From the NCBI GenBank assembly GCA_030826765.1, contig JAUUDM010000026.1, positions 52,687 through 116,686 on the forward strand: 64,000 nucleotides of DNA, read 5' to 3'. This DNA comes from Nautiliales bacterium. Lineage in GTDB: Bacteria; Campylobacterota; Campylobacteria; Campylobacterales; JAADDX01. This document shows positions 1-64,000 of the stretch, piece by piece; the first letter of the stretch is position 1, and the number at the start of each line of letters is the position of its first letter. Position numbers and translations under genes: made by a program. The notes below the pieces were generated by a model. That model did no database searches. It was given only the letters and a program-made list of their open reading frames with translations, and had not been told where the DNA came from.

Positions 1-347
1 TCTTTTGTACCTCTTCCTTTTTCTTCACCAATAACAATTGCTTTTTCTCCATCAATATATCCTATATATGCAACCATTGCTCTATCATCAGCAAAATGTC
101 TATCTCCATGAATTTCATAAGCATCAGTCATTATTTCATTTATATAATCAATTGCATGAGGTCTATCTTGATGACGAGCAAGTTGTAATTTTTGATATGG
201 AGTTAAATTTTTATAAGTTTTATTTATCTCTTCTTTTAATTCTTTTTCATATAAAGAAATAGCAGAATCATCATTTTTAAGTTTTGCAACTTCTAAATCT
301 TTACCTATTTCTTCTATTTTTTTTTCAAAATCTAAATAAAAAGCCAT
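1..347 (-). CDS. accA: acetyl-CoA carboxylase carboxyltransferase subunit alpha, N-terminal part (truncated by window edge)
   Basis: Reverse-strand translation [27 protein letters not shown]...[61 protein letters not shown] is AccA-like; next to fabF/acpP/fabG. Confidence 0.92.
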   Translation of the reverse strand, partial: [115 protein letters not shown]

Positions 348-430
348 TTTATTCCTTTTTCATGATAAGCCAATATATAAAAATTCATTAAATTCTTATA
401 TAATTGCTTTTCCCAAAAGGGAAAAAAGAA

Positions 431-1639
431 TTAAACTTTTTTGAAAATTATAACTCCATTTGTCCCACCAAATCCAAAAGAATTCTTCATAACATATTCA
501 ATATCTGCTTTTCTTGGTTCATTTGGAATATAATCTAAATCACAATCTTCCCCACCATCTACAAAATTAAGAGTAGGAGGTAAAATACCTTTATCCATAG
601 CCATTAAAGAAATTACACTCTCAATAGTACCGGCAGCACCTAAACAATGCCCTGTTGCACCTTTTGTTGAACTAACTAATGGAATATGATCAGCTAAAAG
701 TTGTTTAATAGCTGCAGTTTCATTTTTATCATTTGTCGGTGTTGAAGTTCCATGCGCATTTACATAATCAATTTTTGGTTTTCCAGCCATTTCCCAAGCC
801 ATTTTCATAGCTCTAAGTGGACCTTCAAGTGTAGGAGTTGTAATATGATTAGCATCACCACTTTCACCTACACCTACTATTTCACCATAAATTTTAGCAC
901 CTCTTGCAACAGCATCTTCATATTTTTCTAATACAAGTGCACCTGCACCTTCTCCCATAATAAATCCATCTCTATCTTTATCAAAAGGACGACTTGCATG
1001 AGCAGGATCATCATTTCTTGTTGATAATGCTTTCATATTTGCAAATCCAGCAATTCCAATAGGAGAAATAGCTGCTTCACCACCTACTACAAGCATTTTA
1101 TCAGCCATTCCACATTTAATAGTTTTATAAGCATCTGTTACAGCGTGAGTTCCAGCAGCACAAGCAGTAACACTACCAATATTAGGACCTTTTAATCCAA
1201 ATTCAATAGATGTAAATCCACCAAGCATATTAACTAATGCAGAAGGAATAAAAAATGGAGAAACTCTTCTTGGTCCTCTTGTTTCAATAATTACAGAATT
1301 TTTTTCAATTGCAGGAAGCCCACCTATTCCACTTGCACAAGACACACCAAAGCTTTCATATTCACCTTTTTCAAATCCAGCTTCAGCCATAGCTTCTTTA
1401 GCAGCTTTAAGTCCTAGTTGAATAAATCTATCTGCTTTTTTTATCTCTTTTTTATCCATTACTGTTGCAGGATCAAAATCTTTAATCTCAGCTGCAATTT
1501 GAACTGAATAATTACTTGCATCGAAACTTGAAATTGTATCAACACCAGTTTTACCAGCTAAAATATTATCAAAAGTTGTTTCTTTATCAAGACCCACAGC
1601 AGTTATCATACCCATTCCAGTTACTACTATTCTACTCAT
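431..1639 (-). CDS. fabF: beta-ketoacyl-ACP synthase II
   Basis: VTGMGMITAVG start, TACAAGTHAV active site, NAHGTSTPTND, GATGHCLGAAG, NSFGFGGTN motifs. Confidence 0.97.
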   Translation of the reverse strand: MSRIVVTGMGMITAVGLDKETTFDNILAGKTGVDTISSFDASNYSVQIAAEIKDFDPATVMDKKEIKKADRFIQLGLKAAKEAMAEAGFEKGEYESFGVSCASGIGGLPAIEKNSVIIETRGPRRVSPFFIPSALVNMLGGFTSIEFGLKGPNIGSVTACAAGTHAVTDAYKTIKCGMADKMLVVGGEAAISPIGIAGFANMKALSTRNDDPAHASRPFDKDRDGFIMGEGAGALVLEKYEDAVARGAKIYGEIVGVGESGDANHITTPTLEGPLRAMKMAWEMAGKPKIDYVNAHGTSTPTNDKNETAAIKQLLADHIPLVSSTKGATGHCLGAAGTIESVISLMAMDKGILPPTLNFVDGGEDCDLDYIPNEPRKADIEYVMKNSFGFGGTNGVIIFKKV

Positions 1640-1732
1640 TCTTTTCCTTTATTTATATTTATAAATAACTTACAACATATAAAACTATAATTTCATATGC
1701 TGTAGTTATTTTTCCCCAAAAAAGGGGTTAAA

Positions 1733-1966
1733 TTAAGCTTTTGCTTTTTCGATATAGTCAACTACATCTTTTACAGTTTTAATGTTTTCAGCATCTTCAT
1801 CAGGAATTTCAATTTCAAATTTTTCTTCTAATGCCATTACTAATTCAACAACATCTAAACTATCAGCACCTAAATCTTCTACGAAATCTGCTTCTAATTT
1901 TACCTCATCAGGGTTTACATTTAATTGTTCTACAACTACTTCTTTTACTTCATCAAAAATTGCCAT
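1733..1966 (-). CDS. acpP: acyl carrier protein
   Basis: 77 aa with [31 protein letters not shown], phosphopantetheine Ser motif DSL. Confidence 0.97.
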
Positions 1967-2040
1967 TTTGTCTCCTTGTTTTTTATATTATTTGGAATTA
2001 TAACAAAAAAATTAAAAAAATTTCATTTTTCAATTTTTTT

Positions 2041-2784
2041 TTACATATAAAGTCCACCATTTACTTTAATAGTTTCACCTGTAACATAACTACTCTCATC
2101 ACTCAAAAGAAATGCAACAACACTTGCAACTTCTTTAGGGTCTGCAAATCTTTTAAGAGGGATTCTTTCCATCATTGCACTTTTTACTTTTTCATTTAAA
2201 TCTTTTGTCATATCAGTTTGAATAAATCCAGGAGTTACAGAATTAAATCTAATATTTCTTGCACTTCCTTCAAGAGCAAATGTTTTTGTCATAGAAATAA
2301 CTCCACCTTTACTTGCTACATAATTTGCTTGCCCCATATTTCCCATCTCAGCTACTACACTTGCTACATTTACAACTGCACCAAATCTTTTTTTACTCAT
2401 AACTTTGATAGATTCACGACATCCAATAAATGTAGAAGTTAAATTTGCATCAATTACTTTTTTGAAATCATCTACACTCATTCTCATAGCAAGTTTATCA
2501 TTTGTAATACCTGCATTATTTACAAGATAACTAAGTTCTCCATCACTATCAATTATAGTTTTAACAGCATCAATAAAAGCTTTTTCATCTGTAACATCAA
2601 ATCCAATTACAGCTGCACTTCCACCATTTTCTTCAATTTCTTTTTTAACTGCATCAGCCGCGTCAGCACCACTTCTATAATTAATCCAAACTTTCAAACC
2701 TTTATTAGCTAAATATTTTGCAATCTCAGCCCCTATTCCTCTACTTGCACCTGTAACTAATACATTTTTACCACTAAATTTCAT
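2041..2784 (-). CDS. fabG: 3-oxoacyl-ACP reductase (SDR)
   Basis: TGASRGIG, NNAG, YxxxK (NYVASKGG), fatty-acid gene cluster. Confidence 0.95.
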   Translation of the reverse strand: MKFSGKNVLVTGASRGIGAEIAKYLANKGLKVWINYRSGADAADAVKKEIEENGGSAAVIGFDVTDEKAFIDAVKTIIDSDGELSYLVNNAGITNDKLAMRMSVDDFKKVIDANLTSTFIGCRESIKVMSKKRFGAVVNVASVVAEMGNMGQANYVASKGGVISMTKTFALEGSARNIRFNSVTPGFIQTDMTKDLNEKVKSAMMERIPLKRFADPKEVASVVAFLLSDESSYVTGETIKVNGGLYM

Positions 2785-2851
2785 AAAAATCCTTTTTTTC
2801 TTTTAATTATATAATAAAAAATGATAAAATTCCACGAAAAAAAGGATTTTT
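2785..2851. repeat. perfect 16-bp inverted repeat in divergent fabG/mraY intergenic region
   Basis: AAAAATCCTTTTTTTC (2785-2800) and GAAAAAAAGGATTTTT (2836-2851) are exact reverse complements; each arm contains the AAAGGA Shine-Dalgarno-like sequence of its gene. Confidence 0.85.
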
Positions 2852-2854
2852 AAT

Positions 2855-3907
2855 TTGTTATATTACATTTATCAACATTTTGGAATAAATATTTTTCATT
2901 ATATTTCAGTTAGAGCATTCATAGGATTTATTACATCATTTTTATTAACTCTATTTATTATGCCTAAATTTATATCTTGGGCCAAACAAAAAGCCACTCA
3001 ACCAATTTATGAATTAGCTCCCCAAACCCATCAAGAAAAATCAAAAACTCCAACTATGGGTGGAATAGTATTTTTGGGCGCTTCATTTATAGCCCTGATT
3101 TTTACAATGAAATTTCATTTTTATACATTTATAGCTATATTAACTATGATTCTTTTTATGTCTATTGGATTTATAGATGATAAAGCAAAAATTTTAGGTA
3201 ATTCAAATCACGCAGGTTTAACTCCTAAACAAAAATTCCTTTTACAATGGTTATTTGCTTTTACGATAGCTATACTTTTATATATTAGTGAATTCAACAC
3301 TGAATTTTACATCCCTTTTCATAAAGAAGCACTATTTGATATGGGAATATTTTCAATCCCTTTTTGGGCTTTTGTAATAGTTGCCACTTCAAATAGTGTA
3401 AACTTAACTGATGGGCTTGATGGGCTTGCAACTGTTCCATCAATTTTTGCATTTTTTTCATTAGCAATAATTCTCTATTTAATGGGAAATGTTATGTTTA
3501 GTGAGTATCTGTTTTTACCTCATTTAAGTGTAGGAGAACTCACAATTTTTTCTACTACTTTAATAGGAGCTTTAACTGGTTTTTTATGGTATAATGCTCA
3601 TCCAGCTGAAATCTTTATGGGGGATAGTGGAAGTTTAACACTTGGTGCTTTAATAGGAGTTTTAGCAATATTTGCCAAAAGTGAAGTTTTATTAATTCTT
3701 ATTGTTTTTGTTCCTGTACTTGAAACATTATCTGTAATTTTACAAGTAGGAAGTTTCAAACTCAGAGGAAAAAGAATATTCAAAATGGCACCAATTCATC
3801 ATCATTTTGAGCTAAAAGGTTGGGCAGAAAATAAAGTAATAGTTAGATTTTGGATAATATCATTTATTACAAATTTAATAGCAATAATTTCTATCAAAAT
3901 AAGATAA
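2855..3907 (+). CDS. mraY: phospho-N-acetylmuramoyl-pentapeptide-transferase (TTG start)
   Basis: KTPTMGGIVFLG, SIGFIDDKAKI, NSVNLTDGLDGLA, HHHFELKGWAE; TTG at 2855 preceded by AAAGGA. Confidence 0.97.
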   Translation: MLYYIYQHFGINIFHYISVRAFIGFITSFLLTLFIMPKFISWAKQKATQPIYELAPQTHQEKSKTPTMGGIVFLGASFIALIFTMKFHFYTFIAILTMILFMSIGFIDDKAKILGNSNHAGLTPKQKFLLQWLFAFTIAILLYISEFNTEFYIPFHKEALFDMGIFSIPFWAFVIVATSNSVNLTDGLDGLATVPSIFAFFSLAIILYLMGNVMFSEYLFLPHLSVGELTIFSTTLIGALTGFLWYNAHPAEIFMGDSGSLTLGALIGVLAIFAKSEVLLILIVFVPVLETLSVILQVGSFKLRGKRIFKMAPIHHHFELKGWAENKVIVRFWIISFITNLIAIISIKIR

Positions 3908-3916
3908 AGGATACAA

Positions 3917-4858
3917 ATGAGTAATTTATATAATGAAAGTGAAAAACTAAAGGCTGAGCTTAAAATATTCAAATTAAAAAGTGTAAAAGAAAAAATCATA
4001 CTGTTTGGTGTAATTCTACTGATTTTGGCAGAACTTGTTGTAGTTGTCAGTTTTCTTAAAAAATCAGGGTTTTTTGGTACTACTAAACCACACAATCCTT
4101 ATGTAGCTGTAATTAATTTAAACAAAGAAATAACTGTTGATTATATAAATAAAATTGAAGAAAAAATGGATGCTCTAAAAGAAGATAAAAATGCAAAAGA
4201 AATTTTAATCATTTTTAATACACCAGGAGGAAGCCCAAGTGCAAGTGATGAATTTAATGCCTATCTAAAAGATTATACAAAAACAAAAAAAGTTAATGTT
4301 TATGTAGAAAGTATGGCTGCAAGTGGTGGTTATTATATAATTAGTGCAATCAAACCAATTATAGCCAATAAAAATGCAGTAGTAGGAAGTATTGGAGTTA
4401 TTATGCCTCATTATGTTATTGGAAAACTTGCCAAAAAATTAGGTATTGAATCTGATGATATAACTGTTGGAAAATATAAGAAACCTATTTCACTTTTTGA
4501 AAAAGCTTCAAACAAGCAAAAAAAATATTTATATTCTCACTTACTTAACCCAACTTATCAAAACTTCTTAAAAGTAGTAGCAACTGATAGAAATATCTCT
4601 ATTAAAAAATTACAAAATTATGCAGATGGAAAAATTTATATAGCAAATCAAGTTAAAGGAATTTTAGTCGATAAAATTTCTACACTAGTTCAAACTAAAA
4701 ATAATATTAAAAAAGAAATAGCTAAAAAATTCAAATTAAAACCTAAAGATATTAAGTTTTACTCTATTTCATTGGAAAATAAAAAAATGCCATTTTTTAA
4801 AGTAGAAGTTGAAAATACTACTCTTAAAACATTAGCAAATGGATTAAATCTAAAATGA
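3917..4858 (+). CDS. sppA: signal peptide peptidase SppA-type S49 serine protease
   Basis: single N-terminal TM, NTPGGSPSASDE, VESMAASGGYYIISA (catalytic Ser), VVGSIGVIMPHY, later Lys (TVGKYKKPISLFEKAS). Confidence 0.88.
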   Translation: MSNLYNESEKLKAELKIFKLKSVKEKIILFGVILLILAELVVVVSFLKKSGFFGTTKPHNPYVAVINLNKEITVDYINKIEEKMDALKEDKNAKEILIIFNTPGGSPSASDEFNAYLKDYTKTKKVNVYVESMAASGGYYIISAIKPIIANKNAVVGSIGVIMPHYVIGKLAKKLGIESDDITVGKYKKPISLFEKASNKQKKYLYSHLLNPTYQNFLKVVATDRNISIKKLQNYADGKIYIANQVKGILVDKISTLVQTKNNIKKEIAKKFKLKPKDIKFYSISLENKKMPFFKVEVENTTLKTLANGLNLK

Positions 4859-6030
4859 AAAAATCACTTTTTGGATATGGAGGGACTATAAAAGCTATTG
4901 CTAAAAGTGGTGGATGGGATATTTATGATGATAAATTTACAGCAATTTCATTTGATAAATATGGAAATAAATTAATTCCAAGTAATTTATTTGAGCCAAA
5001 TGATTCAAAACTTGAAATAACAAGTCCAGGAATAACTCCAAAAAATACTCTTATTCAAAAGGCAAATAATTTAATAAGTGATTATGACTATTTTTATAAT
5101 AAATTTCCTTTTAGTATATGGATAAGTGGTACAAATGGTAAAACGACAACTACTCAAATGATAGAATCACTTTTAAAAGATTCTCAAGCTGGTGGAAATA
5201 TTGGCTTACCTGTAGCTACAATGGATGAAACAAAACAATTTTGGATACTTGAAACAAGTTCTTTTACACTTCATTATACAAAAACTGCAAAACCAAATAT
5301 TTATATTTTGCTTCCAATAACTCCAGACCATATTTCGTGGCACGGAAGTTTCGAAGAATATGAAAAAGATAAACTTTCAGTCTTAAATAGAATGGATGAA
5401 AGAGATATAGCAATTATTCCTAAAAAATACGAAAACTACCCTACTTCAGCTTTTAAAATAGTTTATGAAAATAGTGAAGATTTAATTAACTATTTTAAAT
5501 TTAAAGAAACAAATTTTGATGAACCTTTTAGACTTGATGAAATATTAGCAAAAGCAGTTTATAAAATACTGTATTTTAAAGAAAAAAGTTTAAAAAATTT
5601 CAAAATTGATGCTCATAAAATTGAAGAATTCGAAGATAAAAAAAACAGATTATGGGTAGATGACAGTAAGGCCACAAATATAGATGCCACAATTAATGCT
5701 ATTAAAAAATATAGAAATGGAAAAATTCATTTAATATTAGGTGGAGATAGTAAAGGACAAAAACTAGCCCCTCTTTTTAAAGAACTCAAAAATTATAATG
5801 TAACTTTATATCTAATAGGAAAAGATACTCCTATTTTTGAAAAAAAAGCTATAAAATATAATATAGACTATTTTGTTTGTAATACATTAGAAAATAGTAT
5901 AGAATTAATAGATAAAAATTTCAAAAATGGTGTAGCTTTACTAAGTCCTGCAAGTGCAAGTTTAGATCAATTTTCTTCTTACAAACAAAGAGGAGAAAAA
6001 TTTAAACAATTAGTCTCTAATTTAAGTTAG
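4855..6030 (+). CDS. murD: UDP-N-acetylmuramoylalanine--D-glutamate ligase
   Basis: SGTNGKTTTTQMIESLL, LPITPDHISWHGSFEEYEKDKL, DDSKATNIDATINAI, LLSPASASLDQFSSYKQRGEKF. Confidence 0.96.
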   Translation: MKKSLFGYGGTIKAIAKSGGWDIYDDKFTAISFDKYGNKLIPSNLFEPNDSKLEITSPGITPKNTLIQKANNLISDYDYFYNKFPFSIWISGTNGKTTTTQMIESLLKDSQAGGNIGLPVATMDETKQFWILETSSFTLHYTKTAKPNIYILLPITPDHISWHGSFEEYEKDKLSVLNRMDERDIAIIPKKYENYPTSAFKIVYENSEDLINYFKFKETNFDEPFRLDEILAKAVYKILYFKEKSLKNFKIDAHKIEEFEDKKNRLWVDDSKATNIDATINAIKKYRNGKIHLILGGDSKGQKLAPLFKELKNYNVTLYLIGKDTPIFEKKAIKYNIDYFVCNTLENSIELIDKNFKNGVALLSPASASLDQFSSYKQRGEKFKQLVSNLS

Positions 6031-6047
6031 TTTTAAGAATATTTAAA

Positions 6048-6053
6048 TATAAT
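6048..6053 (+). promoter_or_regulatory. putative -10 element (TATAAT) for the tRNA-Phe pair
   Basis: TATAAT about 17 nt upstream of the first tRNA base. Confidence 0.5.
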
Positions 6054-6069
6054 TTCAGTCCACAAACAA

Positions 6070-6145
6070 GCCCAGATAGCTCAGTCGGTAGAGCAAAGGA
6101 CTGAAAATCCTTGTGTCGACGGTTCGATTCCGCCTCTGGGCACCA
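6070..6145 (+). tRNA. tRNA-Phe (GAA), CCA encoded; one T-stem mismatch
   Basis: 76-nt cloverleaf: GCCCAGA/TCTGGGC acceptor, GCTC/GAGC D stem, AAGGA-CTGAAAA-TCCTT anticodon arm, GACGG-TTCGATT-CCGCC T arm, ACCA. Confidence 0.93.
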
Positions 6146-6152
6146 CTTGTTT

Positions 6153-6228
6153 GGCCAGATAGCTCAGTCGGTAGAGCAAAGGACTGAAAATCCTTGTGTC
6201 CCCGGTTCGATTCCGGGTCTGGCCACCA
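6153..6228 (+). tRNA. tRNA-Phe (GAA), CCA encoded
   Basis: 76-nt cloverleaf: GGCCAGA/TCTGGCC acceptor, D and anticodon arms identical to first copy, fully paired CCCGG-TTCGATT-CCGGG T arm. Confidence 0.96.
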
Positions 6229-6283
6229 CTTAATAAAATTCCTCAAAATTATTTTCAATAATCGAATTATCAAAGGTATTTTA

Positions 6284-7018
6284 ATGATTTATATAATATC
6301 TAAACTTTTTACTTATCTAATTTTACCACCTGGAATATTTATAATTTTACTTATTTTAGCAGCGTTTAAAAAATTTAAATATCTGTTTTTAATATCTGGA
6401 TTATTTTTTTATTTTATTTCTACTAATTATGGTGCAAATTTACTTAATAAACCTTTAGAAAATAATTATTATAAAACTCAAAAAAATATTACTTGTAAAA
6501 GTGTAGTAGTTTTATCCGGTGGAAGCAATAAAAATGATACTATAAAAACTGCTCCTAATGCTTTCAAAAGATTAGTTTATGGCTTAGAAATAGCTTCGAT
6601 TCATCATTTACCTCTTATTTTTACTGGTAGCGGTATAGATAATTATACTGAAGCAGATGCAGCAAAAGAAGATATAAAAAATTTAAAAAAAGCCTTTCAT
6701 TTTAATATAAAAGTTTATTATGAAAACAAAGCCAAAAACACTGTAGAAAATGCAAAATTTACTAAAAAATTACTTAAAGAAAATAACTTATCAAATAATA
6801 TATGTTTAGTAACTTCAACTTATCATATGAAAAGAAGCGAAATAATATTTAAACATTTTGGTTTCAATGTAACACCTATGGCAACCGGATTTAATGTAAA
6901 AGAAAATGAAAATTTTTTTCTATTTCCAAAAGAAGAAAATTTTCATAAAAGCTATCAGACAATTCACGAATATTTTGGAATATTAAGTTTGCTTTTAAGA
7001 GGTTATAAAATTAATTAA
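6284..7018 (+). CDS. YdcF/ElyC-like DUF218 domain membrane protein
   Basis: Start trimmed to ATG 6284, since the longer ORF from 6194 overlaps the tRNA; two N-terminal TMs, VVVLSGGSN, LIFTGSG, NTVENAKFTKKLL, CLVTSTYHMKRSEIIF. Confidence 0.82.
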   Translation: MIYIISKLFTYLILPPGIFIILLILAAFKKFKYLFLISGLFFYFISTNYGANLLNKPLENNYYKTQKNITCKSVVVLSGGSNKNDTIKTAPNAFKRLVYGLEIASIHHLPLIFTGSGIDNYTEADAAKEDIKNLKKAFHFNIKVYYENKAKNTVENAKFTKKLLKENNLSNNICLVTSTYHMKRSEIIFKHFGFNVTPMATGFNVKENENFFLFPKEENFHKSYQTIHEYFGILSLLLRGYKIN

Positions 7019-8102
7019 AAACTATTCTAAATTCACTTCCTTTAGAATATTCACTAATAATTTCTAATTTAAAATTATGAAGTTTTATAATATTATTTAC
7101 AATAGAAAGTCCAAGTCCTAATGAATTATTCCAACTATTATTACTCACACGATAAAATTTATCCGTAATTTTATTTATATCAGTTTTTTTAATTCCTATT
7201 CCTTTATCAATTACACTTATATAATTTTTAGTAACTTTTACAATTATTTTATCTTTTGAATATTTGATAGCATTTTCTATTAAATTTATTAAAGCTACTT
7301 CAAAAAGCATTTTATCTATTAAAATTTTGTGATTTGTACCTTCTAAAATAATTTCTCTATTTGGATAGATATCTTTAATATCTTCTATAATTTCTTTACT
7401 AAATTCATATAAATCTACATTTACAAAATCTATTTTTTGGGAGTTTTCTTCAAGCTTTATAGATAGTCTTAAAGTATCTATTAAAGTTGTTAATTTATCT
7501 CCATTTCTTTTTATTTTCTCTAAAAATTTTTTTCTAATAGCAAGTGGAACATCATTTTTTAGTAAAGTCTCACTATAACCATTAATTACAGCTATTGGAT
7601 TTTTAAATTCGTGTGAAATTGCTGAAATTATTTCCTCTTTTTGTATATTTGATAATTCCAATTTTGCAATAGTAGATTTATATTCTCTTTCATGTCTTGC
7701 CAAAATAGTCGAAACTTTACTAAGCAAAGAAGTAATTTTTGAAAACTCTTTTGAAAAATTTGATTCTATCTTTTTTTCTTTTTTCTTTTTTGTAAGTTTA
7801 GTTAGAAATAGCAAAATTTTATTTACCTCATTTTCTAAATTATTATTTATTTTTCTTACAAAATAAAAAAGTATTACTATAAAAACAGCTAATATAAGAA
7901 TATTTATAATAATGAATTCAGTAAATTGTATTTGAAAATATTTTATTTTTTGATTTAGTTCCTGATTAGTTAAAGAAGACATATCTATATTTGAAAAATA
8001 TAGATATTTCATATAAAAATAACTTTCTATACCAAGTAGAATTAAAAGTGTTAAAAAAGCTATAATTAGCACTTTTAAATAAATATTAGAAAGTTTCAGC
8101 AA
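7011..8102 (-). CDS. sensor histidine kinase, PhoR-like by context
   Basis: SAISHEFKNPIAVINGYSETLL H-box, NLIENAIKYS N-box, DKGIGIKK, LGLGLSIV; next to OmpR-type regulator, phoU and pst. Confidence 0.88.
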   Translation of the reverse strand: MLKLSNIYLKVLIIAFLTLLILLGIESYFYMKYLYFSNIDMSSLTNQELNQKIKYFQIQFTEFIIINILILAVFIVILFYFVRKINNNLENEVNKILLFLTKLTKKKKEKKIESNFSKEFSKITSLLSKVSTILARHEREYKSTIAKLELSNIQKEEIISAISHEFKNPIAVINGYSETLLKNDVPLAIRKKFLEKIKRNGDKLTTLIDTLRLSIKLEENSQKIDFVNVDLYEFSKEIIEDIKDIYPNREIILEGTNHKILIDKMLFEVALINLIENAIKYSKDKIIVKVTKNYISVIDKGIGIKKTDINKITDKFYRVSNNSWNNSLGLGLSIVNNIIKLHNFKLEIISEYSKGSEFRIVFN

Positions 8103-8770
8103 AACATATACCCCTCACCTCTTATTGTCTTTATATACTCTTTTTCATTAAAAGGATCAATCTTTTCTTTCAATCTTTTAACAGCTACATTTACAGTTTT
8201 AACCTGTTTATCAAAACTATCTTTCCATACATTTTCAAGTAAAACTTCTCTTGTCATAACTTTATTTACATTTTTAAGAAATTCTAAAAGTAAATCTTTT
8301 TCTAAATGAGTTAAATCAATTGTATAACCATCAATTTTTACTTCTCTTGTATCAATATTAAAGATAATATCTCGATGTTTTAAAACTTTTATCTCTTTTT
8401 TAGTTCTTTTTAATACTGCTTTTACACGAGCTTTAAGCTCTTCTAAACTAAAAGGCTTGGTAATATAATCATCTCCCCCTCTTTCAAATCCTTGTAAAAT
8501 ATCTTCTTCTTTATCTTTGGCAGTTAAATAAATTACAGGTTGATTATAACCTTTGTCTCTTAAAGTCTGGATAAAAATACTACCCTCTGTCCCAGGTAAA
8601 TTCCTATCCATTATAATTAAATCTATCTCTTCTTTATCAAGAAGTTCTTTTACTCCATTTGTAGAACTAAAAGTAAAAACTTTATAATCATTTAAAGTAA
8701 ATTGTATTAAATCTAAAATATCTTCTTCATCCTCGACAACTACAATTTTATGCATTATGTAAGTTTCCAC
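8096..8770 (-). CDS. OmpR-family response regulator, PhoB-like by context (start probably MHKIVVVEDE at 8755)
   Basis: VVVEDEEDILDLI, DRNLPGTEG, YLTAKD, winged-helix C-terminus VNVAVKRLKEKIDPFNEKEYIKTIRGEGYMF. Confidence 0.9.
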   Translation of the reverse strand: METYIMHKIVVVEDEEDILDLIQFTLNDYKVFTFSSTNGVKELLDKEEIDLIIMDRNLPGTEGSIFIQTLRDKGYNQPVIYLTAKDKEEDILQGFERGGDDYITKPFSLEELKARVKAVLKRTKKEIKVLKHRDIIFNIDTREVKIDGYTIDLTHLEKDLLLEFLKNVNKVMTREVLLENVWKDSFDKQVKTVNVAVKRLKEKIDPFNEKEYIKTIRGEGYMFC

Positions 8771-9398
8771 CCAATTTATAAAACATTAGTAAATTTGCAA
8801 CTTCAATAGTTCTATCTGCAATTTTTTCCATTTTTCTAACTGTTTTTAGAACTTTATTTAAAGTTTCATAATTACCTTCATAATTTTTAAGAAGTTCTTC
8901 TTCAATAGCATCATATAAATCATCTGTTTTATGCTCTTCCACTACAATTTCTTCAAATTTATCTTTCAATTCATCAACATCTTCAATATCCAACATTTCA
9001 TAAGTAAGTTTTAAACATTTGAATGTAGCTTCTTCTAATGGAACCAAATATTGAGTAATTAAACTTTTTTCCACTAAATCACATACAGCCAAAAAACCTT
9101 TTATAAAACTTCTTGTATTTGTAGAAGCTCTTGAAAGCTCACCTGTAATTTTAAGATAAGCTACCAACCTTCTTAAATCTCTTGCTTCTGGTGTATATAA
9201 TGCTAAAATTTTAATTATTAGATTATCAATTTCATCAGCTTTTACAGTAGAATTATTTACATATTTTTTAGCATCATCAAACTCACTTGTATCACAATCT
9301 TCTAATGCTTTTAAAACAATTTCATTTGCTTTTACTAAATTATTATGAAATTCTCTAACTTCATCTTTTACTTCTTTTAAATATTTTTCTCCTAACAT
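8748..9398 (-). CDS. phoU: phosphate signaling complex protein PhoU
   Basis: PhoU helical-repeat pattern (VNNSTVKADEIDNLIIKILALYTPEARDLRRLVAYLKITGELSR), next to pstB. Confidence 0.9.
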   Translation of the reverse strand: MLGEKYLKEVKDEVREFHNNLVKANEIVLKALEDCDTSEFDDAKKYVNNSTVKADEIDNLIIKILALYTPEARDLRRLVAYLKITGELSRASTNTRSFIKGFLAVCDLVEKSLITQYLVPLEEATFKCLKLTYEMLDIEDVDELKDKFEEIVVEEHKTDDLYDAIEEELLKNYEGNYETLNKVLKTVRKMEKIADRTIEVANLLMFYKLGGNLHNA

Positions 9399-9409
9399 AT
9401 CTGCTCCTT

Positions 9410-10195
9410 TTATCCAAATCTACCAGTGATATAATCTTCTGTCTGTTTCTCTTTTGGATTTAAGAAAATTTGCTCAGTTTCACCAAATTCAACTAAATCT
9501 CCTAAATACATAAATGCTGTATAATCACTAATTCTACTCGCTTGTTGCATATTATGAGTTACAATTGCAATACTTACTCTCTCTTTTAATTCAACTACAA
9601 GTTCTTCAATAGCTGCTGTTGAGATTGGGTCCAATGCACTTGTAGGTTCATCAAAAAGTAATACTTCAGGCTCAACTGCAATAGCTCTTGCAATACAAAG
9701 TCTTTGTTGTTGCCCTCCACTCATTCCAAGTGCAGATTCTTTAAGTCTATCTTTTACCTCACTCCACAAAGCTGCTCCTTGAAGGGCTTTTTCTACTCTT
9801 CCTTCAATTTCACTTTTACTTTTTATTCCTGCAAATTTAAGTCCATAAGCAACATTATCAAAAATACTCATAGGAAACGGAGTTGGTTTTTGGAAAATCA
9901 TCCCAACTCTTTGTCTCAGCTCAATTAATTTATTTTCTTTTTTGTATTCCAAAATATTTTCCATTTTATCATTAATTTTTAATAAAATTTCTCCATCATA
10001 TTTATTCCCAGGATAAAGGTCTTGAATTCTATTTAAACTTCTTAACAGAGTCGATTTTCCACATCCACTTGGTCCAATTAATGCCGTAATTTTATTTTCT
10101 TCAATATTCAAATTGATGTTTTTTAAAGTTGGCTTAGGTGCTTTTGGATAAGTAAAATAAAAATCTTTTATTTCCATTACATTTTTCATCATCAT
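9410..10195 (-). CDS. pstB: phosphate ABC transporter ATP-binding protein
   Basis: [72 protein letters not shown]. Confidence 0.97.
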
Positions 10196-10198
10196 TCC

Positions 10199-11005
10199 TT
10201 ATTTTTTTTCTCTAATAACATATCTACCAAGTAAATTTATAAGTAAAACAAAAACAGTTAAAATAAATGCCCCAGCCCACGCAATTTTTACTAAATTTTC
10301 ATCTGGCATAGTAGCAAGGTTATAAATAGCAACTGTTAAACTTGGAAACTCTTGATTCATATTCATTGTAAAAAATTGACTGTTTCCACTTGTAAAAAGT
10401 AGTGGAGCTGTTTCTCCTGCAATTCTTGCAAATGCAAGTAAAATACCAGTTGTTATTCCAACTTTTGCTGCTTTTATAATTATATCAAAAATAACTTTGT
10501 ATTTCGGAGCTCCCAAAGCAATTCCTGCCTCTCTAAGCTCTTTTGGCACGAGTCCTAGCATATCATCAGTCGTTCGAACTACAATTGGAATCATCATAAT
10601 TGCTAATGCAATACTCCCAGCCCATCCATTTGCATGACCTACCGGATTTACCACAATAGCATAAACAAAAACCCCTATTACGATAGAAGGTGCACTCATC
10701 ATTACATCACTTAAATTTCTGATAAATTCGGCATATTTACTCCCATATGAGTATTCTTGAAGATAAATTCCTGCAATCATTCCGATAGGAACACCAATTA
10801 CAACTGCTGTTAAAGCCAGCATAAATTGACCTATTAGAAGATTTCTAAGTCCGTTATTAACCAAATCATTACTGAATATATGCCAATCAATTGCTCCTAC
10901 ACCTTTAATTGTAAGGTCAATCAATATCCAAAAAAGAAAAACCAAACCAATTAATGCCGCAAGGATAGATAATCCTAAAACTATTTTATTTATTAAAAAT
11001 CTCAT
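10199..11005 (-). CDS. pstA: phosphate ABC transporter permease
   Basis: multi-TM permease, EAGIALGAPKYKVIFDIIIKAA EAA loop, pst operon. Confidence 0.95.
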   Translation of the reverse strand: MRFLINKIVLGLSILAALIGLVFLFWILIDLTIKGVGAIDWHIFSNDLVNNGLRNLLIGQFMLALTAVVIGVPIGMIAGIYLQEYSYGSKYAEFIRNLSDVMMSAPSIVIGVFVYAIVVNPVGHANGWAGSIALAIMMIPIVVRTTDDMLGLVPKELREAGIALGAPKYKVIFDIIIKAAKVGITTGILLAFARIAGETAPLLFTSGNSQFFTMNMNQEFPSLTVAIYNLATMPDENLVKIAWAGAFILTVFVLLINLLGRYVIREKK

Positions 11006-12008
11006 TTTTATTCCTTAAAAAGTAGAATTTAGCAAAACTGATAACTGCAAAACTAAGCACAAACAGAACTACTGCCAAATAGAAAAGTGCTGACATACTC
11101 ATACCACTACTTTCTGCAAAAGAGTTTGCCAAAACTACCGGAATTGAAACTGTTGGGTCTGTAACAACTTTTGGGAATGTAAAAACTCCACCAATTACAA
11201 AAGCAACTGCCATTGTTTCACCTAAAGCTCTACCAAGTGCTAAAATAATACTTCCTATAATCCCCTGTTTTGCATAAGGAAAAATTACATCTTTTATTAC
11301 TTCAAATTTAGTTGCCCCCATGGCATATGCTGATTCTTTCAATACAGCCGGAGTTGTATTCATAGAATCTCTTGTAAGAGATGCCATAAAAGGAATAATC
11401 ATAACACCAAGCACTAATCCAGCGACCAAAAGCGAAACTGACTGCCCACCTACATATTTACTAACAAGTGGCCCAAAATAAAAAAGCCCCCACATACCAT
11501 AGATAATACTCGGAATCGCTGCTAATAGTTCAATAGCAACTCCTACCGGTTTTGCCAAAAGTGGATGAGCAATTTCACTCAAAAATACAGCAATACCCAT
11601 AGCAATAGGAACAGCAAAAAGCATAGCTAAAATAGTAGAAAGAACAGTCCCGACAATTGGCACAAACCCACCATATACCTCTTTTGTATTTGCCGTGCTT
11701 CCATCCTCATCATCTGTTAATAGACTATCACTGTTATCACTACTATCATCTAACAATAAATCTTCTGTTTGTAAATTATCGTTTTGTGCCATTTCATCTG
11801 TTACCTGTTCAGTTGTAGCAACTTGTTTATCTACTTTTGGAGTATCCACTTGAACTGTTACACCCCATCTTGGGTCTGTTAAAAATTTAAGTCCAAACTC
11901 ATCAATTGCTGGTTTTGCATAAATAAACAACACTACAAAAATAGAAGTCAAAAGTAAAAGAATCAATGTTGCACTTGTTAAAGAGAGTTTTTTGAAAACT
12001 GATTCCAT
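10986..12008 (-). CDS. pstC: phosphate ABC transporter permease with acidic insertion in first periplasmic loop
   Basis: KESAYAMGATKFEVIKDVIFPYAKQGI EAA loop, ALGRALGETMAVAFVIG, pst operon. Confidence 0.95.
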   Translation of the reverse strand: MESVFKKLSLTSATLILLLLTSIFVVLFIYAKPAIDEFGLKFLTDPRWGVTVQVDTPKVDKQVATTEQVTDEMAQNDNLQTEDLLLDDSSDNSDSLLTDDEDGSTANTKEVYGGFVPIVGTVLSTILAMLFAVPIAMGIAVFLSEIAHPLLAKPVGVAIELLAAIPSIIYGMWGLFYFGPLVSKYVGGQSVSLLVAGLVLGVMIIPFMASLTRDSMNTTPAVLKESAYAMGATKFEVIKDVIFPYAKQGIIGSIILALGRALGETMAVAFVIGGVFTFPKVVTDPTVSIPVVLANSFAESSGMSMSALFYLAVVLFVLSFAVISFAKFYFLRNKNEIFNK

Positions 12009-12034
12009 AAATAGCCTTTATAAAAATTTGGAGA

Positions 12035-12070
12035 ATTATACAAAAAGTTTGATTACAAAATGGTTACAAA
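12035..12070 (-). promoter_or_regulatory. putative PHO-box-like promoter of pstC
   Basis: Direct repeat TTTGTAA-CCAT-TTTGTAA on minus strand (11-bp period, 12053-12070) followed 12 nt later by TATAAT (12035-12040). Confidence 0.7.
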
Positions 12071-12090
12071 AAGAGAAAATCTTTTTGTAA
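12064..12090 (-). terminator. pstS-pstC intergenic hairpin (terminator or attenuator candidate)
   Basis: Perfect 10-bp inverted repeat TTACAAAAAG (12064-12073) / CTTTTTGTAA (12081-12090), 7-nt loop, just downstream of the pstS stop. Confidence 0.6.
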
Positions 12091-12096
12091 TTTTTG

Positions 12097-13098
12097 TTAT
12101 TTTGCAGGAGAAATTCCTTTTTTAGCCCAGTATGCTCTGATTTGAGCTTTTACAGATGCTGGAAGTGGAATATATCCAAGTTTACTTGCACCTTCATCGT
12201 GTTTAAATCCATAGTTAAAAAATTCAGTTACTCTTTTTGCAACTTTTTTATTATCATAATGAACTAAATCAAATGTAGCTGCGATAATTGGGTATCCATG
12301 TTTTGGATAAGCAACCATTCCATAAAAATCTCTTGCTGGTTTTAATCCTGCATAAGCCGCACCTTTTGCAAATTCAGCCGGAGTTGGATCTATAAATTTA
12401 TGGTCTCTTCCTTCAACTGAAGCTAAACTTAATTTGTTTGCTACTGCATCAGCATAATCAACATAACCGATTGAATAACTGTTTTTCTTAATTTGAGCAC
12501 TTACACCGAAGTTACCTTTTCCGGCACTTCCTCTTCCTTGTAAGTCAGTTGGCCAAGTAAGAGCTTTTTTAGCACCAAAATGACTTCTCCATACTGAACT
12601 CATTTTACTTAGGTAGTATGTAAAGTTATAAGTTGTTCCTGATTTATCACTTCTATGAACAAAGAATATTTTTTTGTGAGGTAAATTAACACCTGGGTTA
12701 GATGCTTTTAATACTGGATTATCCCAATATACGATTGTTCCAAGAGCGATTCCTGAAAGTGCAGCTTCACTTAATTTTAATTTATTTACACCCGGCACAT
12801 TATAAGCCATTGTAATTCCACCAATAACTGTTGGGAATTGTGCTAAATGATGATTTTTTAAATCACTTGGTGATAAAGGTTTATCACTTCCACCAAAATC
12901 AACATGTCTTGCTTTAATTTCTTTAAGACCTGTTCCTGAACCTGTTCCTGTATAGTTTACTTGGTTTCCTGTTTGACTGTAAAAACCTGAAATCCAAGCT
13001 TTATTTACTGGTAATTGAAAAGACGAACCTGTTCCGTTGATTGTCCATGCGAATGAACTAACTGCTGCTAAACTTAATCCTGCGATTATTTTTTTCAT
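12097..13098 (-). CDS. pstS: phosphate ABC transporter substrate-binding protein
   Basis: signal peptide; INGTGSSFQLPV, YTGTGSGTGLKEI, DFGGSDKPLS, VHRSDKSGTTYNFTYYL, GVSAQIKKNSYSIGYVDYA. Confidence 0.96.
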   Translation of the reverse strand: MKKIIAGLSLAAVSSFAWTINGTGSSFQLPVNKAWISGFYSQTGNQVNYTGTGSGTGLKEIKARHVDFGGSDKPLSPSDLKNHHLAQFPTVIGGITMAYNVPGVNKLKLSEAALSGIALGTIVYWDNPVLKASNPGVNLPHKKIFFVHRSDKSGTTYNFTYYLSKMSSVWRSHFGAKKALTWPTDLQGRGSAGKGNFGVSAQIKKNSYSIGYVDYADAVANKLSLASVEGRDHKFIDPTPAEFAKGAAYAGLKPARDFYGMVAYPKHGYPIIAATFDLVHYDNKKVAKRVTEFFNYGFKHDEGASKLGYIPLPASVKAQIRAYWAKKGISPAK

Positions 13099-13128
13099 TT
13101 TTAATCCTTTTTTTAATTTATTGATGAA

Positions 13129-13163
13129 ATTATAAAAATAAATAATTACAAAATGGTAACAAA
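13129..13163 (-). promoter_or_regulatory. putative PHO-box-like promoter of pstS
   Basis: TTTGTTA-CCAT-TTTGTAA on minus strand (13146-13163) followed 11 nt later by TATAAT (13129-13134). Confidence 0.7.
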
Positions 13164-13189
13164 TAAAAAATTTAGAAAAAAAAGATGCT

Positions 13190-14812
13190 TTATAACATCA
13201 TCCCTTTTATAACAAAGAAAATCAAAGCAGAGAAAAATCCAGCAACAGGAACTGTAATAACCCACGCGGCTACTATTTTTTTAAGCATATCTCTTTTTAC
13301 ATATTCAGTTTTAATCTCTTTTTTAAGAATTTTTCTAAGTCTTTTAATTATTTTTTCTTGTGATTCAATATGCTCATATAATGAAACAATTTTTTCATAA
13401 TCTTCTTTTGTTTTATCTGATTTTTTTTGAATATTATCAAGTTCTATAACCATAATTTTCAGATGTTCTTCTTCTTTTATAACTTCTTTTTTTATTTCTT
13501 CTTCTTTGTTTACTTCTAACTTCATAAATTCTCTTAAAAACCCTACACCAAACACTGCACCAACTGCAATATGAGTTGAACTTACTGGAAGCCCAAGTTG
13601 TGAAGCAATAATAACAGTAATAGCAGCTGCAAGGGCAATAGCAAATGCTCTTATTTGATCAAGTTCTGTGATTTCACTACCAACTGTTTTGATAAGTTTT
13701 GGTCCATAAAGTGCAAGTCCGACAGAAATACCAATACCTCCAATTGCCATAACCCAAATAGGAATACCAGATTTAGCACTAATTCCACCATTCATAACCG
13801 CATCATTAATTGCTGATAATGGACCAACTGCATTAGCAACATCATTTGCACCATGAGCGAAACTAAGCAATGCTGCTGCAAAAATTAAAGGAATTGTAAA
13901 TAAAGCGTTAATTGAAACTCTTGAATTATCTAAATTATTAGCTTTCTTTGTGATATTTGATTTAAGTAAAACAAAAGTAATAATTGCAACTATAATTCCA
14001 AATATAGAAGCTATTTCAAATGTAGGAGCTTTAGTTTGAGGTAAAAAAGTTAAAAAGTTAGTAACATCTATCCATATATGTTTAAAACCTTTAAGTGTAA
14101 TATAAGTAGTAAAAGCCCACGCCATAATTGCTACAAAAAGTGGTACCCATTTTTTAGCTGCAGCTACTTTATCATCTTTAAAAACAATCGTTTTTTTAAT
14201 AGTAAATAAAAATCCTGCTGCAATTAATCCACCAAAAATTGGTGAAATCACCCAAGAAGCTACAATTTTACCCATTGTAACCCAATGAACTATTCCAAAT
14301 CCTCCAGCAGCAATTCCAGCTCCCATTACACCACCAACAATTGAATGAGTTGTAGAAACAGGTGCTTTGAAATAAGTAGCTAAATTAAGCCACAATGCCG
14401 CCGCTAAAAGTGCCGACATCATAGCCCAAATAAAAACATCAACATTTTCAAATGTATTTAAATCAATAATACCTTTTCTAATAGTATTCGTCACATCTGC
14501 CCCAGCAATCAAAGCTCCACTTGCTTCAAAAATAGCTGCTATCAAAATAGCACCACCCATCGTCAAAGCTTTACTCCCAACAGCAGGTCCTACATTGTTA
14601 GCAACATCATTTGCCCCAATATTCATAGCCATATATGCACCAAAAACTGTAGCAATGGCTAAAAACATACTATTACTCATTCCCCCTTTTGTAGAAAGAG
14701 TATAAATCATTACTCCTACTACAAATAAAATACCAATCCCAAGTCTCATAAAATCAATACCCGAAGATTTAAGAGCTGCTTTTTCAAGCTTTTTCATAGT
14801 ATTTACTTCCAT
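13190..14812 (-). CDS. inorganic phosphate transporter, PitA/PHO-4 family (start may be MKKLEK at 14797)
   Basis: duplicated GANDVANNVGPAVGSKAL / GANDVANAVGPLSAI and KAPVSTTHSIVGGVMGAG / LPVSSTHIAVGAVFGVG. Confidence 0.93.
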   Translation of the reverse strand: MEVNTMKKLEKAALKSSGIDFMRLGIGILFVVGVMIYTLSTKGGMSNSMFLAIATVFGAYMAMNIGANDVANNVGPAVGSKALTMGGAILIAAIFEASGALIAGADVTNTIRKGIIDLNTFENVDVFIWAMMSALLAAALWLNLATYFKAPVSTTHSIVGGVMGAGIAAGGFGIVHWVTMGKIVASWVISPIFGGLIAAGFLFTIKKTIVFKDDKVAAAKKWVPLFVAIMAWAFTTYITLKGFKHIWIDVTNFLTFLPQTKAPTFEIASIFGIIVAIITFVLLKSNITKKANNLDNSRVSINALFTIPLIFAAALLSFAHGANDVANAVGPLSAINDAVMNGGISAKSGIPIWVMAIGGIGISVGLALYGPKLIKTVGSEITELDQIRAFAIALAAAITVIIASQLGLPVSSTHIAVGAVFGVGFLREFMKLEVNKEEEIKKEVIKEEEHLKIMVIELDNIQKKSDKTKEDYEKIVSLYEHIESQEKIIKRLRKILKKEIKTEYVKRDMLKKIVAAWVITVPVAGFFSALIFFVIKGMML

Positions 14813-14835
14813 ACATTTCCTTTATCAAAAAATAA

Positions 14836-14853
14836 TTACAAAATAGTAACAAA
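14836..14853 (-). promoter_or_regulatory. putative PHO-box-like direct repeat upstream of pit
   Basis: TTTGTTA-CTAT-TTTGTAA on minus strand, same 11-bp period as the pstS and pstC sites. Confidence 0.6.
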
Positions 14854-14947
14854 AAATTTCATAAAAATCACCAAAAAAATAAAAGAATTACACAATTAGT
14901 CTAAATTCTAAATTTTTGATACAATTTCTTTTAAAAAAAGGTATTTG

Positions 14948-15418
14948 ATGGATAATGCAACTTTAATTGAAATTATAGCTTTTTTAATAATTGCTTTTAG
15001 AATTTATATATTAAATAGTATGCAAGTAAAAAGCGCACTTGATAAAATGTTCGTTATATACTCACTTAAAAATCATTCCCCATTTTTAGGCTATATTGTA
15101 ATGTTTTATATTGAAATAATTTTAGTAGCAGAATACTATATTTTAGGTGTTTTAGATGTGGGATTACTTTTTTTAGCAGTAATTGATGTATTTATTCAAT
15201 ACAAAAATATTTTTATTAGTTTAGTTACAAATGATAAAGAAGTATATTTAGAAACTATAATTAAATCAAATTTCAAAACACTTACAAGAGATGAATATCA
15301 CAAAATAGCTGATGAGCTTAAAAAACCTCAACCAGTTTGGAAACTATATTCTACAGAACTTATTGTGTTTGTATTTGTAATTTGGACTATATCAATGGGA
15401 AATGGATTCAATGGATAA
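14948..15418 (+). CDS. conserved hypothetical membrane protein
   Basis: three or four hydrophobic segments; ATG 14948 preferred over TTG 14945; overlaps uvrA start. Confidence 0.7.
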   Translation: MDNATLIEIIAFLIIAFRIYILNSMQVKSALDKMFVIYSLKNHSPFLGYIVMFYIEIILVAEYYILGVLDVGLLFLAVIDVFIQYKNIFISLVTNDKEVYLETIIKSNFKTLTRDEYHKIADELKKPQPVWKLYSTELIVFVFVIWTISMGNGFNG

Positions 15419-18203
15419 AATAAAAATTTTTGGTGCAAGAGAAAATAATCTAAAAAATATATCACTTGAAATTCCTAAAAACAAATTAGTTGTAATTACA
15501 GGACTTAGTGGAAGTGGTAAAAGTACGCTCGCTTTTTCTACACTTTATGCAGAAGGTCAAAGAAGATATATTGAGAGTTTAAGCTCATATGCAAGACAAT
15601 TTCTTCAAAAAACAGGAAAACCACAAGTTGATAAAATCGAAGGTCTGACTCCTGCCATAGCAATTGATCAAAAAACAACTTCCAAAAATCCTCGCTCAAC
15701 CGTAGGAACTATAACAGAAATTTATGATTATTTAAGACTTTTATATGCAAGAGTTGGTGTTCAACATTGTCATTTATGTGGTGGAGAAATTACTCAAATG
15801 AGTGCAAGTGATATTATAAATGAAGTATTAAAACTCCCTATAAATTCAAAGCTTATAATTTATGCCCCTCTCATAAAAGAAAAAAAAGGTAGTTTTGAAA
15901 GTTTAATAGAGGATTTAAGAAACAAAGGTTATATCAGAGCTTTTATAGATGGAAGAGTAGTAAGACTTGATGAAGAAATAGAACTTTCAAAAACAAAAAA
16001 ACATACTATAAAAGCAGTAATCGATAGAGTTATTGTAAAAATAGAAAACTCTTCAAGAATTGCAGAAGCTGTAGAAAAAGCTCTAAATTTAGCTTTTGGT
16101 GAAGTTGAGATTGAAGTAATAAATTATGAAGAAGTAAACACTTCAAAACTAATTCATTATTCTGAACATTTAGCTTGTTTTGTAGATAAAATTTCATTTG
16201 AACCGTTAGAGCCACTTAGTTTTTCTTTTAATTCTCCAAAAGGTGCTTGCGAAGAATGTAATGGACTTGGAATCAGCTATTCATTAGATTTAGAAAAACT
16301 TATAAAAGACAAACCTCTTAATAAAGGTGCAATTCCACTTATTTGGGGGTTTAATAAAAAATATTATCAAGATTTTTTCAAAGCTGTATGTGATAAGTTT
16401 AATATTGATATGAATAAAAAATTTAATGAAATTGATAAAAAGTCTCAAGATATTATTTTAAATGGAAGTGATGAAGAAATCTCATTTAAATATGGAAAAA
16501 ATATAATCAAAAAACCTTGGATTGGTATAAAAAAATTAGCTTTTAACTTATCAAAAGAAGAAGATTTAAGCAATATTATGACAGAAAAAGTTTGTCCTAA
16601 ATGTAATGGATTTAGATTAAAATCTGAGCATTTAGCAGTAAAAGTAGCAGGCAAAAGCATAGCAGAAGTTATTTCTATGCCAATTAATGAATGTTTTGAA
16701 TTTTTTAATAATGATAAAAATTTTGAATATTTATCAACTCAGCAAAAATTAATAGCATCTCCTATTCTCAAAGAAATCAAAGAAAGATTATATTTCTTAG
16801 TAGATGTAGGACTTGGATACCTCACACTTCATCGAGATGCAAGAACAATAAGTGGAGGTGAAGCTCAAAGAATTAGAATAGCCTCTCAAATAGGAAGTGG
16901 ACTTACAGGAGTTTTATATGTATTGGATGAGCCAAGTATCGGACTTCACGAAAGAGATACTTCAAAACTAATAAAAACTTTAAAAAATTTACGAGACAAA
17001 GGTAATTCAATAATTGTAGTTGAACACGATAGAGAAACTATACTTGAAGCTGACTGGATTGTAGATATTGGACCAGGTGCGGGAAAATATGGAGGAGAGG
17101 TTGTATTTAATGGCTCAACTCTTGAACTTTTAAAATCAGACACCTTAACTGCAAAATATTTACGAAAAGAGCTTGATATAAACTATCAAAAAAATAGAGC
17201 CCAAGAAAAATGGCTAACTATAAAAAATGTAAATATTCATAACATTAAAAAACTTTCAGTTAAAATTCCACTGCAAAATTTAGTATGTGTAACAGGAGTA
17301 AGTGGAAGTGGAAAAAGTAGTCTAATTTTACAAACTTTACTTCCAACTGCAAGAGAAATTCTAAATCACGCTCATAAAGTTGAAACGATCAAAGGCGTTA
17401 AAATTGAAGGACTAAAAGAGCTTGATAAAGTGATATATCTTGACCAAAGTCCTATTGGAAAAACTCCAAGAAGTAATCCAGCCACTTACACTGGACTGAT
17501 GGATGAAATAAGAGGACTTTTTGCCAAAACAAAAGAAGCTCAAATCAGAGGATATTCGATTGGAAGATTTAGTTTTAATGTAAAAGGTGGAAGATGTGAA
17601 GCCTGTAAGGGTGAAGGTGAAATCAAAATAGAGATGCACTTTTTACCAGATGTTTTAGTTAAATGTGAAAAGTGTAATGGCTCAAGATATAACGCTCAAA
17701 CATTAGAAATAAAATACAAAGATAAAAATATAGCCGAAGTTTTAGCAATGAGTGTAGATGAAGCTTATGAATTTTTTGAAAAAATACCAAAAATAAAACA
17801 AAAACTAAAAACTCTAAAAGATGTAGGACTTGGATATATAACACTTGGACAAAATGCAACAACTTTGAGTGGAGGAGAAGCTCAAAGAATAAAATTAGCA
17901 AAAGAGCTTAGCAAAAAAGATACAGGAAAAACTCTCTATATTTTAGATGAACCAACTACTGGACTACATTTTGATGACATCGATAAATTAGTAAAAGTTA
18001 TGCAACATTTAGTAGATTTAGGAAATAGTGTAATTGTAATTGAACATAATTTAGATTTCGTCAAAAATGCTGATTACATCATCGATATGGGTCCAGAAGG
18101 TGGTAATGCTGGTGGAAAAGTAGTAGCTAGTGGAAATATAGATAAGATTATAAAACAAGAGAGTTATACTGCTAAATTTTTGAGAAAAGAGATAGAAAAT
18201 TAA
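15411..18203 (+). CDS. uvrA: excinuclease ABC subunit A (ORF track start 15402)
   Basis: two Walker A GLSGSGKSTLAF / GVSGSGKSSLIL, zinc CxxC motifs CHLCGG, CEECNG, CPKCNG, CEACKGEG, two SGGEAQRI signatures. Confidence 0.97.
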   Translation: MDKIKIFGARENNLKNISLEIPKNKLVVITGLSGSGKSTLAFSTLYAEGQRRYIESLSSYARQFLQKTGKPQVDKIEGLTPAIAIDQKTTSKNPRSTVGTITEIYDYLRLLYARVGVQHCHLCGGEITQMSASDIINEVLKLPINSKLIIYAPLIKEKKGSFESLIEDLRNKGYIRAFIDGRVVRLDEEIELSKTKKHTIKAVIDRVIVKIENSSRIAEAVEKALNLAFGEVEIEVINYEEVNTSKLIHYSEHLACFVDKISFEPLEPLSFSFNSPKGACEECNGLGISYSLDLEKLIKDKPLNKGAIPLIWGFNKKYYQDFFKAVCDKFNIDMNKKFNEIDKKSQDIILNGSDEEISFKYGKNIIKKPWIGIKKLAFNLSKEEDLSNIMTEKVCPKCNGFRLKSEHLAVKVAGKSIAEVISMPINECFEFFNNDKNFEYLSTQQKLIASPILKEIKERLYFLVDVGLGYLTLHRDARTISGGEAQRIRIASQIGSGLTGVLYVLDEPSIGLHERDTSKLIKTLKNLRDKGNSIIVVEHDRETILEADWIVDIGPGAGKYGGEVVFNGSTLELLKSDTLTAKYLRKELDINYQKNRAQEKWLTIKNVNIHNIKKLSVKIPLQNLVCVTGVSGSGKSSLILQTLLPTAREILNHAHKVETIKGVKIEGLKELDKVIYLDQSPIGKTPRSNPATYTGLMDEIRGLFAKTKEAQIRGYSIGRFSFNVKGGRCEACKGEGEIKIEMHFLPDVLVKCEKCNGSRYNAQTLEIKYKDKNIAEVLAMSVDEAYEFFEKIPKIKQKLKTLKDVGLGYITLGQNATTLSGGEAQRIKLAKELSKKDTGKTLYILDEPTTGLHFDDIDKLVKVMQHLVDLGNSVIVIEHNLDFVKNADYIIDMGPEGGNAGGKVVASGNIDKIIKQESYTAKFLRKEIEN

Positions 18204-18835
18204 AACTTATAAATCTCTTTTAATTTTTCTTTATTTATTACTTTTAGTTTAGAGTGTTGGTTTTCTATAATTCCTAATTCTTTTAGTTTTTTAAGTTTTC
18301 TTGATAATGTTTCAGGTTTTATGTTTAATAAAGTGGCGATAGAGTGTTGTTTAAGTGTTTCAAAGGCTTCTGTCTCTTCATAAATAAATTTTGCGATTTT
18401 TGTTTGAACATCAAGAATTAAATTTGAATGAATTACATTTTCTAAAAAATTCATTTTTTTAAGAAGAGATTGCATTATTTTAAAACAGATATCTGCTTTT
18501 TGCATTATTTTTTTAAACATTTTAAAATCTATTTTTAAAATAACTCCATCCTCCGCCATAGCACAATTTGCTGGGAATTGCATATCTAAAAGATTAGCTC
18601 TTTCTGCTACCATTGAAGGTGCTACAAATTTATGTATTATTACTTCATTACCTTTACTATCAAATTTATAAATTTTAACAGAACCTTTTATTACAATATG
18701 AAGATAATCAGAAGGTTCATTTTCATAAAAAACTATTTCATTTTTATTTAAATTAACAACTTTTGAAAATTTTTCTATCTCTTTTAGAGATTCATTATCA
18801 ATATTTTCAAATAAAAATATATTTTTTAAATCCAT
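18200..18835 (-). CDS. Crp/Fnr-family transcriptional regulator
   Basis: cNMP-binding-like beta barrel (IKGSVKIYKFDSKGNEVIIHKFVAPSMVAE), C-terminal HTH LLNIKPETLSRKLKKLKELGII; no N-terminal FeS cysteine cluster. Confidence 0.88.
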   Translation of the reverse strand: MDLKNIFLFENIDNESLKEIEKFSKVVNLNKNEIVFYENEPSDYLHIVIKGSVKIYKFDSKGNEVIIHKFVAPSMVAERANLLDMQFPANCAMAEDGVILKIDFKMFKKIMQKADICFKIMQSLLKKMNFLENVIHSNLILDVQTKIAKFIYEETEAFETLKQHSIATLLNIKPETLSRKLKKLKELGIIENQHSKLKVINKEKLKEIYKF

Positions 18836-18873
18836 AAATAAATGCCTTTTTTATGACATTATACTAAATTAAA

Positions 18874-19254
18874 TTATATTTTTACACCTATTTGAGAAAA
18901 AAATCCAGCTGTTACAGTATCCATTGTTGCAATATGATTATTTAACCAAGGAATAAATGATTCATCAAAATATTTTTCTAAATTTTCATATTCATCTAAA
19001 TGATTTTTTATTTGTTTTAACTCATTTAAAATTCTATCATGTTCCATCTTATGAGGTATTTTTGCAAAAAATCCATATTCATTCATTAATTTTTGCTCAA
19101 AAGAAAAATGAGTTTCTACATCTTTTAAAAATTCATCATAAATATCTTCTAATTTTTCTCTATTTTTAATAGCATTGAATAATTTTTTTAAAATTTTTAC
19201 TTCTTTATTATGAACTTCATTCATTGGTTCAAAACTTATCTGTTTTAATTGCAT
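18874..19254 (-). CDS. bacteriohemerythrin
   Basis: HNKEVKILKKLF, HFSFEQKLMNEYGF, KMEHDRIL, WLNNHIATMD iron-ligand His/Glu/Asp pattern. Confidence 0.88.
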   Translation of the reverse strand: MQLKQISFEPMNEVHNKEVKILKKLFNAIKNREKLEDIYDEFLKDVETHFSFEQKLMNEYGFFAKIPHKMEHDRILNELKQIKNHLDEYENLEKYFDESFIPWLNNHIATMDTVTAGFFSQIGVKI

Positions 19255-19317
19255 TTTATATTCCTTTTTATAATAGTTGTAAGGAAAAATTTAAGGGAGA
19301 GTAAAAAAAGAAAAAGC

Positions 19318-20751
19318 TTATTCAGCTAATTCTTTTCCAAAATCTTTTTCGATATCGCTAATTACATTTAAGTTAAATTGTTCGTGTAAGAAATTATAGA
19401 TATCATCATTTACAAATTGAGGTGCTTTTGCCCCAATATAAATATCATTAATTCCAAGGCTAAGTAATGCAAGTAAAATAATTACCGCTTTTTGTTCCAT
19501 CCACATTAAAGCAATTGAAACTGGTAAATCATTTACCCCAACACCTAAAGCATCTGCAACAGCTAATGCAATATGAACTGCACCATTACTATCATTACAT
19601 TGACCTAAATCTAAGTATCTTGGAATATCTGTTCCTGGAACTGTTCCAAAGTCAATATCATTAAATCTAAATTTACCACAACTTGAAGTGATAATTACAT
19701 GGTCAGCTGGAACTTTTTCAGCTAATTCTCTAAAATAATCTCTTCCATGCCCTGGTGCATCACATCCTGCTATTACCCAGAATCTTTTGATTTTTCCGCT
19801 ATTGATAGCTTCTAAAATTTGTGGCGCAAGTGTTAAGATTGTTTCATAATGATGACCTGTTACAAGTGTTTCATCACTATCAAATCCAGTTACATCTGGT
19901 AAAGATAATGTTTGGTCAATTAATGGATCAAAATTATCATTTTCGATTTTTTTAGCCCCTTCAATACCAACAATTTTATACGTATAAAGTCTATCAACAT
20001 AGTTAGCAACTTTTTTAGATTTTTCTGGTGGAACGATACAGTTTGTATTTACAACACAAGTTCCATTCCATTTACTAAATACATCAGTTTGATCAAACCA
20101 AGCTTTACCAATATTTCCTTTTAAGTTTTTAAATTTTCTAAGTGCTGGATATCCGTGTGCTGGTAACATTTCAGAGTGAGTATAAACATTAATTTTATCT
20201 GCTAATCCTCTTTCCTCAATTCTTTTTAATAGTTTTTCTAACATATCTAAATTATGTCCAGAAATTAAGATACCTTTTCCTTCTGCTTTGTTTTGAGTAA
20301 CAGTTACAGGAGTTGGAACACCTAATGCTTTTGTATGATTTGAACTTAATAAATCCATAACTTTAACACCTGCTTGACCTACTTTCATAAGTTGAGCAAT
20401 ATGTTCGTCAAAATTAAAGTTTACATTCGTTAAAGTAAAATATAAAGTTTCACTCATAGTATCATCAACTTCGATTAAAGTTTTTAAATCCTCACTATTT
20501 GGATTCATATCAAGTAATTCTCTTGCGTGCTCTCTATATGCTGCTAAACCTTTAAGTCCAAATACCATTATATCTTGAAGTCTTGATTTTGTTGCAGTTT
20601 TACCACATGTTCCAATTTCTTGTCCGTGAGCCCCACACCCTTCTGGCATACTCATTTCACATTGATAACAAAACATTTTTGGATGACAATCTTTTTGCGA
20701 ACACTCTTTTGCTGCTTTATCATTTCCTGTTAAAAAATCTAATAATCCCAT
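19318..20751 (-). CDS. hcp: hydroxylamine reductase / hybrid-cluster protein, short form
   Basis: CYQCEMSMPEGCGAHGQEIGTCGK, LISGHNLDMLEKLL, GTCVVNTNCIVPPEKS, TGHHYETIL, VIAGCDAPGHGRDYF, ITSSCGKFRFN, LDLGQCNDSNGAVHIA, SIALMWMEQKAVIILLALLSLGI. Confidence 0.95.
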   Translation of the reverse strand: MGLLDFLTGNDKAAKECSQKDCHPKMFCYQCEMSMPEGCGAHGQEIGTCGKTATKSRLQDIMVFGLKGLAAYREHARELLDMNPNSEDLKTLIEVDDTMSETLYFTLTNVNFNFDEHIAQLMKVGQAGVKVMDLLSSNHTKALGVPTPVTVTQNKAEGKGILISGHNLDMLEKLLKRIEERGLADKINVYTHSEMLPAHGYPALRKFKNLKGNIGKAWFDQTDVFSKWNGTCVVNTNCIVPPEKSKKVANYVDRLYTYKIVGIEGAKKIENDNFDPLIDQTLSLPDVTGFDSDETLVTGHHYETILTLAPQILEAINSGKIKRFWVIAGCDAPGHGRDYFRELAEKVPADHVIITSSCGKFRFNDIDFGTVPGTDIPRYLDLGQCNDSNGAVHIALAVADALGVGVNDLPVSIALMWMEQKAVIILLALLSLGINDIYIGAKAPQFVNDDIYNFLHEQFNLNVISDIEKDFGKELAE

Positions 20752-20809
20752 AATTTCTCCTTGTTTTTTTGTTTATTTAAGAGAATTATAGAATTAAATT
20801 AAATTAAAA

Positions 20810-20829
20810 TCATTGATTTTAATCAATGA
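20810..20829. promoter_or_regulatory. perfect FNR/CRP-type palindrome upstream of hcp
   Basis: TCATTGAT-TTTA-ATCAATGA: 8-bp perfect arms with TTGAT-N4-ATCAA core, about 60 nt upstream of hcp ATG, overlapping panE stop. Confidence 0.75.
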
Positions 20830-21649
20830 AATTAAGTTTTTGATAATATTTAGTTATAAATTCATCATTTTTCAAAAATCCAACTAAATTTTCAAGTTCA
20901 GTTTTATTTCCTTTTTCAAAATCTAACTGCATAGAAGTTTTAGAGTCATAAGGAATATTTTTAGCTTGCTTTATAATTTTTTCTATTTCTCTATTTTCAT
21001 CCAACTCAATTCCTAAATTCTTAGCTAAATTTATCATTCTTTTTACAAATTCTATCACCTCATATTCTCTGTTTTCAATCACCCATCCCATTGGCTTTTT
21101 ATAATAGGAAGTAAGAGTTGCAAATGTAGCAATAAAAAGATATTTTTTCCAAACATCAACATCAATATTTTCACTTGATTTTACTTTTAAATCTGTTTTA
21201 CTAAACAGTTCATCAAGTTTTTCATCTTTTTCATAACAGAGATAAAAAAGTGGTGATTTTTTTTCAATAAAATTTATATCTTTTTTATGAGAAACTATAT
21301 AAATACACCCTTTTTTTATATTAAATTTTTTTAATTTTTCAAAATGCCCTACTCCATTTAAAAGTGGTAAAACTATTGTATTTTCATCGGAATGAGTTTT
21401 AATTATTTCTAAAACATCATCTAAATTATAAGCTTTCACTGCTAAAATAATAACATCATAAACTCCACTAAGTTTAGTTTTTACACAAACTGAATATTCT
21501 TCCTTAACATCTTTGATTTGTAATCCATTTTTAGCAATAAACTTATTTGTTTTAGGAGTTGCAAAAAGTGTAACATCAATTCCATTTTTAGCAAAATTAC
21601 CGGCTAAATATCCTCCAACACCACCTGCTCCAATTATTAAAATTCTCAT
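20819..21649 (-). CDS. 2-dehydropantoate 2-reductase family (PanE/ApbA)
   Basis: ILIIGAGGVGGYLAG Rossmann motif, DVIILAVKAYNLDDVL, LPLLNGVGHFE, VWKKYLFIATFATLTS. Confidence 0.88.
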   Translation of the reverse strand: MRILIIGAGGVGGYLAGNFAKNGIDVTLFATPKTNKFIAKNGLQIKDVKEEYSVCVKTKLSGVYDVIILAVKAYNLDDVLEIIKTHSDENTIVLPLLNGVGHFEKLKKFNIKKGCIYIVSHKKDINFIEKKSPLFYLCYEKDEKLDELFSKTDLKVKSSENIDVDVWKKYLFIATFATLTSYYKKPMGWVIENREYEVIEFVKRMINLAKNLGIELDENREIEKIIKQAKNIPYDSKTSMQLDFEKGNKTELENLVGFLKNDEFITKYYQKLNFID

Positions 21650-23574
21650 TTTTTATTCTCTATAATAATTTGAGTTTCTAATCCACCATCTACATTTTTC
21701 ATAATTAATTCTCCCTTAAAAGTATTTCTAATAATCATATCTGACATATAAAGACCAAGCCCTGTTCCATGACTCGCAAATTTTGTAGAAAAATAAGGCT
21801 CAGTTAAACGATGTATAATTTTTTCATCAACTCCACCTGCATTATCTCTAAAAACAATAATAATTTGATTTTCTTTCTCTTTAGCAGAAATTATTACTTT
21901 TCTATTTTCAATTTTTCTCTCTTTAAAAGCATCTTTTGAATTATTAAAAATATTCATAAAAACTTGTTCAAGTTCAGATTTAACACCAAAAAGTTTAATG
22001 TCTTTTTTGATATTATTTTCTATTTCTATTTCATTTGTTTTGTAACTTGCTTCTATGAATTTAATGCTATCATTTAAACATTCAATTAAACTAAATTCTT
22101 TTTTTATTTTATCTGGTTTCAAAAATTCTGTAAAATCATTAATAGTCTGACTCATTCCTTGAATTAATTTAGTTGTATGTTCTTCAAATTCTTTTATTTT
22201 TTCATCGTTTAATTCTTTAAATTCATAATCTAAAACTAAATTAGAAATATATAAACTTAAAGCATTTAGAGGTTGCCTCCATTGATGTGCTATATTTCCT
22301 ATCATCTCACCCATTGCGACTGATTTGGATTGTTGTGCAAGCATTTCTTCTTGTTTTTTAAATTTTGTAATATCTACAAGCATAGAAACTCTATATTTTT
22401 TACTGTTTTCAGTATAAAATGTTCTTGTTGCTAAACATACTATTTGACTTCCATCTTTTCTTTTTCTCACTATTTCAACTGGTTCTAATCTTTCATAATT
22501 ATTAAATAATTCATTTTGTTCATCTTTAGGAGTAAATTCTAAAAGAGATTTACCTTTTACTTCTTCTAATTTATACCCAAATATTTTTTCAGCTGTTTTA
22601 TTTCCATCTACAATTAATAAATTCTCATCACTAATTATAACTGCTTCCATAGCATTATTCATTATTCTCTTAAACTTTTCATTTTTTTCTTTTATCTCTT
22701 TTGTTATTTCTTTAATCTTTTTTCTTAAATAGTAGTGTTGATATAACAAAATTAAAATAATAAGTAACAAAATAGAAGAGATTATAATTATATATTTTTT
22801 ATACTCTATTTTAGGCTTTACATTAATTGCCCACTTTTCATATATCTCTTTTCGCATTTTAGGAGTAATTAAATTTAAACTTTTATTTAAAATATCCCTT
22901 AAAATAGGCTTATCATTTCTAACTTGCATTCTTAAATCAAATCCAAATTTTGTATATCCATTAAAAACTAAATCATTAAAATGATATTTTCTTTTATAAT
23001 ATTCAAAAATAGGCACCACTGCCATAGTAAAATAGACTTTGTCATTTTCTACTGCTCTAAATGCTTCTAATACTCCATTTGTTTGAACTATTTTTATATT
23101 TGGATAAACTTTTTTTAATTTAGGAATTAATCCAGAGCCCTTTTTTCTACTCATTGTTTTATTGACAATTTCATCTAAACTATTTACAAGAGGCTTATCA
23201 TTTTTTGTAATTACTGCTAATTTATAACTAAGATAAGGTTTTGTAAAAATAGCATACTTTTTTCTTTCATTAGTTATAATAGCAGTTGGTAAAACATCAC
23301 ACTTTTTTTCTTTTAGAAATTTTTGAGTTTGAGCCCAAGATGAAGTTTTTACATATTCAAGTTTTATATTCAATTTTTTTGCTATATTTTTTAAAATATC
23401 TATCGAAATACCTTCTGCTTCTCCATCTTCATCTTTAAATTCAATAGGCACCCAATCAGGATCAATACAAAATCTAACAACATTATTTTTTTTCAAATAC
23501 TCTTTTTCTTCTTTTGTTAGACCATTAGCCAATAAAAATGAAAAAAGAAAAAAAAAGAGAGTAAGTTTTTTCAT
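21646..23574 (-). CDS. SBP_bac_3-PAS-histidine kinase hybrid membrane sensor
   Basis: periplasmic VRFCIDPDWVPIEFKDEDGEAEGISIDIL, TM, PAS, AMGEMIGNIAHQWRQPLNALSLY, NNSKDAF, GTGLGLYMS. Confidence 0.9.
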   Translation of the reverse strand: MKKLTLFFFLFSFLLANGLTKEEKEYLKKNNVVRFCIDPDWVPIEFKDEDGEAEGISIDILKNIAKKLNIKLEYVKTSSWAQTQKFLKEKKCDVLPTAIITNERKKYAIFTKPYLSYKLAVITKNDKPLVNSLDEIVNKTMSRKKGSGLIPKLKKVYPNIKIVQTNGVLEAFRAVENDKVYFTMAVVPIFEYYKRKYHFNDLVFNGYTKFGFDLRMQVRNDKPILRDILNKSLNLITPKMRKEIYEKWAINVKPKIEYKKYIIIISSILLLIILILLYQHYYLRKKIKEITKEIKEKNEKFKRIMNNAMEAVIISDENLLIVDGNKTAEKIFGYKLEEVKGKSLLEFTPKDEQNELFNNYERLEPVEIVRKRKDGSQIVCLATRTFYTENSKKYRVSMLVDITKFKKQEEMLAQQSKSVAMGEMIGNIAHQWRQPLNALSLYISNLVLDYEFKELNDEKIKEFEEHTTKLIQGMSQTINDFTEFLKPDKIKKEFSLIECLNDSIKFIEASYKTNEIEIENNIKKDIKLFGVKSELEQVFMNIFNNSKDAFKERKIENRKVIISAKEKENQIIIVFRDNAGGVDEKIIHRLTEPYFSTKFASHGTGLGLYMSDMIIRNTFKGELIMKNVDGGLETQIIIENKK

Positions 23575-23591
23575 AAAATTCCTTTTTAAAT

Positions 23592-24788
23592 TTAAAACTT
23601 ATCTAAAAATCTTTTAATATTTTTAGCTGCTTGACGAATTCTTTTTTCATTTTCAATCAGTGCAATTCTAACATATCCTTCACCATAAGCGCCAAATCCA
23701 ATACCAGGACTTACTGCTACTTTTGCTTCAGTAAGAAGTCTTTTTGAAAATTCTAAACTTCCCATAAATTGACACTTCTCAGGAATTTTTGCCCAACAAA
23801 ACATTGTCGCATTATTTTTATCTATTTTCCATCCAGCATTTTCAAAACTCTCAAGTAAAACATCTCTTCTTTGTCTATAATTTTCTGTAATCTCTTTTAC
23901 ACAATCTTGTGGTCCATTAAGAGCAACTGTAGCAGCTACTTGAATTGGAGTAAACATTCCATAATCAATCCAAGATTTATATTTTTGAACTGCACCAATT
24001 AATGTTTTATTTCCTACTAAAAATCCAACTCTCCATCCTGCCATATTATAACTTTTTGAAAGTGTAAAACTCTCAACTGCTACATCTCTTGCACCTTTTG
24101 CTTCGAAAATAGAAGGAGTTTTATATCCATCAAAAGTAATATCAGCATAAGCAATATCACTTATTATCCATAAATTATTCTCTTTTGCAAAATCTACTGC
24201 TCTTTGATAAAACTCTTTTGTAACAGTTACAGTAGTAGGATTATGCGGGAAATTAAGAACTAAGAATTTAGGTTTTGGAACAGATTCAATCATAGCAACT
24301 TCTAAATCTTCGAAAAATGCCTTTTCATCAAGCTCATATTTTTCATTATATTTTAGTTTTGTTTTTCTTACACTTGCCCCGGCAAGCATAAAAGCATATG
24401 AGTGAATTGGATACGTTGGGTCTGGAACAATAGCCACATCACCAACATTTGTAACCGCTTGTGCTAAATGAACATAACCTTCTTTACTCCCCATTGTAGC
24501 TACAGCTTCAGTTTCCGGATCAAACGTTACATTATATTTTGTTGCATACCAGTTAGTTATAGCTTCTCTTAACTTATAAATACCTTTACTTACACTATAA
24601 CCATGTGTTTTTGGTTTTTGTGCTGATTCAATAAGTTTATCAACTATATGTTTAGGTGTTGGTCCATCAGGATTTCCCATTGAAAAATCAATAACATCCT
24701 CTCCTGCTCGTCTTGCTTGCATTTTTAAATCATTTACTACTGCAAAAATATAATTTGGTAATCTTTCTATTCTTTCAAATTCATTCAT
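23592..24788 (-). CDS. class I/II PLP-dependent aminotransferase (AlaC/YfdZ-like)
   Basis: [46 protein letters not shown]-Lys motif. Confidence 0.9.
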
Positions 24789-24789
24789 A

Positions 24790-25575
24790 TTAATTTCCTT
24801 TTATAATTATTCCTCTTTTAAAATTTTCTGGTGAATATATATCCGTAATTTTTATATATTCACAGGCCGGAGGTATTTGTAAAACTGTAAAGTTCATAAT
24901 CGTATTTTTTCTAAATACATCAATAAGATTCATATCTTTATCATAAAACCAAACTGATGGATGCCAACTATCTAAACGAGATGTTTTGATAGTTAATTTT
25001 GAAAAATTATTACTTTTTATCCAATATTCTCCATTTGGATTTACAAAACTTTGATTTTTATTTGTTAAATCTTTTATTTCTTTGATAAATCCATTAGAAC
25101 AATCAATTTTATAAGAAAATATATCTTCATTTCTAGAAATATCTAAAATTTTACAACCTCTTGAAGTTAATTCATTTATAAGTGATACAGGATCAATAAA
25201 ATGTTCACTTTTCATTTCCAAAGTTACATTATAAGTACTATTTTCTTTAGATATTTCAATGGGATAAAAATAATAATATCCAAGGTTAGTCAAACTATTA
25301 TTTAAAATCTTTTGCTCTAAAATAGGATTACCATTTTTAAATTCAAATTTTGTATCAATAATTTTAGCTTTATTAAAAAACAGATCAATTAAACCATTAT
25401 TTTTTAATTTTTTTACAATTTCAATAATATTATATTCATTATTAGGAAAGATTTTATCAATTAATTTTTGATATTTTTGATAATTTTCTTCTCCCATTAT
25501 AGTTTCTATTTTAGAAGTATTATTTATAGCAAATAGATTAATTACTAATAAAAATAGTAAAAATAGTTTTTTCAT
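24790..25575 (-). CDS. hypothetical exported protein
   Basis: N-terminal signal sequence [16 protein letters not shown]; 4-nt overlap with next gene. Confidence 0.7.
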
Positions 25576-26378
25576 CTAAAATTCTCTACTCTTTTTTTAG
25601 TTATATTTAATTCTCTATTTTGTAAAATAACTCTCGTAATTTTTTTTGAATTAGGAAAAACAGTATTACCTTTATAATAAATTTTTATCATACCATGTCC
25701 AAATTTAATAAACATTTTTTTACTTGCATTTAATTCGACAGGATTACTTGTCAAATATTCTTTACTTTTATTTAAATCTAAATAATAAACTTTAAACCAA
25801 ACTAATTTAAGTGGTGTTATAGTAAGTTTTGTATCGATATATTTTTTGGAAATATTTTTCTCAATATTAGTTAAAGTAGTTGTATTGTGTTCTACAATAT
25901 TTCTAATATTGGTTTCATCACTTACTTGTATTTTACTATCTTCATCTGTTACATTACTATCATTTTTTTCTATTATATTTTCAACTTTTAAAGAATCTAA
26001 TTTTGGATTACTGTTCTCTATTTTTGCTTTTTCATTTAGCTTCATATAATAAATCAATCCAATAATTACTACAAGTAATAAAAATACAAATAAATAACCT
26101 TTATAATTTTTATTATTTTGATCTAACTCTTCTACAAGTTGTTGTTTTCCTGTTTTTTTAGAATCATCAGAAATAAAATAATAACTATTTGCTTTTTCTT
26201 CCAAATCACTAAAATCAATATCTTTAAATTCAGATTTTAAAATTTTTAGAAAACCTTTAAATCTTAATTTATCTATTTTATCAAATTTTTCTTCTAGTAA
26301 TTTTTGTAAAAACACCGGAGAAATAGAAGTTTTTTTAGTAATTTCTTCTATAGAATATTTTTTTAATAACTCATCCAT
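25572..26378 (-). CDS. RodZ-like/HTH-TM-periplasmic hypothetical protein
   Basis: N-terminal HTH-like segment, single TM YLFVFLLLVVIIGLIYYM, periplasmic C-terminus. Confidence 0.65.
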   Translation of the reverse strand: MDELLKKYSIEEITKKTSISPVFLQKLLEEKFDKIDKLRFKGFLKILKSEFKDIDFSDLEEKANSYYFISDDSKKTGKQQLVEELDQNNKNYKGYLFVFLLLVVIIGLIYYMKLNEKAKIENSNPKLDSLKVENIIEKNDSNVTDEDSKIQVSDETNIRNIVEHNTTTLTNIEKNISKKYIDTKLTITPLKLVWFKVYYLDLNKSKEYLTSNPVELNASKKMFIKFGHGMIKIYYKGNTVFPNSKKITRVILQNRELNITKKRVENFR

Positions 26379-27045
26379 TAAAAATCCTATCCATTAAAAT
26401 ACCACTTGCTACACTTACATTTAAAGAGTCAAAATTTCTTTTCATCTCAATAGAAGCTATTTCATCAAGTTTTGATTTTACTTTTTTTGTAAGTCCTTCA
26501 CCTTCGCTTCCCATAATTAACGCCATTTTTTCAGTTTTTTCAATATTTCTATTTCCACCCATATCTGCACCAATTATTTTAAATTTATTTGTTTTTAAAT
26601 CATTTATAACATCTAAAATATTTTTGATTACAAGTATTGGCATATCAATGGCAGCCCCAGCACTCATTCTAATAACATTTTCCCATTTAAGTTCGTTAAT
26701 TCCTGTCACAATAACTGTATCAATACCTAAACCATAGGCAGTTCTTATAATAGCCCCTATGTTTCCCATATCTGTAATATTATCTAAAATTAATACTGAT
26801 TTTAAATCTTTAATATTTTTTGACTCTTTTGGAGTAAAATTTATATCAATAAAATAACCTTGATGATTTCCACCTTTTGCTAAACTTTGAGCTTTTTTAT
26901 TATCTGTAATTTTTATAGGTATATTAAATTTTTGAAGTTCTCTAAATTCTTTTGTATCCAATTTTTTTGAAAGAATAATCTCATTTACTATTGTCTTGTG
27001 ATTTTGTAAAATATAATAAAAAATCCTTTTACCATAAACTATCAT
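26371..27045 (-). CDS. TrmH/SpoU-family RNA 2'-O-methyltransferase (RlmB-like)
   Basis: LDNITDMGNIGAIIRTA, MGSEGEGL, FDSLNVSVASGILMDRIF motifs. Confidence 0.9.
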   Translation of the reverse strand: MIVYGKRIFYYILQNHKTIVNEIILSKKLDTKEFRELQKFNIPIKITDNKKAQSLAKGGNHQGYFIDINFTPKESKNIKDLKSVLILDNITDMGNIGAIIRTAYGLGIDTVIVTGINELKWENVIRMSAGAAIDMPILVIKNILDVINDLKTNKFKIIGADMGGNRNIEKTEKMALIMGSEGEGLTKKVKSKLDEIASIEMKRNFDSLNVSVASGILMDRIFNG

Positions 27046-27079
27046 AAATATACCTTTAATTTGTTTTAATGGTATTATT

Positions 27080-27108
27080 TTATCATAATTATTATAAATT
27101 TATGATAA
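27080..27108. repeat. 9-bp inverted repeat between rsmI and rlmB-like gene
   Basis: TTATCATAA (27080-27088) / TTATGATAA (27100-27108), 11-nt spacer, overlapping rsmI stop. Confidence 0.7.
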
Positions 27109-27891
27109 TTTTATAAGCTCATTATAGATTTCTTTTGTAGATTTATCAGAAATTTGACTTAAAAGTTTAGCTTTTTCTTTTGGAGATAGGTTTAAAGATA
27201 AAATACCATCATAATTTAGTGTTATAGTATCATTTTTGATACCTTTATCAAGCACTACAACCCATTCGCCTTTTGTATTTGATAGTTCTATATTTTTTAC
27301 ATAATTTTTTATAAAAGTTTGATGTTTTTTAGTAAGTTCTTTTGCAAAAAATACAATTCTATCTGGAATTAATTTTTTTAATTCACTCAAAAGTTTTTCT
27401 ATTCTATGTGGAGATTCATAAAGAACAGCAATTTTATCGTGAGAAATAACTTCTTTTAATTTTTTTTCGCGAACACTACCTTTATGAGGTAAAAATCCAA
27501 AAAATGTAAATTCACCTTCAAATCCACTTGCAACAAGTGCAGTTAAAACTGCATTAGCCCCAGGAATTACATCATATTCAATACTATTTTCTTGAGCATA
27601 TTGAATAAGTTTACTCCCAGGATCGCTAATCCCAGGCATTCCAGCATCACTTACATATACTACATTTTTTTCAAAAATAGAAATATCTATTTTTTTAATT
27701 ATTTCAGTTTCATTATGGGAATGCATTGAATAAAAAGTTTTGTTTGAATAATCAATTTGAAGTAAATTTAGAAGTTTTTTAGTTACTCGAGTATCTTCGC
27801 AAAAAATTATATCTGCTTCAAGAAGAGCTTGTTCAGCCCTTTTTGAAATATCAGATAAGTTTCCAATAGGAGTTGGAACAAGGGTAAGCAA
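27100..27891 (-). CDS. rsmI: 16S rRNA (cytidine1402-2'-O)-methyltransferase
   Basis: LVPTPIGNLSDISKRA, FCEDTRVTKKLL, VSDAGMPGISDPGSKLI, VIPGANAVLTALVASG. Confidence 0.95.
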   Translation of the reverse strand: MLTLVPTPIGNLSDISKRAEQALLEADIIFCEDTRVTKKLLNLLQIDYSNKTFYSMHSHNETEIIKKIDISIFEKNVVYVSDAGMPGISDPGSKLIQYAQENSIEYDVIPGANAVLTALVASGFEGEFTFFGFLPHKGSVREKKLKEVISHDKIAVLYESPHRIEKLLSELKKLIPDRIVFFAKELTKKHQTFIKNYVKNIELSNTKGEWVVVLDKGIKNDTITLNYDGILSLNLSPKEKAKLLSQISDKSTKEIYNELIKLS

Positions 27892-28092
27892 TTATTTAAG
27901 ACCGTATTTTTTCTTAAATTTATCTACTCTACCACCTGCACTAATTTGTTTTTCATTTCCTGTATAGAATGGATGACATTTGTCGCAAAGTTCAATTCTC
28001 ATTGATTCTCTATTTGTATAAATATCAAATTCATTTCCACATGCACAAGTAACATGACATGGAATATATTCTGGATGGATATCTTTTTTCAT
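27892..28092 (-). CDS. rpmE: 50S ribosomal protein L31
   Basis: [27 protein letters not shown]...[31 protein letters not shown], zinc-type cysteines. Confidence 0.97.
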
Positions 28093-28147
28093 TTTTTGTC
28101 CTTCTTTTATTTTTAGTGCGGTATTTTATCAAAATTTTTAAATAAAA

Positions 28148-28693
28148 TCAAATTTCTACTCTACAATGACTTTTTGGAGTTTCCCAAAATTCTATAGCAG
28201 TTGCTTCTACCCCTATTTTAGCCATTTTTTTACGAACAATTTCCAAAATCCAAGCAGAAATATTTTCGCTTGTTGGAACAAAATCAACCACAACCATACC
28301 TTCATATTTTTCAATTAACTCTTTTTGAGTAATATATTTTAAATCACAAATCCAATATCCCTCTTCAAAATAAAAAAATTTACTCTCATCCATTTTTTTG
28401 TTTAAGCAGTAATGAGCCATTAAATCACTAAAAAGTGGATCATTTCTATCTATTATAAATTTATGGTCCAGTCTTGTATCAAGCCATTCTTTAAACCAAT
28501 TAAGATGTTTAAAATCAGTGACCATTCCATTTTGTAAAGTTTCACTTGTTAAATATAGTTTGATTTTTCCTTGATGTCCGTGTAAATGACGACAAGCTAA
28601 ACAACTATCTAAACTATACTCTTTATTAAGCTCTTGCGACCAAACTCGATGACCATAACAAAAATCAAATTGTTTATCTATACTCCATTTCAT
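28148..28693 (-). CDS. queD: 6-carboxytetrahydropterin synthase (QueD/PTPS family)
   Basis: FDFCYGHRVW, CRHLHGHQGKIKLYL, DFKHLNWFKEWLDTRLDHKFI, PTSENISAWILEIV. Confidence 0.9.
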   Translation of the reverse strand: MKWSIDKQFDFCYGHRVWSQELNKEYSLDSCLACRHLHGHQGKIKLYLTSETLQNGMVTDFKHLNWFKEWLDTRLDHKFIIDRNDPLFSDLMAHYCLNKKMDESKFFYFEEGYWICDLKYITQKELIEKYEGMVVVDFVPTSENISAWILEIVRKKMAKIGVEATAIEFWETPKSHCRVEI

Positions 28694-28694
28694 C

Positions 28695-29459
28695 TTAACC
28701 CCTATACTTTGGTGGAATAAGCTCAGGATTTGTTAAAAATTCTCCTGTTGAATAAATAGAAGTAGTAGCTGCTCTATTATCACAGGCACCTCTAAAAGCC
28801 GTACATCCGTGTTTCATATTGAAAAGCCCCACATAAACAGAATTTGTTTTGAAATTTTCTTCTATTTTTTTACCAATATATCTTGTTAAATCTTCTTGAA
28901 GCCAACCTCTTCTTGCACACCAGTTTACAAATCTATTTATTTTTGAAATTCCACCTAAATATTTTTCTGGAATATAACCAATTACAATAAATGAATCTTC
29001 ATCATAATAATCTTCTCCAAATCTTATAAAATGATGAGAGCAAACTGCATTTAAATCAGTTTTGACAAAAACTGGATTATGATTATCTTTATCATTAGGA
29101 AAAACCGCCATTCTTGGTGCTTTATTCCATCTTCCACTCATCAACTCATAATTATCTTCCGGATATGAACCTGTAAACATTTTCGCAATTCTTCCAAATG
29201 TTCCGATATTTCCTTGTTCTATATTTTCATAAACATTTGCATCCTCTAAATCAATTTTTAATGATTCTAAAACTTCTTTCATTTTGTAAGTTGCAGTTAG
29301 TCTTAAAATATAGTGAGCTTCATCAGATATAGTTTGATTAGTTTCATAAATATTTTCATTTACTTTAAAAGGTTTTATATTTTGATACTCTTTGTAATAT
29401 TTTTCAAAATTTTTAATATCATATTTTAAAGCATATCTTTTTTTAATAAATTCTTTCAT
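28695..29459 (-). CDS. GTP cyclohydrolase I-like protein, divergent
   Basis: CSHHFIRFGEDYYDEDSFIVIGYIPEKYLGGISKINRFVNWCARRGWLQEDLTRYIGKKI and HGCTAFRGACDN; adjacent to queD. Confidence 0.8.
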   Translation of the reverse strand: MKEFIKKRYALKYDIKNFEKYYKEYQNIKPFKVNENIYETNQTISDEAHYILRLTATYKMKEVLESLKIDLEDANVYENIEQGNIGTFGRIAKMFTGSYPEDNYELMSGRWNKAPRMAVFPNDKDNHNPVFVKTDLNAVCSHHFIRFGEDYYDEDSFIVIGYIPEKYLGGISKINRFVNWCARRGWLQEDLTRYIGKKIEENFKTNSVYVGLFNMKHGCTAFRGACDNRAATTSIYSTGEFLTNPELIPPKYRG

Positions 29460-29486
29460 TTGAAGCCTTTAATAATAGTTTTATAA

Positions 29487-30062
29487 TTATCTCTTTATAC
29501 CATAATTTTCAGGTTTTATATCTGTAAAATTATAATTTCTTAAATTTTCTCTAAGATTTTCTAACTCTTCATAATATTTATCATATCCATACGGTAAAAA
29601 ATATTTATAATATTTGTGCTCATATGCTAATCTTTTTTTATGTTTTATTGGACAAAAATATAATTCAGTCCTACTCGCTATTTCGCTTGAATAAGCCATA
29701 AGCCCATTAAAATAACTACAATACACACATCCAAGTTTATCAATAGGATGAAGATATTCTAGATTTTGTCTATCATAGAAAATATAATCACTTCTTTTGA
29801 CTAATGGAATTTTATAAACTCTAAAATTAATATTTTGATAAATCCATAAAAAAACATCTAAAATAACAGCTGGAATTACCATCGCATAAATTATAGGTGA
29901 AGTTAATAAAGTTCCTAAAGGAATAGTTTTAAAATATTCTATAAATTCTTTAAAAGTCCATTTTTTATGAAATTCTTTTTCATCTATCTCTTTTTCAAGT
30001 TCACTTCTCAGCTCTTGTTTAAGTTTATCCATTTCCTCTAATATCTCATTTATTCTACTCAT
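29487..30062 (-). CDS. conserved hypothetical membrane-associated protein with CxxC
   Basis: TM IIYAMVIPAVILDVFLWIY followed by LGCVYCSYFNGLMAYSSEIASRTELYFCPIKHKK. Confidence 0.65.
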   Translation of the reverse strand: MSRINEILEEMDKLKQELRSELEKEIDEKEFHKKWTFKEFIEYFKTIPLGTLLTSPIIYAMVIPAVILDVFLWIYQNINFRVYKIPLVKRSDYIFYDRQNLEYLHPIDKLGCVYCSYFNGLMAYSSEIASRTELYFCPIKHKKRLAYEHKYYKYFLPYGYDKYYEELENLRENLRNYNFTDIKPENYGIKR

Positions 30063-31423
30063 TTTTTATCCTTTATTTTTATAGTAACAATAGTACCTTT
30101 ACCCAAAATTGAATCAAATTTAATCTTACCGTCTATAGTATCAAGTGCTTTTTTTACAATTGAAAGTCCAAGTCCAAATCCTTTAATATCCCTATTTCTT
30201 GATATATCACTTCTATAAAATCTTTCAGTTAGATGTTCTAAATCTTCTTTTTTTATACCAACGCCTGTATCCATTACTTCAAATATAATATTTCCATCAT
30301 CTTTATATAATGAAATTTTAATAACTCCATTTTCTTTTGAGTATTTAATTGCATTATCAATAATATTTATAAAAATAGCATTTATCAAAAATGGATTTGA
30401 TTTTATTTTAATAGGCTCTATTTTTTCAAATTCAATTTTAAGATTTTTATGTTTTGCTTTAAATGAAAGTTTTGAAACTACTTTTAATAAAAGTTCATCT
30501 AAATTTAAATTTTCTTTTTGTTCAACTTCACTATCGATTTTTGAAAACATCAACATCTCTTCAACCATATCTATCATATAATCAATCTCTTTTAAAGACT
30601 TTTTTAAAACATCTTTATAATATTCTTTATCTCTATCTTTTCTAAGGGCTAATTGAATTTCTCCTTTTAAAACAGTAAGCGGAGTTCTAAGTTCGTGTGA
30701 AACATCTGAATTAAATCTATGTATCATATCAATACCATTTCTAAGACGAATTACCATTGAGTTAAAAGCTAATACCAAATCTTTTATTTCATCATTTTGC
30801 AAAGGAATTGGAATAATTCTATCCAAATCTCCTACACTTATTTCATTAGCAGCTTTTGTAATCTCTTTTATTGGATTCAACACTCTATCTAAAATCATAT
30901 TTGCACCAAGTAAAAGTAAAATAAGTAAAATAGGATTTAAAATTATCATCTTTATAAAAATATCTTGAAGTTTTAAATCTATCCTATAAAGAGGTGTAGC
31001 TACTACAATATAACCTTTTATCGGAGCTACTATTTTTATAATATAAATAGCGATTTTTCCATATCTTTTATTATGTACTATTAAAAATTCCTGATTTTCT
31101 TTAATATATTTGCCTAAATTTATATCCATAAAAGTAATACTTTTAGCAATAATTTTCATATTTTTACTACCAAAAACTGCAATCATCACAGGAGATATTG
31201 GATAATCAAGTTTTGATGGGATTGTAACTATTTTATTAATTGATGGAGGAGTAAAATTATCTTTTATATTATGAGAAACTAAAATCAATGAATTTTTAAC
31301 TCTATCATAAAAAGAGTATTTTAATGTTTGATAAAATATTGTATTAAAAACTATCAAAATTAATGCTATAAAAGTTCCAAGCCACCATAAAACAATCTTT
31401 TTTAAATTTTCTTTATTATTCAA
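30059..31423 (-). CDS. two-component sensor histidine kinase with HAMP
   Basis: two TMs, HAMP, FNSDVSHELRTPLTVLKGEIQLAL, IIDNAIKYS, DTGVGIKKEDLEHLTERFYR, GFGLGLSIVKK. Confidence 0.93.
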   Translation of the reverse strand: MNNKENLKKIVLWWLGTFIALILIVFNTIFYQTLKYSFYDRVKNSLILVSHNIKDNFTPPSINKIVTIPSKLDYPISPVMIAVFGSKNMKIIAKSITFMDINLGKYIKENQEFLIVHNKRYGKIAIYIIKIVAPIKGYIVVATPLYRIDLKLQDIFIKMIILNPILLILLLLGANMILDRVLNPIKEITKAANEISVGDLDRIIPIPLQNDEIKDLVLAFNSMVIRLRNGIDMIHRFNSDVSHELRTPLTVLKGEIQLALRKDRDKEYYKDVLKKSLKEIDYMIDMVEEMLMFSKIDSEVEQKENLNLDELLLKVVSKLSFKAKHKNLKIEFEKIEPIKIKSNPFLINAIFINIIDNAIKYSKENGVIKISLYKDDGNIIFEVMDTGVGIKKEDLEHLTERFYRSDISRNRDIKGFGLGLSIVKKALDTIDGKIKFDSILGKGTIVTIKIKDKK

Positions 31424-32069
31424 TAAAATATCCCATATTTCTTTTTGATTTAATTAAATCTTTACCAAGTTTATTTCGAAGTCTATATACAATTACTTGA
31501 ATAACATTACTATTTACAAATTCTTCGCTATTCCAAAGTTGATCTTGAATCATTTCAGTTGATACTAAGCTTCCTCTATTTGCTAATAAAAACTCTAAAA
31601 ATTCAAACTCTTTTGCTGTTAAATTTACAATTTCTCCATTTTTTTTCACAAGTTTAGATTCAAAATCAACTTCAATATCATCAATTACTATTTTATCACT
31701 ACCTTTTAAAGCACTTCTTCTATAAATTGCATTAATTCTTGCAATTAATTCATCAAAATTAAATGGTTTTGTTAAATAATCATCTGCACCCTCGTTTAAA
31801 CCTTCAAGTTTATTTTCCATAGCATCTTTTGCAGTTAACATTAAAACAGGAGTTTTTATATCTTTACTTCTTAAATCTTTTAAAATATCAATTCCACTTT
31901 TTTCTGGTAACATCCAATCTAAAATAATAATATCATAATGATTAACTTCAGCTAAATATTCCCCATCTTCTCCGTTTGCAGCAGTATCAACTACCATTCC
32001 TTCTTCTTCAAGACCTCTTTTTAAAAGCGATAAAATCGCTTCATCATCTTCTATTACTAATAATTTCAT
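31416..32069 (-). CDS. OmpR-family response regulator
   Basis: VIEDDEAILSLLKRGL, DWMLPEKSG, MLTAKDA, DDYLTKPF, winged helix VIVYRLRNKLGKDLIKSKRNMGYFI. Confidence 0.94.
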   Translation of the reverse strand: MKLLVIEDDEAILSLLKRGLEEEGMVVDTAANGEDGEYLAEVNHYDIIILDWMLPEKSGIDILKDLRSKDIKTPVLMLTAKDAMENKLEGLNEGADDYLTKPFNFDELIARINAIYRRSALKGSDKIVIDDIEVDFESKLVKKNGEIVNLTAKEFEFLEFLLANRGSLVSTEMIQDQLWNSEEFVNSNVIQVIVYRLRNKLGKDLIKSKRNMGYFIE

Positions 32070-34954
32070 TGTAACTCCTGTAAAATTGTTTCAATAATAA
32101 TTATATCATCCTTAGCTTTCGCTTTTATGAATTTTTTGTCATTTGGATAAATTATTGTAATATTTTCTCCATAATTTGAAATAGTTTCTACACCTTTTTT
32201 AGTTGCTAATACTTTAATCTTCATTTTTTCTAAAAAATTATTTGTCGGAGTGTCAATTTTTCCAAACCTATCAATTAATTCTTTTTGAATATTATAAATA
32301 TCTTCAAGTGTTTTTACCATAGAAAGTCTTCTATAAATCTCTATCCTAACTCTTTCATCTTCTACAAGTTCTGATGAAATATAAGCATTTATATTTAGTT
32401 TTATCTCAACTTCTTTTTCACTCTTAGCTTCACCACTCAAATCTCTTAAAGTATCTTCAAGGAGTTTAATATACATTGAATATCCAACATTTTTGATTTG
32501 TCCTGATTGAGCTTCTCCTATGATATTTCCACCACCTCGAATTTCTAAATCGTGCATTGCAAGAACTGCACCACTTCCTAAAAATGAATTTTCTTCAAGA
32601 GCTAATAATCTTTTTTTTGCATCCTCACTTATCTCTTCTTTATCTTTTACAATAAAATAAGCATAACCTTCTTTATCTCCTCGTCCAACTCTTCCTCTAA
32701 TTTGATGTAAATCAGCTATTCCAAATCTATCTGCATTTTCCACAATTACTGTATTTACATTTGGTATATGAATCCCACTTTCAACTATTGTAGTAGCTAT
32801 TATTAAATCATACTTTTTATTTACGAAATCAATCATACTTTTTTCTATTTGAACAGGAGTAAGTTTCGCGTGTAAAACTAAAATCCTTAAATTTGGTATA
32901 AGCTTTTGAAGTTTGTCTTTTTTAATTTCAATTCCAGCAATATTGTTATAAATATAAAAAACTTGCCCGCCTCTACGTATTTCTCTAAAAATTACTTCTT
33001 TAATAAGTTCATCAGAATACTCTTTTACAAATGTTCTTGTTTCTTGTTTTGTTTTTGGTGGAGTATTAAGTGCAGAAAAACCTTTTATTTTTGAAAGTGC
33101 TAAATTCAAACTTCTTGGAATTGGAGTTGCACTCATACTTAAAAGATGAACATTTTCTACCATATTTTTTAGTTTCTCTTTTTGTTTAACCCCAAATTTA
33201 TGCTCTTCATCAATTACAACCAACCCTAAATTTTTATACTCTAAATTAAAAGCAGAATGAGTTGCTAAAACTATATCAACAGTCCCTTCTTTAAGGCTTG
33301 CTTCAATTATTTTTTTCTCTTTAGCAGTTGTAAATCTATCAACTTTAGCTATATTTATATCATATTTTTCAAATCTTTTTTTGAATGTTTCATAATGTTG
33401 GCTTACTAAAATAGTAGTAGGAGCAACCATCGCTACTTGATAACCGCTATTTACTGCTATAAATGAAGCTACCATCGCAATTTCAGTTTTTCCAAATCCA
33501 ACATCACCACTTAAAAGTCTATCCATTACACGAGTTTTCATCTCTTTGATTATTTCTTCAACAGCCTTTTTTTGGTCAGGTGTATAGTTAAATCCTGCAT
33601 CATTTATAAACTCTTCAACTCCATCAAATTTCATAGGTTTAGGAGTTATTGTCTCTCTTAGAGCTGAAAGCTTGATAATATCAGCAGCTATTGCAAATAT
33701 TTTTTCTTTTACTTTTTGTTTATTTTTACTAAATGTAGATTTTCCCATTTTATCTAAACTTGGAGTAACTCCACCGGGGGCTATATATCTATCGATTAGG
33801 TTTAAATTATCAATAGGAAGTAAAAGTTTATCATCATTTGCATACCGAATTTCAGCAAATTCACCAGTTTTACCTAAAACTTGAAGTCTAACAAGTCCCA
33901 TAAATTTACCAATTCCGTGCTCTTCATGAACTACAAAATCTCCTTTTTTAAGGTCATCAATCAAAATTGTAGGAGTTTTTTTCTTTTTGGATTTGAATTC
34001 ATTTAATGAAATAATCGTTTTATCAGGACACTCAACATTTAAAACCACATCACTTTTCGTAAATGGATAATTTATGTTTTTTTCTTTTAATAAAACTTCA
34101 TTTTTAGCTAAAATTTCTATATTCTTTTTAGGATTTAATTCGATAAATTCTTTTATATTTTTTGGTTTAAAATCTTTGCATTTGCCTTCTTTTATAATAT
34201 TTATTTCAAATTCAAAAGCTTCATTAAATAGCTTGAAATCTTCAATATCCCCAGTCATATCATAAAGAAGATTAAATTTTTTAATAATTGGCTGTTTCTC
34301 TAAAAACCAAAATCCAAGTGAATAAATATCTTTATAAAAAACATCAAATTTACAATTTTGTATCTTTTCATTTATTTCTTCATATTCTTCATTTTTCAAA
34401 CTTGCAATTGCAGGAATTACTTCTATACTTTCTACTTCATCTTTACTAATTTGAGTAAATTCATCAAAACTTCTGATATTTTCTATTTCTGTATCAAAAA
34501 GAGAAATTCTATAAGGAGTATCAGAATTAATGGGGTAAATATCAATAATATCCCCTCTAAAACTAACCTCTCCTTTTTCTTGAATAATACTAACTACTTC
34601 ATAACCATATAAAACTAACTTTTCTTTTAATTCATTTAAATTAATTGTATCAGCAAATTCAAGTTTAATTGAATCAAAATATTTTTTAGTTGGTAGTTTT
34701 CTAAGAACTGTATTTATGGGAGATATTAAAAGAGCATTTGAATTGTAGTATTTAAAAAGAGCCGAATTTAATTCAAAAAGCTCTTCTTTATAACTTCTCA
34801 TATCATCACCCAAGTTTGCTCTAAAATCAGGCAATATAATATAAGAAATATTTAAATATTTAGCAACTTCCCCTACTAATAAAGCTTCATTATAATCTTT
34901 TGTAATTACATTATCAGCTTTAGTTTTTAAAAACTCAAGACTTTTTGCTTGCAT
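32066..34954 (-). CDS. mfd: transcription-repair coupling factor
   Basis: GDFVVHEEHGIGKFMGL, DRLLSGDVGFGKTEIAM, VIDEEHKFGVKQKEKLK, SMSATPIPRSLNLAL, IRGRVGRGDKEGYAY. Confidence 0.97.
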   Translation of the reverse strand: MQAKSLEFLKTKADNVITKDYNEALLVGEVAKYLNISYIILPDFRANLGDDMRSYKEELFELNSALFKYYNSNALLISPINTVLRKLPTKKYFDSIKLEFADTINLNELKEKLVLYGYEVVSIIQEKGEVSFRGDIIDIYPINSDTPYRISLFDTEIENIRSFDEFTQISKDEVESIEVIPAIASLKNEEYEEINEKIQNCKFDVFYKDIYSLGFWFLEKQPIIKKFNLLYDMTGDIEDFKLFNEAFEFEINIIKEGKCKDFKPKNIKEFIELNPKKNIEILAKNEVLLKEKNINYPFTKSDVVLNVECPDKTIISLNEFKSKKKKTPTILIDDLKKGDFVVHEEHGIGKFMGLVRLQVLGKTGEFAEIRYANDDKLLLPIDNLNLIDRYIAPGGVTPSLDKMGKSTFSKNKQKVKEKIFAIAADIIKLSALRETITPKPMKFDGVEEFINDAGFNYTPDQKKAVEEIIKEMKTRVMDRLLSGDVGFGKTEIAMVASFIAVNSGYQVAMVAPTTILVSQHYETFKKRFEKYDINIAKVDRFTTAKEKKIIEASLKEGTVDIVLATHSAFNLEYKNLGLVVIDEEHKFGVKQKEKLKNMVENVHLLSMSATPIPRSLNLALSKIKGFSALNTPPKTKQETRTFVKEYSDELIKEVIFREIRRGGQVFYIYNNIAGIEIKKDKLQKLIPNLRILVLHAKLTPVQIEKSMIDFVNKKYDLIIATTIVESGIHIPNVNTVIVENADRFGIADLHQIRGRVGRGDKEGYAYFIVKDKEEISEDAKKRLLALEENSFLGSGAVLAMHDLEIRGGGNIIGEAQSGQIKNVGYSMYIKLLEDTLRDLSGEAKSEKEVEIKLNINAYISSELVEDERVRIEIYRRLSMVKTLEDIYNIQKELIDRFGKIDTPTNNFLEKMKIKVLATKKGVETISNYGENITIIYPNDKKFIKAKAKDDIIIIETILQELQ

Positions 34955-35279
34955 CTTTTTTCTTTAATGTCGAAGTTCCTTCAAATACTCCACCTTTTTC
35001 AATAATTAAATCTTTTGTAATTATTTCTCCACTTAATACACCACCATTTGTTATCTCTAAGATATCACACTCTATTTTACCTTCAAATTTACCATTTAAA
35101 ATAAATTTAGAACAAATTATTTCACCTTTTGCTAATCCACTTTTACCAATACTTATTTGAGTTGAAGAATTGATAATTCCTTCAATCTCGCCTTCTATAT
35201 GTAGTTTAGCACTTAAATTAAATTCACCTTTTAATTTTGCACCTTGTGAAATTATCGTTGTAGAAGTTTCTTTTGCCAT
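34935..35279 (-). CDS. bactofilin/CcmA-like polymer-forming cytoskeletal protein (ORF track start 35306)
   Basis: IISQGAKLKGEFNLSAKLHIEGEIEGII...GEIICSKFILNGKFEGKIECDILEITNGGVLSGEI; ATG 35279 has an AAAGG upstream. Confidence 0.88.
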   Translation of the reverse strand: MAKETSTTIISQGAKLKGEFNLSAKLHIEGEIEGIINSSTQISIGKSGLAKGEIICSKFILNGKFEGKIECDILEITNGGVLSGEIITKDLIIEKGGVFEGTSTLKKKDASKKS

Positions 35280-36163
35280 TGTATCGCCTTTATTAAAGAT
35301 TGCCATTTTACTTTTTGTTCCTTTTTAAATATATAATTGTAATTTTTTAAGTTCCATTTTAAAAAATATTTAGGACTTAAAACCATACCTATATATCTTA
35401 TCTCATAATGCAGGTGTGGTCCATTACTAAGCCCACTACTTCCAGTATAACCAATCAAATCACCCTTTTTTACAAATTTTCCACTTTTTACTACAATTTT
35501 ACTTAAATGACCAAAAAGTGTTTTAAAACCAAAATTATGATCTAAAATAATTAAATTTCCATATCCACTTGTTGTATGATAATGTGCATATTCAACTATA
35601 GCATCGGCTGTAGCATAAACTGGAGTACCTCTTTTTGCTCTTAAGTCAATTCCTGGATGAAACTCTCTTTTATGTAAAATTGGATGTATTCTCCACCCAA
35701 AAGGTGAAGTTACTCCTTTAAATATTATAGGATATCCATTTGGAATATTTTGTAAAATATATTTTTTATCAACTGCATCTATTTTAGCTAAATCAAGTTT
35801 TTCATTAGTGGTAGTATCTTTTGATGGCTTAATTTGTAAAATAGATTCTATATCACTTATTTTATCATTTACTTCATCTAAAAACTTCTGTTTTTGAGTA
35901 ATATTTTGTTCTAAAACTAAAATTTTGTTTTCTAAACTATTCTGTTTTTTTAAAAGAATTGTTATTTTTTGCTCTTTTTTATTTAAAAGTTCTGTTTTTT
36001 CTGTAACTAAATTATTTAAATAAGTAATCATCAAAAAACCACTAATAAACAGTATAATTAAAAATATACTAAAAAAAATTATAAATTTTCTTATCAATTG
36101 TGTAATTGTATATTGTTTACTACCATATAAAGTTGTAATTGTTATTAAAGTACTATTTTTCAT
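35252..36163 (-). CDS. M23-family peptidoglycan endopeptidase (Csd1/Csd2-like)
   Basis: N-terminal TM and coiled coil; SPFGWRIHPILHKREFHPGIDLRAKRGTPVYA, GLSNGPHLHYEIRY. Confidence 0.93.
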   Translation of the reverse strand: MKNSTLITITTLYGSKQYTITQLIRKFIIFFSIFLIILFISGFLMITYLNNLVTEKTELLNKKEQKITILLKKQNSLENKILVLEQNITQKQKFLDEVNDKISDIESILQIKPSKDTTTNEKLDLAKIDAVDKKYILQNIPNGYPIIFKGVTSPFGWRIHPILHKREFHPGIDLRAKRGTPVYATADAIVEYAHYHTTSGYGNLIILDHNFGFKTLFGHLSKIVVKSGKFVKKGDLIGYTGSSGLSNGPHLHYEIRYIGMVLSPKYFLKWNLKNYNYIFKKEQKVKWQSLIKAIQWQKKLLQR

Positions 36164-37277
36164 AATTTCTTAAAAACTTTTCCACTACTGAAAAGCTCCC
36201 AAATATAAGTGTTGGATGATTTTCTAATTTTTTAAATTCTTCAACTTCAATTTGCAAATTTTTTGCTGTTTTTATAACTTTATTTTTATCTGCAATTCTA
36301 TCATTTTCTACTTCAATTATAAAAAGTTTATTTATAATTGGTTTTAAAATAGATAAAATTTCTTTATAATCTTTATCTTCATAAGTATTATAAATTAAAT
36401 TGATTTTTTTATCTTTAAATTCATTCAAAATAGCTCTTGCTGCTAATGGATTATGACCAACATCAATATATAAATTTTCATCAATTTTTTGAAGTCTTCC
36501 TTTTAATTCAATTCCTTTTAAATGATCCAAATTAAATTCCAAATTTTCTCTTTTTATAAAAGATAAAGAAAGTGCTAAATTATCAGCTAAATATGAAGCA
36601 AAATTATTTTCTTTTATAAAGTTTTGAATCTGATTCAATTCATTTTCATTTAAAAACTCTAAAAAACTTGGATAATGTGATGAAATTTGCATAACTTCTG
36701 AATGAATTTGTTTACCTATAATTGCATGAGTTTTTATTGAATTTAATTTAGTAGTAGCTATTTCTTCAATAGTATTACCTAAAAACGATTGATGGTCAAT
36801 ATCAATAGTAGTGACTAAACTCATATATCTATCAAATACACTTGTAGCATCTCTTTCTCCACCAAGTCCAGCTTCTAAAATAATATAATCCAAACCTTCA
36901 AAACATTTCATAGCAAGAAATGTAGTATATTCAAAATAACTAAGTCTATCTACATAATACTTAGGAATTAATTGTTGTAATTTTTGATGAGCTTTTTCTA
37001 AACTTTCATCATCTGTATCTTTACCATTTATCCAAATTCTTTCATTAAATTTCATAATATGTGGAGATGTATAATGCCCTACATTAAACCCCATTTTATA
37101 AAGATAATATGCCAAAAATCTACCAGTTGTTCCTTTTCCATTCGTTCCTATAATATGAACTATTTTTTTTGGAATTTTAAAATTATCTCTTATTTTATTC
37201 CAACACTTAGGCATTCTGTCATAATCAATTTCTTTATAAAAAAGAGGCTTTTTATTTAAAAATTTAGTTAACTTCAA
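36153..37277 (-). CDS. folC: folylpolyglutamate/dihydrofolate synthase (ORF track start 37319; TTG 37277 preferred)
   Basis: IIGTNGKGTTGRFLAYYL, HYTSPHIMKFNERI, ILEAGLGGERDATSVF, DHQSFLGNTIEEIA, DVGHNPLAAR. Confidence 0.93.
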   Translation of the reverse strand: MKLTKFLNKKPLFYKEIDYDRMPKCWNKIRDNFKIPKKIVHIIGTNGKGTTGRFLAYYLYKMGFNVGHYTSPHIMKFNERIWINGKDTDDESLEKAHQKLQQLIPKYYVDRLSYFEYTTFLAMKCFEGLDYIILEAGLGGERDATSVFDRYMSLVTTIDIDHQSFLGNTIEEIATTKLNSIKTHAIIGKQIHSEVMQISSHYPSFLEFLNENELNQIQNFIKENNFASYLADNLALSLSFIKRENLEFNLDHLKGIELKGRLQKIDENLYIDVGHNPLAARAILNEFKDKKINLIYNTYEDKDYKEILSILKPIINKLFIIEVENDRIADKNKVIKTAKNLQIEVEEFKKLENHPTLIFGSFSVVEKFLRNYEK

Positions 37278-38787
37278 CTCTATTTCTTCCACTATTTTTA
37301 GCTTTATAAAGTCTTTCATCTGCTAATTTTACTATCTCTTCCATAGAATTTACCTCTTTTCTTTCAGCCACACCTGCACTAATTGTAATTTTTATTCGTG
37401 TTTTTTTATACATAAATTTAGTTTTTTCTATAACTTGTCTAATCTTATCAGCAAATTTATAAGCACCATTTTTATCAGTTTCAGGAACAATTATTATAAA
37501 TTCTTCACCCCCAAAACGACCAACTATATCAATATCTCTTGAATATCTATTTAAAATAAGTCCAACACTTTTTAAAATAACATCTCCGGCATCATGACCA
37601 TAAGTATCGTTTACATTTTTAAAATGATCAATATCAAAAAATATTACACTATAATTTCTTTTAAATCTTTTATAAAATTCTTCTTGTTTTTTAAGTTCAT
37701 CATTTAAAGCTTTTTTATTTAACATATTTGTCAAAGCATCAGTTTTTGCTTCTTTTTTAACCTTTTGAAGTTCATTTTCAAGAAGATCTATTTTTTTTCT
37801 TAAAATTGATATTTCTTCATTTTCTTTTTCTAATTCATTACTAAATTTTTTTATTTCTTCATCCAATCCTATTGTAATAGTAACTAATTTCTCTTTTACT
37901 ACTTCAAATTTATCACTTGTATCAATTTTTTCTAAATCTTGTGAAATTATTTTTATCTCTTCTTTTGAAACATTACTATTTTTCAGTAAAGAAACTATTT
38001 TTCTTGATAAAGTTTCTGTAATCTTATCTATATCTACAAATTTCTTTTTAAGTTCATCTTTATCTTTTTTAATTCTTTTTTTAGTTAAAATTTTTATTTC
38101 ATTAGCCATATTTAGTGCTGTAATTAAAGAAGAATCCCTTTTTAACTGTTTATTTAAAATAGCAACTTCATCATCCATAAAATGAGCATAACTTGGAGTT
38201 AAAGAAAAAATAATAGCATCAACTAATTCACTAAAATCCTCATCTTTTGCTAAACATTTTTCTAATTTAGGTAACATCTCTAAAACATCATCATCATTTA
38301 AATGACATCTTTTTTTATACATTTTAAAGTTTTTATCATCATAAGTAGTCATAAAATCCAACCACTCATTTCTAAGTTTTGCTATTTCATCAGGTTTCAA
38401 ATAAGGTTTTAATAAATCTATATGTTTTGAAGCAATATATTTAGCTTTACTTGGAAACATATCAATTACTTGTAACACCCTTTTTGTATAAGTCAAAAGT
38501 TCATTTGAAAATGCTTTAGTTTCATCAATATTTTCTCTATTTAAATTATTTATAAGAAATAATACTAACTCACTTAAAGTATTAATTCTATAATTAGCAA
38601 GCATTTTTTGATATTTCTTATCAAGTTTTTGAATTAAATTAGCAACTTTATTACAATCTTCAAAAATAATATTTGCTTTTTTTGCTTCTTTACAAAATAC
38701 TTTTTGATACTCATCTGGAGTAAAAATATAATTTTTATTTTTGAATTCTGCTAATGACTTTTTACTTACTTGTTCTATTGTTGTCAT
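37264..38787 (-). CDS. GGDEF diguanylate cyclase with long helical N-terminal region
   Basis: FFDIDHFKNVNDTYGHDAGDVIL, RDIDIVGRFGGEEF (I-site RxxD plus GGEEF). Confidence 0.94.
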   Translation of the reverse strand: MTTIEQVSKKSLAEFKNKNYIFTPDEYQKVFCKEAKKANIIFEDCNKVANLIQKLDKKYQKMLANYRINTLSELVLFLINNLNRENIDETKAFSNELLTYTKRVLQVIDMFPSKAKYIASKHIDLLKPYLKPDEIAKLRNEWLDFMTTYDDKNFKMYKKRCHLNDDDVLEMLPKLEKCLAKDEDFSELVDAIIFSLTPSYAHFMDDEVAILNKQLKRDSSLITALNMANEIKILTKKRIKKDKDELKKKFVDIDKITETLSRKIVSLLKNSNVSKEEIKIISQDLEKIDTSDKFEVVKEKLVTITIGLDEEIKKFSNELEKENEEISILRKKIDLLENELQKVKKEAKTDALTNMLNKKALNDELKKQEEFYKRFKRNYSVIFFDIDHFKNVNDTYGHDAGDVILKSVGLILNRYSRDIDIVGRFGGEEFIIIVPETDKNGAYKFADKIRQVIEKTKFMYKKTRIKITISAGVAERKEVNSMEEIVKLADERLYKAKNSGRNRVEVN

Positions 38788-39280
38788 TCATTTCCTTTGC
38801 TGCAATTTTAAACTCAATAATTCTAAGTGCTTGAATAAAAGCCTGTTTAATTGCATTATGTTTTGTATTATCATCTATTATAGAATCTGCAGTTGTAGCA
38901 AAATCATAACTTCCACTAGCCGTATATGTTGTAATTACATTACGGATATCCGTAACATAAGCAGTAATACTAGCATTTGCTCGATAAAGAATAGGATATC
39001 CATTTCCATCATACCCTATAGCTGAAACTGATGTAGAATTAACTTTTAATCTGATTTTAGATGTACTATTATTATCATTCAATTTAGCATCATAATCATT
39101 TACAACAGATTCATTTAAAGCATCTCTTAAATAGATAGAATCACCTGGATTTTTAATATCAATTTCTACATTTGTTAATATTTTATTACCAAGTAAAGGA
39201 GTGGTGTAATCTGTTGTAGGTTTATAACCACATCCTATTAAAAATAGTAATAAGAAGCTAAAAAATATACTTTGTTTCAA
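38762..39280 (-). CDS. lptE: LPS-assembly lipoprotein LptE-like
   Basis: lipobox LIGCGYKP, directly downstream of leuS as in other Campylobacterota. Confidence 0.75.
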   Translation of the reverse strand: MKQSIFFSFLLLFLIGCGYKPTTDYTTPLLGNKILTNVEIDIKNPGDSIYLRDALNESVVNDYDAKLNDNNSTSKIRLKVNSTSVSAIGYDGNGYPILYRANASITAYVTDIRNVITTYTASGSYDFATTADSIIDDNTKHNAIKQAFIQALRIIEFKIAAKEMNDNNRTSK

Positions 39281-39282
39281 TT

Positions 39283-41730
39283 CTACCCTTTTACTACAAT
39301 ATTTACTAATCTTTTTGGAACTACTATTTCTTTTATAATAGTTTTTCCATCTAACTGACTAGTAATGGCTTGTTTTGCTATTTCTAAAATTTCTTCTTTT
39401 GACGCATCAGATGGTACTGAAATTTCAGCTCTTTTTTTACCATTAATCGTAACAGCCATATTAATTTCATCTTCTTTTAAAGCATCCGCATCAACTTCTA
39501 ATTTTCCAAAATTATTTTTACTAAATAAAATATCGGCTAATTCATTAGTTATATGAGGGACAATTGGTTCTAATATATTTGTAATGATCCAATATCCTTC
39601 TGTATAAATTTCTTTATTATCAATTTTATTAAGTTCATTTAATGCTTCCATACAAGCTGCAATTAATGTATTAAAAGCAAATGTTTTTTCATAAACTTCT
39701 TTTGATTTAACTAAAGCTTCATATACTTTTTTTCTAGCACTTTTTTCTTCTTTTGATAATTTATTTACATCAACTTCAGGTTTTTTATCTATGTTTAAAA
39801 CTTTCTCACTATTTGCATAAAGTCTATTTAAAAATCTAAATGCACCTTCAACCGCTTTATCATTCCATTCAAGTTCTTTTTCAGGTGGTGCTGCAAAAAG
39901 AGTAAATAATCTTGCAGTATCAGCTCCATATTTATTTATAAGCTCATCAGGGTCAACTGTATTACCTTTTGATTTACTCATTTTAGAACCATCTTTTAAA
40001 ACCATTCCTTGAGTTAAAAGATTTTTAAAAGGTTCATTAACACTTGCATATCCTAAATCTCTTAAAGCTTTTGTAAAAAATCTTGCATAAAGTAGATGTA
40101 AAATTGCGTGTTCAATTCCACCAATATATTGATCAACATTCATCCAATATTTTTCATCTTCAGTTCTAAAAGGAACATCTGTATATTTATGAAAATCTGT
40201 AACATATCTAAATTGATACCAACTTGATTGAACAAATGTATCCATTGTATCAGTTTCACGAATTGAATCTCCTCCACATTTTGGACATTTTGTATATTTC
40301 CAAGTTGGATGATTTTCAAGTGGATTTCCCTCCCCAGTAATTTCTACATCATCTGGTAATGTAATTGGTAAATTTTCAATTTTTTCTGGAACAATCCCAC
40401 ATTTTTCACATTTAACAAATGGAATAGGCGCACCCCAATATCTTTGTCTACTAATTCCCCAATCTCTTAGTTTATAATTTACTTTTTCTTTTCCAATTCC
40501 AAGTTCTTCAAATTTAGCAATAATTTTCTTTTTAGCTTCAGTTGAAGGTAACCCTGTAAATTCCGCAGAATTTACCATTATTCCTTGTTCAGTGTAAGGT
40601 AAAATTAATTCACCATTTTTAGGTTCAATTACGTGTTTAATAGGTAAATTATATTTTGTTGCAAATTCAAAATCTCTTTCATCGTGTGCAGGAACTGCCA
40701 TAACTGCACCACTTCCATATTCAACTAATACAAAATTAGCAACCCATACTGGAATTTTTTCATTTGTTAGTGGATGAATAACATCAATTCCAAGATAAAC
40801 ACCTTCTTTTTCTTTTGCAGCTCTATCTCTTGGTAAAACTGCTTGCATTGCTAATATTTTATTCTTAGTTTCTTCATCTAATAAATCATTATTTATCATA
40901 TAATTTACAATTTCGTGTTCAGGTGCAAGTGCTGAATAAGTAACTCCATAAACAGTTTCTGCACGTGTAGTAAATACTGAATATTTTTCAAATTTATTAT
41001 TTAATTTAGTTTTACTCTCATCACTTAATTCAAAATTAAATTCAAGCCCTGTGCTTCTTCCTATCCAATTTTCTTGCATAGTTAAAACTTTTTTAGGCCA
41101 TCCTTTTTCTAACTCTTTCATATCATCAAGTAATTCTTGCGCATATTTTGTAATAGCGATATAATATCCTGGCATCTCTTTTTGAATAATAGGATTATCA
41201 CATCTCCAACAACATCCATCAACTACTTGTTCGTTTGCTAAAACTGTATGACAAGTTTCACACCAGTTTACAGTTTGACTTTTTTGATATAAAAGTCCTT
41301 TTTCAAACATTTTGATTAAAAATTCTTGTTCCCATCTTGTATAATCAGGATTTGAAGTCGCAAATTCTCTTGTTTTAGAAAAACTAAGTCCTAAACTTGC
41401 AAGTTCTTTTCTCATATAATCTATATTTTCATAAGTCCATTTTTTTGGATGAAGTTTATGTTTAATCGCTGCATTTTCAGCAGGCATTCCAAAACTATCC
41501 CACCCTATTGGATGTAAAACATTATATCCTTGTTGTCTATAATATCTTGCTAACGCATCACCTATTGAATAGTTTCTAACATGTCCCATATGAATTCTTC
41601 CACTTGGATATGGAAACATACTTAAGATGTATTTTTTATCTAAAGTTTTATCTTCTTTTGGTTCAAATTCACCAGATTCATCCCAATTTTTTTGCCATTT
41701 TTTTTCTATTTCATTTGGATTATATTGCAT
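39283..41730 (-). CDS. leuS: leucyl-tRNA synthetase
   Basis: [17 protein letters not shown] (HIGH), [15 protein letters not shown] (KMSKS), zinc-type CxxC pairs. Confidence 0.98.
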
Positions 41731-41749
41731 ATAATTTTCTCCTTAAAAG

Positions 41750-42091
41750 TTAAAATTCTTCTCTTGTTTTAGCTAACTCAATTGAAGCAAATACAAATGC
41801 CACTATATTTGCAATAAATGCACCTATTGATAAAGCAAGTGCTATATGTGAATTATGTAATACTATTTCATAATAAGCAGCTGGGATTAAATGTAAATCA
41901 GCTACTAAACTTGCAGCAAAAAGTTCTGCAGCAAGTAAATTTTTTACCCCAATTTTTAAAATAGTTGAAATTAAATTTAGACAAAGTGCTGTAAAAAGTA
42001 ACACACTACTTGTAGAATCATATAAATAACCAGCTATTGATGTAAGTGACATCAATGAAAAGAAAATATATATTACCTTACCCCAATCCAT
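41750..42091 (-). CDS. small multi-TM protein (DUF6394-like)
   Basis: 113 aa, about four TMs, between leuS and secF. Confidence 0.65.
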   Translation of the reverse strand: MDWGKVIYIFFSLMSLTSIAGYLYDSTSSVLLFTALCLNLISTILKIGVKNLLAAELFAASLVADLHLIPAAYYEIVLHNSHIALALSIGAFIANIVAFVFASIELAKTREEF

Positions 42092-43059
42092 TATAAAACT
42101 CCTTGTCCATATTGGTTTCTAATTTGTTCTTTTTCTCTTTTTATTTTCTCTTTTTTTGCTAACTCTTTTCTAAAATCATCTACTTTAAAGTTTAACCAAA
42201 TTAAAAGTGGTGACGCTATAAAAATAGATGAATAAGTACCAGCTATTATTCCAACTAAAAGTGTAAAACTAAAAGGTTTTATAATCTCTCCACCAAAAAG
42301 ATATAAAGTTAAAACAACTAAAAATGTTGTAAGTGAAGTTAAAACTGTTCTTGAAAGTGTTTGAGAAACAGCAGAGTTTATTAATTTTTCTAAATTTCTC
42401 TCTTTTGTAGTAACTATTTCTTCTCTAATTCTATCAAAAACAACAATTGTATCATTTAAAGAATAACCTAAAATTGTAAGAAGTGCCGCTAAAACATCTA
42501 AGTTTACATCTACACTAAATAAAGAAACAAATCCAATTGAAATAATTATATCATGAAAAAGTGCAAGCACAGAAGCGACTGCAAATTTCCATTCAAATCT
42601 AAACGCTACATAAATTAAGACACCAATTATTGCAAAAACAAGTGCTTTAATTCCATTGTCTCTAAGTTCACTTCCTACTTGTGCACCAATAATATCAACT
42701 CTTCTAATTTGAAATTTACCTAAAGGTTTTAGAATTTCATTTACTCTATCTCCTAAATCTTTTGTTACAGAATTTTTTGCAGTAACTGGGAATTTAATAA
42801 TAACTTCTTTTTCACTTCCAAAATTAGTTACTGAAACTCCTTCAAATTTTTTAGATAAAAGCTCTCTAATATCTTTGATAGGTGCTTTTTTTTCAAACTT
42901 TACTTGAACAACTGTTCCACCTTTAAAATCGATTCCCCAATTAAAACCTTTTGTAAAAGCTAAAATAATTGAAGAAATAATGAAAATTAAAGAAATTGAA
43001 ATAAATAGATTTCTTTTTGACATGAAATCATACATTTTACCACTACTAAACCACTCCAT
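42091..43059 (-). CDS. secF: protein translocase subunit SecF
   Basis: GIDFKGGTVVQVKF, DIIGAQVGSELRDNGI, VLAALLTILGYSLNDTIVVFDRIRE. Confidence 0.97.
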   Translation of the reverse strand: MEWFSSGKMYDFMSKRNLFISISLIFIISSIILAFTKGFNWGIDFKGGTVVQVKFEKKAPIKDIRELLSKKFEGVSVTNFGSEKEVIIKFPVTAKNSVTKDLGDRVNEILKPLGKFQIRRVDIIGAQVGSELRDNGIKALVFAIIGVLIYVAFRFEWKFAVASVLALFHDIIISIGFVSLFSVDVNLDVLAALLTILGYSLNDTIVVFDRIREEIVTTKERNLEKLINSAVSQTLSRTVLTSLTTFLVVLTLYLFGGEIIKPFSFTLLVGIIAGTYSSIFIASPLLIWLNFKVDDFRKELAKKEKIKREKEQIRNQYGQGVL

Positions 43060-43061
43060 AA

Positions 43062-44612
43062 TTACCCCTTCATTCCAAAACTTTTAGGAGTAAGTTTTAT
43101 TTTATTTTCTAAAAACTCCCAAATTCCATGTGTTCCAAGAATTGCTGTAAGCATACTTGCTAAAATTCCTATAGCCATAGTAATTGCAAAACCTTTAATA
43201 GTCCCTGTTCCATAGGCAAAAAGTGCAAAAGCAGCAATTAAAGTTGTAATATTTGCATCAACAATAGCACTCATAGCATTTGCATATCCACCTTCTATTG
43301 CTTTTTTTATAGATTTTCCTTCTCTAATAAGCTCTCTAATTCTTTCATTAATAATAACATTTGCATCAACTGCCATACCTACGGTTAAAACAATACCTGC
43401 CATACCCGGTAAAGTAAGAGTTGCACCAAAAAGTGCCATAATTGCTAAAATTAAAAACAGATTTGCAATAAGTGCAATATTTGCCACAATCCCAGCTGTC
43501 CTATAATACCAAACCATAAATATAACAACTAAAATAAATCCACTAATAAGTGCAATTAAACTAGCTTTAATACTATCAGCTCCTAAGCTTGGTCCCACAC
43601 TTCTTTTTTCAAGTAAAACAATAGGTGCTGGCAATGCCCCACTTCTTAAAGCAATTGCTAAATCATGTGCTTCTTTTGCATCACCAACTGTAATCTGACC
43701 ACTTCCTCCACCAATTCTTTCTTTAATAACTGGTGCAGATAAAACTTCATTATCAATTACAATTGCTAAATAATCACCTACATGTTTTCCAGTCCAATCA
43801 CCAAATATTTTAGCACCTTGACTATTTAAAGTAAAATTAATTACAGGTTGATTATTTTGATTAAATGCAACTCTTGCATCTGTTATCATATTCCCATCTA
43901 AAATAGGAAGTTCTTTTACAACATATTTTCTCGAAGTTCCTTTTTCTGGTAATATTTTATCTCCATATTTAGCTGCATCTTCATTTGTAGTTGGATTATG
44001 TTCTTTATCAACTTGCATAAGTTCTAAGTGTGCTGCTGTTGAGATTAATTTTTTAGCTCTATCTTCCTCAGCTTTTGTTTTAATTCCAGGAAGTTCTACA
44101 ACGATTTTATCTTTTCCTTGTTTTCTAACACTTGGTTCACTAAGTCCAAAAGCATTCAGTCTGCTTCTAATAGTTTTAACTGCTATGTTTATAGCATCTG
44201 TTTTTGTTTTTTGTATCTCTTTTGGAGTAATTCTAAGATAATAAATTACTTCATCTTTATTAATTTTTTTATCTATTTTAAAACCTTGAAAAATCTTAAG
44301 TTCCTCATCCATTTTTTTCATATCATCTTTATCTAAAAGAGTAAATTTAACACCATCTTTTAAAATTTGAATATCATCTGTATATAATTCTTTTTTTTGT
44401 GAAATATATCTAATTGTAGCTGCTGTAGTTTTAATTTTTGCTTTTATAGCTTCATCATACTTAACACCTAAAAGTAGATATAGCCCACCTTGTAAATCTA
44501 AACCTAATTTTACCTTTGGACCTTCACTTTGAGTAAAACTTGGGATAGAAAAAGCTATCCCAAAAATGAAAGCTAAAGTAAAGATTACTAATCTATAACT
44601 TATGTTTTTCAT
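43062..44612 (-). CDS. secD: protein translocase subunit SecD
   Basis: LGLDLQGGLYLLLGV, RSGALPAPIVLLEKRSVGPSLGADSI, VGMAVDANVIINERIREL. Confidence 0.97.
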   Translation of the reverse strand: MKNISYRLVIFTLAFIFGIAFSIPSFTQSEGPKVKLGLDLQGGLYLLLGVKYDEAIKAKIKTTAATIRYISQKKELYTDDIQILKDGVKFTLLDKDDMKKMDEELKIFQGFKIDKKINKDEVIYYLRITPKEIQKTKTDAINIAVKTIRSRLNAFGLSEPSVRKQGKDKIVVELPGIKTKAEEDRAKKLISTAAHLELMQVDKEHNPTTNEDAAKYGDKILPEKGTSRKYVVKELPILDGNMITDARVAFNQNNQPVINFTLNSQGAKIFGDWTGKHVGDYLAIVIDNEVLSAPVIKERIGGGSGQITVGDAKEAHDLAIALRSGALPAPIVLLEKRSVGPSLGADSIKASLIALISGFILVVIFMVWYYRTAGIVANIALIANLFLILAIMALFGATLTLPGMAGIVLTVGMAVDANVIINERIRELIREGKSIKKAIEGGYANAMSAIVDANITTLIAAFALFAYGTGTIKGFAITMAIGILASMLTAILGTHGIWEFLENKIKLTPKSFGMKG

Positions 44613-44616
44613 TCAT

Positions 44617-44916
44617 TTACACCTCATCTAATTTTCTCGCAACTGCATCTTTTGTAAGTTTAACTTCTACATTATCATTGATTTTAGCTTTGATAAATTC
44701 TTCTTCATTTTTAATAACTTCTGCTATAATTCCACCAGTTGTAACTATTTTGTCACCTTTTTTTAGTTCATTTACCATTTCTTTGTGTTTTTTTGCTGCT
44801 CTTTGTTGTGGTAAAATTACCAAAAAGTAAAAAATAGCAAATAGAATAATAAGTGGCAATAATGAAGCCAAAATTCCTGGTTGTCCAGCTGCATCCGCTG
44901 CATAAAGTGGTGTCAT
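44617..44916 (-). CDS. yajC: preprotein translocase subunit YajC
   Basis: FYFLVILPQQRAAKKHKEMVNELKKGDKIVTTGGI, secD neighbour. Confidence 0.95.
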   Translation of the reverse strand: MTPLYAADAAGQPGILASLLPLIILFAIFYFLVILPQQRAAKKHKEMVNELKKGDKIVTTGGIIAEVIKNEEEFIKAKINDNVEVKLTKDAVARKLDEV

Positions 44917-44956
44917 TGTAATCCTTTAAAATAATTTATTAACTCAAGGAGAGTTT

Positions 44957-46036
44957 ATGAAACAATATTTTAACATATATTTATTAAAAGAGAGTTTAAT
45001 TGTATCGATTTTTTTATCACTTCCTCTGTATTTAATACATTTTGGCATAGATTTAAAAATATTAAATACAATTATTATTCTTTTAGCTCTATTTCTATTT
45101 TATAAAGCTAATATAAAAAGTTATCCTTTAATTGGATTTTTTACTTCAATTTTTTGGCTATGGTGGATAAGTTTAAGTTTTAGATATTATGATTTAACAT
45201 ATATTATTCCATTTATTATTATTGGAATTGGTCTTTTTTATGGAATTATATTTTGGCTTTTTACATTTTTAAGATATAAAATTCTAATCATTTTTATTTT
45301 TGTTTTTGACTTACAATATATTTCACCTTTTGGATTTAACTGGTTTAGATATGATGTGTTACTTCCACATACTTATTTTTATAATAAAACTCCAATAAAT
45401 CCAGCACCACTTAAAATAAAAGTAGTAAATACTAACATACCACAAAATCTAAAATGGAAAAAAGAGTATATTTACAAAGAAATAAGCAATAATTTTTTAG
45501 AAATAAATAAAGCAATAAAAGAAAAGTATGAAGTAGTTATTTTACCAGAGACTGTTTTTGCTTTACCTCTAAATTTATACTCGCAATTAATTGAAAAGCT
45601 TGAAAAATTATCAAAAAAAATCACAATAGTTACAGGAGCACTTAGTTACCAAAATAAAACTTATTATAATTCAACTTATGTTTTTAATAATGGTAAGTTT
45701 AAAATTTATAATAAACATATTTTAGTTCCTTTTGGAGAATATATTCCTCTTCCTTGTTGTAAAAAATTATTAAACAAAATATTTTTTGATGGAGCTGAGG
45801 ATTACAAAGCAAGTCCACATTTTGCAAGTTACAAAATAAAAGGAGTAAAATTTCTAAATGCTATCTGCTATGAAGCTACAATAGAAAAGCTTTATAAAGA
45901 AAAAGAAAAATATATAATTGCAATGAGTAATGATGCTTGGTTTGTTCCTAGTATAGAGCCAACTTTACAAAAACTTTTGATAGAATATTATTCACTTAAA
46001 TATAATAAATATGTTTATCATTCAAGGAATTTATAA
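44957..46036 (+). CDS. lnt: apolipoprotein N-acyltransferase, C-terminally short
   Basis: nitrilase-fold VILPETVFALP, NKHILVPFGEYIPL, NAICYEAT, AMSNDAWF after multiple TMs. Confidence 0.88.
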   Translation: MKQYFNIYLLKESLIVSIFLSLPLYLIHFGIDLKILNTIIILLALFLFYKANIKSYPLIGFFTSIFWLWWISLSFRYYDLTYIIPFIIIGIGLFYGIIFWLFTFLRYKILIIFIFVFDLQYISPFGFNWFRYDVLLPHTYFYNKTPINPAPLKIKVVNTNIPQNLKWKKEYIYKEISNNFLEINKAIKEKYEVVILPETVFALPLNLYSQLIEKLEKLSKKITIVTGALSYQNKTYYNSTYVFNNGKFKIYNKHILVPFGEYIPLPCCKKLLNKIFFDGAEDYKASPHFASYKIKGVKFLNAICYEATIEKLYKEKEKYIIAMSNDAWFVPSIEPTLQKLLIEYYSLKYNKYVYHSRNL

Positions 46037-46656
46037 TGAATTTATTTATAACTGCAAATAATACAGATATGGGAAAAACATACACAGCTTTAAAACTTAT
46101 TGAATCTCTAAGCAAAGAATTTAGAGTTGGAGTATTTAAACCAATCGAAACTGGTGTAAAAGAATATCCACTTGACGGTAAAAAACTTTTAAAAGCAGTA
46201 CAAAAAGTCAATCCTGAATTTAATGATATAACTTTAGAAGATATAGTCCCTATCCAATTTGAACTACCCGCTGCCCCTGTTATTTGTGGTAATGTAAATT
46301 TTGAAAAAATTGATAAAGCCTATAATAAATTAAAAAAACGATGTGATATTCTACTTATTGAAGGAGCTGGTGGGATTGCTGTTCCTGTTACAAATAATTT
46401 CATAATGAAAGATTTTATAGATTATTTTAATGCCAAAAGTTTATTAGTTATTGGTGGAAAACTCGGGTGCATAAACGATTTAGCTTTAAATTTAAATTTT
46501 TTTACTCCTGATATTTGGGCTATAAATTTAATAGAAGAAAATTTTTTTACAACGACTTATCCTTATTTAAAACAAAAATATAAAGAAGTTTTAATTATTC
46601 AAAATAATTTAGATAAAATAATAAAAAAAATAAAGGAAGTAAATGATAGAAAATGA
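46036..46656 (+). CDS. bioD: dethiobiotin synthetase
   Basis: FITANNTDMGKTYTALKL, GVFKPIETGV, LLIEGAGGIAVPV. Confidence 0.93.
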   Translation: MNLFITANNTDMGKTYTALKLIESLSKEFRVGVFKPIETGVKEYPLDGKKLLKAVQKVNPEFNDITLEDIVPIQFELPAAPVICGNVNFEKIDKAYNKLKKRCDILLIEGAGGIAVPVTNNFIMKDFIDYFNAKSLLVIGGKLGCINDLALNLNFFTPDIWAINLIEENFFTTTYPYLKQKYKEVLIIQNNLDKIIKKIKEVNDRK

Positions 46657-47062
46657 GCATAAAATAGAACTTAATACTCATAAAAAAATAAATCAAAATT
46701 TATGTGGTAAATTAATAGAACAAGGCGAAAAATATGCTAAAGTAAAATTTGAGGCTACTGAGGAAATGGCTGTAGACGAATTAGGACTTATACATGGCGG
46801 ATTTACATTTGGAGCTGCTGACTTTTGTGCAATGGCAACAATCAATCATCCCAATGTAGTACTCACTAACTCTAAATCAAAATTTTTGGCTCCTGTAAAA
46901 GTTGGAGATATTGTTATTTTTGAAAGTGAAATAGTATTCGATGATGATAGAAGACAAGAAGTAAATGTAATTGGAAAAATTGATGATATAAAGGTATATG
47001 AAGGAGTTTTTGGTACTGTAGTTTTACAAAAACATGTTTTAAAACTTAAAATAAGCGATTAA
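46643..47062 (+). CDS. PaaI-like hotdog-fold thioesterase
   Basis: LGLIHGGFTFGAADFCAMATIN, VLTNSKSKFLAPVKVGDIVIFES. Confidence 0.8.
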   Translation: MIENEHKIELNTHKKINQNLCGKLIEQGEKYAKVKFEATEEMAVDELGLIHGGFTFGAADFCAMATINHPNVVLTNSKSKFLAPVKVGDIVIFESEIVFDDDRRQEVNVIGKIDDIKVYEGVFGTVVLQKHVLKLKISD

Positions 47063-47379
47063 AGTTTAAATTTTTCTTTTATTTCATTAAAAAGAGTTTC
47101 ATCAAATGGTGGAACTTCTTTTTTGTAAGTATAATTATGAAGTTTATCAATATATTCTTTACTTCCTTCTTTATCTCTTATAATTTCAATTAATTTATAT
47201 GCAGTTTTTTTAGAATCACTCAAATCAAATTCATATTTCTCTTTTTTAGGCAATTTTTTATAAATAAAATAAATTATAAAAGCGATAACTAAAATAGAAA
47301 ATAAAACAACTGCTATAAAAATATAAAAAGAGTAATCATTTACCTCAACTATGGGTTTTATATCTTTTAATTTATCCAA
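47059..47379 (-). CDS. small single-TM protein (DUF4381-like) in MoxR operon
   Basis: TM FYIFIAVVLFSILVIAFIIYFIY; downstream of DUF58 gene. Confidence 0.55.
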   Translation of the reverse strand: MDKLKDIKPIVEVNDYSFYIFIAVVLFSILVIAFIIYFIYKKLPKKEKYEFDLSDSKKTAYKLIEIIRDKEGSKEYIDKLHNYTYKKEVPPFDETLFNEIKEKFKL

Positions 47380-48163
47380 AAAGTCTCCTTAATTTCAAAA
47401 TATCTTCATCTGTATAAATTTTTTGAAATTTAATATTTGATTGTTTTAATAATTTAAATAAATTACTATCATTTTCTAAAAGTTTAGATTTATAACTATT
47501 ATCAAACTCAGCTATTTTTACCTCATTTGTAAGCGGGTCAATAATATTATATCCGTTTAAAAGCTCTGGATTTTCTTCAAGTTTATCACGAATAATAACT
47601 GAATAAGTATCATATTTTTTACCCAATTTTTTAAGAATATCACTATATTCAAAAAAATCACTCACAACTATTAAAACTGAATTTTTAGGCAAATGTAAAA
47701 GTGAATTATAAATTTTTTCGTAATCAAGTTTAGTTTTAACATCTTCATCAAATTTTGTTAAATTACCTAAAATAGCCTTATAATTTTTTGTAGGTTTTAA
47801 AAATAAATTATTTTTTGAAAAAAGTTGTAAAGATACTCTATCATCACTTTTTACACCACTAAATGCTAATGTTGAGATAACTTCAAGCATTTTTTCACTT
47901 TTTAGCATTTTACTTCCAAAAAAAGTTTTATAATCAAAAAGTCCAACTATTACAATATTAAGCTCTTTTTCTTCTGTAAAAACTTTAATATAAGGTTTTT
48001 GCTTTTTAGCAGTAATGTTATAATCAATCCTTTTTACATTATCTCCAATTTGATATTCTCTTAATTCTTCAAAATCAATTCCTTCTGAATGTTTTGTAGA
48101 ATGGCGATGTCCAGCAAAAAGTGAAAAAGCTTTTCTTCTTGAATTTATAATTATCTCTTTCAT
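47372..48163 (-). CDS. DUF58 domain protein
   Basis: GHRHSTKHSEGIDFEELREYQIGDNVKRIDYNITAKKQKPYIKVFTEEKELNIVIV signature. Confidence 0.92.
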   Translation of the reverse strand: MKEIIINSRRKAFSLFAGHRHSTKHSEGIDFEELREYQIGDNVKRIDYNITAKKQKPYIKVFTEEKELNIVIVGLFDYKTFFGSKMLKSEKMLEVISTLAFSGVKSDDRVSLQLFSKNNLFLKPTKNYKAILGNLTKFDEDVKTKLDYEKIYNSLLHLPKNSVLIVVSDFFEYSDILKKLGKKYDTYSVIIRDKLEENPELLNGYNIIDPLTNEVKIAEFDNSYKSKLLENDSNLFKLLKQSNIKFQKIYTDEDILKLRRLFG

Positions 48164-49623
48164 TTATAAACCTTTACAATTTCTGAATAAGTTGCATTTT
48201 CTCCTTTTGAAGAAATAATTTTGTTTACTTCACTTCCTGCATACATAAAAATCATATTCTCACCTAAATTTTCATCTTTTTTAATTTCAACTTCTAATTT
48301 TCCAACTTTTGTTTCTAAAATATATCTTCCTTCTAAATTTTTAGCATAAGCATAATTATCTCTTTTAAATTGTGAATTTAAAGCATTTCTATTTTTGGCA
48401 GTTACAAGCCACATTCCTTTTGGATATTCAATTTCAAAATCAATAAATTTAGCACTTTTTTGCTCTTTTTTTATTTCTCTTTTTAGTTTATAAATTTCTT
48501 CAATATATTCATCTTCATTTTTTAAACCATTAAAGTTAAATCTTTTAAACATCTCTTTTGTAAATTCATACTCACTAATTCCAAAATCATCTTCAATAGG
48601 TTCATTTTTAAATACAAATTCATGAAAATAACTACTTCTTACATCTTTTTTTGCATAAAAATCTTTAGTAGGAATAAAAATATCAGCTCTTTTAGCACTT
48701 TCATCTAAATATTTACCAAAAATAATAACTTTTTTCTCTTTTGGAATTTTAAAATTAGGCAAACTTACTATAGGATTAGCACCTTGAATAAAAACTACAT
48801 CTATATTATTCCACTTAATTTCAAAAAGTGGCATTTTGTTTTTGTGAGAAATATTAAAAGGATTATATAAATCCTCCATTGAACTACCTAAATATGCAAT
48901 ATTTACTTTTTCATTTTGAAGTGCAAAAATAGTTTGTGTAGTTTTATCTCCCCATTTTGTTTTACTAACTCCAAGACCTAAAAAAATAATAGCCCCTTCT
49001 TCTAACATTTTTTCTATCTCTTCTACTTCTTTAAGTCCTGTTTTTTCAAGATATTCTCTATTTTTTGTAATTAAATATTTAGCCAAAAAAATATCACTAT
49101 TTGGATTTATTTGATAAAAAATATCACTGTTTTTAGCTGTTTTTGTAAATCTTACATCTATGCAAAGTTTTTTAGCATTTTTTATAAGAGGAATTAAATG
49201 AGTATTTGTTTCATAAGCATTTCTACCCCAAAATATCACATTTTTTGCTTTTTTTATTTTATCAGTTGGAATTATTTGAGATGTGAGTCCAGCGTCAATT
49301 ATTCCTTTTTCTCCTAAGCCATCACAACTACTTCCTACTGCAAATGTTGCACCTAACTTTTCAAAAAAAAGTTTAGTAACATTTTGCATAATTCCCATAT
49401 TTCCACTACCTTTTAGAAATAAGATTCTATTAGGTTTTGTAGAATTAAGTAGTTTTTCAACATCATCTAAATTAAACTCTGGATTGTATTTTGGATATTT
49501 AAAATAGTTATTTAGTTTTGGACATAAAAAGTTATTTGTAATACCATCATTCGTAGGAATAAATTTATTCCCCTTTTTTTTCATTACACAAACATCAGGG
49601 CAATCAAGAGGACAAACAAGCAT
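48160..49623 (-). CDS. molybdopterin oxidoreductase-superfamily-like protein, short
   Basis: N-terminal CPLDCPDVCVM...FLCPK FeS-like cysteines, LFLKGSGNMGIMQNVTKLFFEKLGA, IFWGRNAYETNTHLIPLIKNAK, VVFIQGANPIVSLPN, ADIFIPTKDFYAKKD. Confidence 0.78.
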   Translation of the reverse strand: MLVCPLDCPDVCVMKKKGNKFIPTNDGITNNFLCPKLNNYFKYPKYNPEFNLDDVEKLLNSTKPNRILFLKGSGNMGIMQNVTKLFFEKLGATFAVGSSCDGLGEKGIIDAGLTSQIIPTDKIKKAKNVIFWGRNAYETNTHLIPLIKNAKKLCIDVRFTKTAKNSDIFYQINPNSDIFLAKYLITKNREYLEKTGLKEVEEIEKMLEEGAIIFLGLGVSKTKWGDKTTQTIFALQNEKVNIAYLGSSMEDLYNPFNISHKNKMPLFEIKWNNIDVVFIQGANPIVSLPNFKIPKEKKVIIFGKYLDESAKRADIFIPTKDFYAKKDVRSSYFHEFVFKNEPIEDDFGISEYEFTKEMFKRFNFNGLKNEDEYIEEIYKLKREIKKEQKSAKFIDFEIEYPKGMWLVTAKNRNALNSQFKRDNYAYAKNLEGRYILETKVGKLEVEIKKDENLGENMIFMYAGSEVNKIISSKGENATYSEIVKVYK

Positions 49624-50538
49624 TTATTTCACCGGCACTGTAGCGACAATTTGTTCAATTATATCATCAGCGCTTATTTCATCAGCTTGGGCTTCATAAC
49701 TAAGAACAATTCTATGACGAAACACATCTTTTACCACACTTGCAATATCCACAGGAGTTACATAATCTCTACCACTCATATATGCAACCGCTTTACTTGC
49801 TTTATATAGACTGATTCCACTTCTTGGACTTGCCCCAAAATCAATATATTTATGCGTTATTCTCGTGGCATTTACTAAATCAACTATATATTTTGTAAGT
49901 TCATCATCAATATGTACATTTTTTACATCTTCTTGCATTTTAAAGATATCTTTTTTCTCACACACTGCATTTACTCTCTCAAACTTATCATCTGCACTTC
50001 TTTTGATTACTTCAAATTCTTCTTGGGGAGTATTATAACCTATTACCACTTTTAGCATAAATCTATCAAGCTGTGCTTCTGGAAGATTGTAAGTCCCTTC
50101 TTGTTCTACTGGATTTTGTGTAGCCATAACCAAAAAAGGCATATCAAGTCTGTAGTTTTCATCTGCAATTGTTATTTGCTTTTCTGCCATTGCTTCAAGC
50201 AAAGCTGACTGAACTTTAGCTGGAGCTCTATTTATTTCATCAGCTAAAACTAAATTAGCAAAAATAGGTCCTTTTTTTACTCTAAACTCTCCACTTTTTA
50301 TATCATAAATTTCTGTACCTATTATATCTGTTGGAAGTAAATCCGGAGTAAATTGAATTCTTTTAAAATCTAAATTTAAAACTTTTGCTAAAGTATTTAC
50401 TGTTAAAGTTTTAGCAAGCCCTGGCACACCTTCAAGTAAAATATGCCCATTTGTCAGAAGTCCAATAAGTAAAGCATCTACCATTTTATCTTGCCCTACT
50501 ATTACTTTTTTTATCTCTTTTTTAATATTATTTATCAT
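49624..50538 (-). CDS. MoxR-family AAA ATPase
   Basis: GHILLEGVPGLAKTLTVNTLA, FTPDLLPTDIIGTEIYD, ADEINRAPAKVQSALLEAMAEKQIT, MATQNPVEQEGTYNLPEAQLDRFMLK. Confidence 0.97.
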   Translation of the reverse strand: MINNIKKEIKKVIVGQDKMVDALLIGLLTNGHILLEGVPGLAKTLTVNTLAKVLNLDFKRIQFTPDLLPTDIIGTEIYDIKSGEFRVKKGPIFANLVLADEINRAPAKVQSALLEAMAEKQITIADENYRLDMPFLVMATQNPVEQEGTYNLPEAQLDRFMLKVVIGYNTPQEEFEVIKRSADDKFERVNAVCEKKDIFKMQEDVKNVHIDDELTKYIVDLVNATRITHKYIDFGASPRSGISLYKASKAVAYMSGRDYVTPVDIASVVKDVFRHRIVLSYEAQADEISADDIIEQIVATVPVK

Positions 50539-50593
50539 AAAAACTCCTATTTAATTATATACAAAATTATAAAGAATCTTTATGAATATAAAA

Positions 50594-52072
50594 TTAATCA
50601 TAAAATGTCACAATTCCTTTACCACTTCTTTTTGAAAAATACATAGCTTCATCTGCTTTTTTTATAAGTTCTTCAATACTATCTGCATTATCTGGATAAA
50701 TAGCAATACCAATACTTACATCTACTTTTACTCTAATATTATTATCTAAAATAATTGGTTTTGAAATTTCTTTTATAATTTTATTAGCAATTATTTTAAG
50801 ATTATCATATTTTACATATTCTACAAAGATTAAAAATTCATCACCACCAAGTCTCATAATAATATCATTTTCTCTAAATATTTTTTTTACTCTATTAGAT
50901 ACTTCAACTAAAACAATATCTCCAACTTCATGACCATAAGTGTCATTTATATATTTAAATCCATCTAAATCCATAAAAAATAGAGCTAATTTGCTTTTAG
51001 TTCTATCAATTCTTGCTTTAATAATTGGAGATATTTCAGTTAAAAATTCTCTATTATAAAGATTAGTTAATTTATCTTTTATTGACTTAGAAAATAATTT
51101 TTTTTGTTCTTTATGAAATAAAAACAGAGTATAAAATAAAAATACAACTAGTAATATACCTATAATTAATTGAAATAAAAATTTAATCCATAAAGAGTGT
51201 TGTAAATTCTCTATAATTTTATTATTTAATTCAGACATTTCTAAAACAACCTGATTTAACATATTAATTTTAGTAGTAATAAGATTATAAAAATTTAAAG
51301 CATTTATTCTAAAGTTTTTATCTTTATTAAGTGCAATTTGCTCTATTTTTTTTACTTCTTTAAATATTTTACTATTTTTTAAGCCATCAAACTTATTTTT
51401 TATTTCTTTATTCGTTAATTCTATTGAGAGTTTAAAAAGAAGTTTTTGCTCTGATAATAAATTTACATACAAAACATACAATGGTTTATTCCATTTATCC
51501 TCTGAAAAAGTTCCAGATAAAACCGCTCTTTCTATACCAACTCTCTCTTTTGCTCTTTCAAAATTTACATATGAAGAAAAACTTCTTACTATTTGTGCAT
51601 TATTAGCAAGTAATACAACTTTTCCCATGCTATCAAGTAAACTTTTATTCATTTTACTATAAAAATTTATCTCTTTTTCTAAACTTATTTCATTATTCAA
51701 AACTTCTTTTCTCATTCTTTCTAAATTGTTTATATAAATCTTTACATTTTGTATAGGTATTTTACTATAATTACGACTTGCAATCATAAATCTATGTATA
51801 GCTTTATCTGTAAGTTCTATTTTTTTTAAATATAATTTTTTAAATTCTTTAGAGGGCTTACCTAAATATCCAGCTCCTGCCCCTCTTTCTTGTTGAGTCC
51901 TATGTAAAACTTCACTTATTGCATTTGAAAAATTATTTGTTTTTTTCATCTGATTTAAATTATAATTTTTATTATATAAATCAATAGAAATTATAATAAT
52001 TTGAATAAAAACAACTACAATTAATATAAAAGCACTTATTTCTATAAGTCTATTTCTATATTTTGTCTTCAT
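50594..52072 (-). CDS. membrane diguanylate cyclase with NIT (nitrate/nitrite-sensing-type) periplasmic domain
   Basis: HRTQQERGAGAGYLG and FERAKERVGIERAVLSGTFSEDKW NIT-like motifs between TMs; FFMDLDGFKYINDTYGHEVGD, RENDIIMRLGGDEF. Confidence 0.88.
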   Translation of the reverse strand: MKTKYRNRLIEISAFILIVVVFIQIIIISIDLYNKNYNLNQMKKTNNFSNAISEVLHRTQQERGAGAGYLGKPSKEFKKLYLKKIELTDKAIHRFMIASRNYSKIPIQNVKIYINNLERMRKEVLNNEISLEKEINFYSKMNKSLLDSMGKVVLLANNAQIVRSFSSYVNFERAKERVGIERAVLSGTFSEDKWNKPLYVLYVNLLSEQKLLFKLSIELTNKEIKNKFDGLKNSKIFKEVKKIEQIALNKDKNFRINALNFYNLITTKINMLNQVVLEMSELNNKIIENLQHSLWIKFLFQLIIGILLVVFLFYTLFLFHKEQKKLFSKSIKDKLTNLYNREFLTEISPIIKARIDRTKSKLALFFMDLDGFKYINDTYGHEVGDIVLVEVSNRVKKIFRENDIIMRLGGDEFLIFVEYVKYDNLKIIANKIIKEISKPIILDNNIRVKVDVSIGIAIYPDNADSIEELIKKADEAMYFSKRSGKGIVTFYD

Positions 52073-53981
52073 TTTCTATAATTTCACCTTTTATTTTAGT
52101 AGTAGCCAAATTAACATTCACTATTTTTACATTAACTTTTTCAAAAAGTTCAACTTTTTTACGATTTAAAAATATTCTTGCCCCCACAATTTCATCTTCT
52201 ATTTTTGCAATTGGTGGCTCTTTTGTATCTACTACAACTGCTTTAACAATTTGACCTACTCTTTCATTTGCCCATCTTGCAAATTTTCTATCATAAAAAT
52301 CCCATTCTATTTTCATAGCTTCTCTTTCTAATTCAGAAATTTTTACAACTAAACTTTCTATATTTCTTAAAATAAATTCTCTAAACTTTTGATTATTATG
52401 TATAATTGATTTAAGTAATCTATGTAAAGTCAAATCAGAATATCTTCTAATTGGTGAAGTAAAATGAGTATATTTTTCAAATCCAAGTGCAAAATGTCCA
52501 CTATTATGTGCTTCATATTTAGCTTGTTGTTGAGTTTTAATTATCATTTTATCTACATATTTTTCTATTCCTAAATCTTTTGATTTTTTTTGAACTTCTT
52601 TTAAAGTTTGGATAACATTATCTTTGTGATTTACATCTATTCCAAATGGTAATAAATTATTTAATAATGTCTGAACATCTTTTCTTTGTGGTTCATTATG
52701 AACCCTAAAAATACCAAAATCAATCATTTTAGCAGCAGCTTTATTAGCTAAAAGCATACAATCTTCAATCAAACCATGCGATGGAGTTTCACTTTCTATT
52801 TGAACTTTTTTCAGTTTTCCATTTTCATCTAAACTCATTTTAATTTCATCACTAAAAAATTCAAGACCTTTTTGAAGTCTTTCATGTTTTAACTGTTTTG
52901 TAATTTCAAATAAAGGTAAAAGCCATTTTAAAATCTCTTCATCAATTTTATCTTTTGGACTTTCACCTTCTAAAAATTTATCAATTGTTTCATAAGAATA
53001 TTTTCTTTTTGAATTTATAATAGACTCAATTAATTCTTCTTTTATCACATTATTATTTTTATCAAAAGTTATTTTAAAAGTTAAAGCTAATCTATCTTCA
53101 TTTTCTTTAAGTGAACATATATTCTCACTTAAAGCTCTTGGAAGCATCGGTATAGATTTATGAGGAAAATAGATACTAAATCCTCTTTTCTGAGCTTCTT
53201 TATCTATAACTCCATTTAAATAAACATATTCACTAACATCTGCAATAGCCACATATAAAGTTCTATTTTCTTTATCATAATAAATAGCATCATCATGATC
53301 TTTTGCAGTTTCAGGGTCAATTGTACAAAAAGATAAATGAGTCAAATCTTCTCTTGCATATAAACTTTTATCTACATAATCTCCAAAACTTAAAGCTTCA
53401 TTTATAGCTTGTTTAGGAAATTCTTCTTTTCTATCATAAAGAGCTAAAGAAATCTTTTCATCAACTTTAGGGTCATCCAAAACTCCTAAAACTTCTTCTA
53501 TTTCATAAGTATAAGCATTCAGTTTAAATACAGAATGCTCTGGCAGTTTTTTAAGTTGTTTTGGTTTTATATTTGTTTTTATTTCTTTCCCTGTTTTAAT
53601 ATTTATAATAACAGGCTCTTTTTCTAATAAAAGATATCCTACTATTGTCTCAAATGCTTTTTTAAGAAGTAAAACTACCTTTGCTTTTGGACGAGAATTT
53701 CTATTGAAATATCTTTTTGCTAAAACTAAATCACCTTTTTTTGCACCATTTAAATCTTCTGGTTCAATTAATAAATCTTTTTTACCAGTATGTGGAGTAA
53801 GAAACCCTACTCCTTTTGAATTTATATCAATAGTCCCTATTAAATAATCACTTGTTAATTTTAAAGTTTTTTTACCTTTTAAAGCTTTTATTGATATCAA
53901 ATAATCTACTAAATCTTTATAAGTTTTAGGAATATCTTTACGATAAATTCCCTTAGTAAGTTGAGTTATAAATTGAATCAT
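52056..53981 (-). CDS. rnr: ribonuclease R (RNB family)
   Basis: TIDPETAKDHDDAIYYD, RGFSIYFPHKSIPMLPRALSENICSLKENEDRLALT, HFALGFEKYTHFTSPIRRYSDLTLHRLL. Confidence 0.95.
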   Translation of the reverse strand: MIQFITQLTKGIYRKDIPKTYKDLVDYLISIKALKGKKTLKLTSDYLIGTIDINSKGVGFLTPHTGKKDLLIEPEDLNGAKKGDLVLAKRYFNRNSRPKAKVVLLLKKAFETIVGYLLLEKEPVIINIKTGKEIKTNIKPKQLKKLPEHSVFKLNAYTYEIEEVLGVLDDPKVDEKISLALYDRKEEFPKQAINEALSFGDYVDKSLYAREDLTHLSFCTIDPETAKDHDDAIYYDKENRTLYVAIADVSEYVYLNGVIDKEAQKRGFSIYFPHKSIPMLPRALSENICSLKENEDRLALTFKITFDKNNNVIKEELIESIINSKRKYSYETIDKFLEGESPKDKIDEEILKWLLPLFEITKQLKHERLQKGLEFFSDEIKMSLDENGKLKKVQIESETPSHGLIEDCMLLANKAAAKMIDFGIFRVHNEPQRKDVQTLLNNLLPFGIDVNHKDNVIQTLKEVQKKSKDLGIEKYVDKMIIKTQQQAKYEAHNSGHFALGFEKYTHFTSPIRRYSDLTLHRLLKSIIHNNQKFREFILRNIESLVVKISELEREAMKIEWDFYDRKFARWANERVGQIVKAVVVDTKEPPIAKIEDEIVGARIFLNRKKVELFEKVNVKIVNVNLATTKIKGEIIENEDKI

Positions 53982-54769
53982 TTAATAGTATTAATTGCTT
54001 CATTTAAATCATCAATATTTAAATTATATTTTTCAGCAATTTCTATACCTTTAGCTATATTTTCATCACTTAAAGGATTAAATAAATCAACTGCCGTGTA
54101 AGCTACTGCCAATGGAGCTGAATATTCAATATTATCTTCAGCATTTTCTAGATTATTAGTAAATTTAATAGCATTTACAAGTGTATTATCAAATTTCCAA
54201 TAACTAAACATTTCAGCTGTTACTTCTAATGTATCAGTATCTAAATATTCTCTCTCAAGCTCTGTTCTATCTTCACTTGCTAGTCTTTCTCTAAATTCTT
54301 CTGCTAATCCTTCTGCAATAAGAATAGAAGAAATAATAACCGCTCCAATTTCAAGTAAAAATGACGCTGTTGAAAGAATATCAAGTTTACTTCTATCTCT
54401 TTTATACCAATTAACAACTAAAGCATTTTGGAGTTGTGAAACTGATACAAATTTATTCTCACTTACACCATAAGCACTTAAATCTATTTTCATAGAACTT
54501 TTAACAGCTGATGAAACTGCAAAACCTTTAACTGTACTCATTCCAAACAGACTAACTGCTTGATCAACAGTTTTAATTTGACGACTAAATCCGTATAATG
54601 GAGAATTTGCTGCTTTTAATAAATTTGCTGTTAACATTGGATCTTCTTTTACTACTTTTATCAAATCTCCTATACTACCATCTGGGTCTGATACTATTTT
54701 TTGAATTTCCATTACACTTTTTGGAAGTGGTGGAAGAGATTTAATTTTTTTTAATATATTTTCATTCAT
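53978..54769 (-). CDS. HDOD domain protein
   Basis: IKSLPPLPKSVMEIQKIVSDPDGSIGDLIKVVKEDPMLTANLLKAANSPLYGF. Confidence 0.92.
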   Translation of the reverse strand: MNENILKKIKSLPPLPKSVMEIQKIVSDPDGSIGDLIKVVKEDPMLTANLLKAANSPLYGFSRQIKTVDQAVSLFGMSTVKGFAVSSAVKSSMKIDLSAYGVSENKFVSVSQLQNALVVNWYKRDRSKLDILSTASFLLEIGAVIISSILIAEGLAEEFRERLASEDRTELEREYLDTDTLEVTAEMFSYWKFDNTLVNAIKFTNNLENAEDNIEYSAPLAVAYTAVDLFNPLSDENIAKGIEIAEKYNLNIDDLNEAINTIK

Positions 54770-55554
54770 TTAATACTCCTTACATATGTTTCTATTTGTT
54801 GATTTGAACCATAAATTTTCAGATAAGAATCTAATAATTGTTTAGCTTCTTTATTTTTTCCTAATTTTACCAAACTTTTAGAATAAAGTAACCAACTTTG
54901 TTTATCTTTTGGATTTATATTATTAGCTTTTTTAGACCATTCTATACAATTATCATATTTTTTTTGATTATAATATATACTTGCTATTTTTATAGCTGTT
55001 TCATATTCTGGAAATAATTTATAATTATTTAATAATTCTTTTAATGAATATTTACTTTTACTAACTTTAATTACTATTTTAGGTTCTTTAATTTTTAAAG
55101 GCTTTGTTATATTATGAGCTGTATATGACATTATAGAATTTTTATTTTTTTCCGACACTTTTATTGATATAATATCAACATCAGGAATCATAGGATTTAA
55201 ACTTAATTTACTTATTTTATTACTCTTTTTAGTAAGATTTATATCAGATTTTGTTACATTTTTTTCTACTTTTTTTGTAATATTCATTTCAGATTTAACT
55301 ATGCTATTATGTTTTATTTTAGAAAGATTGTGTTCAGGCTTTATTATATTTACATTTTTTTTAGAAATATTTATTTCAGATTTAATATTATTTGTTATAT
55401 GCTTTTTATCTGTATAAATTTTGTTATTAACATAATAAAAAAAATAGACTATAATAATTAAAATAATTAAAATAAATAAAATAAATAAATAAATAAAATA
55501 TTTTTTCCTTTTTCTTTTATAATAAAGTTTTTCTAATTGGTCATAATTATACAT
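54766..55554 (-). CDS. membrane TPR protein, MshN-like by position
   Basis: N-terminal TM, K/N/I-rich repeat linker, C-terminal TPR-like KKYDNCIEWSKKANNINPKDKQSWLLYSKSLVKLGKNKEAKQLLDSYL. Confidence 0.7.
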   Translation of the reverse strand: MYNYDQLEKLYYKRKRKKYFIYLFILFILIILIIIVYFFYYVNNKIYTDKKHITNNIKSEINISKKNVNIIKPEHNLSKIKHNSIVKSEMNITKKVEKNVTKSDINLTKKSNKISKLSLNPMIPDVDIISIKVSEKNKNSIMSYTAHNITKPLKIKEPKIVIKVSKSKYSLKELLNNYKLFPEYETAIKIASIYYNQKKYDNCIEWSKKANNINPKDKQSWLLYSKSLVKLGKNKEAKQLLDSYLKIYGSNQQIETYVRSIK

Positions 55555-56281
55555 GAATCTCCTTTATAAATATATTAGCCATTTCTATATATTTATTATC
55601 TATATTGCTTTTATTAACTTTAGTAGGATCCTTTTTATAAAAATAATTTATAATATCAAAAGTTCTATAAATAAGCTGATTAATTTCTCTTAAATTACCA
55701 TGTGTTAATTTATAAATAAGTTTATAATTTGATTTTGTAAACATTCTTTCTATTTGTTCAAATCCATGTTGATGTAGTTTAGAAGAAATAAAAAATATCA
55801 TATCATCATATGAACAAGGAGTAATATTCAAAATATAACTAATTCTTGAACTAAAATGTTTTTTTGTAAATAATTTTTTTGCTTCTTCCTCATGTGTTGC
55901 TAAAATTATTGTATAATTACCATTATCTGCACACATTCTTATAGTTTCAATTTTTTCCAAACTAAGTGTTTGAGCTTCATCTATAAATATAACTGTATAT
56001 TGTTGATTATTTGGTATCTTTAATAAATTATTTAAAGTTTCTTCCTCTTCTATAGGATTAGAAATAAAGTACAATTTAGCATCTATATCTTTTTCTTGTA
56101 AAGTAGTATATACTTTTTGCATTAAAAAAGTTTTTCCACTACCTGCTTCTCCATATAAAAGAATCATTTTTTCTTTTTCAGATACAGCATACATCATATC
56201 TATCTCTAATTTTTTAGATAAAGGTATATAAAGTGATATATCAACTCTATCTCTAAAAATATCTTTTGCTTTATTAAACAT
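55547..56281 (-). CDS. ExeA/MshM-like AAA ATPase
   Basis: MILLYGEAGSGKTFLMQKVY, VIFIDEAQTLSLEKIETIR, GNLREINQLIYRTF. Confidence 0.82.
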   Translation of the reverse strand: MFNKAKDIFRDRVDISLYIPLSKKLEIDMMYAVSEKEKMILLYGEAGSGKTFLMQKVYTTLQEKDIDAKLYFISNPIEEEETLNNLLKIPNNQQYTVIFIDEAQTLSLEKIETIRMCADNGNYTIILATHEEEAKKLFTKKHFSSRISYILNITPCSYDDMIFFISSKLHQHGFEQIERMFTKSNYKLIYKLTHGNLREINQLIYRTFDIINYFYKKDPTKVNKSNIDNKYIEMANIFIKEIHV

Positions 56282-56283
56282 TT

Positions 56284-57690
56284 TTAATATCCTAAATCCT
56301 TAATAGTTATTTTTTTATTTTCTTTAACAATATGTGGTGTTACCACAAATACTAATTCTACTTTATCAGAAATTTGTGTTTTTGAAGAAAACAAATATTT
56401 AACGACTGGTATTTCTTTTAATACAGGAACTCCATTTTCTTGTAATGAATTTTGACTTGTTATAAGTCCTCCCAATACTAATGTATCTCCATCCTTAATC
56501 CTAACAACCGTACTCATTTTATTTTCACTTGTATCTGGTGGTAAATCTTTTCTATTAGGATTATTTAATTGTGTTCTATCTCTAAAAGATGAAACAGTAG
56601 GATTAATTCTTAATATAATATTACCACTTTCACTTATTTCTGGTGTTATATCCAATAATATACCAATAAATTCACTTTTATTAGTATATTCAGCTGGTTG
56701 TGTATTACCAGCTTGATCTACATATGAAGCTTTTATCAAAGAGTTATAATTAATTGTATCTCCAACACTAATTATCGCTTTTTGATTATTCAGCGCTACT
56801 ATTTTTGGATTTGATACTGAATTTACATTTCCTTGAGTAGCTAAAAAATTTAAAAGACCTGAAACATTAAATAAAGATTTACTAAATATTGAGCTACTAC
56901 CTACTATATTTGCAGAACGTAAAGGAGTACTTTCAGGAGAGTCTGTAGAACCTAAACTTATATTTAGATTAGACCAGTTAATTCCTGTTTGTTTTCCTTT
57001 TTTCAAATGAACTTCATAAATTCTAACATCTATCATGATTTGTTTATGTAATCTTGTATTTAATTTATTTATATAACTTTGAATTTTTAATAACTGCTTT
57101 TTAGTAGCTGTTACAGTTACTAACCCTGCATTTTTATCTATAATAGGAAGAGATGCTTTATATTCACTATCAGAATTTAAAATATTATTTAAATTTTCTG
57201 CAAGAGTAGACCAAAAATCAAATTTATATTCAGAATTTACTGAATTTTCATCACTTGAACTACTTGATGTAGTCGAATTACTTGAATCACTTGAGCCTGA
57301 TGAAGAAGCAGAAAAATTAGCATTACCACTTCTTGTAGATGGAATATAATCTATTATAAAAGTTTTTGTTTTAATATATGAAATATGTAATATATTATGT
57401 TTTATATTATAAAAAAAGTTATTATTAGTAATTAATAAATCTAAAATTTGTAAAAAACTATAATTTTTTACACGAATTCCACTAACTTTTATTGTATTAA
57501 GTTTTGATTTAGCTAAAAAATCATCATATACTATATTTATATTACAACTATTTAATGAAATTTCTTTTAATATAGAAATTAAAGATATTTTTTCATTATT
57601 AGGTACTGAAAAAGTAAATAATTTAGACCCACAAATTTTACCCCAACTTATAATAGTTAACAAAATAAATACTATAAAATATTTTTTCAT
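56284..57690 (-). CDS. secretin, MshL/PilQ/GspD family
   Basis: FIIDYIPSTRSGNANFS, Ser-rich linker, GLLNFLATQGNVNSVSNPKIVALNNQKAIISVGDTINY, VVRIKDGDTLVLGGLITSQNSLQENGVPVLKEIPVVKYLF. Confidence 0.93.
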   Translation of the reverse strand: MKKYFIVFILLTIISWGKICGSKLFTFSVPNNEKISLISILKEISLNSCNINIVYDDFLAKSKLNTIKVSGIRVKNYSFLQILDLLITNNNFFYNIKHNILHISYIKTKTFIIDYIPSTRSGNANFSASSSGSSDSSNSTTSSSSSDENSVNSEYKFDFWSTLAENLNNILNSDSEYKASLPIIDKNAGLVTVTATKKQLLKIQSYINKLNTRLHKQIMIDVRIYEVHLKKGKQTGINWSNLNISLGSTDSPESTPLRSANIVGSSSIFSKSLFNVSGLLNFLATQGNVNSVSNPKIVALNNQKAIISVGDTINYNSLIKASYVDQAGNTQPAEYTNKSEFIGILLDITPEISESGNIILRINPTVSSFRDRTQLNNPNRKDLPPDTSENKMSTVVRIKDGDTLVLGGLITSQNSLQENGVPVLKEIPVVKYLFSSKTQISDKVELVFVVTPHIVKENKKITIKDLGY

Positions 57691-58109
57691 TTAGATACCT
57701 TTAAATTTAACGGACTTTTTCTAATATTTACAGGAACTACTTCTATTTCATTTTCATGTTTAAATAAAACAGTATTTTTTGTAATTGAAATTAATTTATA
57801 ATTTTCCAAACTTTCTCCAATTTTTATCCATTTTGTTGTCTTTTTACGAATATTACTAAAATTTAAAAGTACTTTATTATTCAAAATAGCTAAAATTTTT
57901 AATTTAGATTTTGGTTTATTAACTTGTAACTTTTTTCTATTAATTCTTGTAATAATTTTTTTATGTGGAACATAAAAAGGGTTATAAAAAGAAGAATCAA
58001 ATGGTAAAGAATAATTTAATATATCATTTACATAATTTTCATATATTTTATAATTAACATTAGCAAAAACTATATTCAAACCTAATAAAAATAAAAATAT
58101 TTTTTTCAT
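57687..58109 (-). CDS. MshK/PilP-like periplasmic protein
   Basis: signal-like N-terminus, IRKKTTKWIKIGESLENYKLISITKNTVLFKHENEIEVVPV pilotin/PilP-like segment, position between PilO-like and secretin genes. Confidence 0.65.
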   Translation of the reverse strand: MKKIFLFLLGLNIVFANVNYKIYENYVNDILNYSLPFDSSFYNPFYVPHKKIITRINRKKLQVNKPKSKLKILAILNNKVLLNFSNIRKKTTKWIKIGESLENYKLISITKNTVLFKHENEIEVVPVNIRKSPLNLKVSK

Positions 58110-58726
58110 AACTCAGCCCCATATATATCAATGGTTAAATAATTTATTTTTCCATCTGTTTTCAAAGATTTTATTTTAACAAAATCTTTTCTTGCTTCAA
58201 AGCTATTCATTAATTTTACAACATTTTTAAAATTACCAATAACTTGCAAACTAATTTGCATTTTTAGATTTACTAATTGATTATTAGTTTTCTTATTATT
58301 TAAAAAGAGAATATTATCTAATTTTAATAATAATAAATTACTATCTTTTACATATTTAGGAATTTTATTATAAATCTCAGCCCATCTCTTTAAATCAAAA
58401 ATTAAAAATTTTACTTTATTTAATAATTTTTTCATAACAATTTCTGTTTGTTCTAATTTTTTTATTTTTATTTTTAATATTCTTCTTTTTTTTGTAATAT
58501 TTATAATAGAATTTTTAAGTCTAGTAATATGAATTTGTTTAGAATTGATTGCTTTATTTAATTGTCTATTTTTATGTAAAGCATTATTAAACATATCATT
58601 TGTAATAGGAAATATAAAATAATAAACAATAAATCCTATTATAAGAATCGGGAAAAAAAAGGTTAATTTTTGCTCAGTTTCCTTCTGAGAATCAAAAAAA
58701 GCATCTAATTTATCTAAAATTTTCAT
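58106..58726 (-). CDS. MshJ/PilO-like protein
   Basis: single TM then coiled coil, LKMQISLQVIGNFKNVVKLMNSFEARKDFVKIKSLKT. Confidence 0.75.
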   Translation of the reverse strand: MKILDKLDAFFDSQKETEQKLTFFFPILIIGFIVYYFIFPITNDMFNNALHKNRQLNKAINSKQIHITRLKNSIINITKKRRILKIKIKKLEQTEIVMKKLLNKVKFLIFDLKRWAEIYNKIPKYVKDSNLLLLKLDNILFLNNKKTNNQLVNLKMQISLQVIGNFKNVVKLMNSFEARKDFVKIKSLKTDGKINYLTIDIYGAEL

Positions 58727-60318
58727 AAATCAACCTTTATTATTTTTATAATAGATATATAATTTTGACTATTTTTATCTTTTATTACACCAGTTGTTTC
58801 CACTTTTAAATGCTCTTTTTCTACTAATTCATTTACAAAATTAGTAATATAAGATTCATTCTCGGCAAAAATATTTAATTCCAAAATATCTTTTCCAAAG
58901 CTAATATCTTTTGCATAAATTTTATTTCTTTTCATATATAATGATACTTTTATAATTAATGAAGATAAAGGTGCATATCCATTTTTAGCTTTATGTAATG
59001 TAGTTATAATTTGAGCAACACTTTTAATATATTTATCTTTTTTTTCAGCAGCTTTTTTCTCTTTTTTATAAACTTTCAATAAACTATTATAATTTCTATT
59101 TAATGAATTATACATAAAATTTAAATTCTTTAATTTTATTTCTAACTGTTTATTTTTATGTCCTATAATAACCGAATAAAAATATTGAAATGTTGGATAT
59201 AATAAACTTAATATAAGCGAAATTATAGTTATAGAAATAAATTGTCCACTTTTTCTATAAAAAAATGTAGGAGGTCGTTTTTTTATTGTAAAATTATCTA
59301 ACTGATAATCTTCTTTATATGCATATTGGGTAGATAAAATATTTAAAAATGACAACTGGTCTATTTCAATATTATTAGGGTTATATTTAGTATCAAACTT
59401 TAAATCGTCAGCTTCAATTTCACCTAAATAATTATTAACGAAATTAGATACTCCTGGAATAATTCCATTTTCTGTAGAAATAAAAACTCTATCAATAGTT
59501 GCTAATGCATATTTTCTTTGTAAAGAATTAAATTGATTAACTATTGTAGTAAATAAATTACTAAATATTATTGATAATTCATTAAATAAAATCTCTTCAT
59601 AATCATCATAATAATTGATATTTAAACCTTTTTTAGTTAATAAATCAACAAATACTTCATAACTAAAATTATTAATTTCTATTTCACTATCATGTTTTAA
59701 TTTTTCATATAAGTTATACATACCTTGATTTAAAATAATATTTTGTAAAAATGTTCCATCAGCATACAATGTTATTAAAGTAAAATCTTTTGTAAAATAG
59801 ATAAAAATATCTTTTTTTGGTTTTAATATTTTTGTTTTATATACAGATTCAAATAAAAATCCACTATGTCCCAAATAATCTATATAATTATAATCTTTAG
59901 TTATAGGTTCAAAATATTTTGTTATCAAACTTTCTTCTACTATAACAACTTGTGCAATCATATTTTTTTCATCTGCAGCAGAACTAATTAACTTATATTT
60001 AAAAATATATTTTTCAGATTCATCAAGTTCTAAATCTTCATAAGCTTGAGTTTCTATATGATCATATACATCAATTTTATTAACTAAATTCCTAGGAATA
60101 GTCATTTCATAAGTAATAATATATCTAAGTGGAATATAAGTAGAAATTAAAGTATCTTTAGAAATTTTTTCTTTAAAAGTTTTTTCTTTTATTATATTGT
60201 TTTCTAAAATAAATACATTATTAAAATTATAAGGATCAATTGATGCTACTTTATTTACATCATATGCATATTTTTTAATTTTATGTATTCTACTCATTCT
60301 ACTTATTTCATTTAACAC
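58723..60318 (-). CDS. MshI/PilM-PilN-like fused assembly protein
   Basis: cytoplasmic ASKHA/PilM-like first ~350 aa, TM ISITIISLILSLLYPTFQYFY, PilN-like coiled coil C-terminus. Confidence 0.65.
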   Translation of the reverse strand: MLNEISRMSRIHKIKKYAYDVNKVASIDPYNFNNVFILENNIIKEKTFKEKISKDTLISTYIPLRYIITYEMTIPRNLVNKIDVYDHIETQAYEDLELDESEKYIFKYKLISSAADEKNMIAQVVIVEESLITKYFEPITKDYNYIDYLGHSGFLFESVYKTKILKPKKDIFIYFTKDFTLITLYADGTFLQNIILNQGMYNLYEKLKHDSEIEINNFSYEVFVDLLTKKGLNINYYDDYEEILFNELSIIFSNLFTTIVNQFNSLQRKYALATIDRVFISTENGIIPGVSNFVNNYLGEIEADDLKFDTKYNPNNIEIDQLSFLNILSTQYAYKEDYQLDNFTIKKRPPTFFYRKSGQFISITIISLILSLLYPTFQYFYSVIIGHKNKQLEIKLKNLNFMYNSLNRNYNSLLKVYKKEKKAAEKKDKYIKSVAQIITTLHKAKNGYAPLSSLIIKVSLYMKRNKIYAKDISFGKDILELNIFAENESYITNFVNELVEKEHLKVETTGVIKDKNSQNYISIIKIIKVDL

Positions 60319-60330
60319 TTATATCACCTT

Positions 60331-61242
60331 TTATTCTATGTATCCTATCTCTTCAAGCATTTTTCTATTTTTTGTCCAATTAGGTATAGTTTTAACATAT
60401 AATTCCAAATATATTTTTTTACCACTAAATAATTCTAGCAATTTCCGTGCCGCCATACCTATTTCTTTTATTTTTTTACCTTTTTTACCAATAACCATAG
60501 ATTTTTGAGTGTCTTTTTGAACTACAATCATAGCATATACTTTATCTATTGTCTCATTTTCTATAATCTTCTCTATTATTATATCAGATTCATAAGGAAT
60601 CTCATCATTCAATTTATCAAACAAAACTTCTCTTATAAGCTCTTTATAAATATCTTTTATATTTTCAGTAGAAATAATTTCCGGATCATAATAATAAGGA
60701 TGATTTGGAAGATATTTTATAATAGTATCAAGAAGTTTTTCTCTATTTACATTATTTGTAGAAGAGATAGGAATTAGTTCAAGGAAAGATTTATTTTCTA
60801 ATGCCTCATACTCTTCTATTTTTTTATCTATTTTTTCTCTTTCTAACATATCTATTTTTGTTAAAACTAATAAATGAGATATATTCTTTTTATTTAATTC
60901 CAAAAATTTTTGATACCCTTTAGTATCTTTTCTTGCATCAGCAATATAAAGAATTAAATCACTATCACTTAAAGCTTTTAAAGCTTCATTAAGCATGTAT
61001 TTATTAAGTAATTTCTCTTTTTCATGAATACCAGGAGTATCAATTAAAATAATCTGATTATCTTTATACATCACAATTGCAGTAAGTCTTTTTCTTGTTG
61101 CATTTGCTTTTCTTGAAGTCATAGCTATTTTTTCACCTACAAGCCAATTAATAAGTGTAGACTTACCCGCATTAGGCTCACCTATAACTCCTACAAATCC
61201 ACTTTTTACATCTTCTTCATCTGCAATTATAAATTTTTCCAA
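60331..61242 (-). CDS. era: GTPase Era
   Basis: GVIGEPNAGKSTLINWLVGEKIAMTSRKANATRKRLTAI, DTPGIHEKEKLLN, LTKIDM, KH domain MVIGKKGKKIKEIG. Confidence 0.96.
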   Translation of the reverse strand: MEKFIIADEEDVKSGFVGVIGEPNAGKSTLINWLVGEKIAMTSRKANATRKRLTAIVMYKDNQIILIDTPGIHEKEKLLNKYMLNEALKALSDSDLILYIADARKDTKGYQKFLELNKKNISHLLVLTKIDMLEREKIDKKIEEYEALENKSFLELIPISSTNNVNREKLLDTIIKYLPNHPYYYDPEIISTENIKDIYKELIREVLFDKLNDEIPYESDIIIEKIIENETIDKVYAMIVVQKDTQKSMVIGKKGKKIKEIGMAARKLLELFSGKKIYLELYVKTIPNWTKNRKMLEEIGYIE

Positions 61243-61251
61243 AATAATTCC

Positions 61252-62562
61252 TTATAAAATATATTTAGTGCTATCTTCACTTTCTACGATACTTCCAAGT
61301 TTGTCTTGAACATACTCTGCTGTAATTTCATAAACTTCACCTTTATGCTCATCTGCTTCAAAATTAATCTCTTCCAAAACTTTTTCTGTAATTGTATGAA
61401 GTCTTCTAGCTCCTATATCTTCTGTTTTTTCATTAGCTAAAAATGCATTTTTTGCCATTTCTCTTAGAGCTTCTTCACTAAATTTAAGTTCAACTTCTTC
61501 TGTTTCAAGTAGTTTTTGATATTGTTTAATAATAGAATGTTTAGGCTCTGTTAAGATTTTATATAATGCATCTTCATCAAGAGAACTTAATTCTACTCTA
61601 AGTGGAAATCTTCCTTGAAGTTCTGGAATTAAATCACTTGGTTTACTTACATGAAATGCACCTGCTGCTATAAATAAAATATGGTCAGTATTTATATTTC
61701 CATATTTTGTATTAACTGTACTTCCCTCAACTATCGGAAGTAAATCTCTTTGAACACCTTCTTTACTTGGGTCTTGTCTTTGAGATGATGTAGCTGCTAC
61801 TTTATCAATCTCATCAATAAAAATAATTCCATTTTTAGCTCTTTTTAGAGCTTCTTGTTTGATTTGATCACTATTTATAACTTTTTCACTAGCAATACCT
61901 TTTAGAAGTTCTTTTGCTTCTTTTACAGTTACTTCTTTTTCTTCTTTTTTTCCTAAAACATTAAAAACTTTTGATAAACTTTCTTGTGCTTTTAAAATTT
62001 CAGGTGGTAAATTTGGATTTTCTTCAAATTTTTCATTTACTTCTATTTTTATTTTTAAATGATCCATATCACCATTTTTTACTTTTTCTTTCATTTTATT
62101 AAATGAAACTTCATATTCAGCTTTTTTAGTTTCACTAGCATTTGCTGGAAGTTTTGGTAAAAGTTTAGTAGTAATTTCATCTAAAATAAATTCTTCAATT
62201 TTTTCTTTATTATTCTCTTTCATTTCATCTTTTACTAAGTTCATAGAGTTATAAACTAAATCTCTAATCATACTTTCTACATCACGTCCAACAAACCCAA
62301 CTTCTGTATATTTACTTGCTTCTACTTTTACGAAAGGCACTTTAATCATTTTTGCAATTCTTCTTGCAATTTCAGTTTTACCTACCCCTGTACTACCTAT
62401 CATAAGAATATTTTTTGGCATAATATCATCTTGCCACTCTTTATCAAGCTTTAATCTTCTATCTCTATTTCTTAAAGCAATTGCTATTGTTTTTTTAGCA
62501 TCTTTTTGACCTATAATATATTGGTCTAAATATTTTACTACTTCTTTTGGTGTCATAGTCAT
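61252..62562 (-). CDS. hslU: HslUV protease ATPase subunit
   Basis: TPKEVVKYLDQYIIGQKDAKKTIAIALRNRDRR, GSTGVGKTEIARR, GIIFIDEIDKVA, QGRFPLRVELSSL. Confidence 0.97.
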   Translation of the reverse strand: MTMTPKEVVKYLDQYIIGQKDAKKTIAIALRNRDRRLKLDKEWQDDIMPKNILMIGSTGVGKTEIARRIAKMIKVPFVKVEASKYTEVGFVGRDVESMIRDLVYNSMNLVKDEMKENNKEKIEEFILDEITTKLLPKLPANASETKKAEYEVSFNKMKEKVKNGDMDHLKIKIEVNEKFEENPNLPPEILKAQESLSKVFNVLGKKEEKEVTVKEAKELLKGIASEKVINSDQIKQEALKRAKNGIIFIDEIDKVAATSSQRQDPSKEGVQRDLLPIVEGSTVNTKYGNINTDHILFIAAGAFHVSKPSDLIPELQGRFPLRVELSSLDEDALYKILTEPKHSIIKQYQKLLETEEVELKFSEEALREMAKNAFLANEKTEDIGARRLHTITEKVLEEINFEADEHKGEVYEITAEYVQDKLGSIVESEDSTKYIL

Positions 62563-62563
62563 T

Positions 62564-63100
62564 TTAATCCTTCAATTCTAAAATTTTTATATTTTTGTTA
62601 GTATAAATACATAAATCACCAGCTATTTTTAAAGATTCTTCTACTAATTCTCTTGGAGATAAATTACTGTGTTTATTTAATGCACGTGCCGCTGAAATAG
62701 CAAAATTTCCTCCGCTTCCAATAGCAGCAATTTGACCATCTTCAGGTTCTACTACATCACCTGTTCCACTTAAAATATAAATATGTTCTTTATTTAAAAC
62801 AATCATCATAGCTTCAAGTTGTCTTAAATGTTTATCTTTTCTCCACTCTTTTCCAAAATCAATAACAGATTTTAACAAATCACCTTTTCTATTTTTAAGA
62901 TGCGATTCAAACATATCAAAAAGTAAAAATGCATCTGCAGTACTTCCTGCAAATCCACTTAAAACTTGTCCATTATAAAGAGTTCTAATTTTTGTTGCAT
63001 TTCCTTTTAATACTGTGTTACCAAAAGTAACTTGTCCATCTCCTCCAATTACAGCTTGCCCATTTTTTTTACAAGCAAGTATTGTTGTAGCTTTAAACAT
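62564..63100 (-). CDS. hslV: HslUV protease peptidase subunit
   Basis: [62 protein letters not shown]. Confidence 0.97.
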
Positions 63101-63544
63101 CTATTTTCCTTCTACATTTATTTTAAGTTTTGCATGAATTGAGTGACCTAATTTCACATCAACTGTATGCTCTCCTACACTTTTTATATTTTTTGCATCT
63201 ATTTGCTTTTTATCTATTTCAATTTTTGTTTGCTCTTTTAAAGCTTCAGCTATATCTTCTTTTGTTACAGCTCCATATAAATGACCGTTACTACCAAGTT
63301 TTTTTGTAATATTTATAGTTAAATTTTCTAACACTTCTTTTTCTTTTTTTAGTTCCGCTATTTCAAGAGCTTCAAGTTCAGCTTTTTTCTTTTGCTCTTC
63401 TTCCCATTCTTTAATTACTTCTTTTGTAGCAAGTTTAGCAAATCCTTTTGCTATTAAAAAATTTCTTCCATATCCTTCTTTAACTTCCTTTATCTCACCT
63501 TTTTTTCCAAGCGATTTTACATCTTTTATCAATAAAACTTTCAT
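63101..63544 (-). CDS. rplI: 50S ribosomal protein L9
   Basis: [52 protein letters not shown]. Confidence 0.97.
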
Positions 63545-63700
63545 TATTTTCCTTTGTTTTAATATATTTTATATATAATATAATATTGTAATTCTATCAA
63601 AATTTATAATTAATTTAATGCAATTATGCTAGAATTATATATAAATAAACATTTAAAACAAAATATGTTCAATATATTATTTAAGATAAAAGAGGAAATT

Positions 63701-64000
63701 ATGATCTTAATTGTAGACCAAACAACAGATGAAATCATAGGTGCTGATAAAGATTTTTTAAAAGAAAATTCGATAGAAGAATTAAATAAAAAATTTTCAA
63801 ATAAAATTGATAATTTAGATAAACTAAAAAAAGAATCTGAATATAGTAATTATAAAATTGAAGCACTTCCTATCAAAAATTATAGGATAATCTTTTTTAT
63901 AAACGAAAACTCTATTCAAGAGGAAAATAATAATGATTCCAATGTTATTATTGATAATTTATTAGACGAACCTATCTCAAATGAAAATAAACAATCTCCT
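63701..64000 (+). CDS. hypothetical protein, truncated at window end
   Basis: open frame from ATG 63701 with AGAGGAA upstream: MILIVDQTTDEIIGADKDFLKENSIEELNKKFSNKIDN... Confidence 0.6.
   Translation, partial: MILIVDQTTDEIIGADKDFLKENSIEELNKKFSNKIDNLDKLKKESEYSNYKIEALPIKNYRIIFFINENSIQEENNNDSNVIIDNLLDEPISNENKQSP

Follow-up and report, generated by a model that had tools for sequence, protein, structure and literature searches.

Variant PHO boxes with fixed promoter spacing at the pst genes of a Nautiliales bacterium, and a box position at pit that points to repression

Introduction

Three similar direct repeats precede pit, pstS and pstC in a Nautiliales bacterium. Are they the binding sites of a single phosphate regulator and, if so, do they act in the same sense on the two transporters, Pst and Pit? 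We addressed this question in a stretch of 64,000 nucleotides of its DNA (hereafter the window), for which a sequence-only reading had proposed PHO boxes of a co-encoded PhoB-like regulator and had placed Pit in the same regulon. Among the papers searched, those on phosphate control in this group all concern C. jejuni, where PhosR controls pst (PMC3197622, PMC9449129), and in the literature searched we found no published work on this box in the group.

Results

The locus lies entirely on the minus strand and its genes had been correctly called. The phosphate transporter gene pit (13190-14812; PHO4 family, Pfam PF01384, 379 bits) is followed by the genes of the phosphate-binding protein PstS (12097-13098), the permeases PstC (10986-12008) and PstA (10199-11005) and the ATPase PstB (9410-10195), which score above the cut-offs of NCBIfam TIGR00975, TIGR02138, TIGR00974 and TIGR00972, respectively. 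Then come a phoU-like gene (8748-9398; Pfam PhoU), an OmpR-type response regulator of the PhoB/PhosR type (8096-8770; Pfam Response_reg and Trans_reg_C) and a histidine kinase that is its likely partner (7011-8102; Pfam HisKA and HATPase_c), so that regulator and kinase are both encoded within the pst operon. With its listed GTG start the regulator gene overlaps phoU at 8748-8770; an internal ATG, giving MHKIVVVEDEED, is the likelier start.

Upstream of pstC, pstS and pit, three minus-strand sites match TTTGTWACYATTTTGTAA without a single mismatch, at 12053-12070, 13146-13163 and 14836-14853, precisely where the repeats had been reported. The half-site proposed for them, TTTGTWA, was off by one base and had to be dropped for TTGTWAY, the register conserved in the footprinting described below. 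The box is then TTGTWAY-N4-TTGTAAY, i.e. two head-to-tail 7-bp half-sites with a period of 11 bp, and it occurs as the exact matches TTGTAACCATTTTGTAAT before pstC (12052-12069), TTGTTACCATTTTGTAAT before pstS (13145-13162) and TTGTTACTATTTTGTAAT before pit (14835-14852). A -10 hexamer TATAAT stands 10 nt past the box of pstS (13129-13134) and 11 nt past that of pstC (12035-12040); counted from the TTTGTAA of the former register these distances are the 11 and 12 nt originally given.

Exact matches to TTTGTWACYATTTTGTAA number three in the 1.51-Mb genome (G000), all of them at pst and pit and within 2.8 kb. Tolerating one mismatch brings the number to seven, and the reversed pattern gives none; at three mismatches there is no excess (116 vs 126 for the reversed pattern). 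Hence, only near-exact copies carry signal. We also checked whether the motif is equally frequent elsewhere, and it is not. When the surroundings of the matches listed outside the locus were read, two sites with one mismatch were set aside since they fall within genes (L004, L007), and two intergenic sites since their spacing to a -10 is wrong, one upstream of a DctP-type binding protein (L005, 1500-1517) and one upstream of a Peripla_BP_6 protein (L006, 1501-1519). Another intergenic box-like site, before a possible outer-membrane gene (L265), has TATAAT 16 nt away and is better read as an ordinary -35.

Conservation was assessed in a sample of 60 genomes from the order. A PstS match was found in 34, of which 30 were fetched and scanned over the 300 bp upstream of the gene. 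The consensus TTGTAAYCNNWTTGTAAY, which was derived from the very matches scored so that part of the fit arises by construction, occurs with at most three mismatches upstream of 28 of the 30 pstS genes, against a mean of 0.92 and a maximum of 4 in first-order Markov shuffles, and with at most one mismatch upstream of 15 (shuffle mean 0.01). The pattern of the sequence-only reading, fixed in advance, was recovered upstream of 15/30 pstS genes at up to three mismatches (shuffle mean 0.18, maximum 2). Positions G3, T4, A6, G14 and T15 are invariant over the 28 boxes, leaving out the doubtful box of G019. The box is thus conserved order-wide at pstS, and the expected conservation upstream of orthologous pst genes was observed and extends to some pit genes. 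G012, a genome of the same family as the window, has pstS and lacks such a box.

The closest PstS relatives, in family f15, carry a looser form of the box, which reads TTGTTAYC before pstS in G047 and G032 (L182, L183). In these two genomes pit is codirectional with pstB and follows it at a distance of 54-85 nt, an arrangement resembling an extended pst operon, which suggests co-induction there. Across the other genomes, boxes precede pstS, pstC (in other families too), pit, putative outer-membrane genes and a second type of pstS. In other families, boxes of the same form stand ahead of genes for porin-like or outer-membrane proteins, of a second-type pstS and of a gene for an extracellular solute-binding protein (L046, L047, L191, L199, L041), and these likely make up a wider regulon.

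The boxes are also locked to the promoter. A strong -10 is found exactly 10 nt after 25 of the 29 pstS boxes and after six of seven further activator boxes (six of pstC and one of second-type pstS), any other offset being seen at most twice in the pstS set and once in the second. None of the 11 pit boxes has a strong -10 at 10 nt. The boxes of pstS and pstC stand in place of the -35, about 10 nt before the -10, and that of pit does not.

What then does the box do at pit? In the window 22 nt lie between its end and the start codon (14812), and this gap contains AAAGGA (14818-14823), the likely ribosome-binding site of pit. We found no -10 downstream of this box at activator spacing; the hexamer upstream is weak and no -10 of its own is clear for pit. 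Few pit genes in the 60 genomes carry the box and most are without it. The short-gap layout recurs in one other family, f4, mostly in genomes with Pst: in eight f4 genomes 20-23 nt separate the box from the start codon and contain the ribosome site, and the other pit boxes of the family lie at 44-47 nt (two) and 178 nt (one) from the start. The short-gap f4 genomes have no -10 at +10, and a hexamer resembling TTTAAT stands upstream of the box, its end 7 nt away. Throughout the short-gap group the ribosome site occupies the place where an activator-type start would fall. This geometry would put the site over the transcription start, so that repression is likelier than activation, and from the position of the box we lean towards repression of pit. 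The box points towards pit, which makes an action on the divergent gene at 14945 less likely.

The presence of Pit in the regulon holds as a predicted binding site, because a second family also has this box ahead of pit. Its further implication, that all three boxes activate and that low phosphate induces both transporters together, is possible but in our opinion doubtful. The match at the pit box is perfect, pit follows pstB directly in the two f15 genomes, and it stands behind an activator-type box in G003, G079, G104, G150 and G039. But a -10 at activator spacing in the window would start transcription roughly at the pit ATG, so that the transcript would lack the ribosome site, and neither the window nor the eight short-gap f4 genomes have a -10 at +10. 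The position of the box thus argues here against co-activation with pst.

Repression where the gap is short and activation elsewhere might be two states of one site. One might speculate that a single PHO box, slid along the pit promoter, flips its sign with the fate of Pst, an idea that we hold only tentatively. Where Pst is present the box would sit on the pit start and repress; where Pst was lost it would sit 10 nt before a -10 and activate pit, either alone or through an upstream outer-membrane gene. With Pst status assigned by PstS or PstB searches, Pst coincides with a short-gap box in G023, G172, G053, G183, G194, G204, G214 and the window, and with an activator-type pit box in G039. No Pst was found in G104 (TACTAT at +10) and G150 (TACCAT at +10), which have activator-type pit boxes with -10 scores below the threshold applied to pstS, nor in G003 and G079 (TACAAT at +10), where the activator-type box would act via the upstream gene. 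G116 is a counter-example, with no Pst found (the genome is 88% complete) and a short gap. The genomes fit the switch 8 to 1 and 4 to 1 (Fisher p 0.023, uncorrected for relatedness or post-hoc categories), a count made on related and partly incomplete genomes with categories drawn after the data were seen. It excludes G092 and G139, which have Pst and no box at pit; G128, which has neither Pst nor a clear box; G161 and G066, whose pit is absent or incomplete; and the families beyond f4 and that of the window. This count is a lead rather than a result.

The regulator encoded at 8096-8770 has orthologues (E up to 1e-35) in 46 of the 60 genomes, many in or beside the pst locus. In G003 and G079 regulator and kinase are divergent from the putative outer-membrane gene, which is followed by pit; in G003 this gene has no Pfam match. 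The best NCBIfam family of the regulator is TIGR02154 (PhoB equivalog), at 170 bits for a cut-off of 296, and it is therefore not filed as PhoB proper. Its receiver and winged-helix output domains and its linkage to pst are those of a PhoB/PhosR-like member of the OmpR family. Taken as a whole, the interpretation of the three sites as PHO boxes for the co-encoded PhoB/PhosR-type regulator appears very probable: order-wide footprinting and the locked -10 spacing strongly support the boxes, and the 8096 product is the likely binder. That a different OmpR-family regulator binds them instead seems improbable. Members of this family are similar and the PhoB score of the 8096 product falls below the cut-off, but this regulator lies in the same operon, its orthologues accompany pst or pit throughout the order, and in genomes identified as Campylobacter both regulator and site differ. 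Chance repeats in AT-rich DNA, for which the lack of excess over the reversed pattern at three mismatches would speak, are hardly credible given that all exact matches of the genome, three in number, fall within 2.8 kb, that the -10 spacing is fixed and that the box is conserved order-wide; the footprinting already contradicts them.

Discussion

The boxes, their conservation, their spacing and the order of the genes can be read directly from the DNA. From these we infer the identity of the binding protein, the activation of pst at low phosphate and the sense in which the pit box acts. Each box would be bound by the phosphorylated 8096-8770 regulator. The boxes of pstS and pstC replace the -35, 10-11 nt upstream of TATAAT, so that the bound regulator would recruit RNA polymerase when phosphate is low, and the run pstS-C-A-B-phoU-regulator-kinase would then be induced, its own regulator included. 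At pit the box lies over the predicted transcription start with no -10 downstream; the bound regulator would most likely block the polymerase, so that Pit would be produced under ample phosphate and switched off upon induction of Pst.

The pst boxes represent a variant form of sites that are commonplace in phosphate regulons. They have in common with the E. coli PHO box and the PhoB-dependent pstS promoter the head-to-tail 7-bp half-sites, the 4-bp spacer and the 11-bp period, a TGT + A core (invariant over the 28 boxes of the order except for single columns), pst as a target, and a -10 exactly 10 nt after the box at pstS. The E. coli half-site is CTGTCAY instead of TTGTWAY. The half-site had been said to differ from that of E. 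coli, which is true only in part: once the register is corrected, TTGTAAY and CTGTCAY share 5/7 positions. The regulator of the window is 34% identical to E. coli PhoB and, unlike in E. coli, regulator and kinase lie in the pst operon and a box is found at pit.

The PhosS/PhosR system of C. jejuni likewise uses an OmpR-type regulator of pstSCAB (PMC3197622, PMC9449129). We recognised Campylobacter genomes by published C. jejuni primer sequences (PMC6250842): the pstS primer is exact in G352 and G340 (one genus), and both phosR primers are exact in G340. All ten pstS promoters read in this Campylobacter-identified group (L200-L209) carry ATGTWTCYAAAATGTTTC, with TTGTATC as the first half in one, and a TAAAYT-like hexamer follows at exactly 10 nt. 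The half-site there is ATGTWTC, in contrast to TTGTWAY here, while the skeleton, the 11-bp period and the 10-nt spacing are kept. The regulators of this group are 40-46% identical to that of the window (42% for G340), with a recognition helix KTINIALTRLR or close to it where the window has KTVNVAVKRLK. Unlike in the window, the kinase-regulator pair of G340 is away from pst.

PhoB activates or represses according to position (PMC10294691), and in S. meliloti pit is controlled by phosphate stress in the sense opposite to Pst (PMC8829014), the same logic as predicted here. Naturally, S. meliloti belongs to an unrelated lineage, and the sign predicted at the window pit is read from the position of the box.

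What our analysis adds is a consensus that holds across the order, a fixed promoter spacing, the altered site of Campylobacter-identified genomes and the position of the box at pit, together with a possible switch of sign at pit that would also be new. An order-wide phosphate box with fixed promoter spacing is testable, and the comparison with Campylobacter suggests a natural case in which site and recognition helix changed between that group and the lineage of the window. If our interpretation of pit is true, the position of one operator would decide whether a second phosphate transporter replaces the first or backs it up.
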